From an uncultured bacterium (GTDB lineage: Bacteria; Armatimonadota; UBA5829), in assembly GCA_938074205.1 (NCBI GenBank), contig CALJES010000002.1, positions 1-64,000 on the forward strand: a DNA stretch of 64,000 bases, given 5' to 3'. Below are positions 1 through 64,000 of the stretch, piece after piece (position 1 is the first letter of the stretch; each line of letters opens with the position of its first letter). The notes beneath the pieces are model-generated. The model saw nothing but the letters and a program-made list of their open reading frames with translations. It searched no databases and had not been told where the DNA came from. The translations under genes were made by a program, and so were the position numbers.

Positions 1-145
1 TGTTGAGATGGTTATGCCTGGTGACAATGTGACGATAACTGCTGAGCTGATATCTCCGATAGCTTTGGAGCAGGGTTTGAACTTTGCTATTCGTGAGGGC
101 GGTCGCACAGTCGGCGCCGGAGTAGTCTCAGAGATTATTGAGTAG
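1..145 (+). CDS. tuf: Elongation factor Tu, 3' end (partial)
   Basis: Frame starting at base 2 encodes the last 47 residues of EF-Tu and ends at TAG 143-145. The visible C-terminal barrel contains VEMVMPGDN and [15 protein letters not shown], which are nearly invariant in bacterial EF-Tu. EF-Tu is the GTPase that delivers aminoacyl-tRNA to the ribosome. The 5' part lies outside the window. The downstream order rpmG, tRNA-Trp, secE, nusG is the usual bacterial arrangement after tuf and supports the call. Confidence 0.97.
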
Positions 146-239
146 GCTGGAAGAATTTTTTACAAACTGTTAGATTAACCCTGGCCGCCGGAGTAAGACG
201 CGGGAGAGTCGGCGCGGGGGTTAGAGTGCGGAAGGCAAA

Positions 240-413
240 ATGGCAAAAAAGGGTAGCGGTGAAGTCCGTGTAATAATTAATCTTGCATGTGAAGATTGCA
301 AGCGACGTAACTACACGACTTTCAAGAACAAGCGCAACGATCCGGACAGGCTGGAGTTGCGGAAGTATTGTAAGTGGTGTGGCAAACACACTACGCACCG
401 GGAGACGAAGTAA
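240..413 (+). CDS. rpmG: 50S ribosomal protein L33
   Basis: A 57-residue protein beginning [11 protein letters not shown] with an ATG at 240 and TAA at 411-413. It carries the two zinc-binding pairs CEDC and CKWC and the family core [16 protein letters not shown] followed by the HRETK C-terminus, so it is the zinc-containing (C+) form of L33, a structural protein of the large subunit. Length is normal. A GGAAGG Shine-Dalgarno lies just upstream. It sits between tuf and tRNA-Trp/secE, its usual place in many non-proteobacterial genomes. Confidence 0.97.
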
Positions 414-453
414 GCTGGGTTTTCCTAGGCGCAGGGTGCGAAGCATTATATAT

Positions 454-482
454 TTGCGCACCTTCGTCGGTTGTGGTATAAT
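454..482 (+). promoter_or_regulatory. Promoter for tRNA-Trp/secE/nusG/rpl operon
   Basis: TTGCGC (454-459), a 17-base spacer, and TATAAT (477-482) preceded by TGG, i.e. an extended -10. Transcription would begin about 35 bases before tRNA-Trp. A short inverted repeat (GGTGCG 435-440 / CGCACC 457-462) overlaps the -35. Confidence 0.75.
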
Positions 483-526
483 TCATGACGACCCAAGCTT
501 ACAACCGATATAGAGCACATTAGCGC

Positions 527-602
527 AGGGGCATAGCTCAGCTGGTAGAGCACCGGTCTCCAAAACCGGGTGTCGTCGGTTCGATCCCGGCTGCCCCTGC
601 CA
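527..602 (+). tRNA. tRNA-Trp (anticodon CCA)
   Basis: Full cloverleaf: acceptor AGGGGCA (527-533) pairs with TGCCCCT (592-598); anticodon stem CCGGT/ACCGG encloses loop CTCCAAA with anticodon CCA at 560-562; T-arm GTCGG-TTCGATC-CCGGC. Discriminator base is G73, as expected for bacterial tRNA-Trp, and the CCA end is encoded (600-602). A tRNA-Trp upstream of secE is a common bacterial arrangement. Confidence 0.97.
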
Positions 603-635
603 TTTTTTGGATTCTTAGCGATGGGGTGGCCCCAG

Positions 636-911
636 ATGGCAAATGCGACCGCGGCAAAAGCCGCATCCAAGGGTAAGCAGAACGGCATTATAACGCGCAT
701 CGCGCGGCCATTTGTAAGCTTGGGCAGGTTTGTCCGAGAGAGCTATGTGGAGACTTTCCATAAGTCTTCATGGCCCACTTGGAAAGAGCTCAGGCAGATG
801 ACAGCCGTTGTTATTTTTGCCATACTTGTTGTATCCGTATGGATCGGGAGCATAGATTTCATTCTTAGCAAGATCACAGAGCAAATTGGTGGCGGTTCGT
901 TAGTCCGCTAG
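636..911 (+). CDS. secE: Preprotein translocase subunit SecE
   Basis: A 91-residue protein with a lysine-rich N-terminus, the conserved SecE motif SWPTWKELRQ, and one C-terminal transmembrane helix (about TAVVIFAILVVSVWIGSIDF). SecE clamps the SecY channel of the general secretion translocon in the cytoplasmic membrane. I chose ATG 636 because GGGGTGG sits 7-8 bases before it; an in-frame ATG at 621 (MGWPQ) would add five residues but has no ribosome site. It lies between tRNA-Trp and nusG, the canonical neighbours. Confidence 0.95.
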   Translation: MANATAAKAASKGKQNGIITRIARPFVSLGRFVRESYVETFHKSSWPTWKELRQMTAVVIFAILVVSVWIGSIDFILSKITEQIGGGSLVR

Positions 912-933
912 CCACTTCTTGGTTGCGTGGAAT

Positions 934-1461
934 ATGGCTGAAAAACAGTGGTACGCAGTACACACATACGCAGGACACGAGAATAAGGTAAAGAAAAGCA
1001 TTGAGCGTCGCGCAGAGTCCATGAATATGAAGGACAGGATCGGAAGGATACTTGTCCCCACCGAAACAGAACTGCGTACACGCGCCGGTAAGCGCCAGGA
1101 AGTTCAGAGGAAAGTCTTTCCTGGCTATATCCTTATCGAAATGGTTCTTGATGACGATACTTGGCACCTCGTCAGAAGCACGACAGGTGTAACGGGCTTC
1201 GTCACTTCAGGCAACAAGCCTGTTCCTCTTCAAGAACAGGAAATAAAGGAGATTCTCCAGGCAATCGAATCACCAGATAGAAAGCCCAAGGTCAGGTGGT
1301 CAAAGGACGATGTTGTGAGAGTTGTGTCAGGTCCTTTCACCGATTTTACGGGCAAGATCGAGGACGTAAACATACAGAAAGAAAAACTGCGGGTTCTCAT
1401 TTCGATATTCGGAAGAGACACCCCTGTGGAACTCGATTTCAGTCAGGTAGAGAGGCTCTAG
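934..1461 (+). CDS. nusG: Transcription termination/antitermination protein NusG
   Basis: A 175-residue protein. The N-terminal NGN domain starts WYAVHTYAGHENKVKKSIERR and contains the conserved FPGYILIEM segment; the C-terminal KOW domain is GPFTDFTGKIEDVN. NusG binds RNA polymerase and links it to Rho or the ribosome. ATG 934 matches the family start; an upstream TTG at 919 would add five residues. The stop codon abuts the rplK ATG, so the two are probably translationally coupled. Confidence 0.97.
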   Translation: MAEKQWYAVHTYAGHENKVKKSIERRAESMNMKDRIGRILVPTETELRTRAGKRQEVQRKVFPGYILIEMVLDDDTWHLVRSTTGVTGFVTSGNKPVPLQEQEIKEILQAIESPDRKPKVRWSKDDVVRVVSGPFTDFTGKIEDVNIQKEKLRVLISIFGRDTPVELDFSQVERL

Positions 1462-1887
1462 ATGGCAAAGAAGGTTTTAGCCGTTGTCAAACTCCAGATT
1501 CCTGCTGGTAAGGCTACGCCGGCACCGCCAATCGGTCCGGCGCTGAGCCAGTACCAGATAGCGATCATGGAGTTCGTAAAAGCTTATAACGAAAAGACCG
1601 CTTCAATGGTCGGACAGATTATACCGGCCGAGATCACCATCTATGAGGATAGGTCTTTTACATTCGTTCTCAAATCCCCTCCGGCATCTGAACTGCTAAA
1701 GAAGGCTGCTGGTATCGAGAAAGGTTCCGGCCAGCCCAATAGGGCAAAGGTTGGCAAGATAACTCGCGAGCAGTTGCGCCAAGTAGCTGAGCAGAAGATG
1801 GCGGACCTCAATGCTAAGAGCATTGAAGCGGCAATGAGAACACTGGAAGGCACTGCAAGATCTGCCGGTATAGAGATTGTCGACTAA
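1462..1887 (+). CDS. rplK: 50S ribosomal protein L11
   Basis: A 141-residue protein of normal length. The N-terminal domain has the [18 protein letters not shown] motif and the C-terminal rRNA-binding domain ends in AGIEIVD. L11 forms the GTPase-associated centre of the large subunit with L10 and L7/L12, all encoded downstream here. The ATG follows the nusG stop immediately, and AGAGAGG within the end of nusG can serve as ribosome binding site. Confidence 0.98.
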
Positions 1888-1970
1888 CCGGCTGCATGTG
1901 ATCAACAGCAGGCGGCAGGCGAAAGCCGTTATCCCCAAGCGGGACCTGCAAATTTAGGCGGAGGTTACAA

Positions 1971-2675
1971 ATGCCTACGAGAGGAAAACGATATTTGGAG
2001 GCGGTCAAGACCGTTGGCCCCCGTCAGCCTCATCCACCGCGCGAGGCACTCGAGCTGGTAAAGCAAGCAGCTAATGCCGGATTTGATGAGACTGTGGATG
2101 TCGCCATCAAGCTCGGAGTTGATCCTAGGCACGGCGACCAGATGGTCCGAGGAAGCACCACCCTTCCACACGGCACAGGCAAATCGCGAAAAGTAGCTGT
2201 TATAACGCAGGGCGAAAAAATCAAAGAAGCGGAAGAAGCTGGTGCGGACCGAGTCGGTGGCGAGGACTTAGTCAAAGACATTCAGGGTGGGTGGATGGAC
2301 TTCGACGTAGTCTTGGCAACCCCGGATGTTATGGGAATGGTCGGTAAGCTCGGTCCTATACTGCGCTCGAAGCTTCCAAACAAGAAAGCCGGAACAGTTG
2401 CTGAAGACATAGGCAGGTTGGTCCGCGAGATCAAAAATGCCTCTCGAGTGGAATACAGGGTCGACAAAGCCGGAATAATCCACGCGCCGATTGGCAAAGT
2501 GTCGTTCAGTGTCGACCAGCTGTACGAAAACCTGATTGCTCTTGTTGATGCTCTGCTGAAGGCAAAGCCTTCTTCAGCCAAGGGCAGATACCTGCAGCGC
2601 ATAACCGTCAGCTCGACTATGGGTCCTGGCGTGGATGTGGACGTCAACGAAGTCCAGCGCGCCGCGGGTCGGTAG
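1971..2675 (+). CDS. rplA: 50S ribosomal protein L1
   Basis: A 234-residue protein with normal L1 length. Family segments visible include [23 protein letters not shown] and [15 protein letters not shown], and a C-terminal [19 protein letters not shown]1 forms the mobile L1 stalk at the E site and in many bacteria also represses its own operon. The ATG has a GGCGGAGG ribosome binding site 6 bases upstream. It follows rplK by 83 bases. Confidence 0.98.
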
Positions 2676-2732
2676 GTTCTCGAGTAAATATAAACAAGTA
2701 GAAGTATAACTTTTGCCAAAAACAGAATATTG

Positions 2733-2812
2733 ATAGCCGCAGACAGCCGGTACCCGCATGGGTTTAATGCTCATTATGCTTATGACGAGCGCCGACCGAG
2801 GCTTAGAGAACC
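2733..2812 (+). ncRNA. Ribosomal protein L10 leader
   Basis: The 262-base gap before rplJ contains the conserved L10-leader elements: AGCCGCAGACAGCCGG (2735-2750), then a UUAAU-type segment, then CGACCGAGGCT (2793-2803), with AGCC 2735-2738 able to pair with GGCT 2800-2803. In known cases this RNA binds the L10-(L7/L12)4 complex and provides feedback control of rplJL. The match is by motif order and spacing, not a covariance search. Confidence 0.8.
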
Positions 2813-2842
2813 CGACATTCACGCTTGAAGGTGGAGGGTATC

Positions 2843-2871
2843 AAGGGCTGTCTTAGCGGCGGCCCTTTTTT
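2843..2871 (+). terminator. Attenuator/intrinsic terminator before rplJ
   Basis: AAGGGCTGTC (2843-2852), loop TTAGC, GGCGGCCCTT (2858-2867): a 10-bp stem including G-U pairs, followed by a run of T to 2871. It lies between the L10 leader and rplJ, the place where a transcription attenuator for rplJL is expected; it could also simply reduce read-through from rplA. Confidence 0.8.
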
Positions 2872-2937
2872 CGTGCTTGGGTAATCATCTAAGCTGCGCG
2901 TGAATTGGATTAATGCAGTGAAAGGAGGTGAAACGCA

Positions 2938-3477
2938 TTGCAGGTAGCACAGAAACAGCCGAGACCCGAAAAAGTGGCGGAGGTTGCTGAGATACGGGAG
3001 CTACTGAGTGAGGGCTGCGTTGTTTTGACGGATTTTCAGGGTCTCAACGTCAAAGAGATCTCAGCACTCCGCGGCAAGCTGCGTGAAGTTGGGTCAGGCT
3101 ATCGCGTTGTGAAAAACACTTTGTTTCGGCTTGCGGCAGCTAAGACTCCCGCTGCCAGACTTGCAGAAGGTCTTGTGGGTCCAACCGGGATCTTGTATAC
3201 AAAAGATGATCCCGTTGTCGCAGTCAAAGCGCTTGAGGATTTTGGCAAGACGGCTAAGCTGGTCAGAATAAAGGCCGGATTCGTAGACGGGCAGGTTCTT
3301 ACAGCTGAACAGGTTCAAGAGCTGGCAAAGATACCGCCGAAGCAGCAGCTTTATGCAATGGTTGTGGGAGGACTTCAAAGTCCGATCTCCAATCTTGTCG
3401 GAACGCTGCAATCCACACTTGGCCAGCTTGCGCTAACCCTGCAGGCTATTGCCGAAAAGAAGGGGGCAGCGGCATAA
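2938..3477 (+). CDS. rplJ: 50S ribosomal protein L10
   Basis: A 179-residue protein with the L10 N-terminal rRNA-binding domain (VVLTDFQGLNVKEISALR, YRVVKNTLFRLA) and a C-terminal helix (PISNLVGTLQSTLGQLALTLQAIAEKK) that binds L7/L12 dimers. The start is TTG 2938, placed 8 bases after the very strong AAAGGAGGTG. Length is typical. It forms the base of the ribosomal stalk with rplL, its downstream neighbour, and is probably controlled by the L10 leader and hairpin upstream. Confidence 0.97.
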   Translation: MQVAQKQPRPEKVAEVAEIRELLSEGCVVLTDFQGLNVKEISALRGKLREVGSGYRVVKNTLFRLAAAKTPAARLAEGLVGPTGILYTKDDPVVAVKALEDFGKTAKLVRIKAGFVDGQVLTAEQVQELAKIPPKQQLYAMVVGGLQSPISNLVGTLQSTLGQLALTLQAIAEKKGAAA

Positions 3478-3533
3478 CAACGCACATACATTCGGTAGTT
3501 TCACTCTATATCAAGAATAACTGAGGTGGCAAA

Positions 3534-3929
3534 ATGGCAAACGTAGCGGAAGTCATAGAAACCATTAAGAACATGACCGTTCTTGAGCTCAACGAGCTCG
3601 TGAAGGCTCTACAAGAAGAGTTTGGAGTATCGCCGATGGCGATGGCGGCTCCTGTGGCTGTCGCACCCGGCGCCGGTGGTGCAGCTGCTGCACCGGCAGA
3701 GGCTGCTGCCGAGGAAAAAAGCACGTTCGATGTCATACTGAGTTCTGCGGGTGACCAGAAGATCCAGGTCATAAAAGTCGTGCGACAGCTTACCAACCTT
3801 GGCCTCAAAGAGGCTAAGGAACTGGTTGATGGCGCTCCTAAGTCAATAAAGGAAGGCGTATCCAAGGAAGAGGCTGAACAGATGAAGGCCGCTTTGGAGG
3901 AAGTTGGAGCCAAGGTAGAAATCAAGTAA
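3534..3929 (+). CDS. rplL: 50S ribosomal protein L7/L12
   Basis: A 131-residue protein: N-terminal dimerisation domain ([24 protein letters not shown]), an Ala/Pro/Gly-rich hinge, and the C-terminal factor-binding domain ([35 protein letters not shown]). Slightly longer than the usual 120-128 because of the hinge. GAGGTGG precedes the ATG. It makes the flexible stalk that recruits translation GTPases. Unlike many bacteria, rpoB does not follow; the next gene is on the opposite strand. Confidence 0.98.
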
Positions 3930-4009
3930 CCCAAGCACGCTCTTAACGAAAAACTGGAGCCCAGAATCTTTTCGGCCGTCCCGCGAGGCGCAAGACAACA
4001 GATCTGATT

Positions 4010-4032
4010 GCTACCTCCGGGGCGGCATTTTT
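4010..4032 (+). terminator. Possible terminator of rplJL
   Basis: GCTACC (4010-4015), loop TCCGG, GGCGGC (4021-4026) with one mismatch and one G-U pair, then A and five T. Eighty bases after the rplL stop. The stem is short and imperfect, so this is only a candidate. Confidence 0.4.
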
Positions 4033-4169
4033 CAAATTTGTCTGCTAGACACATCATGCTAGGAAACGCGGATCCTAATCGACGCGTTAGGCGCGTACTT
4101 GTGACAGCCGGTGATGCGGGAATGTTATTACCTTGAGGGATTTGCATAAAACGAAGCAACGCAAAGGAC

Positions 4170-4205
4170 TTGATTTTTCTCACGTGTTGCCGATAATAAT
4201 TATCG
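4170..4205 (+). promoter_or_regulatory. Promoter overlapped by a Fur/PerR-like palindrome
   Basis: TTGATT (4170-4175), 16-base spacer, GATAAT (4192-4197). The -10 is embedded in a perfect 7-1-7 inverted repeat CGATAATAATTATCG (4191-4205). Known Fur boxes follow the 7-1-7 pattern TGATAAT-N-ATTATCA, so only the two outermost bases differ. A bound Fur-type repressor would block the -10. The string GCCGATAA (4189-4196) also matches a sigma-28 -10, but its -35 (TTGA) is poor. Assignment to Fur rather than PerR/Zur is inference. Confidence 0.55.
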
Positions 4206-4226
4206 AAATCAAACGTCTAGAATTTC

Positions 4227-4257
4227 TGGAACAAAATCGGGGGCTAGGTCGTATAAT
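4227..4257 (+). promoter_or_regulatory. Second possible promoter before the pyrimidine tract
   Basis: A perfect TATAAT at 4252-4257. The best -35 candidate, TGGAAC at 4227-4232, is weak and the 19-base spacer is long. If used, the transcript would start near 4264 and end at the terminator near 4341, about 78 bases. Confidence 0.35.
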
Positions 4258-4305
4258 AAGGTGAGCAAGGCACACCTTCTCTCTTCCTTCTCCTCCTTTC
4301 CTCTT

Positions 4306-4341
4306 GCCCTGGTTTGAATAAAACCGGGGCATATTTTTTAT
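4306..4341 (+). terminator. Strong intrinsic terminator
   Basis: GCCCTGGTTT (4306-4315), loop GAATA, AAACCGGGGC (4321-4330): a 10-bp stem with one G-U pair, followed by ATATTTTTTATT. The T run is on the + side only, so it ends + transcripts coming from the rplL side or from the candidate small RNA. It overlaps the last codon of the minus-strand deoA. Confidence 0.85.
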
Positions 4342-5666
4342 TGGCTGATCACCTCGTGTACTAGACTCGGTGCGGGATGCTGATGGGTGCCAATCGAGTA
4401 GGCATTTGCAATGATATCCCGCGCTGTTGATGCTCTGTCGACGTCGTCAGCGTGTACGACGGCAAGCCGCTCGCCGTATTCAACCGCGTCACCTAGTTTC
4501 TTATAAATCACTATACCTACGGCTGGGTTTATGGTATCTTCCTTGCGCTCACGTCCGCCGCCCAGAATAGATGATGCTTTCCCTATTGAAGCGCAGTTGA
4601 TTGCTTCGATGAATCCGTTCTTCGGACTGGGCACATCTTCTTTAATTCGCGCTCTTGGCAGCAGACTTGCGTCATCAATAATACTGGCGTTGCCACCTTG
4701 AGCTTGAACGATTTTGCGGAAGACTTCCAGGGCAGATCCATTATCGAGAACGGTCGAAGCATATCGTATGCACTCTTTGTGGGATTGGTGATGTTCAACT
4801 AGATGTAAAATAATTGCACATAGCTGCACACAAAGCTCGCGAAGATCACTGGGTCCTTGGCCCTTCAAAGCGTCTATCGCCTCTGCAACTTCCAGCGCAT
4901 TTCCCACAGCCCTGCCAAGAGGCTGATTCATATCGGTTATTGCGACTGCTACTTTGCGGTTGAAACTTTGGCCGATCGCAAAAAGCATGTTCGACAGCTC
5001 ACGTGCTTGAGCCAGGTCTTTCATGAAAGCTCCGCTTCCTACTTTGACGTCAATCAAGATAACATCGCTCGAGCATGCTATCTTCTTGCTCATTATGCTG
5101 GCAGCAATGTAAGGGATTGAATCCACAGTAGCGGTAGCATCGCGCAAAGCGTAAATCTTCTTGTCAGCGGGGACCAAATCAGCAGTCTGACCTGCAATAG
5201 CAGCGCCGATTTGCTCAACCTGCTGGACAAATTGATCGACACTAAGGGATGTGGTAAAACCGGGTATAGATTCCAGCTTGTCCAGGGTGCCGCCTGTAAA
5301 ACCCAGCCCCCTGCCAGACATTTTCGGAACCTTCAGCCCACAAGCAGCAAGCATCGGCACCAATACCAAAGTTGTCTTGTCGCCTACACCGCCACTAGAG
5401 TGTTTGTCTACCTTTGTGCCGGTAATATTAGACAAGTCCAGCGTGGTACCGCTGTCTACCATCGCCCAGGTTAGTGCAATAGTTTCGTTGAGTGACAAAC
5501 CTCGAATATACGCAGCCATCAGAAATGCGGCCATCTGATAGTCCGGCAACCGATCAGCAGCGTAGTCAAGCACCAATTGCCGGATATCGGATTCGCTTAG
5601 TTCTGCGCCGTCCCGTTTGGCTGTGATAATGTCGAGAACCCTCAAGGTTTTCTCACCTTCCGTCAT
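4338..5666 (-). CDS. deoA: Pyrimidine-nucleoside/thymidine phosphorylase
   Basis: A 442-residue protein, the normal family length. It has the phosphate-binding KHSSGGVGDKTT (88-99) and the full thymidine phosphorylase signature SGRGLGFTGGTLDKLE (117-132). The enzyme cleaves thymidine, deoxyuridine or uridine with phosphate to base and (deoxy)ribose-1-phosphate in the cytosol. It is the last gene of a minus-strand run with a sugar isomerase and a nucleoside hydrolase, consistent with nucleoside catabolism. Family members differ between thymidine-specific (DeoA) and broad (Pdp) activity and I cannot separate these. The ATG has no clear ribosome site. Confidence 0.93.
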   Translation of the reverse strand: MTEGEKTLRVLDIITAKRDGAELSESDIRQLVLDYAADRLPDYQMAAFLMAAYIRGLSLNETIALTWAMVDSGTTLDLSNITGTKVDKHSSGGVGDKTTLVLVPMLAACGLKVPKMSGRGLGFTGGTLDKLESIPGFTTSLSVDQFVQQVEQIGAAIAGQTADLVPADKKIYALRDATATVDSIPYIAASIMSKKIACSSDVILIDVKVGSGAFMKDLAQARELSNMLFAIGQSFNRKVAVAITDMNQPLGRAVGNALEVAEAIDALKGQGPSDLRELCVQLCAIILHLVEHHQSHKECIRYASTVLDNGSALEVFRKIVQAQGGNASIIDDASLLPRARIKEDVPSPKNGFIEAINCASIGKASSILGGGRERKEDTINPAVGIVIYKKLGDAVEYGERLAVVHADDVDRASTARDIIANAYSIGTHQHPAPSLVHEVISQ

Positions 5667-5767
5667 GGATGACTGAGAACGGGATAGTCGTCAGAGTTTG
5701 TTCGGTGGCCTATGCACCGCAGCTCGTGCACACTAACATAACATAAGTGATTGCCGGTGCCAAGCCA

Positions 5768-6598
5768 TTAGGCGAACAGGCTGAGATAATTCTTCCCTTT
5801 TATGAAGCCTTCTTCTCGACCCATCGCACCGTCTTCGTGCTCGATGGAGAGAACGCCGTTGTAGCCATTGCGCCGGAGACAAGCAATGTATTCTCCCCAT
5901 CTCACGCGCCCGAACCCAGGAATTACGTAGCGCCACCAGCCGCCCATCTGGTTTCCCAGATATCGAAGTTTGTCTTCTCGAATTTCGGTATCTTTGGCGT
6001 GAGTGTGGAAGATGCGGTTTGCGTAGCGCTCTACGGCTGCGATGTAGTCGATTTGCTGGTGGACAAGATGAGAAGGGTCGAAGTTGAGACCGAAATTCTC
6101 GTGCGGAACGACCTCAAACATTCTATCGAAATGAGCCAGTCCCTGAAGACAAGTGGCAAACCAGTTTTCCAGAGCTATCTTTATGCCCTTTGAGGCGGCG
6201 TATTCTACTAGGGGTGTGAACACGGCTGAGCAGTCTTCTTCGATCGTTTTGATCTTATCTTTCCCCTCGACGGGCATTCCAGCAAGGGTGCATACGACCT
6301 CAACATCGAGCTTCTGCGCCGCGTCGATAAGCAGCCGAAAGTTCCGGGCGTTTTCATCGCGCTTTGCCACGTCGGTCATATTGGTGTACCACGCGAGGCT
6401 TGATATTCTCACGCTGTGCTTTTGGAGCAAACCTTTGATTTCAGCTGTTCGAGCATCAGTCAGATTCGCAAAATCTATGTGTCCGCCGCCCGGAGCGGAA
6501 GCTACCTCCAACGCTTGGAAGCCGTTCGCACCGGCGAATTCGATTACCCGCTCGAGGGTCTCGTTTCTGAATGGTGCTGTGAGAAATCCTATTTGCAT
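5768..6598 (-). CDS. Sugar phosphate isomerase/epimerase (TIM barrel)
   Basis: A 276-residue AP-endonuclease-2/xylose-isomerase-like TIM barrel. Likely metal ligands are visible in order: Glu in IALENW, Asp in LNFDPSHL, His in FHTHAKD, Glu in LSIEHED. The family includes hydroxypyruvate isomerases, IolE/IolI and D-psicose/ketose 3-epimerases, so the substrate cannot be fixed from sequence. Its ATG overlaps the end of the upstream nucleoside hydrolase gene by 10 bases, implying translational coupling and a role on the pentose released by that enzyme (inference). Confidence 0.85.
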   Translation of the reverse strand: MQIGFLTAPFRNETLERVIEFAGANGFQALEVASAPGGGHIDFANLTDARTAEIKGLLQKHSVRISSLAWYTNMTDVAKRDENARNFRLLIDAAQKLDVEVVCTLAGMPVEGKDKIKTIEEDCSAVFTPLVEYAASKGIKIALENWFATCLQGLAHFDRMFEVVPHENFGLNFDPSHLVHQQIDYIAAVERYANRIFHTHAKDTEIREDKLRYLGNQMGGWWRYVIPGFGRVRWGEYIACLRRNGYNGVLSIEHEDGAMGREEGFIKGKNYLSLFA

Positions 6599-7530
6599 TT
6601 TTGCTGTGTCTCCGTTTCGTTGGTTTTTTGTCCGAACTTCGCTCGTATTTTACTGATCAAAAATTGCTCAAAGCTCGGAGCGTCAACGGACGTGCATACG
6701 TCTAGCCATCCATCTTTGTCGTCTTGGAGAAACGCGACACGTCCATCGTTTAGCACTTCTGCCCGCATTCGCTGTAGTCCTACTAATTTAGGATTTAAAA
6801 TAGTTGCCACGGCAAGCGGATCGTGCATATTAGTAAATTCGCGGCCGCAGATCTTCAAATATTGCCTGGTCATTGCAGAAAGATAACGGCCAAAGTCGGA
6901 TACTTCCAACTGAGGCAGATCCACAGAGCTTATCTTTACTTGCCGAGTTACGTTGAGTCCCACTATAGTTGCTGGAATTCGTGATTCAAATACGAGCTTC
7001 GTAGCTACAGGGTCAACGCACGCATTATGTTCGCGACCCGCCTTCTCCACACCGAAACCTTCAAAAGTGGACCCCATCACCACAAGCCTTTTCAGTTTCT
7101 TCATAGTTTCGGGCGCACGTCGAATCGCTTCTCCGACATTGGTCATCGGTCCGATGGAGCACAAGACTATTTCGCTCGGATTCCGGGTTACCTGGTCGAT
7201 TATGTATTCCACGGCTCTTTCGCGAGCGCGCAGTCCGGTAATGTCCGAAAAGTCTGTTTCCGTACCTTCGTGGCCAGCCCAGTAAATTGCTGCGTCGGGT
7301 GTCAGAGGGTGCGACAGGCCTTTGATCACAGGTATGTCTGTGCGATCGGCTAGCTTTAGCATCTTCAGCGCGATTTTAGACCGCACATCAAGGTTTGCGT
7401 GCACCAACGTAACACTGAGCAATTCGATCTCAGGAGAGGACAAGCAGAGGGCAAGTGCCCAGGCATCATCGACATCTGTACCGATGTCCGTATCCAGGAT
7501 GAGCTTTATTGGTTCTGACGAATTGGTCAT
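6589..7530 (-). CDS. Inosine-uridine preferring nucleoside hydrolase
   Basis: A 313-residue protein from ATG 7530, preceded by a perfect GGAGGA ribosome site. It has the hallmark calcium-binding N-terminal motif (LDTDIGTDVDDAWAL) and the late NMHDPLAVA ligand segment. It hydrolyses ribonucleosides to base plus ribose. The frame is open upstream to 7665 and would add a hydrophobic, signal-like stretch (SSICALVAAELLVMSIMSVCA), so an exported form cannot be ruled out, but the ribosome site and family length favour 7530. It overlaps the isomerase gene downstream. Confidence 0.9.
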   Translation of the reverse strand: MTNSSEPIKLILDTDIGTDVDDAWALALCLSSPEIELLSVTLVHANLDVRSKIALKMLKLADRTDIPVIKGLSHPLTPDAAIYWAGHEGTETDFSDITGLRARERAVEYIIDQVTRNPSEIVLCSIGPMTNVGEAIRRAPETMKKLKRLVVMGSTFEGFGVEKAGREHNACVDPVATKLVFESRIPATIVGLNVTRQVKISSVDLPQLEVSDFGRYLSAMTRQYLKICGREFTNMHDPLAVATILNPKLVGLQRMRAEVLNDGRVAFLQDDKDGWLDVCTSVDAPSFEQFLISKIRAKFGQKTNETETQQKCK

Positions 7531-7669
7531 TTTCTCCTCCGCACAGACAGACATAATGGACATTACGAGAAGCTCTGCAGCGACCAGCGCGCAAATAGAG
7601 GACTGCAGCACGGTTTGAGAGCTGTGCAATATTTTGCAAATTTCTTGAATAGGTTTTGCAAACATTCCA

Positions 7670-8419
7670 TTACAGATTAGGCTCCGGTATGCGCTCTGCC
7701 ACTTTCGCCCAAGAGCGTTTTTCCAGAAAGCTGCCTGTTACATCCTCTTCCATCTCCATAAACATACGATATGGTACCGTGAATGACAACACCTCTGGGT
7801 CGACAAGTGGGCGAACAGTCACGTCGGTCAAACCGACAACCGCCCTTGGTTCGGCTTTCAGAGATTCATGATAGGGAATTAGGCATACTTGGCTGCAGCC
7901 GGAAGCAAAGGGCACTATCACATTGTCGTTCGATGGGCGGCGGTAGTTGGCGAGTACAACGAGCGCCGAAAGCTGATCCGGGTTGGCGAGAAAGCTTACC
8001 AGAACAGGTTTTTCGATCCGCGCATCCACGTCGCCTATGGATTTGAACACCACGTATTTGTGAGGAATATCAGTGATAGGGAGCTTACTTACGGCTTCCC
8101 TGGCAAGCTCAGGGTTCTTCTTGTATCCCTCCCCTTCCGGATACCCCTCGCCGCGACCAGTCGACAGAAAGTAATCGATGCCTCCTGGCACCTTGTCCCA
8201 GGCGGATCCAAAACCCAGTCCTACAATTGCGCCATAGCATCTTACTGTCTCTCGGCTTATCGCTGATGTCCTTCCACGCGCAGCCGCGCCGAATAACGAT
8301 ACCACACATCCATGTCCGCTGTTTTTGAACTCCAATACGCCTTCAGGTTTCTCGTCTACAAAGAGTACCGCTATTGGAGACAGGCGTAGTTTAAGGATTT
8401 CGGCGACTCGACTTTTCAA
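7670..8419 (-). CDS. DUF169 family protein
   Basis: A 249-residue protein of the DUF169 family, recognisable from LRLSPIAVLFVDEKPEGV, the cysteine-containing GHGCVVSLFGAAARG followed by TVRCYGAIVGLGFG, and a central PVLVSFLANPDQLSALVVLANYRR. No biochemical role is established for the family. The start is TTG 8419, nine bases after GGAGGTG. It lies 7 bases after anmK and 139 before the nucleoside hydrolase gene, so it belongs to the same transcription unit. Confidence 0.8.
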   Translation of the reverse strand: MKSRVAEILKLRLSPIAVLFVDEKPEGVLEFKNSGHGCVVSLFGAAARGRTSAISRETVRCYGAIVGLGFGSAWDKVPGGIDYFLSTGRGEGYPEGEGYKKNPELAREAVSKLPITDIPHKYVVFKSIGDVDARIEKPVLVSFLANPDQLSALVVLANYRRPSNDNVIVPFASGCSQVCLIPYHESLKAEPRAVVGLTDVTVRPLVDPEVLSFTVPYRMFMEMEEDVTGSFLEKRSWAKVAERIPEPNL

Positions 8420-8426
8420 TTGGCTT

Positions 8427-9620
8427 TCACCTCCAAGAATACGGCAGACTTACCTTGCCCATAATAACTGGGTGGATCGCTCCGGTTGCGGTGGGAACGT
8501 TCGAGGGAACACCGCGCAAAGTTTCGGAGCCCAACAACGCAAACGCAACCGCTTCTTTCGCATCGCTCGGCACCCCGAACTCATCAAAAAGGCGTACCGG
8601 CAGCTTCGTTGAGTGTCTTATCATTTCTACCAATACTGGGTTTGCAGCTCCTCCGCCGCATAGGATTAATTCATCCACTTTTCCAGGTATGAATCTGCGA
8701 TATGAGATCGCAATAGTTTCAGCTGTAAGTGCAGTCAGCGTTGCGATGATATCCTCAGGCGAACCCAAACGGGCTTCCTCCCAGCAAAGCAGCTCCTCCA
8801 GGTAGTGTGTACCAAACTGCTCTCGTCCAGCAGTTTTCGGCGGTTTGGTCCGATAGTATGGGTGCTGCATTAGCTTTTTCAATAGAGGCCGAATAATCCT
8901 GCCTGATGAGGCAATCCGACCGTCGCGATCAAACGTCAATTTGCCGTTTGTAAAACGCGTGACTGCTGCATCGATGAGCATGTTACCGGGTCCAGTGTCG
9001 AATGCTATCACGTCCTCAAGTCCTGCTCCAAACGGTAAATACGTGACATTAGCAATACCTCCTATGTTCTGTACAGCCCGAGAAACGTTTTCGCTGCGGA
9101 GAAAGATATAGTCAAAGTACGGAACTAACGGCGCTCCTTCGCCGCCCGCGGCCATATCTGATGGTCGAAAGTCGCTAACTACAGGCACGCCAGTCTTTTC
9201 TGCGATTATTGCTGCTTCTCCTATTTGCAGTGTCGAGCGTTTGCATGTCCTCGTGTCGCGACCCTGGTGGTGAATTGTCTGGCCGTGCGATGCGATAAGG
9301 TCAACTCGTCCCTGTAGTTGGGATAATGAGGCGCAAGCCATAGCGGCTTCCGCCAAAAGCTCGCCCAGCAAAAAATTAAGCTCGCTAATCTCGCCAGCTG
9401 GCACCAATTCTCCACCAGCTACTCGCATTAGCCGGTTGCGGATTTCAGTGGGGTAGGGCAGGCAGGTGAAGCCGCAGAATTCAATGGTGGCCTCCAGACC
9501 AGATCCCGTGATTCTAACGCCTGCAGCATCAATACCGTCCATCGAAGTGCCGGCCATCAAGCCGATTACAGATACGCTTGCTTCTCGCGGCACAATCTCA
9601 TATAATTTAGTCGGAACCAC
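8427..9620 (-). CDS. anmK: Anhydro-N-acetylmuramic acid kinase
   Basis: A 397-residue sugar kinase of the ASKHA fold. Diagnostic segments: VIGLMAGTSMDGIDAAGVR at the N-terminus, NIGGIANVTYLP, FDTGPGNMLIDA and LILCGGGAANPVL. AnmK opens and phosphorylates 1,6-anhydro-MurNAc to MurNAc-6-phosphate in peptidoglycan recycling. The start is uncertain: GTG 9620 has TAGGGAG eight bases upstream, while GTG 9629 (three residues longer) lies too close to it. It is the first gene of the minus-strand salvage operon and is divergent from the fmdB-like gene, whose promoter lies inside its 5' end. Confidence 0.95.
   Translation of the reverse strand: MVPTKLYEIVPREASVSVIGLMAGTSMDGIDAAGVRITGSGLEATIEFCGFTCLPYPTEIRNRLMRVAGGELVPAGEISELNFLLGELLAEAAMACASLSQLQGRVDLIASHGQTIHHQGRDTRTCKRSTLQIGEAAIIAEKTGVPVVSDFRPSDMAAGGEGAPLVPYFDYIFLRSENVSRAVQNIGGIANVTYLPFGAGLEDVIAFDTGPGNMLIDAAVTRFTNGKLTFDRDGRIASSGRIIRPLLKKLMQHPYYRTKPPKTAGREQFGTHYLEELLCWEEARLGSPEDIIATLTALTAETIAISYRRFIPGKVDELILCGGGAANPVLVEMIRHSTKLPVRLFDEFGVPSDAKEAVAFALLGSETLRGVPSNVPTATGAIHPVIMGKVSLPYSWR
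9578..9606 (+). promoter_or_regulatory. Promoter of the zinc-ribbon gene inside anmK
   Basis: TTGCTT (9578-9583), 17-base spacer, perfect TATAAT (9601-9606) reading toward the + strand gene at 9654. The two divergent genes have only about 30 bases between starts, so this promoter overlaps the anmK coding start. Confidence 0.7.
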
Positions 9621-9653
9621 ATTGAACACTCCCTACAGATAGCGAGGTGGTGT

Positions 9654-9899
9654 ATGCCTACGTACGTCTATAGGTGCAAGCAGTGCGAGCACCAGTTCGA
9701 GATCATTCAGAAAATGACAGATGATCCCATAGACAAATGCCCAAAGTGTAATGGTGCTGTAAGCAGATTGCTTTTTCCCGTCGGAATAGTTTTCAAAGGT
9801 TCCGGATTTCACGTGAACGACTATCCAAGTTCATCATCCGGCAGCAAGAAGACCGAAGAGAAGTCCGAAGCAAAAGAACCTGCTGCCGCCAAAGAATGA
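9654..9899 (+). CDS. FmdB-type zinc ribbon protein
   Basis: An 81-residue protein beginning MPTYVYRCKQCEHQFEIIQ, with zinc-ribbon cysteine pairs CKQC and CPKC and the family segment VGIVFKGSGFHVNDY. The Ser/Lys/Glu-rich tail is low complexity. FmdB-like proteins are proposed regulators, originally of formamide/amide use, but for most members the role is unknown. GAGGTGG precedes the ATG. It is a single-gene unit between a strong promoter and a hairpin. Confidence 0.9.
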   Translation: MPTYVYRCKQCEHQFEIIQKMTDDPIDKCPKCNGAVSRLLFPVGIVFKGSGFHVNDYPSSSSGSKKTEEKSEAKEPAAAKE

Positions 9900-9945
9900 T
9901 TGGCTGCCTATCCGCGAGGCAGCTTCAAAGTTTCACTCTACAAAG

Positions 9946-9974
9946 ACAGCCAGGCTCATTATGAACCTGGCTGT
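9946..9974. terminator. Hairpin between convergent genes
   Basis: ACAGCCAGG (9946-9954) pairs with CCTGGCTGT (9966-9974) over an 11-base loop; the following TTATTCGTCATTT is only loosely T-rich. A second, shorter hairpin (GCTGCCT 9903-9909 / AGGCAGC 9917-9923) precedes it. It lies between the + strand zinc-ribbon gene and the minus-strand gene at 10003 and could serve both. Confidence 0.55.
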
Positions 9975-10002
9975 TATTCGTCATTTCCCTATTTCTGCAA
10001 AG

Positions 10003-11997
10003 CTATTCCTTTACTGCGGCAGCGAATTGCTCGGCAAATGCGCAGGCTTGGTAGTATAGTCCTGCTTCGATTATAGTGCGGCCATTTACTATCTTCGGAA
10101 CCGTGCTGGTTCGCATCAGCCTACCGTTCACCCTCACAACTGGTTTACCTATACTAACCTCGAGCTTGATGCTACCTATGTAAGCAACAGCAGTGCGCGT
10201 GGCAGGTTCCCAGAAAACCACACCGCCAAGACTATCAACCAGGTCTCGAAGCTTTATAGCACCCTTACTCGAAAACACTCGTTTTTCCAGCTTGGCGTTT
10301 CGGTCTACTGGTTGAATCCCAGTACGCGATAGGTGTGGTGCAACGGAGTTGTCCTTCTCAGAGCCGCGCATAGTCGGAAGAAGAGCAACTCGGACCGGCT
10401 GGGGCATGGACGCTTTACATTCGTCCGTTGGATAAATCGGAGTGCGCGGGGCGTTATATGCGACCCTGCTTGCCGAGTCCTGATCCACCTGTCTTTCGAC
10501 GGCGAAAGTTGGTTGCTGGTTAACCGCCGGCAGCGATATAGCCCGATCGTCCATTGGTAATACTTCTCTGAGCCGTTCGTTAGAGTGCAACGGGTATTGA
10601 CTATCCGAACGCATCTTCCGCTCAACACCGACAATTGCTCTTTCAGGTTCTGCGAGTACTGCATCCTTTGTTACGGTGGGAAAAGTTTTAACCAGATTGC
10701 CGTCGGATTCGGCCGGCGCTGAAGCGCGTACTCGCGCAGTGGACTTGCTTTCAGATGTTCTTGCTGCAGCTTCGGCAGTCATACCGCGAACCTGGGGATC
10801 GGAAACGGCCGGTGTAGAGATTGTCTCGGTTTTGCTAACAGCCGTGGACGATTTGCCGGTGCTTCGCGGTTCCACTGGCACAAGATTCGGCTTGTGTTCT
10901 AAATCTGTCAAAGCGGTTCTGATGCTCGGCACCGTGCTTGTGTCCTGATGGTATGTTTGCGATGACACCGCTGGTTCCGGTATAGGACGCGAACTTTCTG
11001 ACTTATGATCTGGTCGTAAGGCAACAACCTTTTCGCGAGTTGTTGGTTCGGCCTTCTTCAAAGTGGGTGCCGAAGGCCGCAGTGTTGGTTCCATAGAAGA
11101 GGCTACTCTGGATTCGCGCGCAGCCGGTTTAGCAGCTGGTGAATTGGTGAGTGATGGAAGAGGTTCTGCTTCAACTGCTCGTGCAACGCCTTCGGTTCTA
11201 GTTTTGGGTTCTATGGAGGGGGGTAGCAGTTGCCCAACTCCGTCGTCTTCAGACGGTGCGACACTTACTTCAGCCGGCTCAGTCTCAATCGATGCGACAC
11301 GCGGGCGCTCTATATTGTTTTGGAAAACAACCTTTACACTTGCCGGATCACTCTTGTTACCGGCACTATCGTAAGCATACGTCTGAAGTTCGTGCTGCCC
11401 ATTGGTGTATTTAGTAGTATCAAGGCTGCACACATATGGCTGACGGTTGGTGAGATACTTAAGGGCACCGTCGACCAACAAGCAGACAATCGGAGGTTCC
11501 GCGCTGTCATCTGTGACTACCATCTTGATTGTGACCGTACCCTTCAGCACGTCGCCAGACTTGATATTTGCGAAACGCACGTTCGGAACGCGCAAATCAT
11601 AGCTTTTCTGCCCGATAACGACCTTGTTCGACACGCTCGCCACGAGCTTGTCACCTGCATAGATGCGCACAGTTAGTTGGTGTGCGCCCGGTGCAAACTT
11701 CGCGGTATCCCACCAGAACGAGCACACACCCCTTGGTTCAGGTCTTACGAGCGACCGCGTAGCGTAGTATCGTCCGTCTATCCAAAGTTCAAGCCGCGTC
11801 ACCTCTAAATCTGACTGCGTGTTGTAGCCCACGGAGACCTCTACGTTTCTAGAGGTTATACGGTCTCCTGGTTGCGGAGCCAGCCAAGTGGCGGTCGCGG
11901 CTTCGACGGTCACAGCTAGTGCGGGCCAAATCATCGCTGCAACAACAACGGTTGCAACGAAGCGGGTACAAAAAACGTGTCGACGCATAAGCCTCAC
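10003..11997 (-). CDS. Secreted protein with Ig-like domains and copper-amine-oxidase N-terminal-like domain
   Basis: A 664-residue exported protein. From GTG 11997 (GAGG eight bases upstream) there is a signal peptide (RRHVFC...VATVVVAAMIWPALAVTVEAA). Two Ig-like repeats follow at about 35-130 and 135-230, each with the LxLxIDGR/LLVDG and FAPGAHQLTVRIYA / YTNGQHELQTYAYD pattern. Then comes a long Ser/Thr/Pro/Glu-rich disordered linker (about 235-565), and a C-terminal domain with LRDLVDSLGGVVFW, IGKPVVRVNGR and PKIVNGRTII, typical of Cu_amine_oxidN1 stalk domains. Probably a cell-surface adhesin or scaffold; no catalytic site is seen. Confidence 0.75.
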   Translation of the reverse strand: MRLMRRHVFCTRFVATVVVAAMIWPALAVTVEAATATWLAPQPGDRITSRNVEVSVGYNTQSDLEVTRLELWIDGRYYATRSLVRPEPRGVCSFWWDTAKFAPGAHQLTVRIYAGDKLVASVSNKVVIGQKSYDLRVPNVRFANIKSGDVLKGTVTIKMVVTDDSAEPPIVCLLVDGALKYLTNRQPYVCSLDTTKYTNGQHELQTYAYDSAGNKSDPASVKVVFQNNIERPRVASIETEPAEVSVAPSEDDGVGQLLPPSIEPKTRTEGVARAVEAEPLPSLTNSPAAKPAARESRVASSMEPTLRPSAPTLKKAEPTTREKVVALRPDHKSESSRPIPEPAVSSQTYHQDTSTVPSIRTALTDLEHKPNLVPVEPRSTGKSSTAVSKTETISTPAVSDPQVRGMTAEAAARTSESKSTARVRASAPAESDGNLVKTFPTVTKDAVLAEPERAIVGVERKMRSDSQYPLHSNERLREVLPMDDRAISLPAVNQQPTFAVERQVDQDSASRVAYNAPRTPIYPTDECKASMPQPVRVALLPTMRGSEKDNSVAPHLSRTGIQPVDRNAKLEKRVFSSKGAIKLRDLVDSLGGVVFWEPATRTAVAYIGSIKLEVSIGKPVVRVNGRLMRTSTVPKIVNGRTIIEAGLYYQACAFAEQFAAAVKE

Positions 11998-12152
11998 CGC
12001 AGATACCTCATCTCCTCGAAACTCTACCACAGGCTGAACCACGTGTCAACCTCCCAGGCATTGCTTTCGAAAAGGCCATTCGAGCAGGGAAAATCGGGTT
12101 TGTTTGTCTAATCAAAACCCAAGTGCATAGGCTTCAAATGAGGTAATCTTGC

Positions 12153-13886
12153 ATGGAATGGCATTTTCCTCAGGAGAGAATTGTTTCACACATCCTTATG
12201 GCTACACTTGTGCTTGGCTTGATGCGTTGCACATCGTGTGCGGGAACTTCTTCAATCCGCGCCGATGTTCTCGTTGAGCCGCGAACTAGGGCTTTGATCG
12301 TGGACGGCAGACCTTTCCTTCCGTTCGGGTTTTACACTGACCCGGACATTACCGACTTGCCTGAAGTGGAATCAATCTATGGTTTCACGACAATCGCGCC
12401 CTACTGGTTCGGTCGGCAAAAGAGAAGCCCCGAAGATATCGCCGAGATGCGGCGCCAGCTGGATCGATGCGCTGCTGTGGGAATGAAGCTCAACTATGAT
12501 ATCAAGCTTCTGGCGACAACGCTGCAGACCGAAGAGGACGAACAAGCTTTGCGGGCTGAGGTCGAGGCTGTTAGGGATCATCCTGCTTTGCTGGCTTGGT
12601 ACATAGCGGACGAGCCGGAGCTTAACAAAATACCGCCTGAGCGTCTTATCCGGGCGTATAAGACAATCAAAGAGGTCGATCCGGTGCACCCCATCGCTGT
12701 CTGTATAGCTCGGATAGACAAGGCAGAACCTTATCTGCCGGCTTTCGACGTGTTGATGGTTGACATATATCCTGTTCCGCATCATTCGTTGACCAAGGTG
12801 GCTGATGGTGTCGAAAAAGCTCTGGCGGTAGTGGGATTCTCGAAGCCTGTTTGGTTCATCCCTCAGGCTTTCGGGGGCGGAGAGTTTTGGCATAGGGAAC
12901 CCACTGCCAAAGAGGTCAGAGCTATGACTTACCTGGGGTTGATCCACGGCGCTACCGGGATACAGTACTTTATCCGCAGGCCACCGATAGGAAATCCGAA
13001 GTCGCCAGTGGTCTGGTCTGAGTGCCGCGCGCTTGCTATGGAGTTCTCTCAGCTTCTTCCAGCCATTCTATCAGGCGAACCTGCCCCAAAGGTTAGCTGC
13101 CAACCGGCGGAGGTTCATGCAAAGGCTTTTGCTGACCGAGGTGTGATCTTTGTGCTGGCTGTTAACACAGAAAATCGTCCAACTGCAGTTAAGATCTCTC
13201 TCGAAGGGTGTGACTACTCTGGCAAGGTTGATCTGCTGTTCGAACGTCGTCAGGTCGAGGCCAGCTCAGGTAAGGTTACAGATTGGATTGATGCGTTGGG
13301 CACGCGAATATATCGCCTGCCGGTAGGACCGTTTCCCCCGGACGATGTCCAGATCAGCCCAGACAACATAGTAGCCAATCCGAGTTTCGAAGAGATCGTG
13401 AGTCCTGGCACGCCTGCAAACTGCTACCTTTGGATTGGAGAAGTTCGCAACGCAAATTGCGCAATCGATCCGTGCGTTGCGCGCCACGGTAGACAGTCTG
13501 TTCGCATGACTGTCCCAGCAGAAGGCACCGGCCCGACCTTGGTACCGTTTCTCCTGCGAGACCCCAAGATGCAACTCCGAGATTTCACTACCAATTCGAT
13601 ATGGTTCAGATACACACCGGGTATTAGGCTTAAGTTCTCCGTATGGGCAAAAGCACAGACACCAGGCGTGAAGTTCAGGTTTGTCGATGCAAACCTAGAC
13701 ACTCTGCCGCAGACGTTTACTCTAACCAGCGAATGGCAACGTTATGAGTTCGAAGGTGTTGCGAAGCGCGAGATACCGTACGGGCGTTTAGGGATTCAGC
13801 TGATAGGCCCCGGTACCGCCTGGTTTGATGTGTTTGAGGTGACAATCGCTGGCGAGGCGAACTCGCAACCGGCAGACAAGTCTTAG
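12153..13886 (+). CDS. Secreted glycosidase-like TIM-barrel protein with C-terminal carbohydrate-binding domain
   Basis: A 577-residue protein with an N-terminal signal (SHILMATLVLGLMRCTSCAG). The central region reads as a (beta/alpha)8 glycosidase-like barrel: FLPFGFYTDPDI, a LLAWYIADEPELN segment whose acidic residues occupy the usual catalytic-acid position, FDVLMVDIYPVP and PVWFIPQAFGGGEFW. The last ~170 residues look like a jelly-roll carbohydrate-binding module (NPSFEEI, GRQSVRMTVPAEG, KFSVWAKAQTPGVKFRF). I cannot assign a GH family. GAGG precedes ATG 12153. Confidence 0.65.
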   Translation: MEWHFPQERIVSHILMATLVLGLMRCTSCAGTSSIRADVLVEPRTRALIVDGRPFLPFGFYTDPDITDLPEVESIYGFTTIAPYWFGRQKRSPEDIAEMRRQLDRCAAVGMKLNYDIKLLATTLQTEEDEQALRAEVEAVRDHPALLAWYIADEPELNKIPPERLIRAYKTIKEVDPVHPIAVCIARIDKAEPYLPAFDVLMVDIYPVPHHSLTKVADGVEKALAVVGFSKPVWFIPQAFGGGEFWHREPTAKEVRAMTYLGLIHGATGIQYFIRRPPIGNPKSPVVWSECRALAMEFSQLLPAILSGEPAPKVSCQPAEVHAKAFADRGVIFVLAVNTENRPTAVKISLEGCDYSGKVDLLFERRQVEASSGKVTDWIDALGTRIYRLPVGPFPPDDVQISPDNIVANPSFEEIVSPGTPANCYLWIGEVRNANCAIDPCVARHGRQSVRMTVPAEGTGPTLVPFLLRDPKMQLRDFTTNSIWFRYTPGIRLKFSVWAKAQTPGVKFRFVDANLDTLPQTFTLTSEWQRYEFEGVAKREIPYGRLGIQLIGPGTAWFDVFEVTIAGEANSQPADKS

Positions 13887-13908
13887 CATCATCTAAGTCA
13901 AATATGCA

Positions 13909-13935
13909 CGAAGCCGCTGGGTTCCAGCGGCTTCG
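13909..13935. terminator. Perfect 12-bp hairpin between convergent genes
   Basis: CGAAGCCGCTGG (13909-13920), loop GTT, CCAGCGGCTTCG (13924-13935). No T run follows on either strand. It lies between the + strand glycosidase-like gene and the minus-strand oxidoreductase gene and may stop or stabilise both transcripts. Confidence 0.5.
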
Positions 13936-13960
13936 GACGGGATCTTGCTGCTTTATACGA

Positions 13961-14980
13961 TCACTCGAACGGGGTTTCTAAAGAAGTCCCTGCTTTGGCT
14001 GAACGCTCAGCATAGTCAATGACCATTATAACTCGCCTTGCTTCCTCCGGCTTTACCTCAAGTTCTTTGTCGCGCAGCAGGTGATCGGCAAGGTTCGGAT
14101 ACCAGGTTTCCCAAGTGGATTGCTTGTACTTGATGTCCATCTCGGCCGGATAGCCCTTCACATCCAGGTATGCCTTGAAGCTGCCAGAGCCGTTATCGAC
14201 GATCGCACCCTTCGTGCCCAGTATCCGCCATCGAGGCTTACCGGCTTTCGCAATCGAGGAAATAGTGATATCGGCAACAACATCGTCCTCGAACCGCACT
14301 ATTGCCTGAGTCTCGTCTTCATTGGTGACGTCTTTCCAAACGCGGTTCCATTGATAAAATCCTGTCACGCTCTTGATCTTGTGTCCCTCCAAGAAGTTGA
14401 GCACCCAGTCCACCAAATGAGCGCCCCAGTCGTAGAAGTTGCCGCCTGAGATTTCCTTGTCGGATCTCCACCATTTCCCAGGCTTGTTGTAACCGCCCAT
14501 AAACGCTTCTACTCGGAATACCTCGCCGATCATGCCTCGGTCAATGAATTCCTTGATCGCCATATAGTCTCCGTCGTGTCGACGGTTATGAAAAACGGTT
14601 AGTAGCACCCCTTTCTTGCGGGCGAGCTCTATCATATCCGTGGCCTCTTCGGTCTTAATGCAGAACGGCTTTTCGACGCACACACCTTTGCCCGCGTTTA
14701 GCGCGTCCATTGTCACGCTGTAGTGCAGGTTGTGTGGCAGAACATTTACCACGCAGTCGATTTCATCGTCCTGCAGCATCATTCTGTAGTCGGAATACGT
14801 TTTGATATGTGGCAGCTCCTGTTGAGCAGCTTTAAGACGAGCGGGGTCTATATCGCATACTGCAACGGTGCGCATCCCAGGGCTCGCATTGATCCATTCG
14901 GCGTGAGCTTTGCCCATATTGAAAGCTCCGCCATAGCCAATAATTCCCCATCTGATTTCCTTCTTGTCCTTTGTTTGCAC
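13961..14980 (-). CDS. Gfo/Idh/MocA family oxidoreductase
   Basis: A 339-residue NAD(P)-dependent sugar dehydrogenase-like protein. It has a Rossmann N-terminus (RWGIIGYGGAFNMGKAHAEW), the cofactor/catalytic motif CVEKPF, and the C-terminal domain motif NFYDWGAHLVDW. Substrate unknown; family members oxidise or epimerise inositols, glucosides and amino sugars. The GTG start has GAGGAGGAAG upstream. It is flanked by secreted glycosidase-like genes and so is probably part of polysaccharide use. Confidence 0.88.
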   Translation of the reverse strand: MQTKDKKEIRWGIIGYGGAFNMGKAHAEWINASPGMRTVAVCDIDPARLKAAQQELPHIKTYSDYRMMLQDDEIDCVVNVLPHNLHYSVTMDALNAGKGVCVEKPFCIKTEEATDMIELARKKGVLLTVFHNRRHDGDYMAIKEFIDRGMIGEVFRVEAFMGGYNKPGKWWRSDKEISGGNFYDWGAHLVDWVLNFLEGHKIKSVTGFYQWNRVWKDVTNEDETQAIVRFEDDVVADITISSIAKAGKPRWRILGTKGAIVDNGSGSFKAYLDVKGYPAEMDIKYKQSTWETWYPNLADHLLRDKELEVKPEEARRVIMVIDYAERSAKAGTSLETPFE

Positions 14981-15051
14981 TGTTAAGTCACTTCCTCCTC
15001 GTTGTTGTTTTTCTGCGCTGTACTACAATCGTTGTGCTGTGCTCACAAGTC

Positions 15052-17514
15052 TCACTTAGCTTCCCACGGGGCAATGTAGCGATACGGAGTCTCCTTGCGA
15101 AAATCAGGCCACAGGGAGCCGATCCCATCGGCTCCATATGCTTCTATACACCACATAAGACCTTCAGGGTCCACATCAACCTCGCCGATCCACATAGATC
15201 CTATCTTTGTCATCGGTAGGAGCGTCCAGTCTCCCTTGTCCGATGGGAAGGGCTTTATCTTAAGAAACGCCTTATCCACTTTTTCAGGGTTCTCGAAACC
15301 TACGCGCACGACGAGTCTCTTCGTTCCCGGAGCTGTGCCAAGCCCCGTCAGTTCGGATTGGCAGCTTGCCACCTCAGGTCCGTGTATGCCTACATCGATG
15401 GCAATCGGCGGCGCCTTGCCAGTTTTCCCGGACGCCTTGATTTCTGCAATTGTGTCGTCGAGAACTTTGAGATCTTGCTGCAGCTTTTCGCCTTCCTTGG
15501 ACCACGTGAATTCTTCGGTATGCATCCGCAGGGTGTCAATAAAGGGCTTGTAATGCGCTTCTGCGGTCTTCGCCAGGTTGTTCCAGGCGGCGGCTGCAGA
15601 CTTGAGCTCAATTCTGATTGGAAGTTCGAGAGAAACGTCGGATGTGGCTCTCATGAGCGCATACACACAGGATGCGAAGAGCTTATGTGAGTAGTAGTCA
15701 CCCAAGTAACTGAGTGCCAGTAGTTCAGTTGTCAGGTCGTTGAACTCTGGGCTCGGATTGCGCACCTTTTTTCGAGCCTGCTCTAAGTATTCTCTCGTTC
15801 GCCTAGCTTCTTCAGCAAGATAGCTTGCCATCCGCAGAGGTGTAGCTCTGGCTGTGGAACCGCCGGTTACAAGGAGGTCGGCATATTCTTTTGGCGACAT
15901 CACATTTTGCATATCGAATGGTTGTCCCTCCGACCAAGCCTTTACATCTCCTCCCCACTCCAGTTCAGGAGCGTGGTGGCGGTGATCCGGACCTAGCGAG
16001 TATGCGGTGTAAGCATCTGGAACGATCATACTAGCCCATTTCATCGCGTTATAGAGATCGCGTGCGACCTCTCGGCCGAAGCGCTTCTCAAACATCCGAA
16101 TCCAGATGTCGTCACGCTTAGCAGTTGACGGGTCGTACGCCGTGCGTCCCCAAACCGCATACCAGAACCAGTCGCGTTCATACTGCCATTTGTACCATCT
16201 GTTTGGCGAGTCGTCTCGGTGTCGAAAGTCGTACTTCGGGTAGTACGCGTCGATAGGTTCGGTACATAAACCAATCGCGCCTGCAAGCAAACTCGCGGTG
16301 TTTGCCCGCGCTGCAAGCTCCGGATTGCCCCATGGGAAGACGCGGTGGGTACCGTTTGCTCGGAGTTGGTAAATGATTCTGTATGCACGTGGATAACTGT
16401 AATAGTTCTGGTATGAATAGTCGCGCCAATTCTTCATCCGGCCGCCTGCAACTATATAAGGCGGGCCGAATTGCTCGCCGTTGTACTTGATTTCTATGAA
16501 GAACCTGTTGGGAAACTGCCTACCGATCAGTAGTATCTGGTCTTTCTTTGCTCCCCAAGTTCTGGTATAAAGAGCTATTTTTCTTCCTGCTTGAGCAATT
16601 GCTGGTACGTAGCTTTCAAGATAGAAGTCTTCCCTTTGCCCTGACTCACCTATTCGAAACCCGATCATATCGAGACCTGGACACAGCTCGATCATTTTCC
16701 GGACTACTTCCCGCGTATACGCGGCGAGATTCTCCGATGTAGCTTCCGAGGTCGGCTTACGCAAGCCAGGTCCATCCCATCCCGCCGAGTAGCTCATGAT
16801 CGCAAAGTTGATACCACGCGCTTTCGCCATTCGGATGACCTTGTTGAGCATTGCTAGATTGCGCTTGGCAACCTGCGGTTCAACCCCAACGTCTGGGAAT
16901 TTATCTGAGGTGATAAAGTAGGGGTAGATATTAGGAAACCGCGTGGTTTTGATGTCATACATCCCGTGTAGGTCAATCCAATTAATTCGCGCACGAGCTA
17001 GCTGGTCAAGGTAGCCCTTCCAGAAATCTTCCTGAAGAAACCACCACGTGTTGTCGTCCTCTTTGTAAGGTAGCGTCAGAAACGGATTCACAGCTCTGAA
17101 AGGCACTACAGGCGATTGCGCTATAGGCTTGCGGATGTCGAGCGCTATTCTTCCATAAATATCCACCATTTCTGCAAGCTCCAAGCAACCGTACATTGCG
17201 CCTACCTGGTCCCTACCTACGATGGCTATCTCTTTACCGATTCGCGCGATGGCGAAAGACTCGGGCTTGCTGGACAGCGCTTTCAGAGCTTGCCGGGCAG
17301 CTGGGGTAGATGCCTGTCCGGCAGTTAACACACGAATAACCACGTCAGCCTGAATCTTATTTATTGCAGTTTTGAGGTCGTTGAGTCCGAACTCAATTGG
17401 TGTGTTAACGTAAATTTTCGGCAGGATAAGCTTAGGTGTCGCCGGAAAACAGACTTCGCAGTAAGCTGCAAGTAACGCGAGGCTGAGAATAAGACAAGAC
17501 TTTGTTCGGGACAT
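15052..17514 (-). CDS. Large secreted glycoside hydrolase-like protein
   Basis: An 820-residue protein from ATG 17514 (GAGGAGG ten bases upstream) with a signal peptide (SCLILSLALLAAYCEVCFPA). Residues 30-130 resemble the GH20/GH67-type N-terminal domain (ADVVIRVLTAG, IAIVGRDQVGAMYGCLELAEMV). A TIM barrel follows: WKGYLDQLARARINWIDLHGMYD, RGINFAIMSYSAGW, GLDMIGFRIGESGQ, AGRKIALYTRTWG, then a helical domain. It resembles alpha-glucuronidase/hexosaminidase-like proteins but I cannot name the substrate. A related secreted gene and an oxidoreductase lie next to it. Confidence 0.7.
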   Translation of the reverse strand: MSRTKSCLILSLALLAAYCEVCFPATPKLILPKIYVNTPIEFGLNDLKTAINKIQADVVIRVLTAGQASTPAARQALKALSSKPESFAIARIGKEIAIVGRDQVGAMYGCLELAEMVDIYGRIALDIRKPIAQSPVVPFRAVNPFLTLPYKEDDNTWWFLQEDFWKGYLDQLARARINWIDLHGMYDIKTTRFPNIYPYFITSDKFPDVGVEPQVAKRNLAMLNKVIRMAKARGINFAIMSYSAGWDGPGLRKPTSEATSENLAAYTREVVRKMIELCPGLDMIGFRIGESGQREDFYLESYVPAIAQAGRKIALYTRTWGAKKDQILLIGRQFPNRFFIEIKYNGEQFGPPYIVAGGRMKNWRDYSYQNYYSYPRAYRIIYQLRANGTHRVFPWGNPELAARANTASLLAGAIGLCTEPIDAYYPKYDFRHRDDSPNRWYKWQYERDWFWYAVWGRTAYDPSTAKRDDIWIRMFEKRFGREVARDLYNAMKWASMIVPDAYTAYSLGPDHRHHAPELEWGGDVKAWSEGQPFDMQNVMSPKEYADLLVTGGSTARATPLRMASYLAEEARRTREYLEQARKKVRNPSPEFNDLTTELLALSYLGDYYSHKLFASCVYALMRATSDVSLELPIRIELKSAAAAWNNLAKTAEAHYKPFIDTLRMHTEEFTWSKEGEKLQQDLKVLDDTIAEIKASGKTGKAPPIAIDVGIHGPEVASCQSELTGLGTAPGTKRLVVRVGFENPEKVDKAFLKIKPFPSDKGDWTLLPMTKIGSMWIGEVDVDPEGLMWCIEAYGADGIGSLWPDFRKETPYRYIAPWEAK

Positions 17515-17656
17515 AAGGCAGTATCCTCCTCGACACACGATATTTATGTTGGAGCCATAGCGTCAAGCGACCGTTACCGCGTTGCTTGCCCACATATGGT
17601 TTTCTAGATCTGCTGCATAACTCCTCCAGCCATTAGTTGGCGGAAAAGGTGTTTCG

Positions 17657-17684
17657 TTGACAGGTCTAGCCGGCGTGTGATAAA
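17657..17684 (+). promoter_or_regulatory. Promoter of the hpf-fba-pfkB operon
   Basis: Perfect TTGACA (17657-17662), 16-base spacer, GATAAA (17679-17684) preceded by TGT, an extended -10. It leads directly into the hpf gene about 45 bases downstream. Confidence 0.65.
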
Positions 17685-17730
17685 CTCTTCTGGCTCCACG
17701 AAACAGCACGCGAAAGGAGTACACATTTTT

Positions 17731-18297
17731 ATGCTGATAAACGTTAAGGGCAGAAATCTGGAAGTCACTGATGCCCTTAAGAACTATGTAGACAAGAAGC
17801 TCCAAAAGCTAGAAAAATACTTCCGCAACATAAAAGAGGCAACGGTCACTCTGAGTGTGGTTCGCGGCAACCACGTGGTAGAAGTTCAGATAGAGGGAGA
17901 CGGTGTTATCCTACGTGGCGAGGAGCGTCGCGGGACCGATATGTATGGGTCCATCGACCAAGTGGTTGAAAAACTCGAAACGCGAGTCAAAAGGTTCAAG
18001 GAAAAGCTTTACGGCAAGACCACGGAGGAAGGTCCCAAGGAAAAAGAGGCCTTAAAAGAGCGCACGTTGGTCCAGGCGGAGGGAGAAGCAGCGGAGAACC
18101 CTGAAGAGGCGGAGGAGATGCCGAAGATCGTTCGTATAAAGCGTTTCCCAATAAAGCCAATGACGCCGGAAGAAGCGACTCAGCAAATGGAGCTTCTTCA
18201 CCACAGTTTCTTTGTGTTCCTAAATTCCGAAACGCAAGACGTAAACGTTGTTTATAAACGGGAAGACGGAAACTACGGATTGATAGAGCCAGCGTAA
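17731..18297 (+). CDS. hpf: Ribosome hibernation promoting factor, long form
   Basis: A 188-residue protein. The N-terminal S30AE domain (MLINVKGRNLEVTDALKNYV, VTLSVVRGNHVVEVQI) is joined by a charged linker to the C-terminal dimerisation domain (KIVRIKRFPIKPMTPEEATQQMELLHHSFFVFLNSET). Long HPF dimerises 70S ribosomes into 100S particles in stationary phase. ATG 17731 follows GAAAGGAGT; an upstream in-frame extension lacks a ribosome site. It is first in a short operon with an aldolase and sugar kinase. Confidence 0.96.
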   Translation: MLINVKGRNLEVTDALKNYVDKKLQKLEKYFRNIKEATVTLSVVRGNHVVEVQIEGDGVILRGEERRGTDMYGSIDQVVEKLETRVKRFKEKLYGKTTEEGPKEKEALKERTLVQAEGEAAENPEEAEEMPKIVRIKRFPIKPMTPEEATQQMELLHHSFFVFLNSETQDVNVVYKREDGNYGLIEPA

Positions 18298-18305
18298 AGG
18301 AGTAG

Positions 18306-19262
<957 letters not shown>

Positions 19263-19279
19263 AAAGCGACGGTGTTTAC

Positions 19280-19318
19280 AATGCGTTCCGCGTATTAGCT
19301 GTGCGCGGAACGCATTTT
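19280..19318 (+). terminator. 13-bp hairpin between fba and the PfkB kinase gene
   Basis: AATGCGTTCCGCG (19280-19292), 11-base loop, CGCGGAACGCATT (19304-19316), then TT. The stem is perfect; the T run is short, so termination may be partial and the kinase gene may still be read from the hpf promoter. Confidence 0.65.
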
Positions 19319-19360
19319 CCATAAATCGCCACTTTTCGTGCCTTTGCAGGAAGTTTCTAG

Positions 19361-20308
19361 ATGATAACCACTGTTACCCTCAACCCTGCTGTTGACAAGA
19401 CTGTCTACGTTAACAAGCTTACACCTCACGACACAAACCGCATCTTAAGAGTCGAAACTGATGCTGGTGGCAAGGGCATCAACTGTGCGCGAATGCTAAA
19501 ACGCCTGGGCGCAGAGACAGCCGCGGTAGCGTTTCTTGGTGGAGCGACGGGTGATTTCGTCGAAGCGGTCCTTGCGAAAGAAGGAGTGCCCTTGCACAGG
19601 ATCGATATATTACGGCCTACTCGGAGTTGTATAGCCATCGAAGAAGAACAGACCGAGGAACCGCCTACGACACTCAACGAGAAGGGCGGACCCATCGAAC
19701 ATTCTGAGCTAGTTGCCATATTCGAGAAGACTAAAGAACTTGCGCGTCTGAGCACATACGTAGTTTTTGGCGGAAGCGTGCCCTTGGGGGTTAACGACGA
19801 AGTCTATAACGCGCTTGTGCAAATTGTCTCCAACGCCAAAGCCAAGTCAGTACTCGATACTGATGGTGCAGCTTTGGCGGAAGGTATCAAGGCTGAGCCT
19901 TTCATGATTAAGCCTAACCTCGAGGAGGCTGAGCGGCTACTCAATATCACGTGTCGATCGAAAGCTGATGTTGCGCGCGCAGCGCTGAAACTCGCCGATA
20001 TGGGTATAGAGCTGGTTGTCATATCTCTCGGTAGGCAAGGAGCGGTAGCTTGCTATCAAGGCACGATTTACGACGCTGTGCCGCCCGACGTACAAGAAAA
20101 AAGCACCATAGGGTCCGGGGATTCTATGATTGCCGGCATGTTGTTCGCGTTGGAACGTGATATGGGCGTGGAGGAGGCACTGAGGGTCGGTTGTGCCGCA
20201 GGTGCAGCAACCGCTATGAGCAGTGGCGCGGATATTGGTAGCCGAGAGGATGTGGATAGGCTGATTTCAGCTGTCAGGGTCAAGAGGATGGAACCAAGTA
20301 GAGAGTAA
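19361..20308 (+). CDS. 1-phosphofructokinase family sugar kinase (PfkB)
   Basis: A 315-residue PfkB-fold kinase. Start MITTVTLNPAVDKTVYV, substrate motif AGGKGINCARMLKRLG, and the ATP/anion-hole motif STIGSGDSMIAGML with the catalytic Asp. This subgroup includes FruK (fructose-1-P) and tagatose-6-phosphate kinase. Following a class II aldolase, it most likely makes a hexose-1,6-bisphosphate. A hairpin separates the two genes. Confidence 0.9.
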   Translation: MITTVTLNPAVDKTVYVNKLTPHDTNRILRVETDAGGKGINCARMLKRLGAETAAVAFLGGATGDFVEAVLAKEGVPLHRIDILRPTRSCIAIEEEQTEEPPTTLNEKGGPIEHSELVAIFEKTKELARLSTYVVFGGSVPLGVNDEVYNALVQIVSNAKAKSVLDTDGAALAEGIKAEPFMIKPNLEEAERLLNITCRSKADVARAALKLADMGIELVVISLGRQGAVACYQGTIYDAVPPDVQEKSTIGSGDSMIAGMLFALERDMGVEEALRVGCAAGAATAMSSGADIGSREDVDRLISAVRVKRMEPSRE

Positions 20309-20432
20309 AATAAGAAAGCTGAATTGTCGTGCCGTTCACTGACGGTTGTGAACTTAGGGATGTGGATGTACCAATTGACAGGGCTCTAGCAAGGGGGTAA
20401 AGTAGTATTGAGGTAGGAATGCCTCCAGAGAG

Positions 20433-20765
20433 GTGGCTGACAGATTGAAGCTGCAGGAATTCAGAAAACTTGTAAAGGCCGAGTTCGGCGAAGGGTTGGA
20501 GCACGCAACTCCGGCCAACGTGCGCGAGTTCGTGGACCGCATCGAAAATGAGATTTTCCAATCCAAATTTTCACACCGAATTGTGCTCAGTGAAGAGTGC
20601 ACTTCCTACGAAGAGGTTATAAAGGACTTTTTTGCCAGAATGCTAGAGCTCCCGCCCGAGGAAGCTATGGCCGCACTCTGGACTCTGGCTCTCGACCTAG
20701 CCTTCGCCACAATAGAATCCCAATACTCCGATCGATTTGCTTCGCTTTTTCAGGATATCGAATAG
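20433..20765 (+). CDS. Small protein of unknown function
   Basis: A 110-residue acidic, mostly helical protein starting at GTG 20433 with a nearby CCAGAGAG. I recognise no family. It has no signal peptide or membrane segment. Visible blocks: VREFVDRIENEIFQ, SEECTSYEEVIKDFFARML and a C-terminal TLALDLAFATIESQYSDRFASLFQDIE. Codon use is like its neighbours and it fills the gap between the kinase and GH127 genes, so it is probably real; function cannot be given. Confidence 0.55.
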   Translation: MADRLKLQEFRKLVKAEFGEGLEHATPANVREFVDRIENEIFQSKFSHRIVLSEECTSYEEVIKDFFARMLELPPEEAMAALWTLALDLAFATIESQYSDRFASLFQDIE

Positions 20766-20925
20766 TTAGAACCTGTATTCGACGGTTCATTATCTGCCGA
20801 ACTAACGAAGGAAAACTTCATTTCATTTTCGGCTTTTGCTTGTTGTAGTTCGCAAGCCCCCTGCATACGTGATAAAATATCCTCCGTCACCTTTCATCAA
20901 AACTATGTGTTTGAACGGAGAGACT

Positions 20926-22782
20926 ATGAACACTTTCTATCCTTCAAATCGCCCGCCACTGGCGCCGTCGGCGTTTTGTTTTCTGCCCCTCGGCAGCGTA
21001 AAACCTAGCGGGTGGCTCAGAAGACAGCTTGAGATTCAGGCGGCAGGACTCACGGGCAATCTACCAAAGTTCTGGGATTCGCTGGGTCAAAATAGCGGCT
21101 GGCTCGGCGGGGACGGCGAGAGCTGGGAACGTGGTCCCTACTATATGGACGGCCTAGTTCCGCTTGCCTACCTTCTTGAGGACAAGGATCTGATAGCCGA
21201 AGCTCAAAAGTGGATCGGCTGGACTCTTAGTAGCCAAGATGAATTTGGTCACATAGGTCCAAAGTCCCTTACTGATTGGTGGCCTTGTGGGGTCGTGCTC
21301 AAAGCTCTTACACAGTATTATGAAGCAACTGCCGATCCTCGGGTAATACCTCTGATGGAACGATTTTTCGTTTACATGCTGCGCGAGCTTCCGCACAACC
21401 ACTTGCGCTCCTGGGCGATAATGCGCTGGGCAGACACAGCTCTGTCGATTATATGGCTCTACAACCGCAACGGTGATCCCATGCTTCTTCACCTGGCGCG
21501 TATGATTGCCGAGCAAGGATACAATTGGACACATCACTTTCAGGAGTTCGGTTACACTCAGAAACAAGCATTTAGATTTCCTTTGAGCACTCACGTGGTG
21601 AACAACGCGATGGCCGTTAAGACTCCGGCGGTTGCTTACGTTCTCACAGGATGGGAAGAACATCGCTTAGGATCGCAGCGTGCGATTGATATGCTTGACA
21701 CCTACCACGGGACGGTAGTAGGCACTTTTACAGGCGACGAGCACTATGCTGGCAAAGATCCATCCCAGGGAACTGAGCTTTGCGCGGTAGTTGAGTATAT
21801 GTTTTCGCTGGAAAACTTAATCCAAATTCTCGGAGATCCGTCATTTGGTGATCGTCTGGAAAAGATAGCGTACAACGCACTTCCCGCAACATTCACTGGG
21901 GATATGTGGGCGCATCAATATGATCAGCAGGTGAACCAAGTCCTGTGCACAGTTGCAAAACGAAATTGGACGAACAATGGTGATTGGTCTAACATTTTTG
22001 GCTTGGAACCCAATTATGGATGCTGCACAGCTAATATGCATCAGGGTTGGCCGAAGTTTGCCGCAAACCTTTGGATGGCCACGCACGACAACGGATTGGC
22101 GGCTGTAGCTTATGCTCCGTGTACGGTGGACGCACGTGTAGGCGATGGTAAACAAATTCGGCTTGATGTTGAAACGGACTACCCATTTGACGAGAGGATT
22201 CGCATCGTTATCTCTACAAGGGAAGAAGTCGAGTTTCCGATAATGTTGCGCATTCCAGCCTGGGCTGAAGAAGCCGCCGTAAATGGACATCATGCGCAGC
22301 CAGGAACTTTCTTCAGAGTTCACAGGAAGTGGAGCGATGGTGATTCAATAGAGCTTCACTTTCCCATGCGGATAGAGACAGAGCGGGGTTACCACGACTC
22401 CGTGGCGATAAAGCGCGGTCCTCTGGTGTACTCGCTTCGTATAGGGGAGCGTTGGGAAAAGATAGCGGGCGAGGAACCACACGCCGACTATGCCGTATAT
22501 CCAACTACCCCTTGGAACTACGGGTTGCAGATCGATCCCCTTAGTCCACAGGCAGATGTTGTGAAGAAGGGCATCGGCGAAGTGATCTTCGATTCGCTTA
22601 GTGCTCCGATTGAGATTCGAGTTAAGGGTCGCAAAGTTCCGGAATGGCAGCTCGAACAAAACTCTGCCGGACCGCTTCCGCAGAGTCCGGTTAAATCATC
22701 TGAGCCTGTCGAGGATCTTACGCTTATTCCCTACGGCTGCGCCAAGCTGAGAGTTACTGAGTTTCCGCTGATCGGAGAGTAG
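20926..22782 (+). CDS. GH127 family beta-L-arabinofuranosidase-like protein
   Basis: A 618-residue protein of the GH127 (former DUF1680) type: early FLPLGSVKPSGWLRRQLEIQ, MDGLVPLAYLLEDK, an (alpha/alpha)6 barrel, then the cysteine-rich active-site motif NYGCCTANMHQGWPKF containing the likely nucleophilic Cys and zinc ligands, with TELCAVVEYMFSLE supplying Glu. GH127 enzymes remove beta-L-arabinofuranose from plant glycans. No signal peptide, so probably cytoplasmic. ATG 20926 follows GGAGAG; the frame stays open 90 bases further upstream. Confidence 0.88.
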   Translation: MNTFYPSNRPPLAPSAFCFLPLGSVKPSGWLRRQLEIQAAGLTGNLPKFWDSLGQNSGWLGGDGESWERGPYYMDGLVPLAYLLEDKDLIAEAQKWIGWTLSSQDEFGHIGPKSLTDWWPCGVVLKALTQYYEATADPRVIPLMERFFVYMLRELPHNHLRSWAIMRWADTALSIIWLYNRNGDPMLLHLARMIAEQGYNWTHHFQEFGYTQKQAFRFPLSTHVVNNAMAVKTPAVAYVLTGWEEHRLGSQRAIDMLDTYHGTVVGTFTGDEHYAGKDPSQGTELCAVVEYMFSLENLIQILGDPSFGDRLEKIAYNALPATFTGDMWAHQYDQQVNQVLCTVAKRNWTNNGDWSNIFGLEPNYGCCTANMHQGWPKFAANLWMATHDNGLAAVAYAPCTVDARVGDGKQIRLDVETDYPFDERIRIVISTREEVEFPIMLRIPAWAEEAAVNGHHAQPGTFFRVHRKWSDGDSIELHFPMRIETERGYHDSVAIKRGPLVYSLRIGERWEKIAGEEPHADYAVYPTTPWNYGLQIDPLSPQADVVKKGIGEVIFDSLSAPIEIRVKGRKVPEWQLEQNSAGPLPQSPVKSSEPVEDLTLIPYGCAKLRVTEFPLIGE

Positions 22783-22802
22783 ATAATTTTTCCAGACCCG
22801 AG

Positions 22803-22837
22803 CACCCCGACCGGCCGAAGGCCTGCCGGTCGGGGTG
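22803..22837. terminator. Perfect 13-bp GC-rich hairpin between convergent genes
   Basis: CACCCCGACCGGC (22803-22815), loop CGAAGGCCT, GCCGGTCGGGGTG (22825-22837). No T run. Placed 20 bases after the GH127 stop and before the end of the convergent minus-strand gene, so probably a bidirectional transcript end. Confidence 0.55.
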
Positions 22838-22898
22838 AGAAGTGTTGCGTACACGATTTCGGTCTGCCACATGATAAACCGCTAATCGAACTCGCCGC

Positions 22899-24545
22899 TT
22901 ACCTTAGATCGATTTTCAGCTCAACAGTGGTTTGTGGCGGCAGTGTGATTGGACTTTCGGCGTTGGGCAGAGGTTTTCCGTCTAGCGTTGCGCTAATGGC
23001 ACGTATAGACCTGCCCTGAGGTTCAACTTGCATGTTATCGGGAATGACGCGAATCTGCTCAGGCACATCTCCGCGATTATAAAACCTTACAACGCGTTGA
23101 TTCGGGCCACTAGGTAAAAACAACGCAGCCACGTTATCCGGCAGACCAGGACTTCCATCGTTCTGTATATACCTTACCTCAAACCAAGGCCTTTCGCCTT
23201 CGAGCATTCCGAAACCACCCATTGCTGAGCACATCATCGGGGCCATCACATTGTGCATTGCTACTCCATTTCGTCCTTGCCAACTGCCCCTGCATCCAAG
23301 CTCTCTGCCGTCCCAGATATAGTGCGAGTCATAGAATCTGTTTACAGCAAGGTCCATGGCGTATTCCAGATAACGCGTCTCTTGTGTCACCATAAATGCG
23401 GTGGTCAGAATCGCTGTGTTTCGATTGTCGAGTAATATCCTTCCATCCTTGTAAACTTGAACATAGACCAGCCCAGGTGTGTTTAGGAATTGCTCTGTAG
23501 ACTTGTTCATAATCACAATTGCCGGCCTATTATCACTTTCGTCTGCAAGCATCCTATCTGCTGCCTCGGTTATTCTGGAATCCAGAGACTTATCGCTTGT
23601 GACTGACCTGTACTTGGCTGCCAGTATGCTTGATATTCTCGGTAATCCTTGAGCGGGAGCAGACCAATCTTGGTCAGTGTTCAACATTTTATGCACAGCC
23701 TGTGCATAACTTTCTTTGCGCGTATAGTAGTATAGGTCGAGTAACAAGTTTCCCAGTTCGTAGTTGAACTTTGTTCTGCCGCTTAGGCGTTTGCCTATAT
23801 CTCCGTATAGAGTTTCAATCTGGCTATCGGGACACGGGAATAACGCTACTGGAAAGCCCTGCTCGGCGTCGCATTCCAGCACGATACGTGCCCATTTGTC
23901 AGCCCAATCTGTGCATACGTCAAGATACTTCTGGTCTTGGGTGACGTAGTACGCGTTGGACGCGATGACCATCACTCGAACCAGAGCTATGGTCTCAAAG
24001 TCGTAAGGCGGATAGTCGCGAACTCTAAGTGTTCCGAAAATGGAGCTTCTGAATCGGTGCTCTTGCCAATCGTACCAGGGCTCGGTTTCAGAGCACCAGT
24101 TGCCCACGTGTTCCGCGCAATCTTCCAGCGCCTGTCTGACCTTCGGAGATGGGTTTATGTGCGCGACGTGGGTTAGAAACCAAGCGTAATTCTCCGGTGC
24201 GTGAACGAAGCAAGCTTGATCGGCGGGGTATCCGTGGAAGGGTGGACGGCGACGTTGGTCCGGTGGATACTCGGCAGCGTCTCGTTCACTCAAGAAACAC
24301 GTGCAAGCTTCCACTAAAGGGCAGTCGATGAATTCGTTAACAAGAGTGTCAAGGAAATCGTAGGCTGTCCGATCGCCAGTAAGCAGGTAATAAGCAGGCC
24401 ACGTGCGTGTGAATATCCCCTCGTCGTGGCCTCCACTCCAAGGTGTGTGCTTCCATCGATCAACGCTTGCCTTTATCCACCCCCGCATTGCCTCGCGTAA
24501 TTTGAATTGCCCCTCCGCCCAACGTGGGATAGTTTCTCGCTGCAT
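22899..24545 (-). CDS. Predicted helical-barrel protein, glycosidase-like
   Basis: A 548-residue cytoplasmic protein. ATG 24545 has GAGGAA six bases upstream; the open frame extends further but without a site. Repeated patterns of a helix followed by an aromatic-rich loop (AYYLLTGDRTAYDFLDTLVNEF, AYYVTQDQKYLDVCTDWADKW, LLLDLYYYTRKESYAQAVHKM, ATTAFM-type VTQETRYLEYAMDLAVNRFYD) are typical of (alpha/alpha)-toroid glycosidases and lyases. The C-terminus (VRFYNRGDVPEQIRVI...VELKID) is a beta-sandwich. No catalytic motif is recognised. Convergent with the GH127 gene, so perhaps part of the same glycan pathway. Confidence 0.6.
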   Translation of the reverse strand: MQRETIPRWAEGQFKLREAMRGWIKASVDRWKHTPWSGGHDEGIFTRTWPAYYLLTGDRTAYDFLDTLVNEFIDCPLVEACTCFLSERDAAEYPPDQRRRPPFHGYPADQACFVHAPENYAWFLTHVAHINPSPKVRQALEDCAEHVGNWCSETEPWYDWQEHRFRSSIFGTLRVRDYPPYDFETIALVRVMVIASNAYYVTQDQKYLDVCTDWADKWARIVLECDAEQGFPVALFPCPDSQIETLYGDIGKRLSGRTKFNYELGNLLLDLYYYTRKESYAQAVHKMLNTDQDWSAPAQGLPRISSILAAKYRSVTSDKSLDSRITEAADRMLADESDNRPAIVIMNKSTEQFLNTPGLVYVQVYKDGRILLDNRNTAILTTAFMVTQETRYLEYAMDLAVNRFYDSHYIWDGRELGCRGSWQGRNGVAMHNVMAPMMCSAMGGFGMLEGERPWFEVRYIQNDGSPGLPDNVAALFLPSGPNQRVVRFYNRGDVPEQIRVIPDNMQVEPQGRSIRAISATLDGKPLPNAESPITLPPQTTVELKIDLR

Positions 24546-24685
24546 ATTGCATTCCTCACCAAGGTCTACTTCTTTAATTTGCAAGCATTGTTTCCAACAC
24601 CCAACTACACACAGTGTGCACATCGTTCCTTCTTGCAATCGGTTTTTGGAGTGGCGCTATTAGACGGTCATGCGTGGCGATGATG

Positions 24686-24701
24686 TGGTACGCTTCTTGC
24701 A
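24686..24701 (+). promoter_or_regulatory. Sigma-54 promoter of the receiver-PilZ gene
   Basis: TGGTACGCTTCTTGCA matches the sigma-54 consensus TGGCACG-N4-TTGCA at every fixed position but one (T for C in the -24 block). The invariant GG (24687-24688) and GC (24699-24700) are exactly ten bases apart. Transcription would start near 24712, about 67 bases before ATG 24779. Sigma-54 and a matching activator are encoded 8-12 kb away in this window. Confidence 0.75.
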
Positions 24702-24778
24702 ATGACCTATACCGGAAACAGTAGCTTAACACTCGCGTTCGAATATTAGTATTAGCCCATACCAGGAGGCTGTAAGTA

Positions 24779-25429
24779 ATGCCCTCCAAGAGGCATGTTC
24801 TTATTGTGGACGACGAAGTCAACCTGTGTCGGATAGTCGGGGCCAAACTCGCAAGAAGCGGGTTCCGTGTGACGGCCGTCCACGATGCTACCAGGGCTAT
24901 CGACCACGTTCGCACCCGCTGCTACGACCTGGTCATACTTGATCTTGCCCTGTCGGATGCCAGCGGTTTTGTCGCCCTCGCCGAACTCCGGCGCATTGCA
25001 GCTGATGTGCCCGTCATATTGATGAGTGCTTACGATGACAGAGAGTTACTAAATCGCGCCAAAAGCTACGGCATAGTGGCCCACATAACGAAACCATTCG
25101 ATCTCGATCTACTGACGGCTGTTGTCGAAAAAACCTTGTGGGAACGGGGCTGTATATCGAATGCCACTGAGCTGAATTGCAGTGTTTTGTTTTCCCGTGG
25201 GCGCATTGTCACGATAGAAACTTTGAACGGCAGGAGTTACGCACGTGGCCAAGTTCTGGGGTTAGACGACCAGTCAGTAACAGTTACTTTGCACAAATGC
25301 AGTGACTTTGAAAAAACGCTACAGACGGGACGTGTGTCAGGGTTGAGTTGGCGGCTCAGAACGGACTCTACACGTTCACGTCTCGCATCTTGGAAGGCTG
25401 TTCGAAGCGTGGGTCAACAACACAGCTAA
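24779..25429 (+). CDS. Response regulator receiver plus PilZN domain (5' part of a frameshifted gene)
   Basis: A 216-residue frame. Residues 5-120 form a complete receiver: DDE at 11-13, phospho-acceptor Asp55 in VILDLALSD, MSAYDD, and Lys105 in HITKPFD. Residues 140-178 (VTIETLNGRSYARGQVLGLD) begin a YcgR-like N-terminal (PilZN) domain, which then breaks: after the A6 run at 25311-25316 the -1 frame, not this one, continues the fold (VRVEL, GLYTFTSRI). The last 36 residues are therefore out-of-frame. AGGAGG precedes ATG by about 8 bases. A sigma-54 promoter lies upstream. Confidence 0.75.
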   Translation: MPSKRHVLIVDDEVNLCRIVGAKLARSGFRVTAVHDATRAIDHVRTRCYDLVILDLALSDASGFVALAELRRIAADVPVILMSAYDDRELLNRAKSYGIVAHITKPFDLDLLTAVVEKTLWERGCISNATELNCSVLFSRGRIVTIETLNGRSYARGQVLGLDDQSVTVTLHKCSDFEKTLQTGRVSGLSWRLRTDSTRSRLASWKAVRSVGQQHS

Positions 25430-25815
25430 CACTCCAGAAACCGGAATTTGTATATCGCGTGCAGCGAAGACTATACGATAGATTCGCTGTCTGTGTTCCT
25501 ATAGATTATGTTGTTTTGTCTGACGGTATTAGGTTTGAGACGGCCAAATTTAGGCGTGGCGAGACTAAAGATGTAAGCATCGGCGGTTTGTGCATTGCCA
25601 CAGTCGAGAGCCTCAAGCCCGGTTCAATAGTGAACGTCAGAATAAGCCTTATTAGTGGAACTGAAGTTCCTTCAGGGGTCGCCAGAGTATTGCGTTCGGT
25701 TCCCTGCGAGCCTAGCTGCCACTGGTCTTGGATGCTCGGATGTCGATTTGAGGCGGTTGATTCGTTGTTGAGCGGTTTCCTCGCCGGAGAGGAGTTGCCG
25801 ACTATCGCTGGCTAG
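25348..25815 (+). CDS. PilZ c-di-GMP-binding domain (3' part of a frameshifted gene)
   Basis: This frame, open from 25312, completes the upstream gene: the end of the PilZN domain (GLYTFTSRILEG, then STTQLTLQKPEF) and a PilZ domain with both c-di-GMP motifs, RLYDR (RxxxR) and DVSIGG (D/NxSxxG). A TTG at 25348 is the first possible start, but it has no ribosome site and falls inside the PilZN domain, so independent translation is unlikely. With one extra A in the A6 run the two parts give one protein of 345 residues: receiver-PilZN-PilZ. Type of break (true mutation, phase switch, slippage or sequencing error) cannot be told. Confidence 0.7.
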   Translation: MAAQNGLYTFTSRILEGCSKRGSTTQLTLQKPEFVYRVQRRLYDRFAVCVPIDYVVLSDGIRFETAKFRRGETKDVSIGGLCIATVESLKPGSIVNVRISLISGTEVPSGVARVLRSVPCEPSCHWSWMLGCRFEAVDSLLSGFLAGEELPTIAG

Positions 25816-25958
25816 CTAGTCGGCTCTTTCCACGAGTCCAGGTCGTTGACCCTGCTACTAGCCGGGCGTATCATGTATATTGATGGGTCTGTCAATTCTT
25901 GTTTTTCCGCCCTGTCAGACAATATCGTTTCAGTAGCCCACAATAAGCAACCAAGTCA

Positions 25959-27950
25959 ATGGCAAGATTCGTTCTCAAGGCGGATTACAAGCCTACTGGT
26001 GACCAGCCTCAGGCCATTGAGAAGCTGGTCGAGGGTCTACGCGCCGGTTACCGGTATCAGACCTTGTTGGGCGTGACTGGCTCCGGGAAGACCTTTACTA
26101 TGGCTAACGTCATCGAAGCGGTGCAGCGCCCGACTCTTGTAATCGCCCACAACAAAACCTTGGCTGCACAGCTTTGTTCGGAGTTCCGGGAGTTCTTTCC
26201 TGAGAATGCAGTCGAGTACTTCGTTAGCTATTACGACTACTACCTTCCCGAAGCTTACATACCCCAAACTGATACATACATCGAAAAAGACTCCTCGATA
26301 AACGATGAGATCGATCGCCTCAGACATTCCGCAACTCAGGCTGTACTTGAAAGGCGAGACGTTATAGTTGTGGCTAGCGTTTCCTGCATTTATGGTATTG
26401 GTTCTAAGGAGGATTACGGACAGACAATTCTCAGGCTCCAGGTCGGTAGCACTTATGAACGGGACGATATACTGCGGCGCCTTGTTGACATGCAGTTCAC
26501 CCGCAATGATATCGCTCTTGGCAGGGGAACGTTCCGAGTTCGAGGGGACGTGCTGGAAATTCAACCTGTGGACGAGGAGGTAATCACGCGGGTATCCTTT
26601 TTCGGGGATGAGGTCGAGCGCATCACTACTATCGACCCTATAACCGGCGAAGTCTTAGCTGATATAGACTCAGTCACTATATTTCCTGCGAGCCATTACG
26701 TCATGCCTGCCGACAGAATGGAGCGCGCATTAGAGGAGATTGAGCGCGAGCTTGAGGAGAGAATAAAATTTTTCCTGTCGCAAGGACGATATCTCGAAGC
26801 ACAACGGATAGAGCAGAGAACGCGATTCGATATGGAAATGATGCGCGAGTTGGGCTACTGTAACGGCATAGAAAACTACTCGCGCATACTTGACGGCCGT
26901 CCTCCCGGCAGCCCTCCCCATACTCTGGTTGAATATTTTCCTGAGGATTTTCTGGTTTTTATAGACGAGAGCCATCAAACAATTCCCCAACTTCACGGAA
27001 TGTATGCCGGGGATAGGTCCCGCAAGGAGACGCTCGTCGAATATGGCTTTCGCTTGCCTTCGGCTCTTGACAATCGACCCCTAAGGTTCGAAGAGTTCGA
27101 GAGGCTGATAAACCAGGCAATATTCGTATCGGCCACTCCTGGACCTTGGGAGCTCGAGCACAGCGAACAAGTGGTCGAACAGCTTATCCGGCCCACTGGT
27201 CTCGTTGATCCAGAAGTTGAAGTGCGACCCACCCAAGGGCAAATCGATGACCTCGTTAACGAAATTAGAAAGCGCTCAGAACGTGGTGAACGGGTGTTGG
27301 TAACCACTCTCACCAAGAAGATGGCGGAAGACCTCAGCGAGTATCTGCTCGACTTAGGGCTAAAAGTCCATTACTTGCACAGTGAGATTGATACACTCGA
27401 GCGCAGCGAGATTCTTCGGGATCTTCGTTTGGGCGTTCATGACGTGATCGTTGGGATAAACCTGCTTAGAGAAGGTTTGGACCTTCCAGAAGTCTCACTT
27501 GTTGCCATCCTGGACGCAGATAAAGAAGGTTTTCTTCGCTCGGAGACTTCGCTTATCCAAACGATGGGCAGAGCCGCGCGTCACGTTTCCGGTAAAGTAA
27601 TAATGTATGCTGACAACATAACCGATTCAATGCGCCGAGCAATCGAAGAGACGAACCGTCGTCGGCGCGTCCAGTTAGAATACAACGAAAAGCACGGCAT
27701 AACACCTCAAAGTATCCGCAAAGCAATCAGGGAGTCGTTGGTTCCAGTTGCTTCCGCTGACAAACGAGAGGAAGATCTGCGTTTGCGCACGGGCGATCCG
27801 TTATCCTTGGACGAGATACTGGAGCATATATCACGATTGGAGCGCGAAATGAAGAAGGCTGCAAAAGCCTTGGACTTTGAGCGTGCTGCTGAACTTCGTG
27901 ACGAGATCGCGTCCCTCAAGAAGCTATTGCCCGACGTGAAGCACTTGTAG
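25959..27950 (+). CDS. uvrB: Excinuclease ABC subunit B
   Basis: A 663-residue protein of normal length. Walker A GVTGSGKT at 38-45, the DNA-separating beta-hairpin region ([20 protein letters not shown]), helicase motifs ([28 protein letters not shown]) and the C-terminal UVR motif that binds UvrC ([16 protein letters not shown]). UvrB verifies lesions in nucleotide excision repair. The ATG has no good ribosome site; the upstream 140 bases show no LexA-type box I can identify. Confidence 0.98.
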
Positions 27951-28105
27951 TAGCATTCTGAGTAGCCCAGATCCTCCCTTTTTATGAAAAAGCTAGCTTT
28001 TTAGCTTGGTCGGCTGCACCTCAGCTTTTCCTTAAGTAAGCGCTGACATATCGGTCACGAGTGCTGCCGAAGGAAAATACTGCAGCAAAATAAGGTGGAG
28101 GTCGT

Positions 28106-29233
28106 ATGACATCGCGCGAACGCATTTACGCTGCCCTCGAGGGCAGAGAAACTGATTGTGTTCCGGTGGCGCCCCTCTTTTGGGGCGCCGAATATGCATG
28201 GAAGCTTACGGGTCTGCCGCTATGGGAAGTGTTGCATGGTCCCGGCGATATGACAATAGCAGTAGCGCGCGCACTCGTGGAGCGACACGACATTGACTGG
28301 GTTTTTCTAACTCACGCTTACTCCCAATCACTAACCCGGAAAAGATATACCCGTGAGGATTATTCGCACGTTTATTTCGTCGATGAGCAGACCGGGGAGG
28401 AGTTCGTTTTTCACAAAGAAGGTCATTGGCTGCTTCCCAAAAACCAGATTGGCGAAACGCGTATAAGTAACCAGGGTAGCCAAACAGAACCACCGCGTTC
28501 TAAGGAAGAGGCTGACGCATGGCTCCGACAAACGCACCCCCATCTCTTTGATAAGCGACCCAAACATTCTCCGAACCGTCGGTTTAGGGATCAATTCCCT
28601 GACAAGTTCTTGGTCGGCGGCGTGCACTGCGTATTTGCAGATCTGGCATATTCCTTAGGCTTTGAACCTACATTGGTTCTTCTACACGAGAATCCAAGTC
28701 TGTGCACGTATATTATGGAGCAGACTATGGCGGTTGTACCGGATCAATGTGCGCGGTTGGCAGCCGAGGGATTCGACGCAGGTTTGATGTGCGACAGTTG
28801 GGCTTCAGCCGACATTATCTCACCGCAAGCGTACCGCGATTACATAGCGCCTTTTCACAAGATGGCCTCAGATGAGCTGCACAAAGTAGGCCTGAAATCT
28901 ATCATTTACAACACTGGCAATATACTGCCGTTCTTGGAGACAATGTTGGCACTCGGCTACGACGCGCTGCTTCCTGAGGAACGTATAAAGGGTGTAGAAA
29001 TCAATGTTGCAAAGGTGCGCAGTGTTGTCGGCTGGAGTATGTGCATATTTGGAAATTTTGATTCCTATTTATTGCTGCGGGGCGACCGCGAAGCGATAGC
29101 CAGGGAAGTCAGACGACAAGTGCAGGCTGCCGGTCCGAGAAGATTCGTGATGTCTAACGGCAGTCCAATCTGCGACGCTACGGATCCGGATGTGATCGAC
29201 TTTTGGATAGAACAGACCAGGCACGCAATCTGA
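28106..29233 (+). CDS. Uroporphyrinogen decarboxylase (URO-D) family protein
   Basis: A 375-residue protein of the URO-D/MtaA/CmuA superfamily: MTSRERIYAALEGRETDCVPV at the start, a central DAGLMCDSWASADIISPQAYRDYIAPFHK, YNTGNILPFLETMLALGYDAL, and the C-terminal RRFVMSNGSPICDATDP. True HemE is shorter with different active-site residues, so this is more likely a corrinoid methyltransferase-type or demethylase-like member; the substrate is unknown. AAGGTGGAGG precedes the ATG. Confidence 0.82.
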   Translation: MTSRERIYAALEGRETDCVPVAPLFWGAEYAWKLTGLPLWEVLHGPGDMTIAVARALVERHDIDWVFLTHAYSQSLTRKRYTREDYSHVYFVDEQTGEEFVFHKEGHWLLPKNQIGETRISNQGSQTEPPRSKEEADAWLRQTHPHLFDKRPKHSPNRRFRDQFPDKFLVGGVHCVFADLAYSLGFEPTLVLLHENPSLCTYIMEQTMAVVPDQCARLAAEGFDAGLMCDSWASADIISPQAYRDYIAPFHKMASDELHKVGLKSIIYNTGNILPFLETMLALGYDALLPEERIKGVEINVAKVRSVVGWSMCIFGNFDSYLLLRGDREAIAREVRRQVQAAGPRRFVMSNGSPICDATDPDVIDFWIEQTRHAI

Positions 29234-29245
29234 TCGATCCCAAGG

Positions 29246-31216
29246 CTAACGGGGTTCGTTTTCCTGGATTTCGCTTGACTCTCGAGTTTCGTGCAATGGC
29301 TTTTCCCAGCCAATAAGTATTCTACCCAACGCTAACCATAGGACTGCTCCTACGATAGCTCCGACAAGTAGGCCGTTCAAAGTGCGGAATGCACTTACTG
29401 CTAAGGGCGTGTGTATGTGACAGAATGTGTTCACTACGGACACAAGCGCGATAGAGCCTATGGTAATAAGAACTGCCGCTGTGCGTCTACGCCCTTGCAG
29501 AGCACAGATTATGCCGGCGATCAAAGCAGGGTATCCTATAAGAAACTCCTTGGTTCTTGGCCTCACGATGAGCACCCTATCCAGCAGCGCCCTGAATTTC
29601 AGCTCCAATGTGGATACCCCTATGCCAGCTTCGTTTCCGGATCTCGCTACCATCAAGGCTACTATAACGAGGAGAAAGATAATGCCTGCCGCTTGCCACA
29701 TCAGAACGGGGCTACAAAGCAGTTTGCGATAGGATTCTACCAGGCGTTTCTTTTGAGCTATCCAGGTATCACGTTGCCACGCAATTCCGCCGGCAAAACC
29801 GGCTGCGATAATCAAAATAGGAACTACGTGTGCCACTTTAATTCCTGCGAATTGGTCGATGCGCAGCATGAAAGTTCGTGAGCTCAGCAGCCCTGCCACC
29901 AAAAGCCCGCCAGCGATACTAACCAGCACTGCCGCCAGCAGTAGGCGTGCTGTCGCCGCGAAAATGCCGCCATTCCGGTTTGGAATGCTTGCTGATCCTA
30001 TCGATGCTAAAGATGCGCCCAGAGTTGGGAAGGTCAGCGATCCTACAAGGGCTACCACCTTTCGTCCAAGCTCCCCGCTCCAAGCAAGCAGTGAACTTAA
30101 TGCGATTGATGCTACCAGCAATTCCAAACACAAGTGCAAAGGAATGTCAACAACTGACGTTGCCAGAAGTAGCACGCCAGCTGCAACTCCTGCTGCAGTC
30201 AGTGCCAACTGCCAGATGGGAATACCCATTTCAGTGATAGTATCTGATTGACTCAGCACGTATTCGTCTCGCCTTATGGCATCTGCTATTGCTCGGACAT
30301 AGCGGCAATTTTCGCCGACAAGATCGCCGGATGCTGTCTCGTACATTCGAATATAGCATAACCTGATTCCTCGCTCTCGAACGGCTTTCTTGTAGCGCTC
30401 AACTATGTTAGGCTTAGAAAGAGTAGGCATTTCGTTTTGTGTAATGCTGTGAACTGGTATCACATTGTCTTCGGCCTCTCGCGCTAGCTCCAGTTCACCT
30501 TTCTGTTTGGCAAATTCTATTCGTCCGAAGGCCAAGCCAAGTTGCCTGAGTGATTTTGCGGTTGCTTTTACTGCGCCTTTGAAACCGAGTACCTGATCGC
30601 CCTGAAACACGAGTTTGCTAATACCAAGGGATCGCACATTTCGAAGGATTCGACGGATGGATGCTGGAGTAGCACCGGGGTAGTTGGTAAGCCTTGCGAC
30701 GACTGACAGTCCAACCGAGGCAGCCTCTTTGATAGGGCGACTCGGTATTCCGGCTGGTAACAATTGTATGTATTCCGCCGCGAGAGGTTGCAATATCGTA
30801 ACGGTGGCGTAGCCAGGAAATGTAACTTCTTTCGCAATTCTAGGGCCCACAACCTTGGTGTTGCCAAAAAGTCTTCGTAGCTGCTCCGATAGTTCTTTCG
30901 CAAGATCTGTATCCATTATCAGCACTGGATTCTGCCTGGCGAATTGGGGATAGCGAAGTGTTACGCGTCCTTGCGCCATCAGATCTCCGATAGTGGGTTC
31001 TGAAACCGCTATGCTTGTGACACCTGCAGACTTGAGTTCCTTGAGCACTTCACACGTAGACTTGCCGGATCCGGCCGCTAGTTGGGCAACCTCAGAATAA
31101 TCCGCTACCAGCTCCACGTTGCGATTTCGGTTTTCAACACGCGCGCGTTCGTTGGCGGTAAGGAGTGATGCGATAATTCCTACTCCTAATATTGCCCATA
31201 GCAAAATTCGTTGCAT
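29246..31216 (-). CDS. DUF5693 family polytopic membrane protein
   Basis: A 656-residue protein. The first helix (LLWAILGVGIIASLLTA) anchors an N-terminal extracytoplasmic domain (about 25-335) with LKELKSAGVTSIAVSEPTIGDLMAQG, characteristic of DUF5693. The C-terminal half has many membrane helices (WQLALTAAGVAAGVLLLATSV, LCLELLVASIALSSLLAW, LLAAVLVSIAGGLLVAGLL and others). Function unknown; in other genomes the family sits near polysaccharide pyruvyl transferases and envelope genes. It starts 6 bases after the rhomboid gene, so the two are co-transcribed. Confidence 0.8.
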   Translation of the reverse strand: MQRILLWAILGVGIIASLLTANERARVENRNRNVELVADYSEVAQLAAGSGKSTCEVLKELKSAGVTSIAVSEPTIGDLMAQGRVTLRYPQFARQNPVLIMDTDLAKELSEQLRRLFGNTKVVGPRIAKEVTFPGYATVTILQPLAAEYIQLLPAGIPSRPIKEAASVGLSVVARLTNYPGATPASIRRILRNVRSLGISKLVFQGDQVLGFKGAVKATAKSLRQLGLAFGRIEFAKQKGELELAREAEDNVIPVHSITQNEMPTLSKPNIVERYKKAVRERGIRLCYIRMYETASGDLVGENCRYVRAIADAIRRDEYVLSQSDTITEMGIPIWQLALTAAGVAAGVLLLATSVVDIPLHLCLELLVASIALSSLLAWSGELGRKVVALVGSLTFPTLGASLASIGSASIPNRNGGIFAATARLLLAAVLVSIAGGLLVAGLLSSRTFMLRIDQFAGIKVAHVVPILIIAAGFAGGIAWQRDTWIAQKKRLVESYRKLLCSPVLMWQAAGIIFLLVIVALMVARSGNEAGIGVSTLELKFRALLDRVLIVRPRTKEFLIGYPALIAGIICALQGRRRTAAVLITIGSIALVSVVNTFCHIHTPLAVSAFRTLNGLLVGAIVGAVLWLALGRILIGWEKPLHETRESSEIQENEPR

Positions 31217-31222
31217 TACATC

Positions 31223-32014
31223 CTACCTCCACCGATCGAACGGGTATGGATAGTATTTGCCGAAGTGGGTGTAATATCTGCGCCTCGGTCTCCTTAATCT
31301 AGTGCCGCCAAACAACGCAATCAGTATAACCCCTGCGACAAAACCACCCACGTGCGCCCAGTAGGCTACGCCTCCGCCATGCAGATATCCTCCGGTGCCT
31401 CCCAAGTTGAGTAGCTGCGTTAAGAACCAAACGCCGAGTACGATCACGGCAGGGATATCCACGAAATTCCAGAAGAATCCCAGAAATACTAGTGTTCTCA
31501 CCCTGTTAGCGGGATAAAGGTAAAAGTATGCGCCTAGTACCCCAGCGATTGCCCCGCTGGCGCCCACTGTGGGAACTTGAGATGCTGGGTTTGCAAAGAT
31601 ATGCGCAAATGCTGCAGCCACACCGCAAATTGTATAGAAAACCAGGAATTTCAGATGTCCAAGCGCGTCTTCAACATTGTTCCCGAATATCCACAGATAG
31701 AGCATGTTTCCGCCAATGTGGGCGATGCTGGCGTGCATAAACATAGATGTGAAAATAGTTAGCCACTGTGGGTCAAGTCCCTGGTGGGGAAGAGTGAACA
31801 CGTACGGTCCATACTGGATTCTTACTGGCACCGGCGAGTTTGTTATTACTGCTGCGGGCACCATCGAATAGTCCCACAATCCATTTATAGGAATTCCTCG
31901 GATAATCTGCGTCCCGAGATAGTCTACTACGTACACGAGGATATTGACCGCGATCAGCAGGTAAACAATATATGGCTTACTTCCTGGGGGATTCTCATCT
32001 GCAAGTGGAATCAT
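31223..32014 (-). CDS. Rhomboid family intramembrane serine protease
   Basis: A 263-residue membrane protein with about six helices. The catalytic dyad is visible: Ser153 in GASGAIAGVLG and His221 in YWAHVGGFVAG; the HIGGNMLYLWIFGNNVED segment (99-116) is the conserved helix with oxyanion-stabilising His/Asn. Rhomboids cleave transmembrane segments within the bilayer. A basic, RR-rich C-terminal tail follows the last helix. GGAG precedes the ATG. Operon with DUF5693. Confidence 0.92.
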   Translation of the reverse strand: MIPLADENPPGSKPYIVYLLIAVNILVYVVDYLGTQIIRGIPINGLWDYSMVPAAVITNSPVPVRIQYGPYVFTLPHQGLDPQWLTIFTSMFMHASIAHIGGNMLYLWIFGNNVEDALGHLKFLVFYTICGVAAAFAHIFANPASQVPTVGASGAIAGVLGAYFYLYPANRVRTLVFLGFFWNFVDIPAVIVLGVWFLTQLLNLGGTGGYLHGGGVAYWAHVGGFVAGVILIALFGGTRLRRPRRRYYTHFGKYYPYPFDRWR

Positions 32015-32179
32015 CTGTTGCTCCTTGCTCGGTTCGGTTCAACTCGTATAATTTTATCACAAGCAACTTAGCTGATTTCGGCGAACCGATAACGTGAATA
32101 ACCGCTCTGCTTCCGCAGGGTTGAAACTGGGGTGGATGAGTCCTGTTGGTGGGTCGTTGCGTTCAGGCATGCACCGAAG

Positions 32180-33577
32180 CTATGCAACGCGAAGTCTGTA
32201 CGGTGGTACCCGAAGTTGATTGCGGTACTTCGCAACAGTTCTGCGAGCTATTACGACACCTTGTTCGGCCAGCTGCCTGGCAATCTCGTTGTCAGATAGC
32301 GGTCGAGGCGAAATGGAGATTACGCGGCTAATCATTTCCTTGATTGGCAGCGCTGAATCAAAGAATACATCGAAGCTGATCAGTTCCCCAGATGGCAATC
32401 TGCAGTACTTGTTCGCCAGTGCACGCGATACTGTCGACTCGTGCAAGTTTAGCTCTTGAGCGATCTCTTTATGACGGAGCGGCTTCAAGTTTATTGGACC
32501 ACGTAGCACATAATCCTTCTGGTGCTCGACAACTTTCTTTGCTACGATTCCCAAAGTGCGCTTCCTGAGCTGGACGAATTCAAGTATGCTGCAAGCTCGG
32601 TCGACATACTCCTTTATGTGCCGACGCTCTTCCTCTTCCAGGTTGACTTTTTGCTCCTTTATCAGTCGGTACATATTCTCGTAGGTCTTATCGACTCCGA
32701 TCAACTGGTCAAACCAGTCGATGGTTTGCACGACGAGACCATCAGATGTAAGTGTGATATCAACGTCGGGTACTACTGCAGCCGTGTTGCGAGCTTCTAG
32801 TCTTCTGAATGGTTGGTGAAATGCTGAGGCAGGATAAGGGTTCAGATTTGTGCGCACGAATTCCTGGACTTTTCTCACGACTGATGTTGAGATCTGCAGC
32901 TTTGCTGCAATTTGCTTGGTTCTGAGGTTTGAGAAATCTTCCCAATAGTCGGTCAGTATGCGCTCGGTTATTCTGGCCAAAGAGTCCGATCTTTCTAGGC
33001 TTCTTAGTTGGATCAGCAAACACTCTTGCAGGTTGCGTGCTGCTATTCCCGGAGGATCGAAAGTCTGGATTACGGAAAGCACGGCTTCCACCTCCGGCAC
33101 AGCTGCCGAAAAGCGTTCAGCGATTTCGTAGAGCGACTCCCGGAGATATCCATCGTCGTCTATCAGTTCTATCAGAAACTCTGCTATCTGTACGGATAGT
33201 CCGCTGAGGGCGACGCTTGCTTGCGATTTCAAGTATTCTTTCAGGTCAGCCGTTGCAGCAACCGTTTTGAACGGGTCGCAAAATTCGTCATCAGTAGTTG
33301 GGGAAGTATGCAACACTGAGTATTCGTTTTCGTATGGCGCACTGATTTCCTTTTTGCGTCGGATGGAACCGCATACTGGGCATACGTTGTGTGCCCTTAG
33401 GAAACCACACAGCGCGCATCGGGCCGTCTCATCTACGGTAAGGGCAGGGTTTTCGGCAGATTCGGTTTCAATGAACCGCTGCAGATCAAGCGTATTCATA
33501 GCAAGGATGGTACTGGCTTGAATCTGGACAGGAAGAGGTCGCAGTTCTTGTTTTTGGATCAGCGCGTATCCTTGCAT
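32180..33577 (-). CDS. rpoN: RNA polymerase sigma-54 factor
   Basis: A 465-residue sigma-54. Region I is LRPLPVQIQASTILAMNTLDLQRFI; the core-binding region (GYLRESLYEIAERF, FDPPGIAARNLQECLLIQL), the HTH region (LNLHESTVSRALANKY) and the RpoN box ARRTVAKYRN near the C-terminus follow. Residues 54-69 hold CALC-x8-CPVC, a zinc-ribbon-like four-cysteine motif in the normally variable acidic region II; this is not a standard part of the family. It is divergent from fliM and near an NtrC-type activator. Confidence 0.96.
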   Translation of the reverse strand: MQGYALIQKQELRPLPVQIQASTILAMNTLDLQRFIETESAENPALTVDETARCALCGFLRAHNVCPVCGSIRRKKEISAPYENEYSVLHTSPTTDDEFCDPFKTVAATADLKEYLKSQASVALSGLSVQIAEFLIELIDDDGYLRESLYEIAERFSAAVPEVEAVLSVIQTFDPPGIAARNLQECLLIQLRSLERSDSLARITERILTDYWEDFSNLRTKQIAAKLQISTSVVRKVQEFVRTNLNPYPASAFHQPFRRLEARNTAAVVPDVDITLTSDGLVVQTIDWFDQLIGVDKTYENMYRLIKEQKVNLEEEERRHIKEYVDRACSILEFVQLRKRTLGIVAKKVVEHQKDYVLRGPINLKPLRHKEIAQELNLHESTVSRALANKYCRLPSGELISFDVFFDSALPIKEMISRVISISPRPLSDNEIARQLAEQGVVIARRTVAKYRNQLRVPPYRLRVA

Positions 33578-33820
33578 CGAGAGTGTGGCTATACCTCCGG
33601 GAGTGAATATTATGGGTCTTGCTTTACGAGACCAATGAACCAGAAAAACTTCCAGAGAGTATTATCGGTTGCAAGTTATGTGCTGCCTCAGACCGATTTG
33701 CAGTCATAATGTAGGGTAAGGAACCACAGCTGACAATGCCAAAATAGTTTGTAGGAGAAAATGAGCCACGATTTTCGAGGTTATTGATTTTCTGGGTCGA
33801 ACCTACCGTGAGAGGGTTAT

Positions 33821-34786
33821 ATGTCTGACATACTTAGCAGAGAAGAGATAGATGCATTAATTGAGTCCTACAAACTGGCTGGTGGTTTTGAAGAGGGTGG
33901 CAAGAGTTCCAGGACGGCAGTCAGGGTTTACGATTTTACTCGCCCCGACAGATTTTCCAAGGAGCATTTGCGAGCACTCAACTCTATTCACAACCGTCAC
34001 TGCTCTTCAGTGGCAGGCGGACTTGCTGCCATTCTTCGTGTTGAGGTGCAGGCAGAACTTCTGGCTTTGGAACAGTTGACTTATCGGGAGTACTGCTCGA
34101 CAGTACCTGAGCCGACGTTATTCGCTGAGGCAAATCTTGAACCCCTGGCATCCGTCGCGATCTTTGAGTTCAGTCCTGCACTCGTTGGTGCATGCGTTGA
34201 TCTGCTTGCCGGTGCGCCAAGAGTTTCTGATGTACCGATTTCGCGTATAACAGATGTAGATAAGGCACTATTCAGGCCAATCATCGATATGGTGCTCAGG
34301 AAGTACTCAGAAGCTTGGGCTTCAAGTATAGTTTTCCAACCGAAAGTCTCAGCGCTTTTTACAGAGTCAACCACCAGGCAAGTATTGCTTCCTAATGAGC
34401 CCGTGCTTGTGAGCAGTTTCGAAGTAACGATTCTCGAACAGAGTGGTATGATGAGTGTATGTCTGCCTGCTTCTGCTGTCGAATCGGTTCTCCCCTCGCT
34501 TGAGACAGGTAAGCCGTCATTATCGCAGCGGCACAAGTGCGAGATCAACGAGCTGGTGAAAAAACCCCTCGAGGATGTAGAGCTCGAATGTCGCGCCATC
34601 CTCGGAAGAACAGAGCTACCTCTCAACGAAGTGATGAATCTAGAGGTTGGTGACCTAATACGTCTACCGGTAAAGGCTGACCGTCCTGTTGAACTGTGGG
34701 TTGATGATGTTCCTACATTTGCTGGTGTACTGGGGCGCTCTGGCAACACGCTAGCAGTTAGGATTTCGCAGATCTTGAAATCCTAA
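33821..34786 (+). CDS. fliM: Flagellar motor switch protein FliM
   Basis: A 321-residue protein. The N-terminal CheY-P-binding motif LSREEIDALI is present at residues 5-14, followed by the CheC-like middle domain (SIHNRHCSSVAGGLAAILR, LTYREYCSTVPEPTLFA) and the C-terminal SpoA domain (VELECRAILGRTELPLNEVMNLEVGDLIRL). FliM links CheY signalling to the flagellar C-ring. No other flagellar gene is adjacent, which is unusual. GAGAGG lies before the ATG. Divergent from rpoN. Confidence 0.9.
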   Translation: MSDILSREEIDALIESYKLAGGFEEGGKSSRTAVRVYDFTRPDRFSKEHLRALNSIHNRHCSSVAGGLAAILRVEVQAELLALEQLTYREYCSTVPEPTLFAEANLEPLASVAIFEFSPALVGACVDLLAGAPRVSDVPISRITDVDKALFRPIIDMVLRKYSEAWASSIVFQPKVSALFTESTTRQVLLPNEPVLVSSFEVTILEQSGMMSVCLPASAVESVLPSLETGKPSLSQRHKCEINELVKKPLEDVELECRAILGRTELPLNEVMNLEVGDLIRLPVKADRPVELWVDDVPTFAGVLGRSGNTLAVRISQILKS

Positions 34787-34819
34787 TCAGCTAAACCTCA
34801 CTGACTGCTTATTTGAACC

Positions 34820-36235
34820 CTACTTCTTCTCTAGGCCGTACTCTCTGATCTTGTTTCTCAACGTTTTTCTATCTATACCCAATATCTGTGCTGCTGCAGA
34901 TTGGTTCCAGTTCGTATATTCTAGAACTCGTTTAATATGAAATAGCTCTACTTCCCTAAGCGAGGCTGTTACGGGCAATTTCTCGATGTCATCTTGTTCT
35001 TGCACACCGACGGTGGCCTTTGGTAACCTGTCCGAACAGTCTCTCGGTTTGTTATTACTATTAGTGCCTTCGATCATAAGGTGTTCTGGTCGAATCACTT
35101 CACCGTTACATAATATGACTGCGCGCTGAACGGCGTTCTCGAGTTCTCTAATATTTCCTGGCCAGCTGTGGGATTTTATCGCTTTCATCGCCTCGTCTGA
35201 GAAGTGCTTTACCGGTTTGCCCATTTCCTCAGCGTAGTAAAGCAGGAAGTGTTGAGCGAAGATTTCGACGTCCTCACCGCGTTCTCTAAGAGGGGGCAAA
35301 TATATCGACACAACATTAAGACGGTAATATAGATCCTTGCGGAACCTGTTTTCTTCTACTGCCGCTTCCAGATCACAGTTTGTAGCGGCTATTACTCGAA
35401 CATTGACCGATATGGTTTCACTTCCCCCAACTCTCTCAAACTGCTTTTCCTGAAGCACCCTTAACAGTTTTGCTTGCACGCTGGGGTTCATCTCACCTAT
35501 TTCATCCAGGAATATGGTGCCGCCGTTTGCAGCTTCAAATCGGCCAATACGTCTTGCAACTGCATGCGTAAAGGCCCCTTTTTCGTGCCCAAAAAGTTCA
35601 GATTCCAAGAGTGTTTCGGGTAGAGCTGCACAGTTCACCTTGATGAAGGGCCCGTTGGCTCGGTCACTTTGGTAATGAATGGTTCTTGCAAGGTACTCTT
35701 TACCAGTTCCTGTTTCACCCAGCAACAGCACTGTTGCATCGGTTCTGGCGACCTGTGCGGCAACTATGTAGGCACGTTGTGTGTTGGGGTCTTGTCCAAT
35801 TATGTTGTCGAAGCCATATTTTTGCTTCAGTTCATTCCGTAGGAATTTATTTTCGTCTATCAGGCGCTTGCGCTCGATGGCTCTTTCCACAAGAGTCTGC
35901 AACTCTTCAAGCTCGAAAGGTTTCGTTACGTAGTCGTATGCGCCAAGTCTAAGGGCATCTATGGCCGTATGCGTACTGCCGTAGGCAGTTATAATAACAA
36001 CTGGTATGTCGCTGTGATGCTCCTTTAGTTGCCTCAATACCTCCAACCCGTTCATTCCGGGCATACTGAGATCAAGCACGACCGCATCGAAAGAATTCTC
36101 CTGAACTGCTCGCAGCGCAGAAGGACCGTCCGGTTCAGCGCGTGTGTGATAACCCGATTGATCGAAGGCACGCGCGAGCAAGTCGCGCATCCCAAATTCA
36201 TCATCTACAATTAGTATGGATCGTGAATTTGCCAT
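34820..36235 (-). CDS. Sigma-54-dependent response regulator (NtrC family)
   Basis: A 471-residue three-domain activator. Receiver 1-120 with Asp55 in VVLDLSMPG and Lys105 in VTKPFE; AAA+ domain with Walker A GETGTGKE (173-180), Walker [11 protein letters not shown] and the sigma-54-contact loop reading GAFTHA (220-225) rather than GAFTGA; C-terminal Fis-type HTH ending [20 protein letters not shown]. It remodels sigma-54 polymerase at enhancer-dependent promoters. Partner kinase lies 44 bases upstream. Likely targets include the sigma-54 promoter at 24686 (inference). Confidence 0.95.
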
Positions 36236-36279
36236 GAATAGCGTGATTAGATTTATCCGTTGTTACTCAGTACCCAGGT

Positions 36280-37350
36280 TCATCCGATAAGCGGAAGACG
36301 CAAGGCTATAAGTGTGCCTTTTCCTTCTTCGGATTCAACCTTAATCTCTCCATTGTGTCGCATTACTATCGCTGCGACCATACTCATACCCAGCCCTGTT
36401 CCAGAAGAGCCTCGAGTCGTGAAAAATGGGTCAAACACCCTCTTTTTCGTTTCCTCATTCATACCTATACCGCTATCGGACACGCTCAGAACAGCTCGGT
36501 TGCCATCTCGGTGAACGGCGATTCTTATCGTTCCTCGCTGATCAATCGCCTGCACAGCATTTAGGATAATGTTGGTCAATGCTTCTCGCAACTCCGCTTC
36601 GTCCCCTTCAACCACACAACCTGCTTCCAATTGGGCTATCAGTTCTATATGTTTGTTTTGTTTTTCCCACTCAGGAGTCATAGCTGAGATGACTGAATTT
36701 GCAAGCTTGCCCAGGTCGACCGGCCGGTAACGCGTGCGATCAACGGGTCTGCCGATCTCCTTCAATTTCCTCACGGTATCAGCAGCATCTCTTGCTGCCA
36801 TTTCTATACTTTCTATACATCGGGCGTATTCCGGGTCCGCCGGGACTCGCCTCTTCGCTAGCTGCACATTGCCCAGCACTATTCCAAGTGCGTTGTTTAT
36901 GTCGTGAGCAATACCGGCTGCCATTTCGCCAAGGGTACGAAGCCTCTCCGATCTAAGAAGCTCCTCTTGGGTTTCTTGGAGGCGCTTATTGAGTTCAGCA
37001 AGTTCGCGATTGCGCTCCAAGATTTCGGTTTCCAATCGTCTCCGCGCAGTTATGTCGCTGTATATCTCAACTCGGCCAGCAAGTTTACCATGGGAGCCGA
37101 ATATTGGTCCAGAATACCGATGGAGCACTACTTCTGGTTGGGACCTTGGATGCAACACTTCCTCGACAACATCAGTGAAGTTCTTGGGCTGCGTTTTTAT
37201 CCAGTCCGGCAGCGTAGAGCCTATAAGCTCATTTAAGTCTATGCCAAATAGTTCAGCGGCTCGATGGTTGGCAGATATTACCTTGTAATCGAGGTTAAGT
37301 AAGAGAACTCCGCGCTGAGGTGAATCAACAAGATACTGCAGAGCGCACAA
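36280..37350 (-). CDS. PAS-domain sensor histidine kinase
   Basis: A 356-residue cytoplasmic kinase of the NtrB type: a PAS domain (LLNLDYKVISANHRAAELFGIDL) at about 10-115 with a short coiled coil after it (NRELAELNKRLQETQEELLRSER), the phospho-His box GEMAAGIAHDINNALGIV, and HATPase boxes (ALTNIILNAVQAI, DSGIGM, FDPFFTTR, GTGLGMSM). No membrane segment, so it senses an internal signal. TTG 37350 has AAGGAG eight bases upstream; GTG 37359 lies too close to that site. Operon with the activator. Confidence 0.92.
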   Translation of the reverse strand: MCALQYLVDSPQRGVLLLNLDYKVISANHRAAELFGIDLNELIGSTLPDWIKTQPKNFTDVVEEVLHPRSQPEVVLHRYSGPIFGSHGKLAGRVEIYSDITARRRLETEILERNRELAELNKRLQETQEELLRSERLRTLGEMAAGIAHDINNALGIVLGNVQLAKRRVPADPEYARCIESIEMAARDAADTVRKLKEIGRPVDRTRYRPVDLGKLANSVISAMTPEWEKQNKHIELIAQLEAGCVVEGDEAELREALTNIILNAVQAIDQRGTIRIAVHRDGNRAVLSVSDSGIGMNEETKKRVFDPFFTTRGSSGTGLGMSMVAAIVMRHNGEIKVESEEGKGTLIALRLPLIG

Positions 37351-37382
37351 GTTTAGCACTCCTTACCAATCGTCGAATTTGA

Positions 37383-37412
37383 ATTATAATAATAATCTCG
37401 GTGGTTTGTAAA
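37383..37412 (-). promoter_or_regulatory. Promoter of the kinase/regulator operon
   Basis: On the minus strand TTTACA (37412-37407), 18-base spacer, TATAAT (37388-37383). About 33 bases before the kinase start. This is a sigma-70-type promoter, so the sigma-54 activator operon itself does not appear to need sigma-54. Confidence 0.6.
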
Positions 37413-37490
37413 CACTTACTACTATTGAGCGCCAGTAAAGTACGGGTTTGTTTCTAAAATAACTCAACGTCTTTGGGGCTAGCTTTTTGA

Positions 37491-38387
37491 ATGGAACATC
37501 CATCTCTTTCTTACTTTCATAGTTTGGACCTGAATGGTCAGCCGCTCAACCTAGATATAACTCTGACATGCGGACAAGCGTTTAGATGGCAAAAGCACGA
37601 CGGCGAAATCTGGCGAGGGGTAGTGCGCGACAAGCTCATTGAACTTAAGTCGTGCGACGGCCGACTCTTATGGCGAACTTTTCCTGTAGACGACGAAGTG
37701 TTGGTCCGAGACTATCTGAGGCTGGATGAGGATGTTGCTTCAATATACGCTCGACTATCCTCAACCGACCGATACCTTGCAGGCTTGATCAGGAGATTCC
37801 ACGGGCTTCGACTCCTGAGACAGGATCCTGCCGAAACACTATTTAGTTTCGTTTGTTCAACGGCTAACAGCATACATCGCATCGCAGCTGCCATCGAGAC
37901 TGTTGCCGCTCAGTACGGTGAGCTAGTTTGCGAGCACGCAAGCGCCTGCTACTATAGTTTTCCATCCGTTGAAAAACTGGCTTCGGCATCAACTGTGGCA
38001 GGTACTAAATCGCTGGGATTTAGAGGCCGAAACCTCCAACTGGTTGCTCAGCAGCTTTGCAGTCGCGGTGCATATTGGCTGGATTCGCTGCGCAATAAAA
38101 CTTACAGCGAGGCGCGCCGTGAGCTGATGTCTCTTTGGGGAGTTGGACGCAAGATAGCTGATTGCGTGTGCCTATTCGCTCTTGACAAGGATGAGGCTGT
38201 GCCCGTAGACACGCACGTAAGGCAGCTAGTATGTAGGTTGTGGGGTTTCGATATCAACGGAAAATCGCTTACGAATGGACTCTACGATCGTATAGCTGCT
38301 GCTTTTACCGAACGATACGGATTGTTGGCAGGTTGGGCGCAGCAGTTTTTATTCTACGAGGATCTCTTGCGAAGTCGGAAAGCGTAA
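37491..38387 (+). CDS. ogg: 8-oxoguanine DNA glycosylase (OGG1 type)
   Basis: A 298-residue bifunctional glycosylase/AP lyase. The N-terminal OGG-N domain includes LTCGQAFRWQ; the HhH-GPD motif is LMSLWGVGRKIADCVCLFAL with catalytic Lys221, and Asp240 lies in VPVDTHVRQLV. It removes 8-oxoguanine paired with C. This OGG1 form is commoner in eukaryotes, archaea and some Firmicutes than in proteobacteria, which use MutM. Single gene, convergent with aconitase. Confidence 0.9.
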   Translation: MEHPSLSYFHSLDLNGQPLNLDITLTCGQAFRWQKHDGEIWRGVVRDKLIELKSCDGRLLWRTFPVDDEVLVRDYLRLDEDVASIYARLSSTDRYLAGLIRRFHGLRLLRQDPAETLFSFVCSTANSIHRIAAAIETVAAQYGELVCEHASACYYSFPSVEKLASASTVAGTKSLGFRGRNLQLVAQQLCSRGAYWLDSLRNKTYSEARRELMSLWGVGRKIADCVCLFALDKDEAVPVDTHVRQLVCRLWGFDINGKSLTNGLYDRIAAAFTERYGLLAGWAQQFLFYEDLLRSRKA

Positions 38388-38417
38388 CTTTTTCACTTTC
38401 GGACTAAGGTTTTTGAG

Positions 38418-40349
38418 CTAGCTTCTGGTATTCCGTATGTAATTCAAGCGGCCGCCTGCAAGTATAACCTCCCTCTCTCGATCCGACAAATCGTGCTTCA
38501 CACGAATTATGAGATCGCGCGTAGAATTCACAATCTGCAAGCTATCTCTTCTTTCGCGCAAGGTTTTTACCACATCATAAATCTCGATTTCGTCGAGTTG
38601 TTGCAACCGGTCATAGTCCGCAGGATCAGCTAGTATCAAGGGAAGAATACCGAAGTTTATTAGATTCTGCCGATGGATGCGGGCGAAGGATTTTGCGACT
38701 ACAGCCTTTACGCCGAGATACATCGGTGCTAGTGCTGCGTGCTCACGAGAAGATCCTTGACCATAGTTTTCCCCCGCCAAGATGAAACCGCCGCCGTATT
38801 GCTTGGCTCTTTCCGAAAAGTTCGGGTCGACTGAAGAGAAGACGTATTCAGATATCGCAGGAATGTTCGATCGGAGCGGCAAAATCTTCGAACCAGCTGG
38901 CATTATGTGGTCTGTAGTAATGTTGTCGCCTACCTTCAGCAGTATTCGTCCGCGAAGGACCTCGGGCATAGGCTCTGCTTCTGGCAGAGGTTTTATATTA
39001 GGGCCGCGGACAATTTCTACTGTTTCAGGTCTTTCGCTTGGGGGAATTATCATTCCGTCGTCAATGACAAACCTTTCAGGCAGTTCAAAAACGGGAGGTT
39101 CTCCCAGCTTTCGTGGATCTACAATCTCGCCGAAAATGGCTGCTGCTGCAGCTGTTTCCGGGCTGGCCAGATATACTTGAGCAGACTTGGTGCCGCTCCG
39201 CCCTTCGAAGTTGCGGTTGAATGTTCTCACCGACACGCCGTCTGTTTTAGGAGCTTGACCCATTCCTATGCACGGTCCGCACGCACATTCCAATATTCGC
39301 GCTCCCGCAGCGATCAAGTCGGCCAGTGCGCCATTTCGTGCAATCATTTCCAGCACTTGTCTAGAGCCCGGACTTACTACCAGACTTACATCTGGGTGCA
39401 CAGTCTTGCCGCGAAGCATACCAGCGACAACCATTAAATCTCTAAGCGAAGAATTTGTGCAGCTACCAATAGCAACCTGATCAACTTTTATGCCTTCAAC
39501 TTCTGCTACGCGACACACATTATCCGGCATATGAGGTCGAGCTATCATCGGCTCCAGATTATCTAAGTTTAGTTCCAAAACTTGGTCATATTGTGCGTCC
39601 TCGTCTGCGCAAATCTCCCGCCATTCACTCTCACGCTCCTGGGCGAGCATAAATGCGCGGGTAATTTCATCGCTGGGGAAAATGGAACTTGTTGCGCCAA
39701 GTTCAGCTCCCATGTTTGCTATAGTGGCGCGGTCTGTAACAGCGAGGGATTTCACACCTTCGCCGCCATACTCCATGATCTTGCCTACGCCGCCTTTGAC
39801 GCTGAGTATTCGCAACAGTTCCAGAATTATATCCTTTGCGGACACCCATTTCTGTAGTTTGCCGACGAGTCTAACCAAGCATATCTTTGGCATAGGCATG
39901 TAGAACGGTTCGCCCGCCATTGCGGCAGCTACGTCCAATCCGCCAGCGCCTATACCGAGGGTTCCCAACCCACCTGCTGTAGGTGTGTGACTGTCGGAAC
40001 CAAGCAACGTATCTCCGGGAACATCAAAGCGCTCCAACTGAACTTGGTGACAGATTCCGTTCCCGGGTCTAGAAAAGTAGATACCATATTTGGCTGCTAT
40101 ACTCTGCAGGTAAGCGTGATCGTCGGCGTTCTCAGGTCCAGTCTGGAGCGTGTTGTGGTCTACATAGCTCACAGATCTCTTGGTTCGCACCCGGGGCACA
40201 TTCATTGCCTCGAACTGCAGATAAGCGAGCGTTCCAGTTGCATCTTGGGTGAGAGTCTGATCAATACGTATGGCAATCTCATAGCCCGGAATCATCCGGC
40301 CCTCTACCAAATGCTCTGATATTATCTTTTGTGATATGCTCAGTCCCAT
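38418..40349 (-). CDS. acn: Aconitate hydratase
   Basis: A 643-residue enzyme of the mitochondrial-like/short aconitase group. Active-site and cluster segments: LGSDSHTPTAGGLGTLGIGAGG, GSCTNSSLRDL, and ECACGPCIGMGQAP with cysteines for the [4Fe-4S] cluster; the C-terminal swivel domain has AGENYGQGSSREHAAL. It isomerises citrate and isocitrate in the TCA cycle. A homoaconitase/isopropylmalate isomerase is less likely because both subunits are fused. The ATG lacks a clear ribosome site. It follows the GH38 gene by 33 bases on the same strand. Confidence 0.92.
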   Translation of the reverse strand: MGLSISQKIISEHLVEGRMIPGYEIAIRIDQTLTQDATGTLAYLQFEAMNVPRVRTKRSVSYVDHNTLQTGPENADDHAYLQSIAAKYGIYFSRPGNGICHQVQLERFDVPGDTLLGSDSHTPTAGGLGTLGIGAGGLDVAAAMAGEPFYMPMPKICLVRLVGKLQKWVSAKDIILELLRILSVKGGVGKIMEYGGEGVKSLAVTDRATIANMGAELGATSSIFPSDEITRAFMLAQERESEWREICADEDAQYDQVLELNLDNLEPMIARPHMPDNVCRVAEVEGIKVDQVAIGSCTNSSLRDLMVVAGMLRGKTVHPDVSLVVSPGSRQVLEMIARNGALADLIAAGARILECACGPCIGMGQAPKTDGVSVRTFNRNFEGRSGTKSAQVYLASPETAAAAAIFGEIVDPRKLGEPPVFELPERFVIDDGMIIPPSERPETVEIVRGPNIKPLPEAEPMPEVLRGRILLKVGDNITTDHIMPAGSKILPLRSNIPAISEYVFSSVDPNFSERAKQYGGGFILAGENYGQGSSREHAALAPMYLGVKAVVAKSFARIHRQNLINFGILPLILADPADYDRLQQLDEIEIYDVVKTLRERRDSLQIVNSTRDLIIRVKHDLSDREREVILAGGRLNYIRNTRS

Positions 40350-40382
40350 TTTGGTATGTCCAGGTTTGTTAAGTCTCGAGTT

Positions 40383-43019
40383 CTAGAACTTGAACATTAT
40401 CGTTTGTAATCGAAATGCGGGCATCGGAAATCTTACGCTGTTTCCATTGACAACTAGTTTGGTTTCCAATGGCTCCTCGTTCAAGTTTGTAAGAACCGCA
40501 CCCTTGAATTTTCGGCATAGCGTTACTGTGGCATCGACGTTATCGCTGGTAGTGTTCAACACGCGCACAACCAGCCCGTCGCATTTTTCAGCCTTTTTGA
40601 CTGCAGTTACGACCAGATTCGAGGGCGAAACCCTCACGAATGCTAGCGAGTGTGGCAGCTCACCTTTGTGGATTCCTGTTAACACCGCACGAGGTGGAGC
40701 ATTATGTTGATGCGCCTGCTGCCACACCATTGACCGCTTCCAGTTTCCTTGATAAGGAAGAACAGCATATCTAAATACGTGTTTGCCCAGACATTGTGCT
40801 TCCGGAGTAGGTATTGTTGGGCCCGCATTGTAGGGACGTGCCTGGAAATCGTCGCGAGAAAGCCAGCCGCAGCATCGCAAAAGCGTCTGTGCTATTACGC
40901 ACTGCTCTCCTTTGATTACCTCGTATTCAGGCAGACCTTGGTTGATTACTGCTATGCCACAGTCGGTGCCATCCACTGCCACATACGATTGTACCGGCTT
41001 TTGTCCTACCGGTTTCTCAACCCATCCTTCGCCTGAAGGCAGATCCAAAGGGCGCTGAACTACTGCAAACTGCCCCTCTGCATAACAGTAATCAGCGGGA
41101 AATCCTGTCGGGAAATGAGCCCGCAGTCTGTGATCACGCGCATTGTTCTCGAATACGGTGATAATATCAACGCGCGGCAAACCAGCGTGTACCTTGACAT
41201 ATACGATCACCGGGCACGCTACGGTCTTTTCAGCTCGAGACATCCTGTCTGCAGTAAGTGATTCGGGTAAGTACATCACAAAGTCGCACCGAAGAACACC
41301 TATGCCTGGTCCTCGCTCAATTATTGATAATGTGCCGCCTATGCCTTCCGATGTGACCGTTCGCGAATTGTAAGCCCAGCCGTAGTTATACTCGTCGCCA
41401 CAGTCTTCTGTATCTTCCAGGAGGTTCAGGTTATGGTAGGTTGTGCGGGTCTGCTTGTGAAATAGGTCAAATGTGCCATTGCTTCGCACATTCACCTTTA
41501 GGAAATCGTTTTCTAAGTATCCCAGTCCTACCTCGAGCGGCGAGTCAACAGTGGCTTCCCCATGTTGTAGGTAGTAGGTCTTATATCCCAGAGATGGTAT
41601 GTTCTCGCCAGTAAAATGCACGTCTGCGGACCATTTCGCGCGTCTTCGGCTGATTTCCAGGATGTAATCGTTCGTGACGTGTGTAGCTACTGCTTTCCCA
41701 GTTTCGTCTTTGACCACGTAACTAGGTGCCATCTCGCCAGGTGATAGCTCTTTCTCAACGCGCACGGTGACCGTATCGGTTACTTCCCAAGCGTGTGGGT
41801 TAAACACCACCACAGCCTGGGTGTCTTTATCGATGCTCTTTGTAGTCGTATCTACTTTGTTCGCCAAGTACTGCAATGACTCAAACGCCAAGGTCTCGCC
41901 GATCTGTTGTGCCTGTTGGAATCTTGGCATCATCTCTCTGTGAACCTGATCAATCGAGCATCCGCATATCGAATCGTGGGGGTGACATTTGATGAGGTAC
42001 TTCCAGGCTTGCCAGATCAGCTGGGAGTCATAGGTGGCGCCGTTGAGCCATGCGAATGCGCAAGCCGGTTCAGTCCACTTCTCGAGAAGAGTCTGAGTTC
42101 TCTCGTTGGCTTGCTTTAGGTAAATTCGTGTCGAGAAAACGCCAGGTAGAAGTGGGTGATACTTGCCGCTGTGCAATTCTCCACAATAGGTTTTTAGTGT
42201 AGGTTTTTCCTTCAAAACCAGATCTGCATACTCCTCGTATGTGGAGTGAATCACTTCGGTGTCGTCAAGGTGTTCATTTAGGTACTTGATGATCTGTGGA
42301 AGCTCGGGTTGGGGTTCTACGTGGTCACAGCCGTTGTTCAGAAGCAGGTACTTGGTAGAAGCTTTTTTCGATAGAGACTCGATTTGCTGTTTGACCTGCT
42401 GCAGAGCGGTTTCAAAGTTCACCGTTTTTCCTTTGTTAGGCAAGTACTCCACGCCGATGTTGACTCCATTACAGTAGCTGTTAACTTGGTTTATGGCTAG
42501 GACTTTGGTGCCGTCGGGCGTCTGCCACCAAAATTCGGAATGCATGCTATCCGCTTCGTCGCCCAAGCCACGCGTGAAGTAGACATTCGAAATCCCAAAG
42601 CCTGCCAAGATTTGAGGGAGTTGGGATATGTGTCCAAATGGGTCCGGTATGTAGCCAGATTTCATAGTTCGGCCGAATTCTTCGCCAATTTTGTGACCAA
42701 GCATCAGGTTGCGAATTAGCGCTTCGCCGCTGACGAGAAATTCGTCGGGCAACACATACCACGGTCCTATGAGCAATCTTCCGCTTTGAACATGCTTTCT
42801 TATCCGTTCTCGTTCTTGGGGCCTGATTTCAAGATAGTCCTCAATGACTATTGTTTGTCCGTCAAACGTGAATGATTTGAATTCGGGATCCGCGTCTAGA
42901 ATGGAAAGCAGTTTGTCCGTAAGCCTAACAAGCCTAATCCGGAACTCTTCGAACGTTAGATACCACTCTCTATCCCAGTGTGTTTCCGGAACTACCGCTA
43001 ACGTGTATTTCTTGGACAT
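40383..43019 (-). CDS. GH38 family alpha-mannosidase
   Basis: An 878-residue cytosolic-type alpha-mannosidase. N-terminal catalytic barrel: VVPETHWDREWYLTFEEFR with zinc-binding His and Asp, and SGYIPDPFGHISQLPQIL with the nucleophilic Asp; then a three-helix bundle (HDSICGCSIDQVHREMMPRFQQA) and beta-sandwich domains. It hydrolyses alpha-mannosides or related glycans. No signal peptide. GGAGG six bases before ATG. A hairpin-containing leader lies upstream. Confidence 0.93.
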   Translation of the reverse strand: MSKKYTLAVVPETHWDREWYLTFEEFRIRLVRLTDKLLSILDADPEFKSFTFDGQTIVIEDYLEIRPQERERIRKHVQSGRLLIGPWYVLPDEFLVSGEALIRNLMLGHKIGEEFGRTMKSGYIPDPFGHISQLPQILAGFGISNVYFTRGLGDEADSMHSEFWWQTPDGTKVLAINQVNSYCNGVNIGVEYLPNKGKTVNFETALQQVKQQIESLSKKASTKYLLLNNGCDHVEPQPELPQIIKYLNEHLDDTEVIHSTYEEYADLVLKEKPTLKTYCGELHSGKYHPLLPGVFSTRIYLKQANERTQTLLEKWTEPACAFAWLNGATYDSQLIWQAWKYLIKCHPHDSICGCSIDQVHREMMPRFQQAQQIGETLAFESLQYLANKVDTTTKSIDKDTQAVVVFNPHAWEVTDTVTVRVEKELSPGEMAPSYVVKDETGKAVATHVTNDYILEISRRRAKWSADVHFTGENIPSLGYKTYYLQHGEATVDSPLEVGLGYLENDFLKVNVRSNGTFDLFHKQTRTTYHNLNLLEDTEDCGDEYNYGWAYNSRTVTSEGIGGTLSIIERGPGIGVLRCDFVMYLPESLTADRMSRAEKTVACPVIVYVKVHAGLPRVDIITVFENNARDHRLRAHFPTGFPADYCYAEGQFAVVQRPLDLPSGEGWVEKPVGQKPVQSYVAVDGTDCGIAVINQGLPEYEVIKGEQCVIAQTLLRCCGWLSRDDFQARPYNAGPTIPTPEAQCLGKHVFRYAVLPYQGNWKRSMVWQQAHQHNAPPRAVLTGIHKGELPHSLAFVRVSPSNLVVTAVKKAEKCDGLVVRVLNTTSDNVDATVTLCRKFKGAVLTNLNEEPLETKLVVNGNSVRFPMPAFRLQTIMFKF

Positions 43020-43066
43020 CTATTCCTCCGAGGTAGGATACGACTGTTGGTTGTTTGTTAGTTGTT

Positions 43067-43176
43067 AAAACGCAGCTAGGAGCACAGAGCACTTTTCCTA
43101 GCTGCGCCTTATAGGAACCATGTAAAAACCTTGCACCTTGCATATACAGCCGAAAGGCGCGCTCAGCGGTATTATA
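43067..43176 (-). promoter_or_regulatory. Promoter and hairpin-bearing leader of the mannosidase gene
   Basis: On the minus strand TATAAT (43176-43171) preceded by TGG (extended -10; a weak TTGGTA -35 with 19-base spacer). The leader then forms a perfect 11-bp stem, CGCAGCTAGGA/TCCTAGCTGCG (43106-43096 with 43081-43071, 14-base loop), followed by TTTT on the minus strand: an intrinsic-terminator shape placed before the start codon. This suggests attenuation, or a terminator for another minus-strand transcript. The rest of the 313-base gap (43177-43332) shows no gene. Confidence 0.45.
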
Positions 43177-43332
43177 CCAGATTGGGCGGGCATACTACCA
43201 ATAGAAGGAAATCGCTGTTCAAGTGCAGTATTGTTATCGCAGGAATGACGGTATGCCTATTCCTATTGGTTTATTGGATCGGCTATCGACCATTTGGTCA
43301 CGAGTAACTTGGAAAGGTAATGGTGAATACTT

Positions 43333-44691
43333 ATGGCGATCAAAATGCTTATGCCGCTCCTTGGTCAGACCATGGAGGAGGGCACCATAATAAGGTGGTT
43401 CAAGAAAGAAGGCGAAGAAGTCAAAGCGGGTGAACCGCTTCTCGAGGTGATGACTGACAAGGTCAATATGGAAGTCGAAGCTCCTGAAAGTGGTGTACTC
43501 AGGAAGATTCTTGCTCAACCGGACGAAATTGTCCCAGTCAAAGAGCCTATAGCAATCATTGGTAGTCCTGATGAACCGATTGACCATTTGCTTGGTCCAT
43601 CTCAGGACGTGCGCTCCGAAAAGCCTGAGCCGACCAGCTCTGCTGTGGAGATTTCGACACCGCAAGTTGATTTAACAAGAGCATACGAACCTTCCGGAGC
43701 ATTCGCTACGTCTGAAAGGGTAGGGGAAGGTAAGCAAATTTTTGCATCTCCCGCGGCGCGGCGTGCTGCTAGGGAGCACGGTGTAGATATTTCCATTTTG
43801 GCGGATCGTGGCACCGGTCCTGGCGGCAGAATTATTGAGAAGGACGTCCTCGACTACGTCGCATCAATTCGTGCTACACCTCTGGCTGAGAAAATCGCCG
43901 CTGACTTGGGGGTTGACCTAACAACACTTGAAGGCACTGGCGTAGGCAGGAAAGTTACCAGCGAGGATGTCCAGCGGGCGGCTTCTGCGGCTCCGATTTC
44001 CTTCGGTCAGACTATACCGTTTTCGGGGCTTCGCAAAGCTGTTGGACAAGCGGTGGAGTCGAGTGCGCGTTCGGCTGTTCACGTGACGCTGGTTGCGGAA
44101 GTCGATATGACCGAATGCGTCCGGATGCGGGAATGCATTCTTCAGGATGTCGAATCACGCTACGGCGTGCGCATATCTTTTACGGATATCATCACCAAAG
44201 CCGTGGCGCGGGCAATCGAGAGCAAACCAATTGTCAACTCTACTCTTCGCGAGGATTCGATACTTATCCATGACCAAATCAACATCGGAATTGCAACTGC
44301 CGTTGAGAACGGTCTTGTGGTGCCAGTTGTCAAGGATGTTCCAAAGAAGAGCTTGATACAAGTATCTAAAGAAATTAAAGAACTCGTGAGTAAAGCCCGA
44401 GACGGCAAGCTCGACGCGCAGGACCTTTCTGGCGGAACTTTCACTATAACGAACTTGGGAGCATACGGCGTCGATACTTTCAACCCCGTGATAACCCCTG
44501 GTCAAAGCGCTATTCTTGGTGTGTGCAGGATCGCTCCAAAGCCTGTCGTAGTCGACGGCCAAGTGCAGGTTCGGCAGATGATGAATCTGTGTTTGACGTT
44601 TGATCATCGGGTAATGGATGGAGCTCCTGCCGCGGAATTTCTTTCGGGGTTAAAGCGAATTCTGGAGCAGCCTTACCTGATATTCGTTTGA
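43333..44691 (+). CDS. Dihydrolipoamide acyltransferase (E2) of a 2-oxoacid dehydrogenase complex
   Basis: A 452-residue E2. Lipoyl domain 1-80 with lipoylated Lys43 in TDKVNME; two peripheral-subunit-binding domains (138-176, FASPAARRAAREHGVDI; 182-217, TPLAEKIAADLGVDL); C-terminal catalytic domain with His425 and Asp429 in TFDHRVMDGAP. It transfers the acyl group to CoA in pyruvate, branched-chain or acetoin dehydrogenase complexes. No E1 or E3 gene is nearby, so the acyl specificity is open. Having two E3/E1-binding domains is unusual. Confidence 0.93.
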   Translation: MAIKMLMPLLGQTMEEGTIIRWFKKEGEEVKAGEPLLEVMTDKVNMEVEAPESGVLRKILAQPDEIVPVKEPIAIIGSPDEPIDHLLGPSQDVRSEKPEPTSSAVEISTPQVDLTRAYEPSGAFATSERVGEGKQIFASPAARRAAREHGVDISILADRGTGPGGRIIEKDVLDYVASIRATPLAEKIAADLGVDLTTLEGTGVGRKVTSEDVQRAASAAPISFGQTIPFSGLRKAVGQAVESSARSAVHVTLVAEVDMTECVRMRECILQDVESRYGVRISFTDIITKAVARAIESKPIVNSTLREDSILIHDQINIGIATAVENGLVVPVVKDVPKKSLIQVSKEIKELVSKARDGKLDAQDLSGGTFTITNLGAYGVDTFNPVITPGQSAILGVCRIAPKPVVVDGQVQVRQMMNLCLTFDHRVMDGAPAAEFLSGLKRILEQPYLIFV

Positions 44692-44701
44692 CGTCTAAAA
44701 G

Positions 44702-45475
44702 ATGAACTGCACTCTTTTCCGCCAGATTGATCTTCATGTACACACTCGGCGCTCCGTTTGTGCACGTCCGGAAATGCGTTTGGAGTCCATAGTCGAAGTT
44801 GCTGCCAAGCGGGGATTGGAATTTCTGGGAATAACTGACCACGTTGATGCATATGTTGGTCCTGAGATACTCAAAGAAACCGAGAAAGAGCTTGCGCAAC
44901 TGCAAACGCCGCTAACAGTATTTCTTGGCTGCGAAGCCGACATTCTGGCAGTAGGGAAGCACTTGGTCTCAGAGGAAATGAAAACACGGCTGGACTACAT
45001 TATGGTCTCAGCAAACCATTTTCACGACCCAGCAGTAGCGCAACCTCAAGGAACTTCTCCGCAGGCTGTCGCTAGGCACTTCTTGGAGATGTTCAAATAT
45101 GCGTGTTCTCTGAGTTTCGTAGATGTAATTGCTCATCCGTTGGTGGTCTTCCCCAACACATTCGATACTAGATGCCTGGATTTCATTTCGGATGATGACA
45201 TCGCAGATGCTGTTTTGCTCGCCCATAGAAATGAAATAGCTATTGAGGTCAGCCCCAGGGGGCTTGATAAAGATCAGCGTTTCTTCCGGGTTCGGTTTTT
45301 GTCGATTTGCAAAGAGGCCGGGATCAAGTTTGCCATCGGTTCAGATGCGCATAGTTTGGACCGAATTGGATCTACTGGGTTCCTAGATGAGTTGCTTGGC
45401 GAGGTTGGTATAACCGCCGAGGATATATGGTTGCCGAGTTTGCGGGGTTACTCGGCGTGCCGTGCATTTATTTAG
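44702..45475 (+). CDS. PHP-domain phosphoesterase
   Basis: A 257-residue metal-dependent phosphoesterase. PHP motifs: IDLHVHTRRSVCA near the N-terminus, GITDHVD, FVDVIAHPLVVF, and IGSDAHSLDRIGS near the end. This subfamily resembles histidinol-phosphatase HisK and other small-molecule phosphatases. It begins 10 bases after the E2 stop and heads a tight run with an isomerase and two dehydrogenases, so a sugar- or polyol-phosphate is a more likely substrate than histidinol phosphate (inference). Confidence 0.85.
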   Translation: MNCTLFRQIDLHVHTRRSVCARPEMRLESIVEVAAKRGLEFLGITDHVDAYVGPEILKETEKELAQLQTPLTVFLGCEADILAVGKHLVSEEMKTRLDYIMVSANHFHDPAVAQPQGTSPQAVARHFLEMFKYACSLSFVDVIAHPLVVFPNTFDTRCLDFISDDDIADAVLLAHRNEIAIEVSPRGLDKDQRFFRVRFLSICKEAGIKFAIGSDAHSLDRIGSTGFLDELLGEVGITAEDIWLPSLRGYSACRAFI

Positions 45476-45494
45476 TAGTTGAGGTGGGGGTTCG

Positions 45495-46316
45495 ATGAAA
45501 ATAGGAATCAACGCATGGGCTTTTCCGCAGAATATGACCATTGCGCAAGGTTTCAGACTAGCGAAACGAGCTGGTTTTGAGTGCGTTGAGCTCAACGTAT
45601 CTGAAGATGGGTATCTTACTTTGGATTCAGACGAAGAAGCAGCAGATCGTTTGCGTTATCTGGCTGAAAACATTAGCCTGGAGGTTCGCACGCTGTGCAC
45701 GGGTCTTTTGTGGCGTTACCCCTTGACTTCAAACGATCCGGCAATTGCTGAGCGTGGCAAAGAGGTTGTCCGAAAGAGTCTCCAGATTGCAGCGTGGATG
45801 AGAGTAGATACTGTGTTAGTTGTTCCGGGAACCGTCACAGAAGACGTTCCCTATGACGTAGCATACGAGCGTGCGCTTGCTGCATTGAAAGAACTTGCTC
45901 AAACGGCTGAAGAACTTGAAGTCCGTATCGGCGTCGAAAACGTTTGGAACAAGTTCCTCTTGTCCCCTCTCGAAATGCGGGATTTTATTGATGCTGTAGG
46001 AAGCCAATTCGTGGGAGCATATTTTGACGCCGGCAATGTTGTGGTGAATGGTTACCCAGAGCAATGGGTTCGCATACTGGGTCATAGAGTCTTCAAGGTA
46101 CACGTAAAGGACTTTCACACTGCTGTGGGTAATGTCCACGGCTTCGCCAACTTGCTCGAAGGCGACCTGAACTGGCGAGCGCTGAAGCAGGCTCTAGCAG
46201 AAATTGGTTACGATGATGTGGTGACCGCAGAGATCAGTGGCTACAAAACCCTTCCGGAACTCGGTGTGCGGCACGCCGGAGAATGTATGAGACGTATCTT
46301 TAAGGGGGCAGGTTGA
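45495..46316 (+). CDS. Sugar phosphate isomerase/epimerase (TIM barrel)
   Basis: A 273-residue xylose-isomerase-like barrel. Likely metal ligands: Glu in RIGVENVWNKF, Asp in GAYFDAGNVV, His in FKVHVKDF, Glu in VVTAEISGY. Similar proteins interconvert ketoses or inosose derivatives. GAGGTGG precedes the ATG by 7 bases. One base separates its stop from the next gene, a Gfo/Idh/MocA oxidoreductase; such pairs are typical of inositol and unusual-sugar catabolism. Confidence 0.87.
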   Translation: MKIGINAWAFPQNMTIAQGFRLAKRAGFECVELNVSEDGYLTLDSDEEAADRLRYLAENISLEVRTLCTGLLWRYPLTSNDPAIAERGKEVVRKSLQIAAWMRVDTVLVVPGTVTEDVPYDVAYERALAALKELAQTAEELEVRIGVENVWNKFLLSPLEMRDFIDAVGSQFVGAYFDAGNVVVNGYPEQWVRILGHRVFKVHVKDFHTAVGNVHGFANLLEGDLNWRALKQALAEIGYDDVVTAEISGYKTLPELGVRHAGECMRRIFKGAG

Positions 46317-46317
46317 G

Positions 46318-47307
46318 ATGCAGAGAGTGGCAGTTATTGGCGCTGGTACGATGGGACGCACTCATGCTGAGGCGTACGCTCGGATGCCAAATGCCGAGCT
46401 GGTTGCCATTTGTGATTCAAGGCTAGGTGCGGCGCAACAACTCGCAGACAAGTACTCAGCAAGGGCTTTTGCTGATATCAACTTACTCTTGTCCGACGTT
46501 GATCTTGATCTTGTGGATATCTGCACTCCCACTCACACGCATATTGACTATATCAAAGCTGCTGCCGCAGCCAGAAAACACATTTGCTGTGAGAAGCCTT
46601 TAACACGCACTACGGGCCAAGCGATGGAGGCGGTTCGAATCTGCCAGGAAGCTGGCGTGATGTTGTTTCCCGCACAGGTGCTTAGATGGTTTCCTGAGTT
46701 TCGTAAAATGCACGACTTGATTGTATCCGGTGCTATCGGGACACCAGTCGTTGTTCGTACCAGTCGGTGCAGTGCATACCCGCGCGGGACTGACGACTGG
46801 TTTGCGGACATGAAAAATAGCGGCGGGGTGGCCTTGGACATGATAATCCACGATTACGACTGGCTCCGCTGGTGCTTTGGGAAGGTAAAGCGCGTATATG
46901 CGCGCGGTTTGTACGAATCCAACATCCCGCTCACTGACTATGCTTTGGTTACGCTCAGGTTCGAAAACGGTGTGATTGCCCACGTTGAAGGAAACTGGGC
47001 AAGGCCCAGCGGGTTTGTGGCCACGGTCGAAGTCGCAGGGACTGAGGGTTTGCTGAGCTATTCGAGTACGGAATCAGTTCCTCTCACGGTCGAGCTTAAA
47101 GCGAAAGGTGAGCAGAAAGCCGGGGTTACTGTGCCTGAGAGTCCGGTTTCCAAGAGTCCTTACTACCTTGAGCTCGAGCACCTGGTCAACTGCTTGGAAA
47201 CTGGATGCAAACCGGAGGTGTCCGCTGAAGATGGTCTAGAGGCAGTTCGCATAGGCGAAGCGGCCCTGAAATCAATTAGTACTGGACAACCGATTGCACT
47301 GGCTTAG
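46318..47307 (+). CDS. Gfo/Idh/MocA family oxidoreductase
   Basis: A 329-residue dehydrogenase: Rossmann start VAVIGAGTMGRTHAEAYARM, catalytic CCEKPLTRT, and the GGVALDMIIHDYDWLRW segment with the conserved His/Asp pair. The motif GTDDWFADMKNSGG resembles inositol 2-dehydrogenase (IolG) proteins. The ATG follows AAGGGGGCAGGT in the end of the preceding gene. Cofactor NAD(P); substrate probably a cyclitol or sugar. Confidence 0.9.
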   Translation: MQRVAVIGAGTMGRTHAEAYARMPNAELVAICDSRLGAAQQLADKYSARAFADINLLLSDVDLDLVDICTPTHTHIDYIKAAAAARKHICCEKPLTRTTGQAMEAVRICQEAGVMLFPAQVLRWFPEFRKMHDLIVSGAIGTPVVVRTSRCSAYPRGTDDWFADMKNSGGVALDMIIHDYDWLRWCFGKVKRVYARGLYESNIPLTDYALVTLRFENGVIAHVEGNWARPSGFVATVEVAGTEGLLSYSSTESVPLTVELKAKGEQKAGVTVPESPVSKSPYYLELEHLVNCLETGCKPEVSAEDGLEAVRIGEAALKSISTGQPIALA

Positions 47308-47317
47308 GAGATTAGAT

Positions 47318-48316
47318 ATGGCGGGAGCGAATGTTGTGAGAATAGGAATTATGAGCTTTGCTCATATGCACGCTCATGGGTATGCTTCGTGCTTACAGAA
47401 GCTGCCGAACGTTGAGTTTGTCGGTATAGCCGACGACGATCGATCCAGAGCCGAGCAAATGGCTAATCACTATGGCGTCAGAGCTTTTGATTCCTATGAG
47501 CAAATGCTAGCTTCAGACATTGACGCCGTTATCGTAACCAGTGAAAATGCAAATCATCGAAGACACGTTGCAATGGCTGCACAGAGTGAAAAGCATGTCC
47601 TTTGTGAAAAGCCTCTCGCTACCACGAAAAAGGACGCCGAGGCTATAGTGGAAGTTGTCAGGCGTAGCAAAATCAAGTTCATGATGGCGTTTCCATGCCG
47701 TTTTCATCCGGCTTTCAAACGTTTGCGAGAGACTGTTGACTCAGGGGATTTGGGTAAGATTCTTGCAATGAAGGGTACTAACCAGGGCCAGTGCCCCGGT
47801 GGTTGGTTCACCGACACTAAGCTCGCTGGTGGTGGGGCTGTCATCGATCACACTGTGCACCTGGCGGATCTAATGAGAGTGCTAACCAAAGCAGAGCCAG
47901 CGCGGGTGTATGCGGAAATCGACAACCACATTTTCAGAGGAGACTTCGACGATACCGGCATAATCACAGTGGAGTTTACCAACAAGGTTTTCGCGACTAT
48001 AGACTCAAGCTGGTCGCGTCCCAAGACGTATCCTTTTTGGGGCAATGTGAACTTAGAAGTAATCGGCACAGAAGGCGTCGCTAGAATGGAGATGTTCGCC
48101 CAGAAGATCGATCTTTATTCCGACAAGACAGGTAGGCACACATACGAGTATTGGGGCGATGACGTCAACTTGGCTTTGATCGATTCCTTCGCTCGCTCGA
48201 TCGCCCAGGACAGCCCGGTCGAGATAACAGGCGAAGACGGTTTGAGAGCACTAGAGGTGGCGCTTGCAGCTTACGAATCGTCAAAATTACATGAGCCAAT
48301 CGATCTATTGAATTGA
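47318..48316 (+). CDS. Gfo/Idh/MocA family oxidoreductase
   Basis: A 332-residue paralogue of its upstream neighbour: VRIGIMSFAHMHAHGYASCLQ at the Rossmann end, CEKPLATT for catalysis, and GGGAVIDHTVHLADLMR in the C-terminal domain. The N-terminal glycine motif is atypical (GIMSFAH instead of GxGxxG). ATG 47318 has TAGGAG eight bases upstream. It ends the E2-PHP-isomerase-dehydrogenase run; two dehydrogenases in series suggest oxidation then re-reduction (epimerisation) of a sugar. Confidence 0.9.
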   Translation: MAGANVVRIGIMSFAHMHAHGYASCLQKLPNVEFVGIADDDRSRAEQMANHYGVRAFDSYEQMLASDIDAVIVTSENANHRRHVAMAAQSEKHVLCEKPLATTKKDAEAIVEVVRRSKIKFMMAFPCRFHPAFKRLRETVDSGDLGKILAMKGTNQGQCPGGWFTDTKLAGGGAVIDHTVHLADLMRVLTKAEPARVYAEIDNHIFRGDFDDTGIITVEFTNKVFATIDSSWSRPKTYPFWGNVNLEVIGTEGVARMEMFAQKIDLYSDKTGRHTYEYWGDDVNLALIDSFARSIAQDSPVEITGEDGLRALEVALAAYESSKLHEPIDLLN

Positions 48317-48350
48317 TTTCAGAATTTAAAGGATACGGAGAGGTTCAACT

Positions 48351-49148
48351 TTGAAGATCTGTGTTTGCATAAAACAAGTTCCAGCGACTACGGATGTCAA
48401 GATTGACCCGGAAACGAATACCCTCATCCGCGAAGGCATTGAAAATCAGATAAACCCTTTTGACTTGTATGCGCTGGAGGAAGCAGTTCGCACAAAGGAA
48501 CGCAGGATTGCTGAGGGTGATCAATCTACTGTGACGGCAATCTCGATGGGTCCTCCTTGGGCTGAAGAAGCGCTGCGCGAAGCTATTTCACTTGGGGCAG
48601 ACGATGCGATTCTGCTCTCTGACAAAGCGTTTGCCGGGGCAGATACTTGGTGTACTTCCTACACTCTGGCCAAGGCACTGCAAAAGATCAACCCGGATCT
48701 GATCTTCTGCGGTATGCAGGCAATAGACGGTGATACGGGCCAAGTTGGGCCAGGAATAGCAGCGCATCTAAATTACGCTCAGGCAGCTTACGTTGCTAAA
48801 ATCGAGTTTATCGATAACCGAAAACTAGTAGCTCGCCGACTTATCGAAGAAGGCTATGAAGTTGTCGAAGTTGCCCTGCCTGCTGTTCTAACCGTAGTGA
48901 AAGAAATCAACGAACCGCGAACGCCTTCCTTGCGCGGGAAGATGAATGCCAAAAAAGCTCAGATTCCGGTATGGGGTCCTGCGGACATTGGTGCAGATCC
49001 TGAGAAGATAGGTCTTCGTGGCTCACCTACGCAGGTGATCAAGGTAATGACTCCGCCATGCCGCGCGGGCGGCGCAAAATACGAAGGCGAGCCCGATGAA
49101 CTCGCCGAAAAGCTTTACGACGTGCTCAAGTGTTTGGAGGTGGTGTAG
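48351..49148 (+). CDS. etfB: Electron transfer flavoprotein beta subunit
   Basis: A 265-residue EtfB: MKICVCIKQVPATTDVKIDP, GPPWAEEALREAISLGADDAILLSD, CGMQAIDGDTGQVGPGIAAHL and the C-terminal LTVVKEINEPRTPSLRGKMNAKK recognition-loop segment. It binds a nucleotide or flavin at the interface with EtfA. The start is TTG with GAGAGG upstream. Its stop overlaps the etfA start by one base. The DGDTxQVGP form is seen in bifurcating Etf groups. Confidence 0.94.
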   Translation: MKICVCIKQVPATTDVKIDPETNTLIREGIENQINPFDLYALEEAVRTKERRIAEGDQSTVTAISMGPPWAEEALREAISLGADDAILLSDKAFAGADTWCTSYTLAKALQKINPDLIFCGMQAIDGDTGQVGPGIAAHLNYAQAAYVAKIEFIDNRKLVARRLIEEGYEVVEVALPAVLTVVKEINEPRTPSLRGKMNAKKAQIPVWGPADIGADPEKIGLRGSPTQVIKVMTPPCRAGGAKYEGEPDELAEKLYDVLKCLEVV

Positions 49149-50362
49149 TGTCGATATATGTCGACCCAGAAAAATGCAACGGGTGCGGACTTTGCGTTAA
49201 AAGTTGTCCTTATAACGTTATCGAGGTCACTGACAAGCTTGCTACTATCACTGTTGAAGGCTGCACTATGTGCGGTGCTTGTGTTGCGGCCTGCAGGTTC
49301 AAGGCTATCTCCATCGACATCGACCGACAGCCTGTTGAAGACCTCGAAAACTACCGCGGTGTTTGGATATTTGGCGAGCAGCGCGAAGGCAAAGTTGCAC
49401 CTGTGGTTTATGAGTTGATAGGTGTAGGGCGCAAGCTCGCCGATGCCAGAAAAGCGGAGCTTGCAGTTATCATCCTAGGCTACCATCTTAACTCCGCCGT
49501 GGAAGAGCTGGCAAGTTATCCGGTTGACAAGGTATATGTCTATGAAGCTCCTGAGCTTGCAGTTTACGATGCCGAGAGATATTGTCGAGTTCTGTCGGAC
49601 GTAACGCGTCGCTTGAAACCAGAGATATTCCTTGCAGGGGCTACTACAACCGGTCGCAGCTTTATGTCCGGGGTTGCAATCAACCTCTACACAGGGCTTA
49701 CAGCGGATTGTACGGGGCTAGAAATAGGTGACGACGGACTGCTTTACCAAACTCGCCCTGCTTATGGTGGCAACATAATGGCGACCATTCTCTGCCGTTA
49801 CACAAGACCCCAGATGGCCACCGTTCGTCATAAAGTTTTTCCGATGCCCTGCAAGCGCGAGTCAGGAAAAGCCGAGGTTGTCAGATTGGAGCCGCAGCCC
49901 GCACTCTTCGCGTCCCGTAGCAAGGTGATCGATTTCATCGAAGAGGTAGGGGAGAAAGTCAACCTAGTTGACGCCGATATCATTGTCTCTGGCGGTCGAG
50001 GTTTAGGAGGACCGGAAAATTTTGCCATTATCCGTGAACTGGCGGACGAGCTGGGAGCTGCCGTAGGAGCCAGCCGAGCAGCCGTAGATGCCGGCTGGAT
50101 CTCATACGCTCACCAAGTAGGCCAGACTGGAAAAACTGTTTGCCCGAAGGTATACATTGCTTGCGGAATCAGCGGCGCTGTGCAGCACCAGGTCGGAATG
50201 AAAAGCTCTGATGTTATAATCGCGATCAACAAAGATCCGAACGCTCCGATTTTCGATATAGCTGACTATGGGTTCGTGGGAGATCTTTTCCAAATAGTCC
50301 CAGCTCTCACTCGGAAAATAAGGGCGATGCGAGGAACCGAACCCGTGTGCGGAACAACCTAG
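49148..50362 (+). CDS. etfA: Electron transfer flavoprotein alpha subunit with N-terminal ferredoxin domain
   Basis: A 404-residue EtfA fusion. Residues 10-49 hold two [4Fe-4S] motifs, C10-x2-C13-x2-C16-x3-C20 and C39-x2-C42-x2-C45-x3-C49. The EtfA domain follows, with the FAD-binding C-terminal part GGRGLGGPENFAIIRELAD, SRAAVDAGWISYAHQVGQTGK, GISGAVQHQVGM and NKDPNAPIFDIADYGFVGD. Ferredoxin-fused EtfA occurs in clostridial-type, often electron-bifurcating complexes. GTG 49148 follows GGAGGTG and overlaps the etfB stop. The dehydrogenase partner is not adjacent. Confidence 0.93.
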   Translation: MSIYVDPEKCNGCGLCVKSCPYNVIEVTDKLATITVEGCTMCGACVAACRFKAISIDIDRQPVEDLENYRGVWIFGEQREGKVAPVVYELIGVGRKLADARKAELAVIILGYHLNSAVEELASYPVDKVYVYEAPELAVYDAERYCRVLSDVTRRLKPEIFLAGATTTGRSFMSGVAINLYTGLTADCTGLEIGDDGLLYQTRPAYGGNIMATILCRYTRPQMATVRHKVFPMPCKRESGKAEVVRLEPQPALFASRSKVIDFIEEVGEKVNLVDADIIVSGGRGLGGPENFAIIRELADELGAAVGASRAAVDAGWISYAHQVGQTGKTVCPKVYIACGISGAVQHQVGMKSSDVIIAINKDPNAPIFDIADYGFVGDLFQIVPALTRKIRAMRGTEPVCGTT

Positions 50363-50439
50363 GTGTTTCTAAAGTTTGTTGCTCAATCACTTTCTCAATT
50401 CGAGCGCGACGATCGAAATCCATACGGTGTCAAGGCAAA

Positions 50440-50472
50440 CAAAAAAAGAGGGACGCTGCGATGAGCGTTCCT
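50440..50472 (-). terminator. Intrinsic terminator of the PEP-CTERM gene
   Basis: Read on the minus strand, AGGAACGCT (50472-50464), 6-base loop, AGCGTCCCT (50457-50449), then CTTTTTTT (50448-50441). A 9-bp stem with a seven-T run, 25 bases after the minus-strand stop. Confidence 0.85.
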
Positions 50473-50496
50473 TATCTCTGTAATGCTATGTGACAA

Positions 50497-51132
50497 CTAT
50501 TTTCGGCGGCGCAGTCTTAGGCCGACAAGACTCACGGTGCTTAGCAGCAGCGTACCGAGAGTGCTGGGTTCCGGTACCACGACTTTGATTCCATCAAATG
50601 CCGTTGCCCTGCCGGCTTTTGTGCCGGTCTGAGTGTGGTCCAGAAAGATCGTCATTGACGGTCCCGTAGCGGTGACTTCAAAGCTGAACTCAGTCCACAC
50701 TTGCGACACGGCACCGTCAAGCATAGCTCCCCACTCAGTCGGTCGTTCCGTTCCGCCTGTCAAGTCTACCCCTACGCGAGCTACAGAAGTACCAGACAAC
50801 GGGCGGAACCAGCCGCTAACAATGTACAACTGGCCCGGGATAACATCAAACGTCTGGTAGAAGCCAGCATAGGTTCCGGCAATTGCAGCCAGCGTTTGTA
50901 TCTGGGCATATTGCACACCATCAGGCACAGGTGTGGTTCCAGATGTGTAACGGAGCATTTGCGGGTTGCAAGTCTGGTCAGTGTAGACTGTCCACCCGGT
51001 CGGCACCGTGTAGTCGAAGCGGCCGTCGTTTGGCAGAACCGGCTCTTCAAAGCTTCCGTTTACAAGCGGCCCAGCCGAAGCTACTAATGTGCCTGCGAGC
51101 AACAAACCCAAGATAGCAATAAACAGCCTCAT
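50497..51132 (-). CDS. PEP-CTERM sorted secreted protein
   Basis: A 211-residue protein: signal peptide (MRLFIAILGLLLAGTLVASA), a carbohydrate-binding-like beta-sandwich starting LVNGSFEEPVLPND with TGWTVYTD and FYQTFDVIPGQLYIVSGWFRP, and a C-terminal VPEPSTLGTLLL-helix-RLRRRK sorting signal. PEP-CTERM proteins are processed by exosortase and displayed on the envelope. ATG 51132 follows GGAGGG; an in-frame ATG 21 bases upstream is less likely. A strong terminator follows. Confidence 0.9.
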   Translation of the reverse strand: MRLFIAILGLLLAGTLVASAGPLVNGSFEEPVLPNDGRFDYTVPTGWTVYTDQTCNPQMLRYTSGTTPVPDGVQYAQIQTLAAIAGTYAGFYQTFDVIPGQLYIVSGWFRPLSGTSVARVGVDLTGGTERPTEWGAMLDGAVSQVWTEFSFEVTATGPSMTIFLDHTQTGTKAGRATAFDGIKVVVPEPSTLGTLLLSTVSLVGLRLRRRK

Positions 51133-51153
51133 TTCTCTCTTCCCTCCTTTCAT

Positions 51154-51510
51154 CTAATACCCACGTGGCCCCGTTGTAGACCCCGAAGGTGTAGAATTAT
51201 AGTACCTATGTCCTGTTGCATTTTGGTTACGAAAACTGTGGTTTGTCAACAGGTACCGGCAAATTCAGGTATTTGTACTAGTATACAGTCTCCGGCTGAT
51301 ACCTTCTGACTGCCCATCAGGTTACAGTTATACGAAGGCTAATGATTCCGTAGCTGGCCAAGTGCGGCTTCACGGCATACACTAAGCGTGGTTGATCCAT
51401 ACTCGCAGGCTTGGGATTCCTTGCGACGTTGTTCTCCGCGGCGACTACTTAACCGGAAATCCACTACTCGCGTGTCCGACGCGTGTTGATGGATTATACG
51501 TTTACACCTT
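51154..51510. other. Divergent intergenic region
   Basis: No gene seen. A perfect TATAAT on the minus strand (51201-51196) about 60 bases before the PEP-CTERM start has no convincing -35. A minus-strand TTGACA further upstream is too far away to pair with it. The remainder is unremarkable. Confidence 0.4.
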
Positions 51511-51516
51511 GAAGCC

Positions 51517-51545
51517 TTGACACCAACTCTATTCAGGGGTATTGT
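51517..51545 (+). promoter_or_regulatory. Promoter of the pseudopilin gene
   Basis: Perfect TTGACA (51517-51522), 17-base spacer, TATTGT (51540-51545). The 5' leader of about 70 bases shows no recognised riboswitch. Confidence 0.65.
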
Positions 51546-51622
51546 AAGTATGTAGCTTGTAAATACAGGCTGTATCAGTTCGCCAGGAATCGGAAGCGCT
51601 TAAAGAATGGGAGACGAGTTCT

Positions 51623-52363
51623 GTGATGTGCCGAGTCAATAAAGGATTCACATTGATCGAGCTTCTTGTTGTAATCGCGATAATTGCTATTCTCGCCGCG
51701 ATACTGTTCCCCGTATTCAACGAAGCAAGAGTCGCGGCAAGAAGAGCGTCATGTGCTGGCAATCTGAAGCAGATCGGCTATGCCATTAAGTTGTATATGG
51801 ACGACTACTCGGGCTGCTATCCTGCATCCAACCAATACAATGCGCCGCCGTTGTATCACGCTAACTGGGTCTTGTGGATAAAAGACTACACAAAAGGAAA
51901 CTTCGATCTTGTAACTTGCCCCGGGGCAACTGCTCCTTGGCCAGTCACGATAAATGGTCGCAATATTGGAATTGGCTACGGTTACAATGAGTACATAAAC
52001 TACGCTTGGCACCACGGAACGGCATTCGCTCGCGAGAGTGCTCTTCGAACTCCTCAATACGTTCTTCTCGTTGCCGATTGCAATTATCAGCCTTTAGTTC
52101 ACGATTGGAACGATTCGGACTTTATGCCGGATGTGGACCATCTTCCCAGTGGAATGAATAGGATCCGTTACGCCGATATCGTCGTAAGAGGACAAAACCG
52201 CGCACCGCGTGTGCGTCACAACGGCCCAAACGTGCTGTTCTGCGACTTGCACGTCAAGCGCATGCAAATAAACGAGTTCAAGGCTGAAAATTACCCAGGT
52301 AGACCATGGAATAACTGCCGAGAATGGCCCATCGTGTATCCGGGAGCGCGGCGGTTTTATTGA
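51623..52363 (+). CDS. Type II secretion/type IV pseudopilin-like protein (prepilin N-terminus, DUF1559-like)
   Basis: A 246-residue protein with a classical type III prepilin signal, [21 protein letters not shown]: cleavage is expected between Gly8 and Phe9 and Glu at +5 is present. The following [26 protein letters not shown] and the late H-x9-D segment ([17 protein letters not shown]) are typical of the large DUF1559-like pseudopilin families of Armatimonadota and Planctomycetota. Role unknown; probably a minor pseudopilin or surface protein. May relate to the pilT genes 9 kb downstream. Confidence 0.88.
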
Positions 52364-52396
52364 TCATGGGCTAACCCAGGGAATGTGTGGTGGTAG

Positions 52397-52768
52397 CTAT
52401 GCCTTTTCGATAACCACTTTTTCTCCCGACCTTACTTTTTTGAATTCCTTGGGGTCACCGTCGAGTTTACCAAAGACTTCTACAGCACTGGCGGGTCGGA
52501 TCTCGTTTCCGTGGCTCACCGGGGTCGGCCCAAAGAATATGCAGAAGCAACTTCCTTCGAGCCAGTATCCCAGGTCGCCCAGTTCCACCGTTTCCTTGGG
52601 GTTCTCTGCTTCGCACTTTACGGGTATTCCGAAGTATATCTCATCTCCCCATGTGCTGGCTCGCGCCTCTAAAGGCAGCGCTTCATATATCTTTTTCGCG
52701 CAATTGCTGTCGTTTAGAGTCGCAGTTTGCGTAACCGAACCCGCAGTAATCTTGATCCTGTTAGCCAT
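52397..52768 (-). CDS. Cyclophilin-like fold protein (TM1367 type)
   Basis: A 123-residue protein. Matches the Cyclophil_like family by pattern: RIKITAGSVTQTATLNDSNCAKKIYEALPLEA, TWGDEIYFGIPV, LGDLGYWLEGSCFCIFFGPTPVS. These proteins share the cyclophilin fold but lack known isomerase residues; function is unknown. GGGAGAG lies before the ATG. It follows the AAC(3)-like gene by 36 bases on the same strand. Confidence 0.75.
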   Translation of the reverse strand: MANRIKITAGSVTQTATLNDSNCAKKIYEALPLEARASTWGDEIYFGIPVKCEAENPKETVELGDLGYWLEGSCFCIFFGPTPVSHGNEIRPASAVEVFGKLDGDPKEFKKVRSGEKVVIEKA

Positions 52769-52804
52769 TGTCCATCTCTCCCCCTTTGTGAGAACCTCGT
52801 GGAT

Positions 52805-53707
52805 TCAGTTCGGTTGATTATCGCCTTTTGCTATTTCGAAAGGTTCTATGGTTACGTTCTCGAATTGTTTTTCTATAAGGCGTATTGTCTGTTCTTCTTG
52901 CTCCGAAAGCTCGGTTACTTCCCTGTCTTTTTCTTCGGTTTGACGGGCAGCAATCATTGCGCGAGCTTCCGCGCAAGTTCCACAATCAGGCAGACTGCAC
53001 AGCAGGGACTCAGGGTCATCTCGGAGCATTTGTACCGCTGCTTCTACTACGTCGCGAGCTCTTACCAGTCGCGCTGTGCATGCGCCTATTTTCGTCTCGG
53101 CAAGTTGACAACGTTCACGAAGGATATCTTCCAACACGCCAAAGCCACGGCTGCAACCTGGCCGCCTAATCCATCGCCTAATAATTTTGCCACTCGGCAT
53201 CTTTATCGCCACATTCCGCTGCCTATCTAAATATGGAACTTCGACAATTTCTTCCGCAACATGCACCATAGAACATGTGGTCAAGTCCGTTCCCAATAGC
53301 AAGATCTTGCCATTTGCCTGAAGCAGCTTGAAAAGTGGCGAGCCTCTGCCGAATGGATGGGTTTTTTCGTGGTCTTCGACCAATACCCGAGCAAGTCGGC
53401 CGATCGCAGCCACTGAGTGCGTCGGATGTTTGCTTCTAAAGGCATCTGGGCGCTTGCGAACGGTCTCGGTTATGACGCCCACAACGGATGGCGTGGTCTG
53501 GGGATCAAATATTCCCGGATCATAGTTGAAAGTTGGAACGACGAGCGTCCCCTCGTCTCCCAAAACCGCCAGAATAGCGTCAACCACGGTGCCTGGACCT
53601 CCGTCGACTCGACCGAAGCTGGATAGTGAACTGTGCACAATAACAGAGTCGCCTCGTTCGAGCCCTATCGATCGGAGACCTTCTATTATGTCCTGCTTTG
53701 TGACCAT
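52805..53707 (-). CDS. AAC(3)-family N-acetyltransferase
   Basis: A 300-residue protein: VTKQDIIEGLRSIGLERGDSVIVHSSLSSFG, GDEGTLVVPTFNYDP, SKHPTHSVAAIG and NGKILLLGTDLTTCSMVHVAEE are all typical of the aminoglycoside 3-N-acetyltransferase/YokD family. Many members act on unknown metabolites, so resistance should not be assumed. The C-terminal tail has a CSLPDCGTCAEA cysteine cluster and an acidic helix that the core family lacks. I start at ATG 53707: the longer frame (53752) is made of the rpsT terminator hairpin. Confidence 0.85.
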   Translation of the reverse strand: MVTKQDIIEGLRSIGLERGDSVIVHSSLSSFGRVDGGPGTVVDAILAVLGDEGTLVVPTFNYDPGIFDPQTTPSVVGVITETVRKRPDAFRSKHPTHSVAAIGRLARVLVEDHEKTHPFGRGSPLFKLLQANGKILLLGTDLTTCSMVHVAEEIVEVPYLDRQRNVAIKMPSGKIIRRWIRRPGCSRGFGVLEDILRERCQLAETKIGACTARLVRARDVVEAAVQMLRDDPESLLCSLPDCGTCAEARAMIAARQTEEKDREVTELSEQEEQTIRLIEKQFENVTIEPFEIAKGDNQPN

Positions 53708-53715
53708 GGCAAGCC

Positions 53716-53752
53716 AAAAGTGGAAAGCGCCAAGTATTAGTGCGCTTTCCAC
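53716..53752 (-). terminator. Intrinsic terminator of rpsT
   Basis: On the minus strand GTGGAAAGCGC (53752-53742), 11-base loop, GCGCTTTCCAC (53730-53720), then TTTT. Perfect 11-bp stem, 46 bases after the rpsT stop. Confidence 0.8.
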
Positions 53753-53798
53753 CTAGCTCGAATCTTCAAATTCGATAAGTATGTCGGGTGCGAAAGTC

Positions 53799-54074
53799 CT
53801 ATGACTGGCTGACGGTCGCCGCTCGGTTGGCATACCTCATTAGTTTTGACTTTCGCCTGGCAGCTGCATTCGGATGTATGATACCTCGTTTGGCAGCCTT
53901 GTCGATTGCGCTTATCGTTTCGCTCATTAGGAGAGCAGCGTTTTCAGCATTCGCGTCGATAGCTGCTTTCGTTTTCTTGGTCAGCGTCTTTATGCGCGAC
54001 TTGGTCGAAACGTTTCGCAATCGCCGTTCGCGCGATTTCTTCACGTCTTTTATTACTGACTTGATATTAGGCAA
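53799..54074 (-). CDS. rpsT: 30S ribosomal protein S20
   Basis: A 91-residue basic helical protein: PNIKSVIKDVKKSRERRLRNVSTKSRIKTLTKK and KAAKRGIIHPNAAARRKSKLMRYAN match S20 throughout. S20 binds 16S rRNA early in 30S assembly. The start is TTG 54074 after GGGGTGAGG; a TTG start is common for autoregulated rpsT. It has its own promoter and terminator. Confidence 0.96.
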   Translation of the reverse strand: MPNIKSVIKDVKKSRERRLRNVSTKSRIKTLTKKTKAAIDANAENAALLMSETISAIDKAAKRGIIHPNAAARRKSKLMRYANRAATVSQS

Positions 54075-54120
54075 CTAGAACCTCACCCCCAGTCCGTTAG
54101 GCTGGTTTTTTAACCAAATC

Positions 54121-54149
54121 AATATACCAGCTATGCTAGAAAACTTCAA
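54121..54149 (-). promoter_or_regulatory. Promoter of rpsT
   Basis: Minus strand TTGAAG (54149-54144), 17-base spacer, TATATT (54126-54121) preceded by TGG (extended -10). It starts a leader of about 40 bases with a short TGGTT/AACCA hairpin. Confidence 0.7.
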
Positions 54150-54269
54150 CCGTTGACAATGACAAGCCCACCTGTAACAACATATTCCGGCTACCTGCTA
54201 CCAGAGGTCGGTTGGCCTCGCGCTGCTGTCCAGGTGGGCATTCCTGGCCAAATTGCCGAAATTGTCGCT

Positions 54270-56909
54270 TTACACCGTTGCCGCGGCAGTTTCGGCGTGC
54301 CTGAACACGAAGTTCTTATCTGGACCGACGTCAACGATTATGCGATCACCCTCCTTAAACTCGCCTGCTAAGAGTTTCATCGCCAGCGGGTCTTGTATCT
54401 CTCGCTGAATCGTCCGTCGGAGAGGTCTTGCACCGTACGTCGGATCGTAGCCCTTTTCAGCAAGCAGAGCTTTCGCCTCATCCGTGACTTCTAGCTCCAA
54501 ACGTTTTTCTGCAAGACGTTTGTTCAGTTGTCTTATCTGAATATCCACGATCTTCTTGATGTCTTCCTCGGTAAGTGCGTTAAAGACGATGATCTCATCA
54601 ACCCTATTCAGAAACTCCGGCCTGAAGTGACTTCGCAGCGCCTCAAGCACCAGTCTGCGCGTTTCCTCTTGGTAAGTCTGTGTGCCTCCGACAGAATGTC
54701 GAAAGCCTATCACCTGGCGCTCTCGTATCAGATCAGAGCCGATGTTCGAAGTCATAATGACGACCGTGTTCTTGAAATCCACCGTTCTTCCCTGGCCGTC
54801 GGTCAGCCGACCGTCCTCTAAGATTTGCAGCAGTACGTTGAATACGTCTTGGTGCGCCTTCTCTATTTCGTCAAAGAGTATGACGCTATACGGTCGCCTT
54901 CGGACAGCTTCAGTTAGCTGACCGCCTTCTTCGTAGCCCACGTAGCCTGGCGGCGCACCAATCAACCGAGCCACGGTGTGTTTCTCCATATACTCGCTCA
55001 TGTCGATTCGGATCATTGCTCGCTCATCGTCGAATAGGAACTCCGCCAAAGCCCTTGCAAGCTCAGTTTTTCCGACACCGGTCGGACCCATGAATATGAA
55101 ACTGCCAATCGGCCGGTTCGGATCTTGCAGTCCAGCGCGTGCCCGCCGCACCGCATTAGATACTGCCACTATAGCTTCGTGCTGACCGACGACTCGCTCT
55201 TCGAGCCGTTTCTCCATGTTGATTAGCTTCTCGATTTCACCTTCCATAAGGCGAGTTACCGGAATGCCAGTCCACTTGCTGACTACCTCGGCAATGTCCT
55301 CTTCATCAACTTCTTCCTTGAGCATTTTGTGCTCTTTCTGCAATTCGGCAAGTTTAGCCTCTTCTTGTTCGAGTTGCTTCTGCAGAGTCGGTATAACTCC
55401 GTGGCGCAGTTCGGCGGCTCTGGCTAAATCTGCGCGGCGCTCCGCATTCTGTTCCTCCAGTCGCGCTTGTTCTATCTTGTGTTTAATTTCTCGGATTCGG
55501 GTAATAGCCTCTTTTTCCTTCTGCCAGTGCACCTTCATTTCGTCGAGGCGTTCCCTTAGCTCCGCTATTTCCTTCTCAAGCTTTTCCAGATGCTTTTTGG
55601 AGGCAGCATCCGTTTCTTTCTTCAGAGCTTCACGTTCGATCTCGAGCTGCCGAATTCTGCGCTCGACTTCATCTATTTCGGTGGGTACACTATCAATTTC
55701 GATGCGCAGGCGCGATGCTGCTTCATCGATAAGGTCTATAGCCTTGTCTGGCAGAAACCGATCCGGTATATATCGATCAGACAAAACCGCCGCTGCAACC
55801 AGCGCACTGTCCTTAATGCGTACTCCGTGGTGATTTTCATACCGTTCCTTAAGACCACGCAGTATGGCGATTGTGTCTTCCACTGATGGAGGATTGACCA
55901 TAATTGGCTGGAATCTGCGCTCTAAGGCCGGATCCTTCTCAATGTGTTTTCTGTACTCATCGATAGTCGTAGCACCAACACAGCGCAGTTCTCCTCGCGC
56001 AAGCATTGGCTTGAGCAGGTTTGCTGCGTCGACTGCTCCTTCAGCAGCACCTGCCCCTACGATTGTGTGAAGCTCATCAATGAACAGTACGATTTCGCCT
56101 TCGGCTTCCTTGATCTCACGTAGGACTGCTTTTAGCCGATCCTCGAACTCACCGCGGAACTTAGTTCCCGCCACCAATGCACCCAAATCAAGGGCAATGA
56201 CTCTCTTATTCTTAAGAGACTCCGGAATGTCACCATTGACTATTCGCTGGGCAAGACCTTCCACGATTGCCGTCTTTCCGACGCCGGGCTCGCCTATCAG
56301 GACCGGATTGTTTTTAGTCCGGCGCGACAGGACCTGAATAACGCGTCGAATTTCCTCGTCTCTTCCAATTACCGGGTCAAGTTTGCCTTTTCGCGCTTCT
56401 TCTGTGAGGTCGCGGCCATATCGCTCCAGCGCCTGGTATTTGTCTTCTGGGTTCTGATCCGTGACACGCTGGGTACCTCGAATATCGGCCATAGCTTGAT
56501 AAATGGCGTCACGGGTAGCGCCCACAGATGCCAAAATGGACGAGGCAGGACCTGCTTCAGAGGCGATCCCAATAAGAAGGTGTTCAGTTGAGACATATTC
56601 ATCTTTGAGTCTCTCGGCTTCCTGGAATGCAGTTTCCAAAGCGCGGTGTAGCCGAGGTCCGATTGCGGAACCCGCGGCCACTCCTGATACTTTGGGCATA
56701 CGGTCAATCTCCGCCCGAACTCTTCTTGTCAGCTCTGCAGGATTTGCACCGATCTTCTGGAGTATAGGTGCTACGATTCCGCCATCTTGCTGAAGAAGGG
56801 CGAGCAGAAGATGCTCCGGTTCTATCTGTTGCTGTCCAGACTCTTGTGCTATATGTTGTGCATCCTGAACGGCTTCCTGAGCCTTAACTGTCAGTCTGTC
56901 AAGTCGCAT
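54270..56909 (-). CDS. clpB: ATP-dependent chaperone ClpB
   Basis: An 879-residue Hsp100 disaggregase. Clp-N repeats (1-145), first AAA+ with Walker A GEPGVGKT (206-213) and [13 protein letters not shown], the long ClpB middle coiled coil (about 400-540, [18 protein letters not shown]), and a second AAA+ with [13 protein letters not shown] near 605. The coiled coil distinguishes it from ClpA/ClpC. It resolubilises aggregated proteins with DnaK. GAGGTG ten bases before ATG. I see no CIRCE element upstream. Confidence 0.97.
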
Positions 56910-57338
56910 TGTATTATCACCTCGTTATTGCAAGTTCTAGAGTTTTTGAATATTCCCATTGAAAGTCGGGTTATGATTGACAATAACGCCTATAGACTAA
57001 TTGCGTCCATTACAATCAAGGCACTTATACCCACTTGGCGCAATTATTACACTTCCAGGATAGGTCTGTTTGCAGGTCATTATACGGCACCAAATTCGAA
57101 CTTGTTACAATTGTACTCTGAATGCGCCCGTTTCGAAATACATTTCCGCGTCATGGTGGATTTATTTAGTGCTGCCAGGCTTACAAAACTTTTCGCGAGG
57201 CTAGCCTGTGAACACAGAGCGAGTTGTGGTTAGGGCACTCGAGGAAGTTCGACATTTTCTGGGGAAACAATTTATGTCATACGCAGTAGTGTCCCGCTAG
57301 GTTTTTTCATATTACGTTTTGCCGGATTACGCAGACCT
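56910..57338. other. 429-base divergent intergenic region
   Basis: Between clpB (minus) and the enzyme-I-like gene (plus). No gene or stable hairpin seen. On the minus strand TTGATT-N17-TCTATA (near 57020-56990) and a lone TATAAT (57083-57078) are possible clpB promoter parts. On the plus strand TTGACA at 56979 has no partner -10. No CIRCE or sigma-32 consensus recognised. Confidence 0.4.
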
Positions 57339-58463
57339 ATGAAGATTATACACGGAATTTCGGTGACCCCAGGGATAGCTATGGCTGTGGGTGCCTTAGT
57401 GGATTCTGTTCACGGCCTCGGGCTTGTTTCGCCTCGGATTCTGCAGGAGGGCTTGAAGGCAATTAAGGCGATGCTATCAGTGCAGGATTATCCGGAAGTT
57501 GTGATAGTGTGCGACACTCTTAGCATCGGCACATCGCTGCGAATACCTGGTGTTCATGCCGTGGGAATCGCTGCAGAGTCCGAATTTCGATCTCCAGACA
57601 TGGATATAGCTGTGCCGTGCGTGGTGGGATTGAATGATCTTCTGCGATCGGTAGGTGACGGCGATATCGTTATCGTGGACGGTGGCAAAGGCATAGTGTG
57701 CATCGACCCGGATGTCGAAACCGTCGTCCACTACCAGCGGATGCAGGAACGTGGTGTTCCCGAGAGAGTGGTCTATGTCTCTGCAGAGCATATACCTGCT
57801 AGAACCGCGTCTGGCGAGACAGTGTCAGTGTACGCTTATGTGTCGTGTAGATCTGATCTGGAAGAAGCGCTGAATCAGGGCGCGGATGGCATCATTTTGG
57901 ACTCAGCGTACTGGGAGTCAGGAAGCTATGAACGCGTAGTAGAAGTCCTTCAGACGGCCGCGGGAAAATCGATGGTTTTTCTTGCCGCAGGCGATATTAG
58001 CGACGTCTTGCGGGCCGCTACTCACTTCGCGGTTCCTGACCAAGTGACCGTGGCATTTCCATTTGAGGATTACGAACAAAGGCTCGAGTATGCTGAGTCA
58101 GAGCTTGAGCTTGCTGTAGCTGAGGCGCTTGTTGAGGACTTGCGACCACCAAAGGTTCTTTTTGGAGTTCACCTGACGGGCGCAAACGCTCAAATCTGTC
58201 TTCCCCAGCAGCTCGATGTGGTGCTCGTTGACCTGCGCCAAGTAGCTTCTGAGGTGTACGATCAGTTCGTGATGTCTTGGAATAGGGCGAGTCAGGTTTG
58301 CCGGTCGGGTGCAAAAACCATCATCATGCTTGGTCGGTTTGTTGATATGATTCCGACCGTTTTTCATGCAGGCGCCCGCGCGGTTGCCGTGGAACCGCAA
58401 CTTGTCGCAGCTGCTAAGACAGCGGTGCGAGAGATAGACGTAGAACCGAATCAATTTACTTGA
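57339..58463 (+). CDS. Degenerate PTS enzyme-I-like protein
   Basis: A 374-residue protein. The start IIHGISVTPGIAMAVGALVDS and the segment VPCVVGLNDLLRSVGDGDIVIVDGGKGIVCIDPD match the swivelling phospho-histidine domain of enzyme I. Where enzyme I has the active-site SH(T/S)AI, this protein reads SEFRS, so the phospho-His is replaced by Glu82. The C-terminal part keeps a GADGIILDS remnant of the PEP-binding barrel but lacks the GLyRTE arginine and is about 200 residues short. It cannot be an active PTS enzyme; a regulatory or new role is possible. Confidence 0.65.
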   Translation: MKIIHGISVTPGIAMAVGALVDSVHGLGLVSPRILQEGLKAIKAMLSVQDYPEVVIVCDTLSIGTSLRIPGVHAVGIAAESEFRSPDMDIAVPCVVGLNDLLRSVGDGDIVIVDGGKGIVCIDPDVETVVHYQRMQERGVPERVVYVSAEHIPARTASGETVSVYAYVSCRSDLEEALNQGADGIILDSAYWESGSYERVVEVLQTAAGKSMVFLAAGDISDVLRAATHFAVPDQVTVAFPFEDYEQRLEYAESELELAVAEALVEDLRPPKVLFGVHLTGANAQICLPQQLDVVLVDLRQVASEVYDQFVMSWNRASQVCRSGAKTIIMLGRFVDMIPTVFHAGARAVAVEPQLVAAAKTAVREIDVEPNQFT

Positions 58464-58526
58464 GGTTGGTTTGTAGGTTGCACCGTGAATGAAGCTGGAG
58501 AAATGCTGTTACATTCGGAGCGGAAA

Positions 58527-59501
58527 ATGAAGTTCGTTGTTTGGAAAGCGTACCATCTGGAGTCCGAGGAGATCGTAGACCGTTATCTGGCGAAGGCGCG
58601 AGAGCTTGTCGCCAGCCATGAATTTGTGGTGTGCAATGACGAAGAGTCGGTAAAGCGAGAGATTCAAGACGCGGATGTTATGCTTTGCTGGAAGATTACT
58701 CCTGATGTGTTTGCTTGCGCTCGCCGTTTGAAATGGATCCAATTTGGTAGCGCAGGTATAGACCATACGATATTTCCGGAATTGCTAAATAGCGACGTTA
58801 TCCTAACAACCTTGGCGGGTATTCACAGGGTTGTTGTTGCCGAACATGTATTTGCGCTGATGCTTGCGCTTGCGCGCCGCTTGAACATGAGTAGTGTTTT
58901 CCAGCTAGAGCACAAGTACGATAGAACCGAAATCGCTGCCACGGCTGATGTTCTGGCGGGCAAGACTCTAGGAATAATTGGTTTGGGACGGATAGGGCTG
59001 AACATTGCTCGACTCGGCAAGGCTTTCGAGATGACTGTAGTCGGTACCAAAAGAATTTTGGAAGGCCAACTTGCGAACATCGACCGAATATACCGAGCCA
59101 GCGAGTACAGGAAAGTACTGCCGCTGTCGGATTATCTAGTGCTCGCTGTTCCGCTTACGGAGGAAACCCGGGCGCTTATCGGTCGACCGGAGATCGAGGC
59201 TATGAAAACAGGGGCTTACTTGATCAACGTTGCACGCGGTGCAATGGTAGACCACGACGCACTTGCTGATGCCCTAAGGTCACGCAAGTTGGCGGGTGCG
59301 GCGCTGGATGTGTTTCCTGAAGAACCTCTGCCGGCCGATAGTCCGCTGTGGGACCTGCCCAATCTTATAATCACACCGCACACTGCGGGTTCCCATCCGG
59401 GTTATGCCGATAGTGCAGCGGAGGTGTTTAGGAGAAATCTGGAAGCGTTTATAAGCGGTAGGCCAATGGTGAACGTTTACAATAGGCGCCGCGGTTATTA
59501 A
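58527..59501 (+). CDS. D-2-hydroxyacid dehydrogenase
   Basis: A 324-residue NAD(P)-dependent dehydrogenase. Nucleotide motif LGIIGLGRIGLNIARLG, and catalytic Arg in NVARGAMVDHDAL, Glu in DVFPEEPLP and His in ITPHTAGSH. Related enzymes reduce glyoxylate, hydroxypyruvate or other 2-oxoacids. ATG 58527 has CGGAG seven bases upstream; a GTG at 58485 would add 14 residues not typical of the family. It follows the enzyme-I-like gene closely and is probably co-transcribed. Confidence 0.92.
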   Translation: MKFVVWKAYHLESEEIVDRYLAKARELVASHEFVVCNDEESVKREIQDADVMLCWKITPDVFACARRLKWIQFGSAGIDHTIFPELLNSDVILTTLAGIHRVVVAEHVFALMLALARRLNMSSVFQLEHKYDRTEIAATADVLAGKTLGIIGLGRIGLNIARLGKAFEMTVVGTKRILEGQLANIDRIYRASEYRKVLPLSDYLVLAVPLTEETRALIGRPEIEAMKTGAYLINVARGAMVDHDALADALRSRKLAGAALDVFPEEPLPADSPLWDLPNLIITPHTAGSHPGYADSAAEVFRRNLEAFISGRPMVNVYNRRRGY

Positions 59502-59629
59502 CATAGATATAGGGGTTATATTGTTAATTCTTGTGGGTAGCGAGCAGCAAGTCATACTCCTAATATAGAACGCACAAGACTAGAAGCTAGCAACCTAAAG
59601 GAGGTGGTGTCGGAAGGCTACAAAACCTC

Positions 59630-59658
59630 TTGCAGCGCGTGCTTCCAAATGGTAAAAT
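59630..59658 (+). promoter_or_regulatory. Promoter of tRNA-Ala
   Basis: TTGCAG (59630-59635), 17-base spacer, TAAAAT (59653-59658) preceded by TGG (extended -10). The tRNA begins 21 bases after the -10. Confidence 0.7.
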
Positions 59659-59678
59659 GATTGATAGTTGGGATGCGT

Positions 59679-59754
59679 GGGGCTGTAGTTCAGTTGGGAG
59701 AACGCCACACTGGCAGTGTGGAAGTCAGGGGTTCGAGTCCCCTCAGCTCCACCA
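59679..59754 (+). tRNA. tRNA-Ala (anticodon GGC)
   Basis: Acceptor GGGGCTG (59679-59685) pairs with CAGCTCC, including the G3-U70 wobble that identifies tRNA-Ala. Anticodon stem CCACA/TGTGG encloses CTGGCAG, anticodon GGC. T-arm AGGGG-TTCGAGT-CCCCT. Discriminator A and encoded CCA (59752-59754). Confidence 0.97.
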
Positions 59755-59829
59755 TTTTGATATTTTGCTGAGTCTGCCCAGCCGTCGCCGGCACAGTTCT
59801 CAGTTGTTTCTAACCGTAATTAGTACCGA

Positions 59830-60576
59830 ATGGCGGGTAACCCATTGTTCAATCTGCCCCTTTTTCGCACATTGTCTGCCCCATCTCGCTCAGTGTTCGT
59901 TCTCCGAGCTCTGGTTGTTGTAGGGATTGTCGCTTGCTCGATTCAGTCGCTTCCTTCCACAGTCTTTGCCGAAACAAGAGGGGGCAAAATGTTCGCCCCG
60001 GACGTTTTGGTCTTGATCCTCAGTGCCGGTGGGCCTTTCGATCAAGTTTGCATAAATTACACTTCTGAGATCCCGAAGATCAAGGCGCAGCATGACATTG
60101 CTCAACTGATAAAGGAAACTTCGTGGCCCGTACGAAACTTCAGGGTGACGGTGGCTGATACCTCGACTCCAGGCTCCAGGCCTACCACAAGTTCCCTGTT
60201 TGAGGTTCCTCGTTTGGTAAACACTAGCGATGGCACACTAATACTGGAGCCTTTCATATCTGTGCTCAGAAGGTTCCATTGTATTGAGGTTGACTATATT
60301 GTCGGCACGCCGTTTCAGTTTCGTGGTCTGCAGGACTTCGAGAGCAAGTGGGTTAAGATAAACTTGACTCGCAGTGGCAACTCGTATCGCTACAGAGTTC
60401 GCATTAAGAATGCTGACTTCCAGCAACTTGGTTTGCCCGTGAAGCAAGCTACCAATCAGGCCGGCGACCAAGGAGGATGTGGTCCTGTTGCTGTGCGAGC
60501 ATTAATCATCGTGTGCTTAGCAGTGGCGGCATCACTGGTGGCTTACTTAATTGCATCTCGGTTTCAGAGGAAATAG
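59830..60576 (+). CDS. Unknown secreted, membrane-anchored protein upstream of pilT genes
   Basis: A 248-residue protein I cannot assign. It has an N-terminal signal (VFVLRALVVVGIVACSIQSLPSTVFA), an extracytoplasmic beta-rich domain of about 160 residues with two Cys (VCINYTSE, RFHCIEVDY), and a C-terminal helix (ALIIVCLAVAASLVAYLIAS) ending in RFQRK, so the domain is held outside by a C-terminal anchor. ATG 59830 lacks a ribosome site and the start is uncertain. It ends 11 bases before the first pilT, so a role in pilus function is plausible. Confidence 0.6.
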   Translation: MAGNPLFNLPLFRTLSAPSRSVFVLRALVVVGIVACSIQSLPSTVFAETRGGKMFAPDVLVLILSAGGPFDQVCINYTSEIPKIKAQHDIAQLIKETSWPVRNFRVTVADTSTPGSRPTTSSLFEVPRLVNTSDGTLILEPFISVLRRFHCIEVDYIVGTPFQFRGLQDFESKWVKINLTRSGNSYRYRVRIKNADFQQLGLPVKQATNQAGDQGGCGPVAVRALIIVCLAVAASLVAYLIASRFQRK

Positions 60577-60587
60577 GAGGCTTGCGA

Positions 60588-61649
60588 ATGGACCTTAGAG
60601 AAATGGCGCAGAAAGCGGCTTCCGTACGCGCGTCCGACATATTTCTCAAAGCCGGTTCTCCACCGATGATGCGAGTTCACGGGAGAATAACCAATCTTGG
60701 TGACTATCCGCCTCTAACACCAGAGGATACTCAGAATCTTGCGTACGGCGTTATGACGCCAGAGCAGATTGGGCGCTTCGAAAGACGGCACGAGCTTGAT
60801 CTCGCTTTTACGCTGGAAGGGGTAGCTAGATTTCGAGCGAACATATACCAGCAGCGCGGGACCATAGGAATGGTTCTGCGCATTATTCCACTGGAAATCT
60901 ACAGCCTTGAGGAATTAGCTATGCCGCCGGCGGTTGCAGACCTCGCCAAGCAAAGGCAAGGACTTGTGTTGGTAACCGGTCCCACAGGGTGTGGTAAGTC
61001 GACTACTCTGGCGGCTATGATCGATTTGATAAACACCCATCGTCGCTGCAATATCGTTACGATAGAGGATCCTATAGAGTTCGTTCATCAGGACAAGAAG
61101 GCGATAATCAACCAGCGGGAAATCGGAATCGACACAGACTCGTTTACGGACGCGCTGAAATACGTTGTTAGGCAAAGCCCCGACGTCATTCTGATAGGTG
61201 AAATGCGCGACGTAGAAACTATGAACGTAGCGCTTGCCGCCGCAGAAACCGGCCACTTAGTGTTCTCAACGGTGCATACCTGCAGCGCAGCAGAAACCCT
61301 AGACCGAATCATGAACATGTTTCCGCCCCACGATAAGCCTATGGTTTGTATGCGGCTAGCGATTTCGCTTAGAGGTGTAATCTCACAGAAACTTATTCCC
61401 CGCATAGACAAACCCGGGCGAATTGCAGCCGTTGAGGTGATGATAGTCACCCCAACTATCGCGAAGTTGTTAGAGGAGGGTCGCTCCGGTCAAATTCACC
61501 AGGCTATAGCCGAAGGTGGTTTTTGGGGTATGCAAACCATGAACCAGTGCCTCGACCGATATGTCAAGGCGGGCATTATTTCAGAAGAAGAGGCTCTGGC
61601 CAATGCCGGGAACGTTACGGAGCTGAAGCAAATGCTCAGGAGGCAGTGA
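60588..61649 (+). CDS. pilT: Twitching motility ATPase PilT paralogue 1
   Basis: A 353-residue secretion ATPase. Walker A GPTGCGKSTT (131-140), Asp box TIEDPIEFVHQDKK, Walker B VILIGEMRD and His box TGHLVFSTVHT are intact. The retraction motif that in PilT reads AIRNLIRE is degenerate (TIAKLLEEG), as in PilU-like or divergent members. PilT hexamers depolymerise type IV pili at the inner membrane. ATG 60588 follows AGGAGG; an upstream frame extension is spurious. First of three tandem copies. Confidence 0.94.
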   Translation: MDLREMAQKAASVRASDIFLKAGSPPMMRVHGRITNLGDYPPLTPEDTQNLAYGVMTPEQIGRFERRHELDLAFTLEGVARFRANIYQQRGTIGMVLRIIPLEIYSLEELAMPPAVADLAKQRQGLVLVTGPTGCGKSTTLAAMIDLINTHRRCNIVTIEDPIEFVHQDKKAIINQREIGIDTDSFTDALKYVVRQSPDVILIGEMRDVETMNVALAAAETGHLVFSTVHTCSAAETLDRIMNMFPPHDKPMVCMRLAISLRGVISQKLIPRIDKPGRIAAVEVMIVTPTIAKLLEEGRSGQIHQAIAEGGFWGMQTMNQCLDRYVKAGIISEEEALANAGNVTELKQMLRRQ

Positions 61650-61660
61650 GGTGGTAAGGT

Positions 61661-62746
61661 TTGTCTGTTACACTGGATGATTTGCTCCGAGATCTGTGCT
61701 CGCGAGAGGGGTCTGATCTACACCTCAGGTACGGCGAACCACCAGTTTTCCGTGTGCACGGCAAACTCATGCGCACGAACTATCCCGTTGTCGAACGTGT
61801 AGAGGACTACATATACCCCATCTTGAATGACGCTCAACGTGCACGCTTCGAAAAGATCATGGAACTCGATCTTTCGTACGAAATAAAAGGCGTGGCTAGG
61901 TTTCGCGTGAACTGCTTCCGTCAACGCGGTAAGATGGGGGCGGTTTTAAGAGCTATTCCGGTAAAGATCAAGACCATTGATGAGCTTATGCTTCCACCCG
62001 TGACGAAAGAAATTTGCATGAGGCCAAGAGGTCTGGTTCTGGTTACTGGCCCCACGGGTTCGGGAAAGTCAACCACGCTGGCAGCCATGGTGGATCACAT
62101 AAATAGAAACCGCCGGTGCCACATAATGACGATTGAAGACCCAATTGAGTTTGTTCACGAAGACAAGCTGAGCGAGATCAATCAGCGAGAACTTGAGATC
62201 GATACCCACTCCTTTGCCGCCGCTCTGAAGCACGTTATGAGGCAGAACCCCGATGTGATTCTGGTTGGCGAGATGCGGGATCTCGAAACAATATCCCTGG
62301 CAATCACCGCTGCTGAAACCGGACACTTGGTCTTTGCTACATTGCACACGACCGATGCACCGCAGACGATTGACCGAATAATCGACGTCTTTCCTCCGGA
62401 GCAGCAAAACCAGATCCGCATGCAGCTTTCCGTTACCATACAGGCGATCATATCTCAGACACTTCTCCCGAGAAAAGACATTGAGGGCAGAATTGCTGCG
62501 TTCGAAGTAATGGTTGCAACACCCGCGATTCGCACGCTCATCAGAGAGGGGAAGACCCATCAAATATATTCGGACATACAGGCGGGTGCCGAGCACGGCA
62601 TGATCTCTCTGGATCAATACTTGATCGAGCTGCTGCGTAAGGGTTACATCGCTTATGAAGATGCGGTGGTTAAATCATCGAATCCAAGAGATTTTGAACA
62701 ACTTGCTGCTCGCATGCTCCAGAAAGTGCCGGGGGTGCGCAGATGA
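61661..62746 (+). CDS. pilT: Twitching motility ATPase PilT paralogue 2
   Basis: A 361-residue PilT. Walker A GPTGSGKSTT, Asp box TIEDPIEFVHEDKL, Walker B VILVGEMRD, His box TGHLVFATLHTTDAPQTIDR, and the near-consensus retraction motif AIRTLIRE. Start is TTG with GAGGTGG seven bases upstream. Its stop overlaps the next ATG (ATGA), so the third copy is translationally coupled. Confidence 0.95.
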   Translation: MSVTLDDLLRDLCSREGSDLHLRYGEPPVFRVHGKLMRTNYPVVERVEDYIYPILNDAQRARFEKIMELDLSYEIKGVARFRVNCFRQRGKMGAVLRAIPVKIKTIDELMLPPVTKEICMRPRGLVLVTGPTGSGKSTTLAAMVDHINRNRRCHIMTIEDPIEFVHEDKLSEINQRELEIDTHSFAAALKHVMRQNPDVILVGEMRDLETISLAITAAETGHLVFATLHTTDAPQTIDRIIDVFPPEQQNQIRMQLSVTIQAIISQTLLPRKDIEGRIAAFEVMVATPAIRTLIREGKTHQIYSDIQAGAEHGMISLDQYLIELLRKGYIAYEDAVVKSSNPRDFEQLAARMLQKVPGVRR

Positions 62747-63828
62747 GCCGAGTGACTGTTGACGATCTCCTAAGACTTACAGTGGAGCGTGACGGATCCG
62801 ACTTACACCTCAAGGCCGACAGTCATCCTCTGATAAGAATCTACGGTGATCTTATGCCAGTAGAGGAAGTTCCGCCGCTGACAGCTGACGAGGTTCGAGA
62901 TCTTGGCTATAGCATTCTTAGTGATGCTCAGAGAGCCCGCTTTGAGGAAGAGTGGGAGCTCGATTTGGCATACGCCATTGAGGGACTTGCTCGCTTCCGC
63001 GTTAATCTGTTTGTACAACGAGGCCGAGTTGGAGTAGTGTTCAGGGTCATTCCGATACGCATTAGGACCATGGAGGAACTTATGCTTCCTCCGGTGTGCA
63101 AATACTTCGCGGAGCGGCCTAGAGGATTGGTCTTGGTGACCGGACCTGCCGGGTCAGGAAAATCCACAACTCAGGCAGCTATGATCGACTACATCAATAA
63201 AAACATCCCTTGCCATATCGTCACGGTTGAAGATCCGGTGGAGTTCATACACGAGGACATCAAGTGCATTATTAACCAAAGAGAGCTCGATACGGATACG
63301 CTTTCATTTGCAAATGCTCTTAAGTATGTTTTGCGCCAGGACCCGGATGTGATCCTCGTCGGTGAGATGCGAGACCTAGAGACAATTCACCTGGCGATTA
63401 CTGCAGCAGAAACTGGGCACCTAGTTTTTGGAACTTTGCACACGCCTGACGCCGTTCAGACGATTGACCGAGTAATCGATGTATTTCCAATGTATCAGCA
63501 GCAGCAGGTGCGAATGCAGCTTGCGGTGAACTTGGTGGGGGTCATATCTCAGACACTGGTGAAACGAAGGGACGGCAAAGGTCGCGTGGCAGCTTTTGAA
63601 ACACTGGTCGCCATACCCGCCATTAGGAACCTAATTCGCGAGGCTAAAACATACCAGATTGGTTCGATGATCCAAACTGGTTCTAAGCACGGCATGATGA
63701 CCTTGGATCAATACCTTGCTATGCTGGTGCGGAAGGGCATAGTTGACCGCAAGGAAGCAGAGATGAAATGCCAGAACATCAAGGAGTTCAATGCTCTTCT
63801 TGAGGAAGCTACTCCTGCGACAAGGTAG
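62743..63828 (+). CDS. pilT: Twitching motility ATPase PilT paralogue 3
   Basis: A 361-residue PilT. Walker A is GPAGSGKSTT (Ala for Thr in the loop), Asp box TVEDPVEFIHEDIK, Walker B VILVGEMRD, His box TGHLVFGTLHTPDAVQTIDR, and a perfect AIRNLIRE motif (the canonical retraction motif). Closer to copy 2 than to copy 1 by eye. Its 3' end overlaps a convergent minus-strand gene by 20 bases. Confidence 0.95.
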   Translation: MSRVTVDDLLRLTVERDGSDLHLKADSHPLIRIYGDLMPVEEVPPLTADEVRDLGYSILSDAQRARFEEEWELDLAYAIEGLARFRVNLFVQRGRVGVVFRVIPIRIRTMEELMLPPVCKYFAERPRGLVLVTGPAGSGKSTTQAAMIDYINKNIPCHIVTVEDPVEFIHEDIKCIINQRELDTDTLSFANALKYVLRQDPDVILVGEMRDLETIHLAITAAETGHLVFGTLHTPDAVQTIDRVIDVFPMYQQQQVRMQLAVNLVGVISQTLVKRRDGKGRVAAFETLVAIPAIRNLIREAKTYQIGSMIQTGSKHGMMTLDQYLAMLVRKGIVDRKEAEMKCQNIKEFNALLEEATPATR

Positions 63829-64000
63829 TCTTGGTAGTTGCGTATTTGTAGAACTCATCTGCTGCCCACATTTGCCAGTTAGGTTCTACCCCAATAGACC
63901 GAACGTCGCCATAGTAGCCACAGATGAACCCACCTCCACGCGAGCCTAGCTTGTCTATTAGTTCGCGCGCACAGCTTCTTATGTAGCCTTCGTCGCCCGT
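63809..64000 (-). CDS. C-terminus of a probable URO-D family protein (partial)
   Basis: The minus strand is open from the right edge to TAG at 63811-63809, encoding 63 residues with GYIRSCARELIDKLGSRGGGF, ICGYYGDVRSIGVEP and NWQMWAADEFYKYA. The GGGFICGYYGD segment followed by a tryptophan-rich end resembles C-termini of URO-D-superfamily proteins, of which one complete member lies at 28106. The rest is outside the window, so the assignment is tentative. Confidence 0.5.
   Translation of the reverse strand, partial: TGDEGYIRSCARELIDKLGSRGGGFICGYYGDVRSIGVEPNWQMWAADEFYKYATTKTTLSQE

Follow-up and report, generated by a model that had tools for sequence, protein, structure and literature searches.

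A predicted CU-rich small RNA family with an ECF-type promoter in the rplL-deoA gap of an uncultured member of the Armatimonadota

The window analysed here is a 64,000-nucleotide stretch of DNA from an uncultured bacterium of the Armatimonadota, whose genome (G000) measures 3.02 Mb and is 97.9% complete. Within the window rplL, which encodes ribosomal protein bL12 (3534-3929, + strand), converges on deoA, which encodes a protein of the thymidine phosphorylase family (4338-5666, - strand); both were taken from a list of open reading frames and named from sequence. No plausible gene was found in the gap between them. A 225-aa open reading frame at 3506-4183 (- strand), antisense to rplL, reaches into the gap and is probably not a gene. 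The gap contains a predicted small RNA (sRNA) gene of ~78-80 nt (4260-4337, + strand), made up of a weak 5' hairpin, a CU tract and an intrinsic terminator. An ECF-type promoter precedes it (4228-4253, + strand), with the -35 element GGAAC at 4228-4232, a 17-nt spacer and the -10 element CGTA at 4250-4253, and we placed the start of the RNA at 4260, 6-8 nt past the CGTA. The tract is a run of 31 pyrimidines (4275-4305, + strand) that contains UCUCCUCCUUUC and is proposed to be the seed for Shine-Dalgarno (SD) regions. The terminator hairpin follows at 4305-4331 (+ strand), and the T run behind it extends to ~4340, overlapping the 3' end of deoA. Upstream, and outside the conserved unit, lie a perfect 7-1-7 palindrome, CGATAATAATTATCG (4191-4205), and a possible second promoter of the sigma70 type, TTGATT-N16-GATAAT (4170-4197, + strand), whose hexamers and spacing are identical only in the sister species G002.

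An earlier note on this DNA had described a promoter with its -10 in the palindrome, a pyrimidine run and a terminator within a gene-free gap, and each of these elements is in place. The second TATAAT that it listed is also present (4252-4257) and overlaps the CGTA. As a conserved -10 the TATAAT was rejected, because CGTA is the element kept in relatives; the overlap of the two in both G000 and G002 accounts for the misreading. Apart from the 31-base run, no stretch of 25 or more bases in the window consists purely of pyrimidines or purely of purines, and the run together with its cross-species conservation is far above chance. Terminator-like sites occur in the window at the level of shuffled sequence, and the five perfect 7-1-7 palindromes compare with 2-6 in shuffles, so that the palindrome alone is unremarkable.

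Comparison with relatives bears out the existence of a small, terminator-ended, CU-rich sRNA gene. In G002, a sister species of the same genus, the region is 77% identical overall, while the sRNA (4260-~4337) is identical at 75 of 78 positions (96%). The CU tract (31/31), the GGAAC box (5/5) and CGTATAATA (9/9) are unchanged, and the terminator is conserved at 26 of 27 positions. Outside the RNA, identity amounts to 9/17 (53%) in the promoter spacer, 12/21 at 4206-4226, 22/33 further upstream and 48/65 at the deoA 3' end, so that the spacer and flanks span 53-74% as compared with 96% for the RNA. Furthermore, the terminator helix covaries: in a set of 15 sequences both partners have changed in seven of its nine pairs, and its cells are paired at 95.6% versus 54-58% when the alignment is slid by one column.

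A covariance model (R1) was built on the RNA alone from 15 sequences, most of which had been chosen by promoter pattern; the copies from G000, G001, G002 and G014 came from plain BLAST. With R1, 17 copies of this family, termed family A, were detected at E < 5e-9, the strongest hits in relatives reaching E 5e-17. They are spread over 13 of the order's 19 genomes, and R1 gave no convincing match elsewhere in the phylum. Linkage to a convergent deoA is kept in G001, G002 and G014, with two tandem copies each in G001 (L023) and G014 (L025). Family A copies are frequently tandem, and several are located away from deoA. A search with a promoter-plus-tract pattern gave zero matches in its controls within the order; its matches outside the order were rejected as being at control level, and some of them look coding. 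Nothing in Rfam matched this sRNA at the gathering threshold. We are highly confident that the rplL-deoA gap contains an sRNA gene that is conserved and has a promoter of the ECF type.

The promoter GGAAC-N17-CGTA was found at all 17 family A copies (two with an 18-nt spacer), ~30 nt before the start set by the model, and in G002 both boxes are 100% kept around a spacer conserved at 53%. GGAAC is an ECF-type -35; the -35 of Escherichia coli RpoE is GGAACTT (PMC8103513). A sibling family, family B, first surfaced as weak R1 hits and was then collected by the RNA motif GCAAACCTTCCCACCCTC only. It is present in 14 of the order's 19 genomes, with 21 distinct copies for which upstream sequence is available; the copy in G000 lies at C3:131224-131301 (- strand; L191), and others include L192, L195, L199 and L204. 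Since family B was gathered by RNA sequence alone, it provides a clean test of the promoter, and GGAAC-N17-CGT precedes 21 of 21 copies. Matches in G077 and G222 were dropped, as they carry one mismatch and lack promoter or terminator context. The 5' half of family B, TAGCAAACCTTCCCACCCTCTTTTCTC, is near-invariant, an extreme conservation that reaches beyond the CU core, and up to three tandem copies occur per contig.

Additional CU-rich candidates were observed alongside these two families. Two tandem, terminator-ended candidates lie at G000:C7:38889-38976 and 39076-39161 (- strand; L190), and at these, as at G002:C130 (L200), a sigma70-like promoter (TTGACA ... GGTAAT or similar) replaces the ECF element. 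A further candidate family in L194, L196, L198 and L202 (G004, G009, G011 and G013) reads GTGGCACAA..CATCTTTTCCTCCTTCCCTCC or a close variant, followed by a GGGCTTCGC hairpin, and in most cases has another TGGCACAA ahead of it.

Sigma70_r4_2 matches number 17 in G000, and the strict promoter element precedes only one sigma locus, C6:4070-4645, at 59 nt before the start. This gene encodes a 192-aa ECF sigma factor with a zf-HC2 protein (above cut-off) downstream. Its best NCBIfam scores, to SigE, SigW and RpoE, fall short of the cut-offs of those families and pass the one for sigma70-ECF factors in general. In most relatives, too, GGAAC-N17/18-CGT lies 48-63 nt before this sigma gene, and for this reason we consider it the likely activator of the sRNA. 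ECF sigma factors commonly regulate their own genes in this way. The exceptions are G006 and G012, which lack the sRNAs as well, and G018, in which the sRNAs are present and the sigma factor is only 41% identical. In G007 and G010 the sigma gene has its promoter and the sRNA was undetected. The sigma factor was picked for sharing the promoter, and another ECF factor of similar specificity may be the driver instead.

The same regulon likely includes a secreted protein with GGAAC-N17-CGTA 45-47 nt upstream of its gene in both G000 (L104:2-1453, - strand) and G008 (C13, L401-L420 joined, 194853-196604, - strand). The two copies are 47% identical; Pfam assigned neither to a family, and NCBIfam gave none for the G000 copy, making this a protein of no known family. 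The element is also found at htpX (-143) and greA (-191) in G000, and such single hits are weak because the 28 genome-wide matches barely exceed the 20 of a reversed control. A gene for Hfq was found in 16 of the 19 relatives searched and is also encoded in G000. The sequences themselves thus show a conserved RNA with its tract and terminator, the promoter, a sigma gene bearing the same promoter, and an Hfq gene.

Two other readings of the gap were weighed against an sRNA under ECF control. The hairpin occupies precisely the junction of the two convergent genes, and its T run extends into the deoA end, as would be expected of a terminator serving both rplL and deoA, or of a 3' UTR element, that produces no trans-acting RNA. 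Such an element does not explain why an own promoter is conserved, why tandem arrays exist with several copies not beside deoA, or why the CU tract, which termination does not need, is the best conserved part, and we consider it very improbable. The earlier note had instead proposed a Fur-regulated, iron-sparing sRNA resembling RyhB, FsrA or IsaR1, a reading to which the closeness of the upstream palindrome to a Fur box, the CU-rich and terminator-ended RNA and the partial retention of the palindrome in G002 (13/15, with one arm broken) lend some weight. However, a search with PF01475 found no Fur-family gene in the 97.9% complete G000, nor in six other sRNA carriers (G002, G004, G005, G008, G015 and G018); the same search was positive in 13 of 14 control genomes. 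The palindrome occurs exactly once in G000, is absent at the other, more distant family A copies, and belongs to a class present at chance level in the window. Moreover, the iron-type targets that had been suggested are not favoured, as aconitase ranks 18 and the ferredoxin-fused EtfA 31 among the 53 start regions of the window. Pfam did confirm N-terminal 4Fe-4S ferredoxin domains in this EtfA (49130-50362, + strand). The absence of a Fur-family gene is among the outcomes that the earlier note itself had named as refuting its proposal. The tract and terminator of the earlier note are conserved among relatives, its palindrome is not, and Fur control is no more probable in our estimation than the terminator reading. 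The sRNA family appears to be new, and ECF-controlled rather than Fur-controlled.

The CU tract points to how the RNA might act. The 16S rRNA of G000 ends in GGATCACCTCCTTTCT, and the tract sequence UCUCCUCCUUUC is one base off its 3' stretch UCACCUCCUUUC. In several relatives the tract reads UUUCACCUCCUUUC, which holds an exact 12-nt copy of the same 16S stretch. In the minimum free energy (MFE) fold most of the tract is unpaired. Because the tract mimics the 16S anti-SD sequence, is single-stranded in the MFE fold and occurs in a genome that encodes Hfq, pairing with SD regions is the most likely action, and we regard anti-SD pairing as quite probable.

In the window, the top predicted target is a secreted PEP-CTERM protein (50497-51153, - strand; PF07589 at 20.8 bits against a cut-off of 20.7), whose start region, AAAGGAGGGAAGAGAGAAATG, ranks first of 53 at -33.0 kcal/mol and can pair with both tract halves. 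Among 43 open reading frames of G000 with AAGGAGGW-N3..9-ATG, the best tract pairers are mostly secreted proteins, several with a PEP-CTERM end; PF07589 was found in five of seven such PEP-CTERM-type proteins scanned, four of them above cut-off. Enrichment was then measured in ~400 kb of G000 (plus the window) and in the 387-kb contig C13 of G008, with PEP-CTERM genes defined by C-terminus only and pairing scored against each species' own tract. PEP-CTERM start regions pair better than those of other genes in G000 plus the window (p=0.0019, 3 genes) and in G008 (p=0.0011, 12 genes); as the target idea arose from inspecting G000 hits, G008 is the sole independent test. Gene and signal-peptide calls were simple heuristics, and the duplex energies ignore accessibility. 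Proteins with signal peptides were rejected as a general class, with p=0.0016 among strong-SD genes but p=0.15 in both samples unselected and with PEP-CTERM genes set aside.

PEP-CTERM genes also have stronger SD sequences, which raises the alternative that the ECF-controlled, CU-rich sRNA is a broad, low-specificity brake on strong-SD mRNAs without a target class. The tract differs from the 16S anti-SD by a single base, genes with a strong SD and diverse functions (rplJ among them) pair well with it, and SD strength accounts for part of the PEP-CTERM signal. Nevertheless, a modest residual effect remains after regression on SD strength (p=0.0025 for the 3 genes of G000; p=0.035 for the 12 of G008), and the tract, which reaches well past the SD core, is conserved over its full length in G002. 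When the anti-SD core was kept and the flanks were random, the observed difference was reached in 0/150 (G000) and 1/150 (G008) trials; when the core was kept and the flanks were shuffled, preserving their CU-richness, it was reached in 3/150 and 17/150. These results support pairing of the CU-rich flanks with the PEP-CTERM class and fall short of proving specificity. We judge the broad brake unlikely, and the proposal that PEP-CTERM proteins are the main targets is a tentative one, somewhat short of an even call.

Our preferred reading remains an ECF-driven, trans-acting anti-SD sRNA that represses PEP-CTERM mRNAs, which as a whole we hold to be fairly likely. According to this model, envelope-type stress would free the ECF sigma factor from its zinc-finger (zf-HC2) anti-sigma, and the freed sigma would transcribe the ~80-nt sRNA and its sibling family from GGAAC-N17-CGTA promoters. 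The open CU tract would then pair with purine-rich ribosome-binding sites, probably assisted by Hfq, and block translation initiation, with mRNAs of secreted PEP-CTERM surface proteins as favoured targets. The outcome would be a repression arm like that of RybB and MicA within the sigma-E response. We infer transcription, activation by the C6:4070-4645 sigma factor, base-pairing, repression, the target class and the inducing stress. A more speculative extension, which we put forward as doubtful, is a dedicated ECF regulon in which at least two anti-SD sRNA families, often tandem, shut off the synthesis of exosortase-sorted PEP-CTERM surface proteins during envelope stress, as a counterpart to the sigma-E/RybB arm that evolved independently. 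If true, this would be the first riboregulation of PEP-CTERM proteins, as far as the literature was searched, and would indicate that ECF sigma factors with anti-SD sRNAs relieving the secretion machinery arose outside Proteobacteria too. A literature search on PEP-CTERM together with sRNA returned nothing relevant, and an incomplete search found no papers on sRNAs of Armatimonadota. Now that the promoter is defined and a candidate sigma factor and specific predicted targets are named, stress control at the post-transcriptional level can be tested directly in this phylum.

Several known systems share parts of this arrangement. GsrN of Caulobacter (PMC5869019) is likewise under ECF (sigma-T) control and uses a C-rich seed on G-rich mRNA leaders; it differs in presenting a C-rich loop and activating katG, where the RNA described here has a long open tract, and we claim no sequence relation. 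The Neisseria NmsR/RcoF RNAs (Rfam RF02877; PMC5362039) resemble it in their 5' hairpin, CU-rich anti-SD stretch, terminator and tandem copies, but are under RelA rather than ECF sigma control (PMC5362039). NmsRb (RF02877) was the best Rfam match, and membership was rejected on a weak full-length alignment of 22 bits versus a gathering score of 52. The Cuckoo RNAs of Alphaproteobacteria (alpha-r14, CcsR1-4) are tandem siblings with anti-SD CCUCC motifs, and the CcsR genes lie behind a stress-sigma (RpoHI/RpoHII) promoter (PMC10253847, PMC10746234). Tandem siblings, an anti-SD motif and a stress-sigma promoter are thus common to both groups. In contrast, alpha-r14 carries CCUCCUCCC in unpaired parts of hairpins, whereas the tract here, UCUCCUCCUUUCC, is left open by the MFE fold. 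The CcsRs are processed from a single precursor together with a DUF1127 gene, whereas each copy here has its own ECF promoter and terminator. The CCUCCUCCC hairpin motif was not found in our RNA, nor was there an Rfam match to this group.

The closest functional parallel that we propose is with RybB and MicA, the sigma-E-dependent sRNAs of enterobacteria (PMC1804206, PMC8103513). Both arrangements pair an ECF sigma with an anti-sigma (RpoE -35 GGAACTT, here GGAAC), a link that we infer in the present case; repression of mRNAs of envelope or secreted proteins is proposed here as a further parallel, and a gene for Hfq is present. The two differ in that the seed proposed here is an internal CU tract, and homology is not claimed. 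Furthermore, the targets are porins in enterobacteria and are proposed to be PEP-CTERM proteins here, where the sRNAs form sibling families of several copies.
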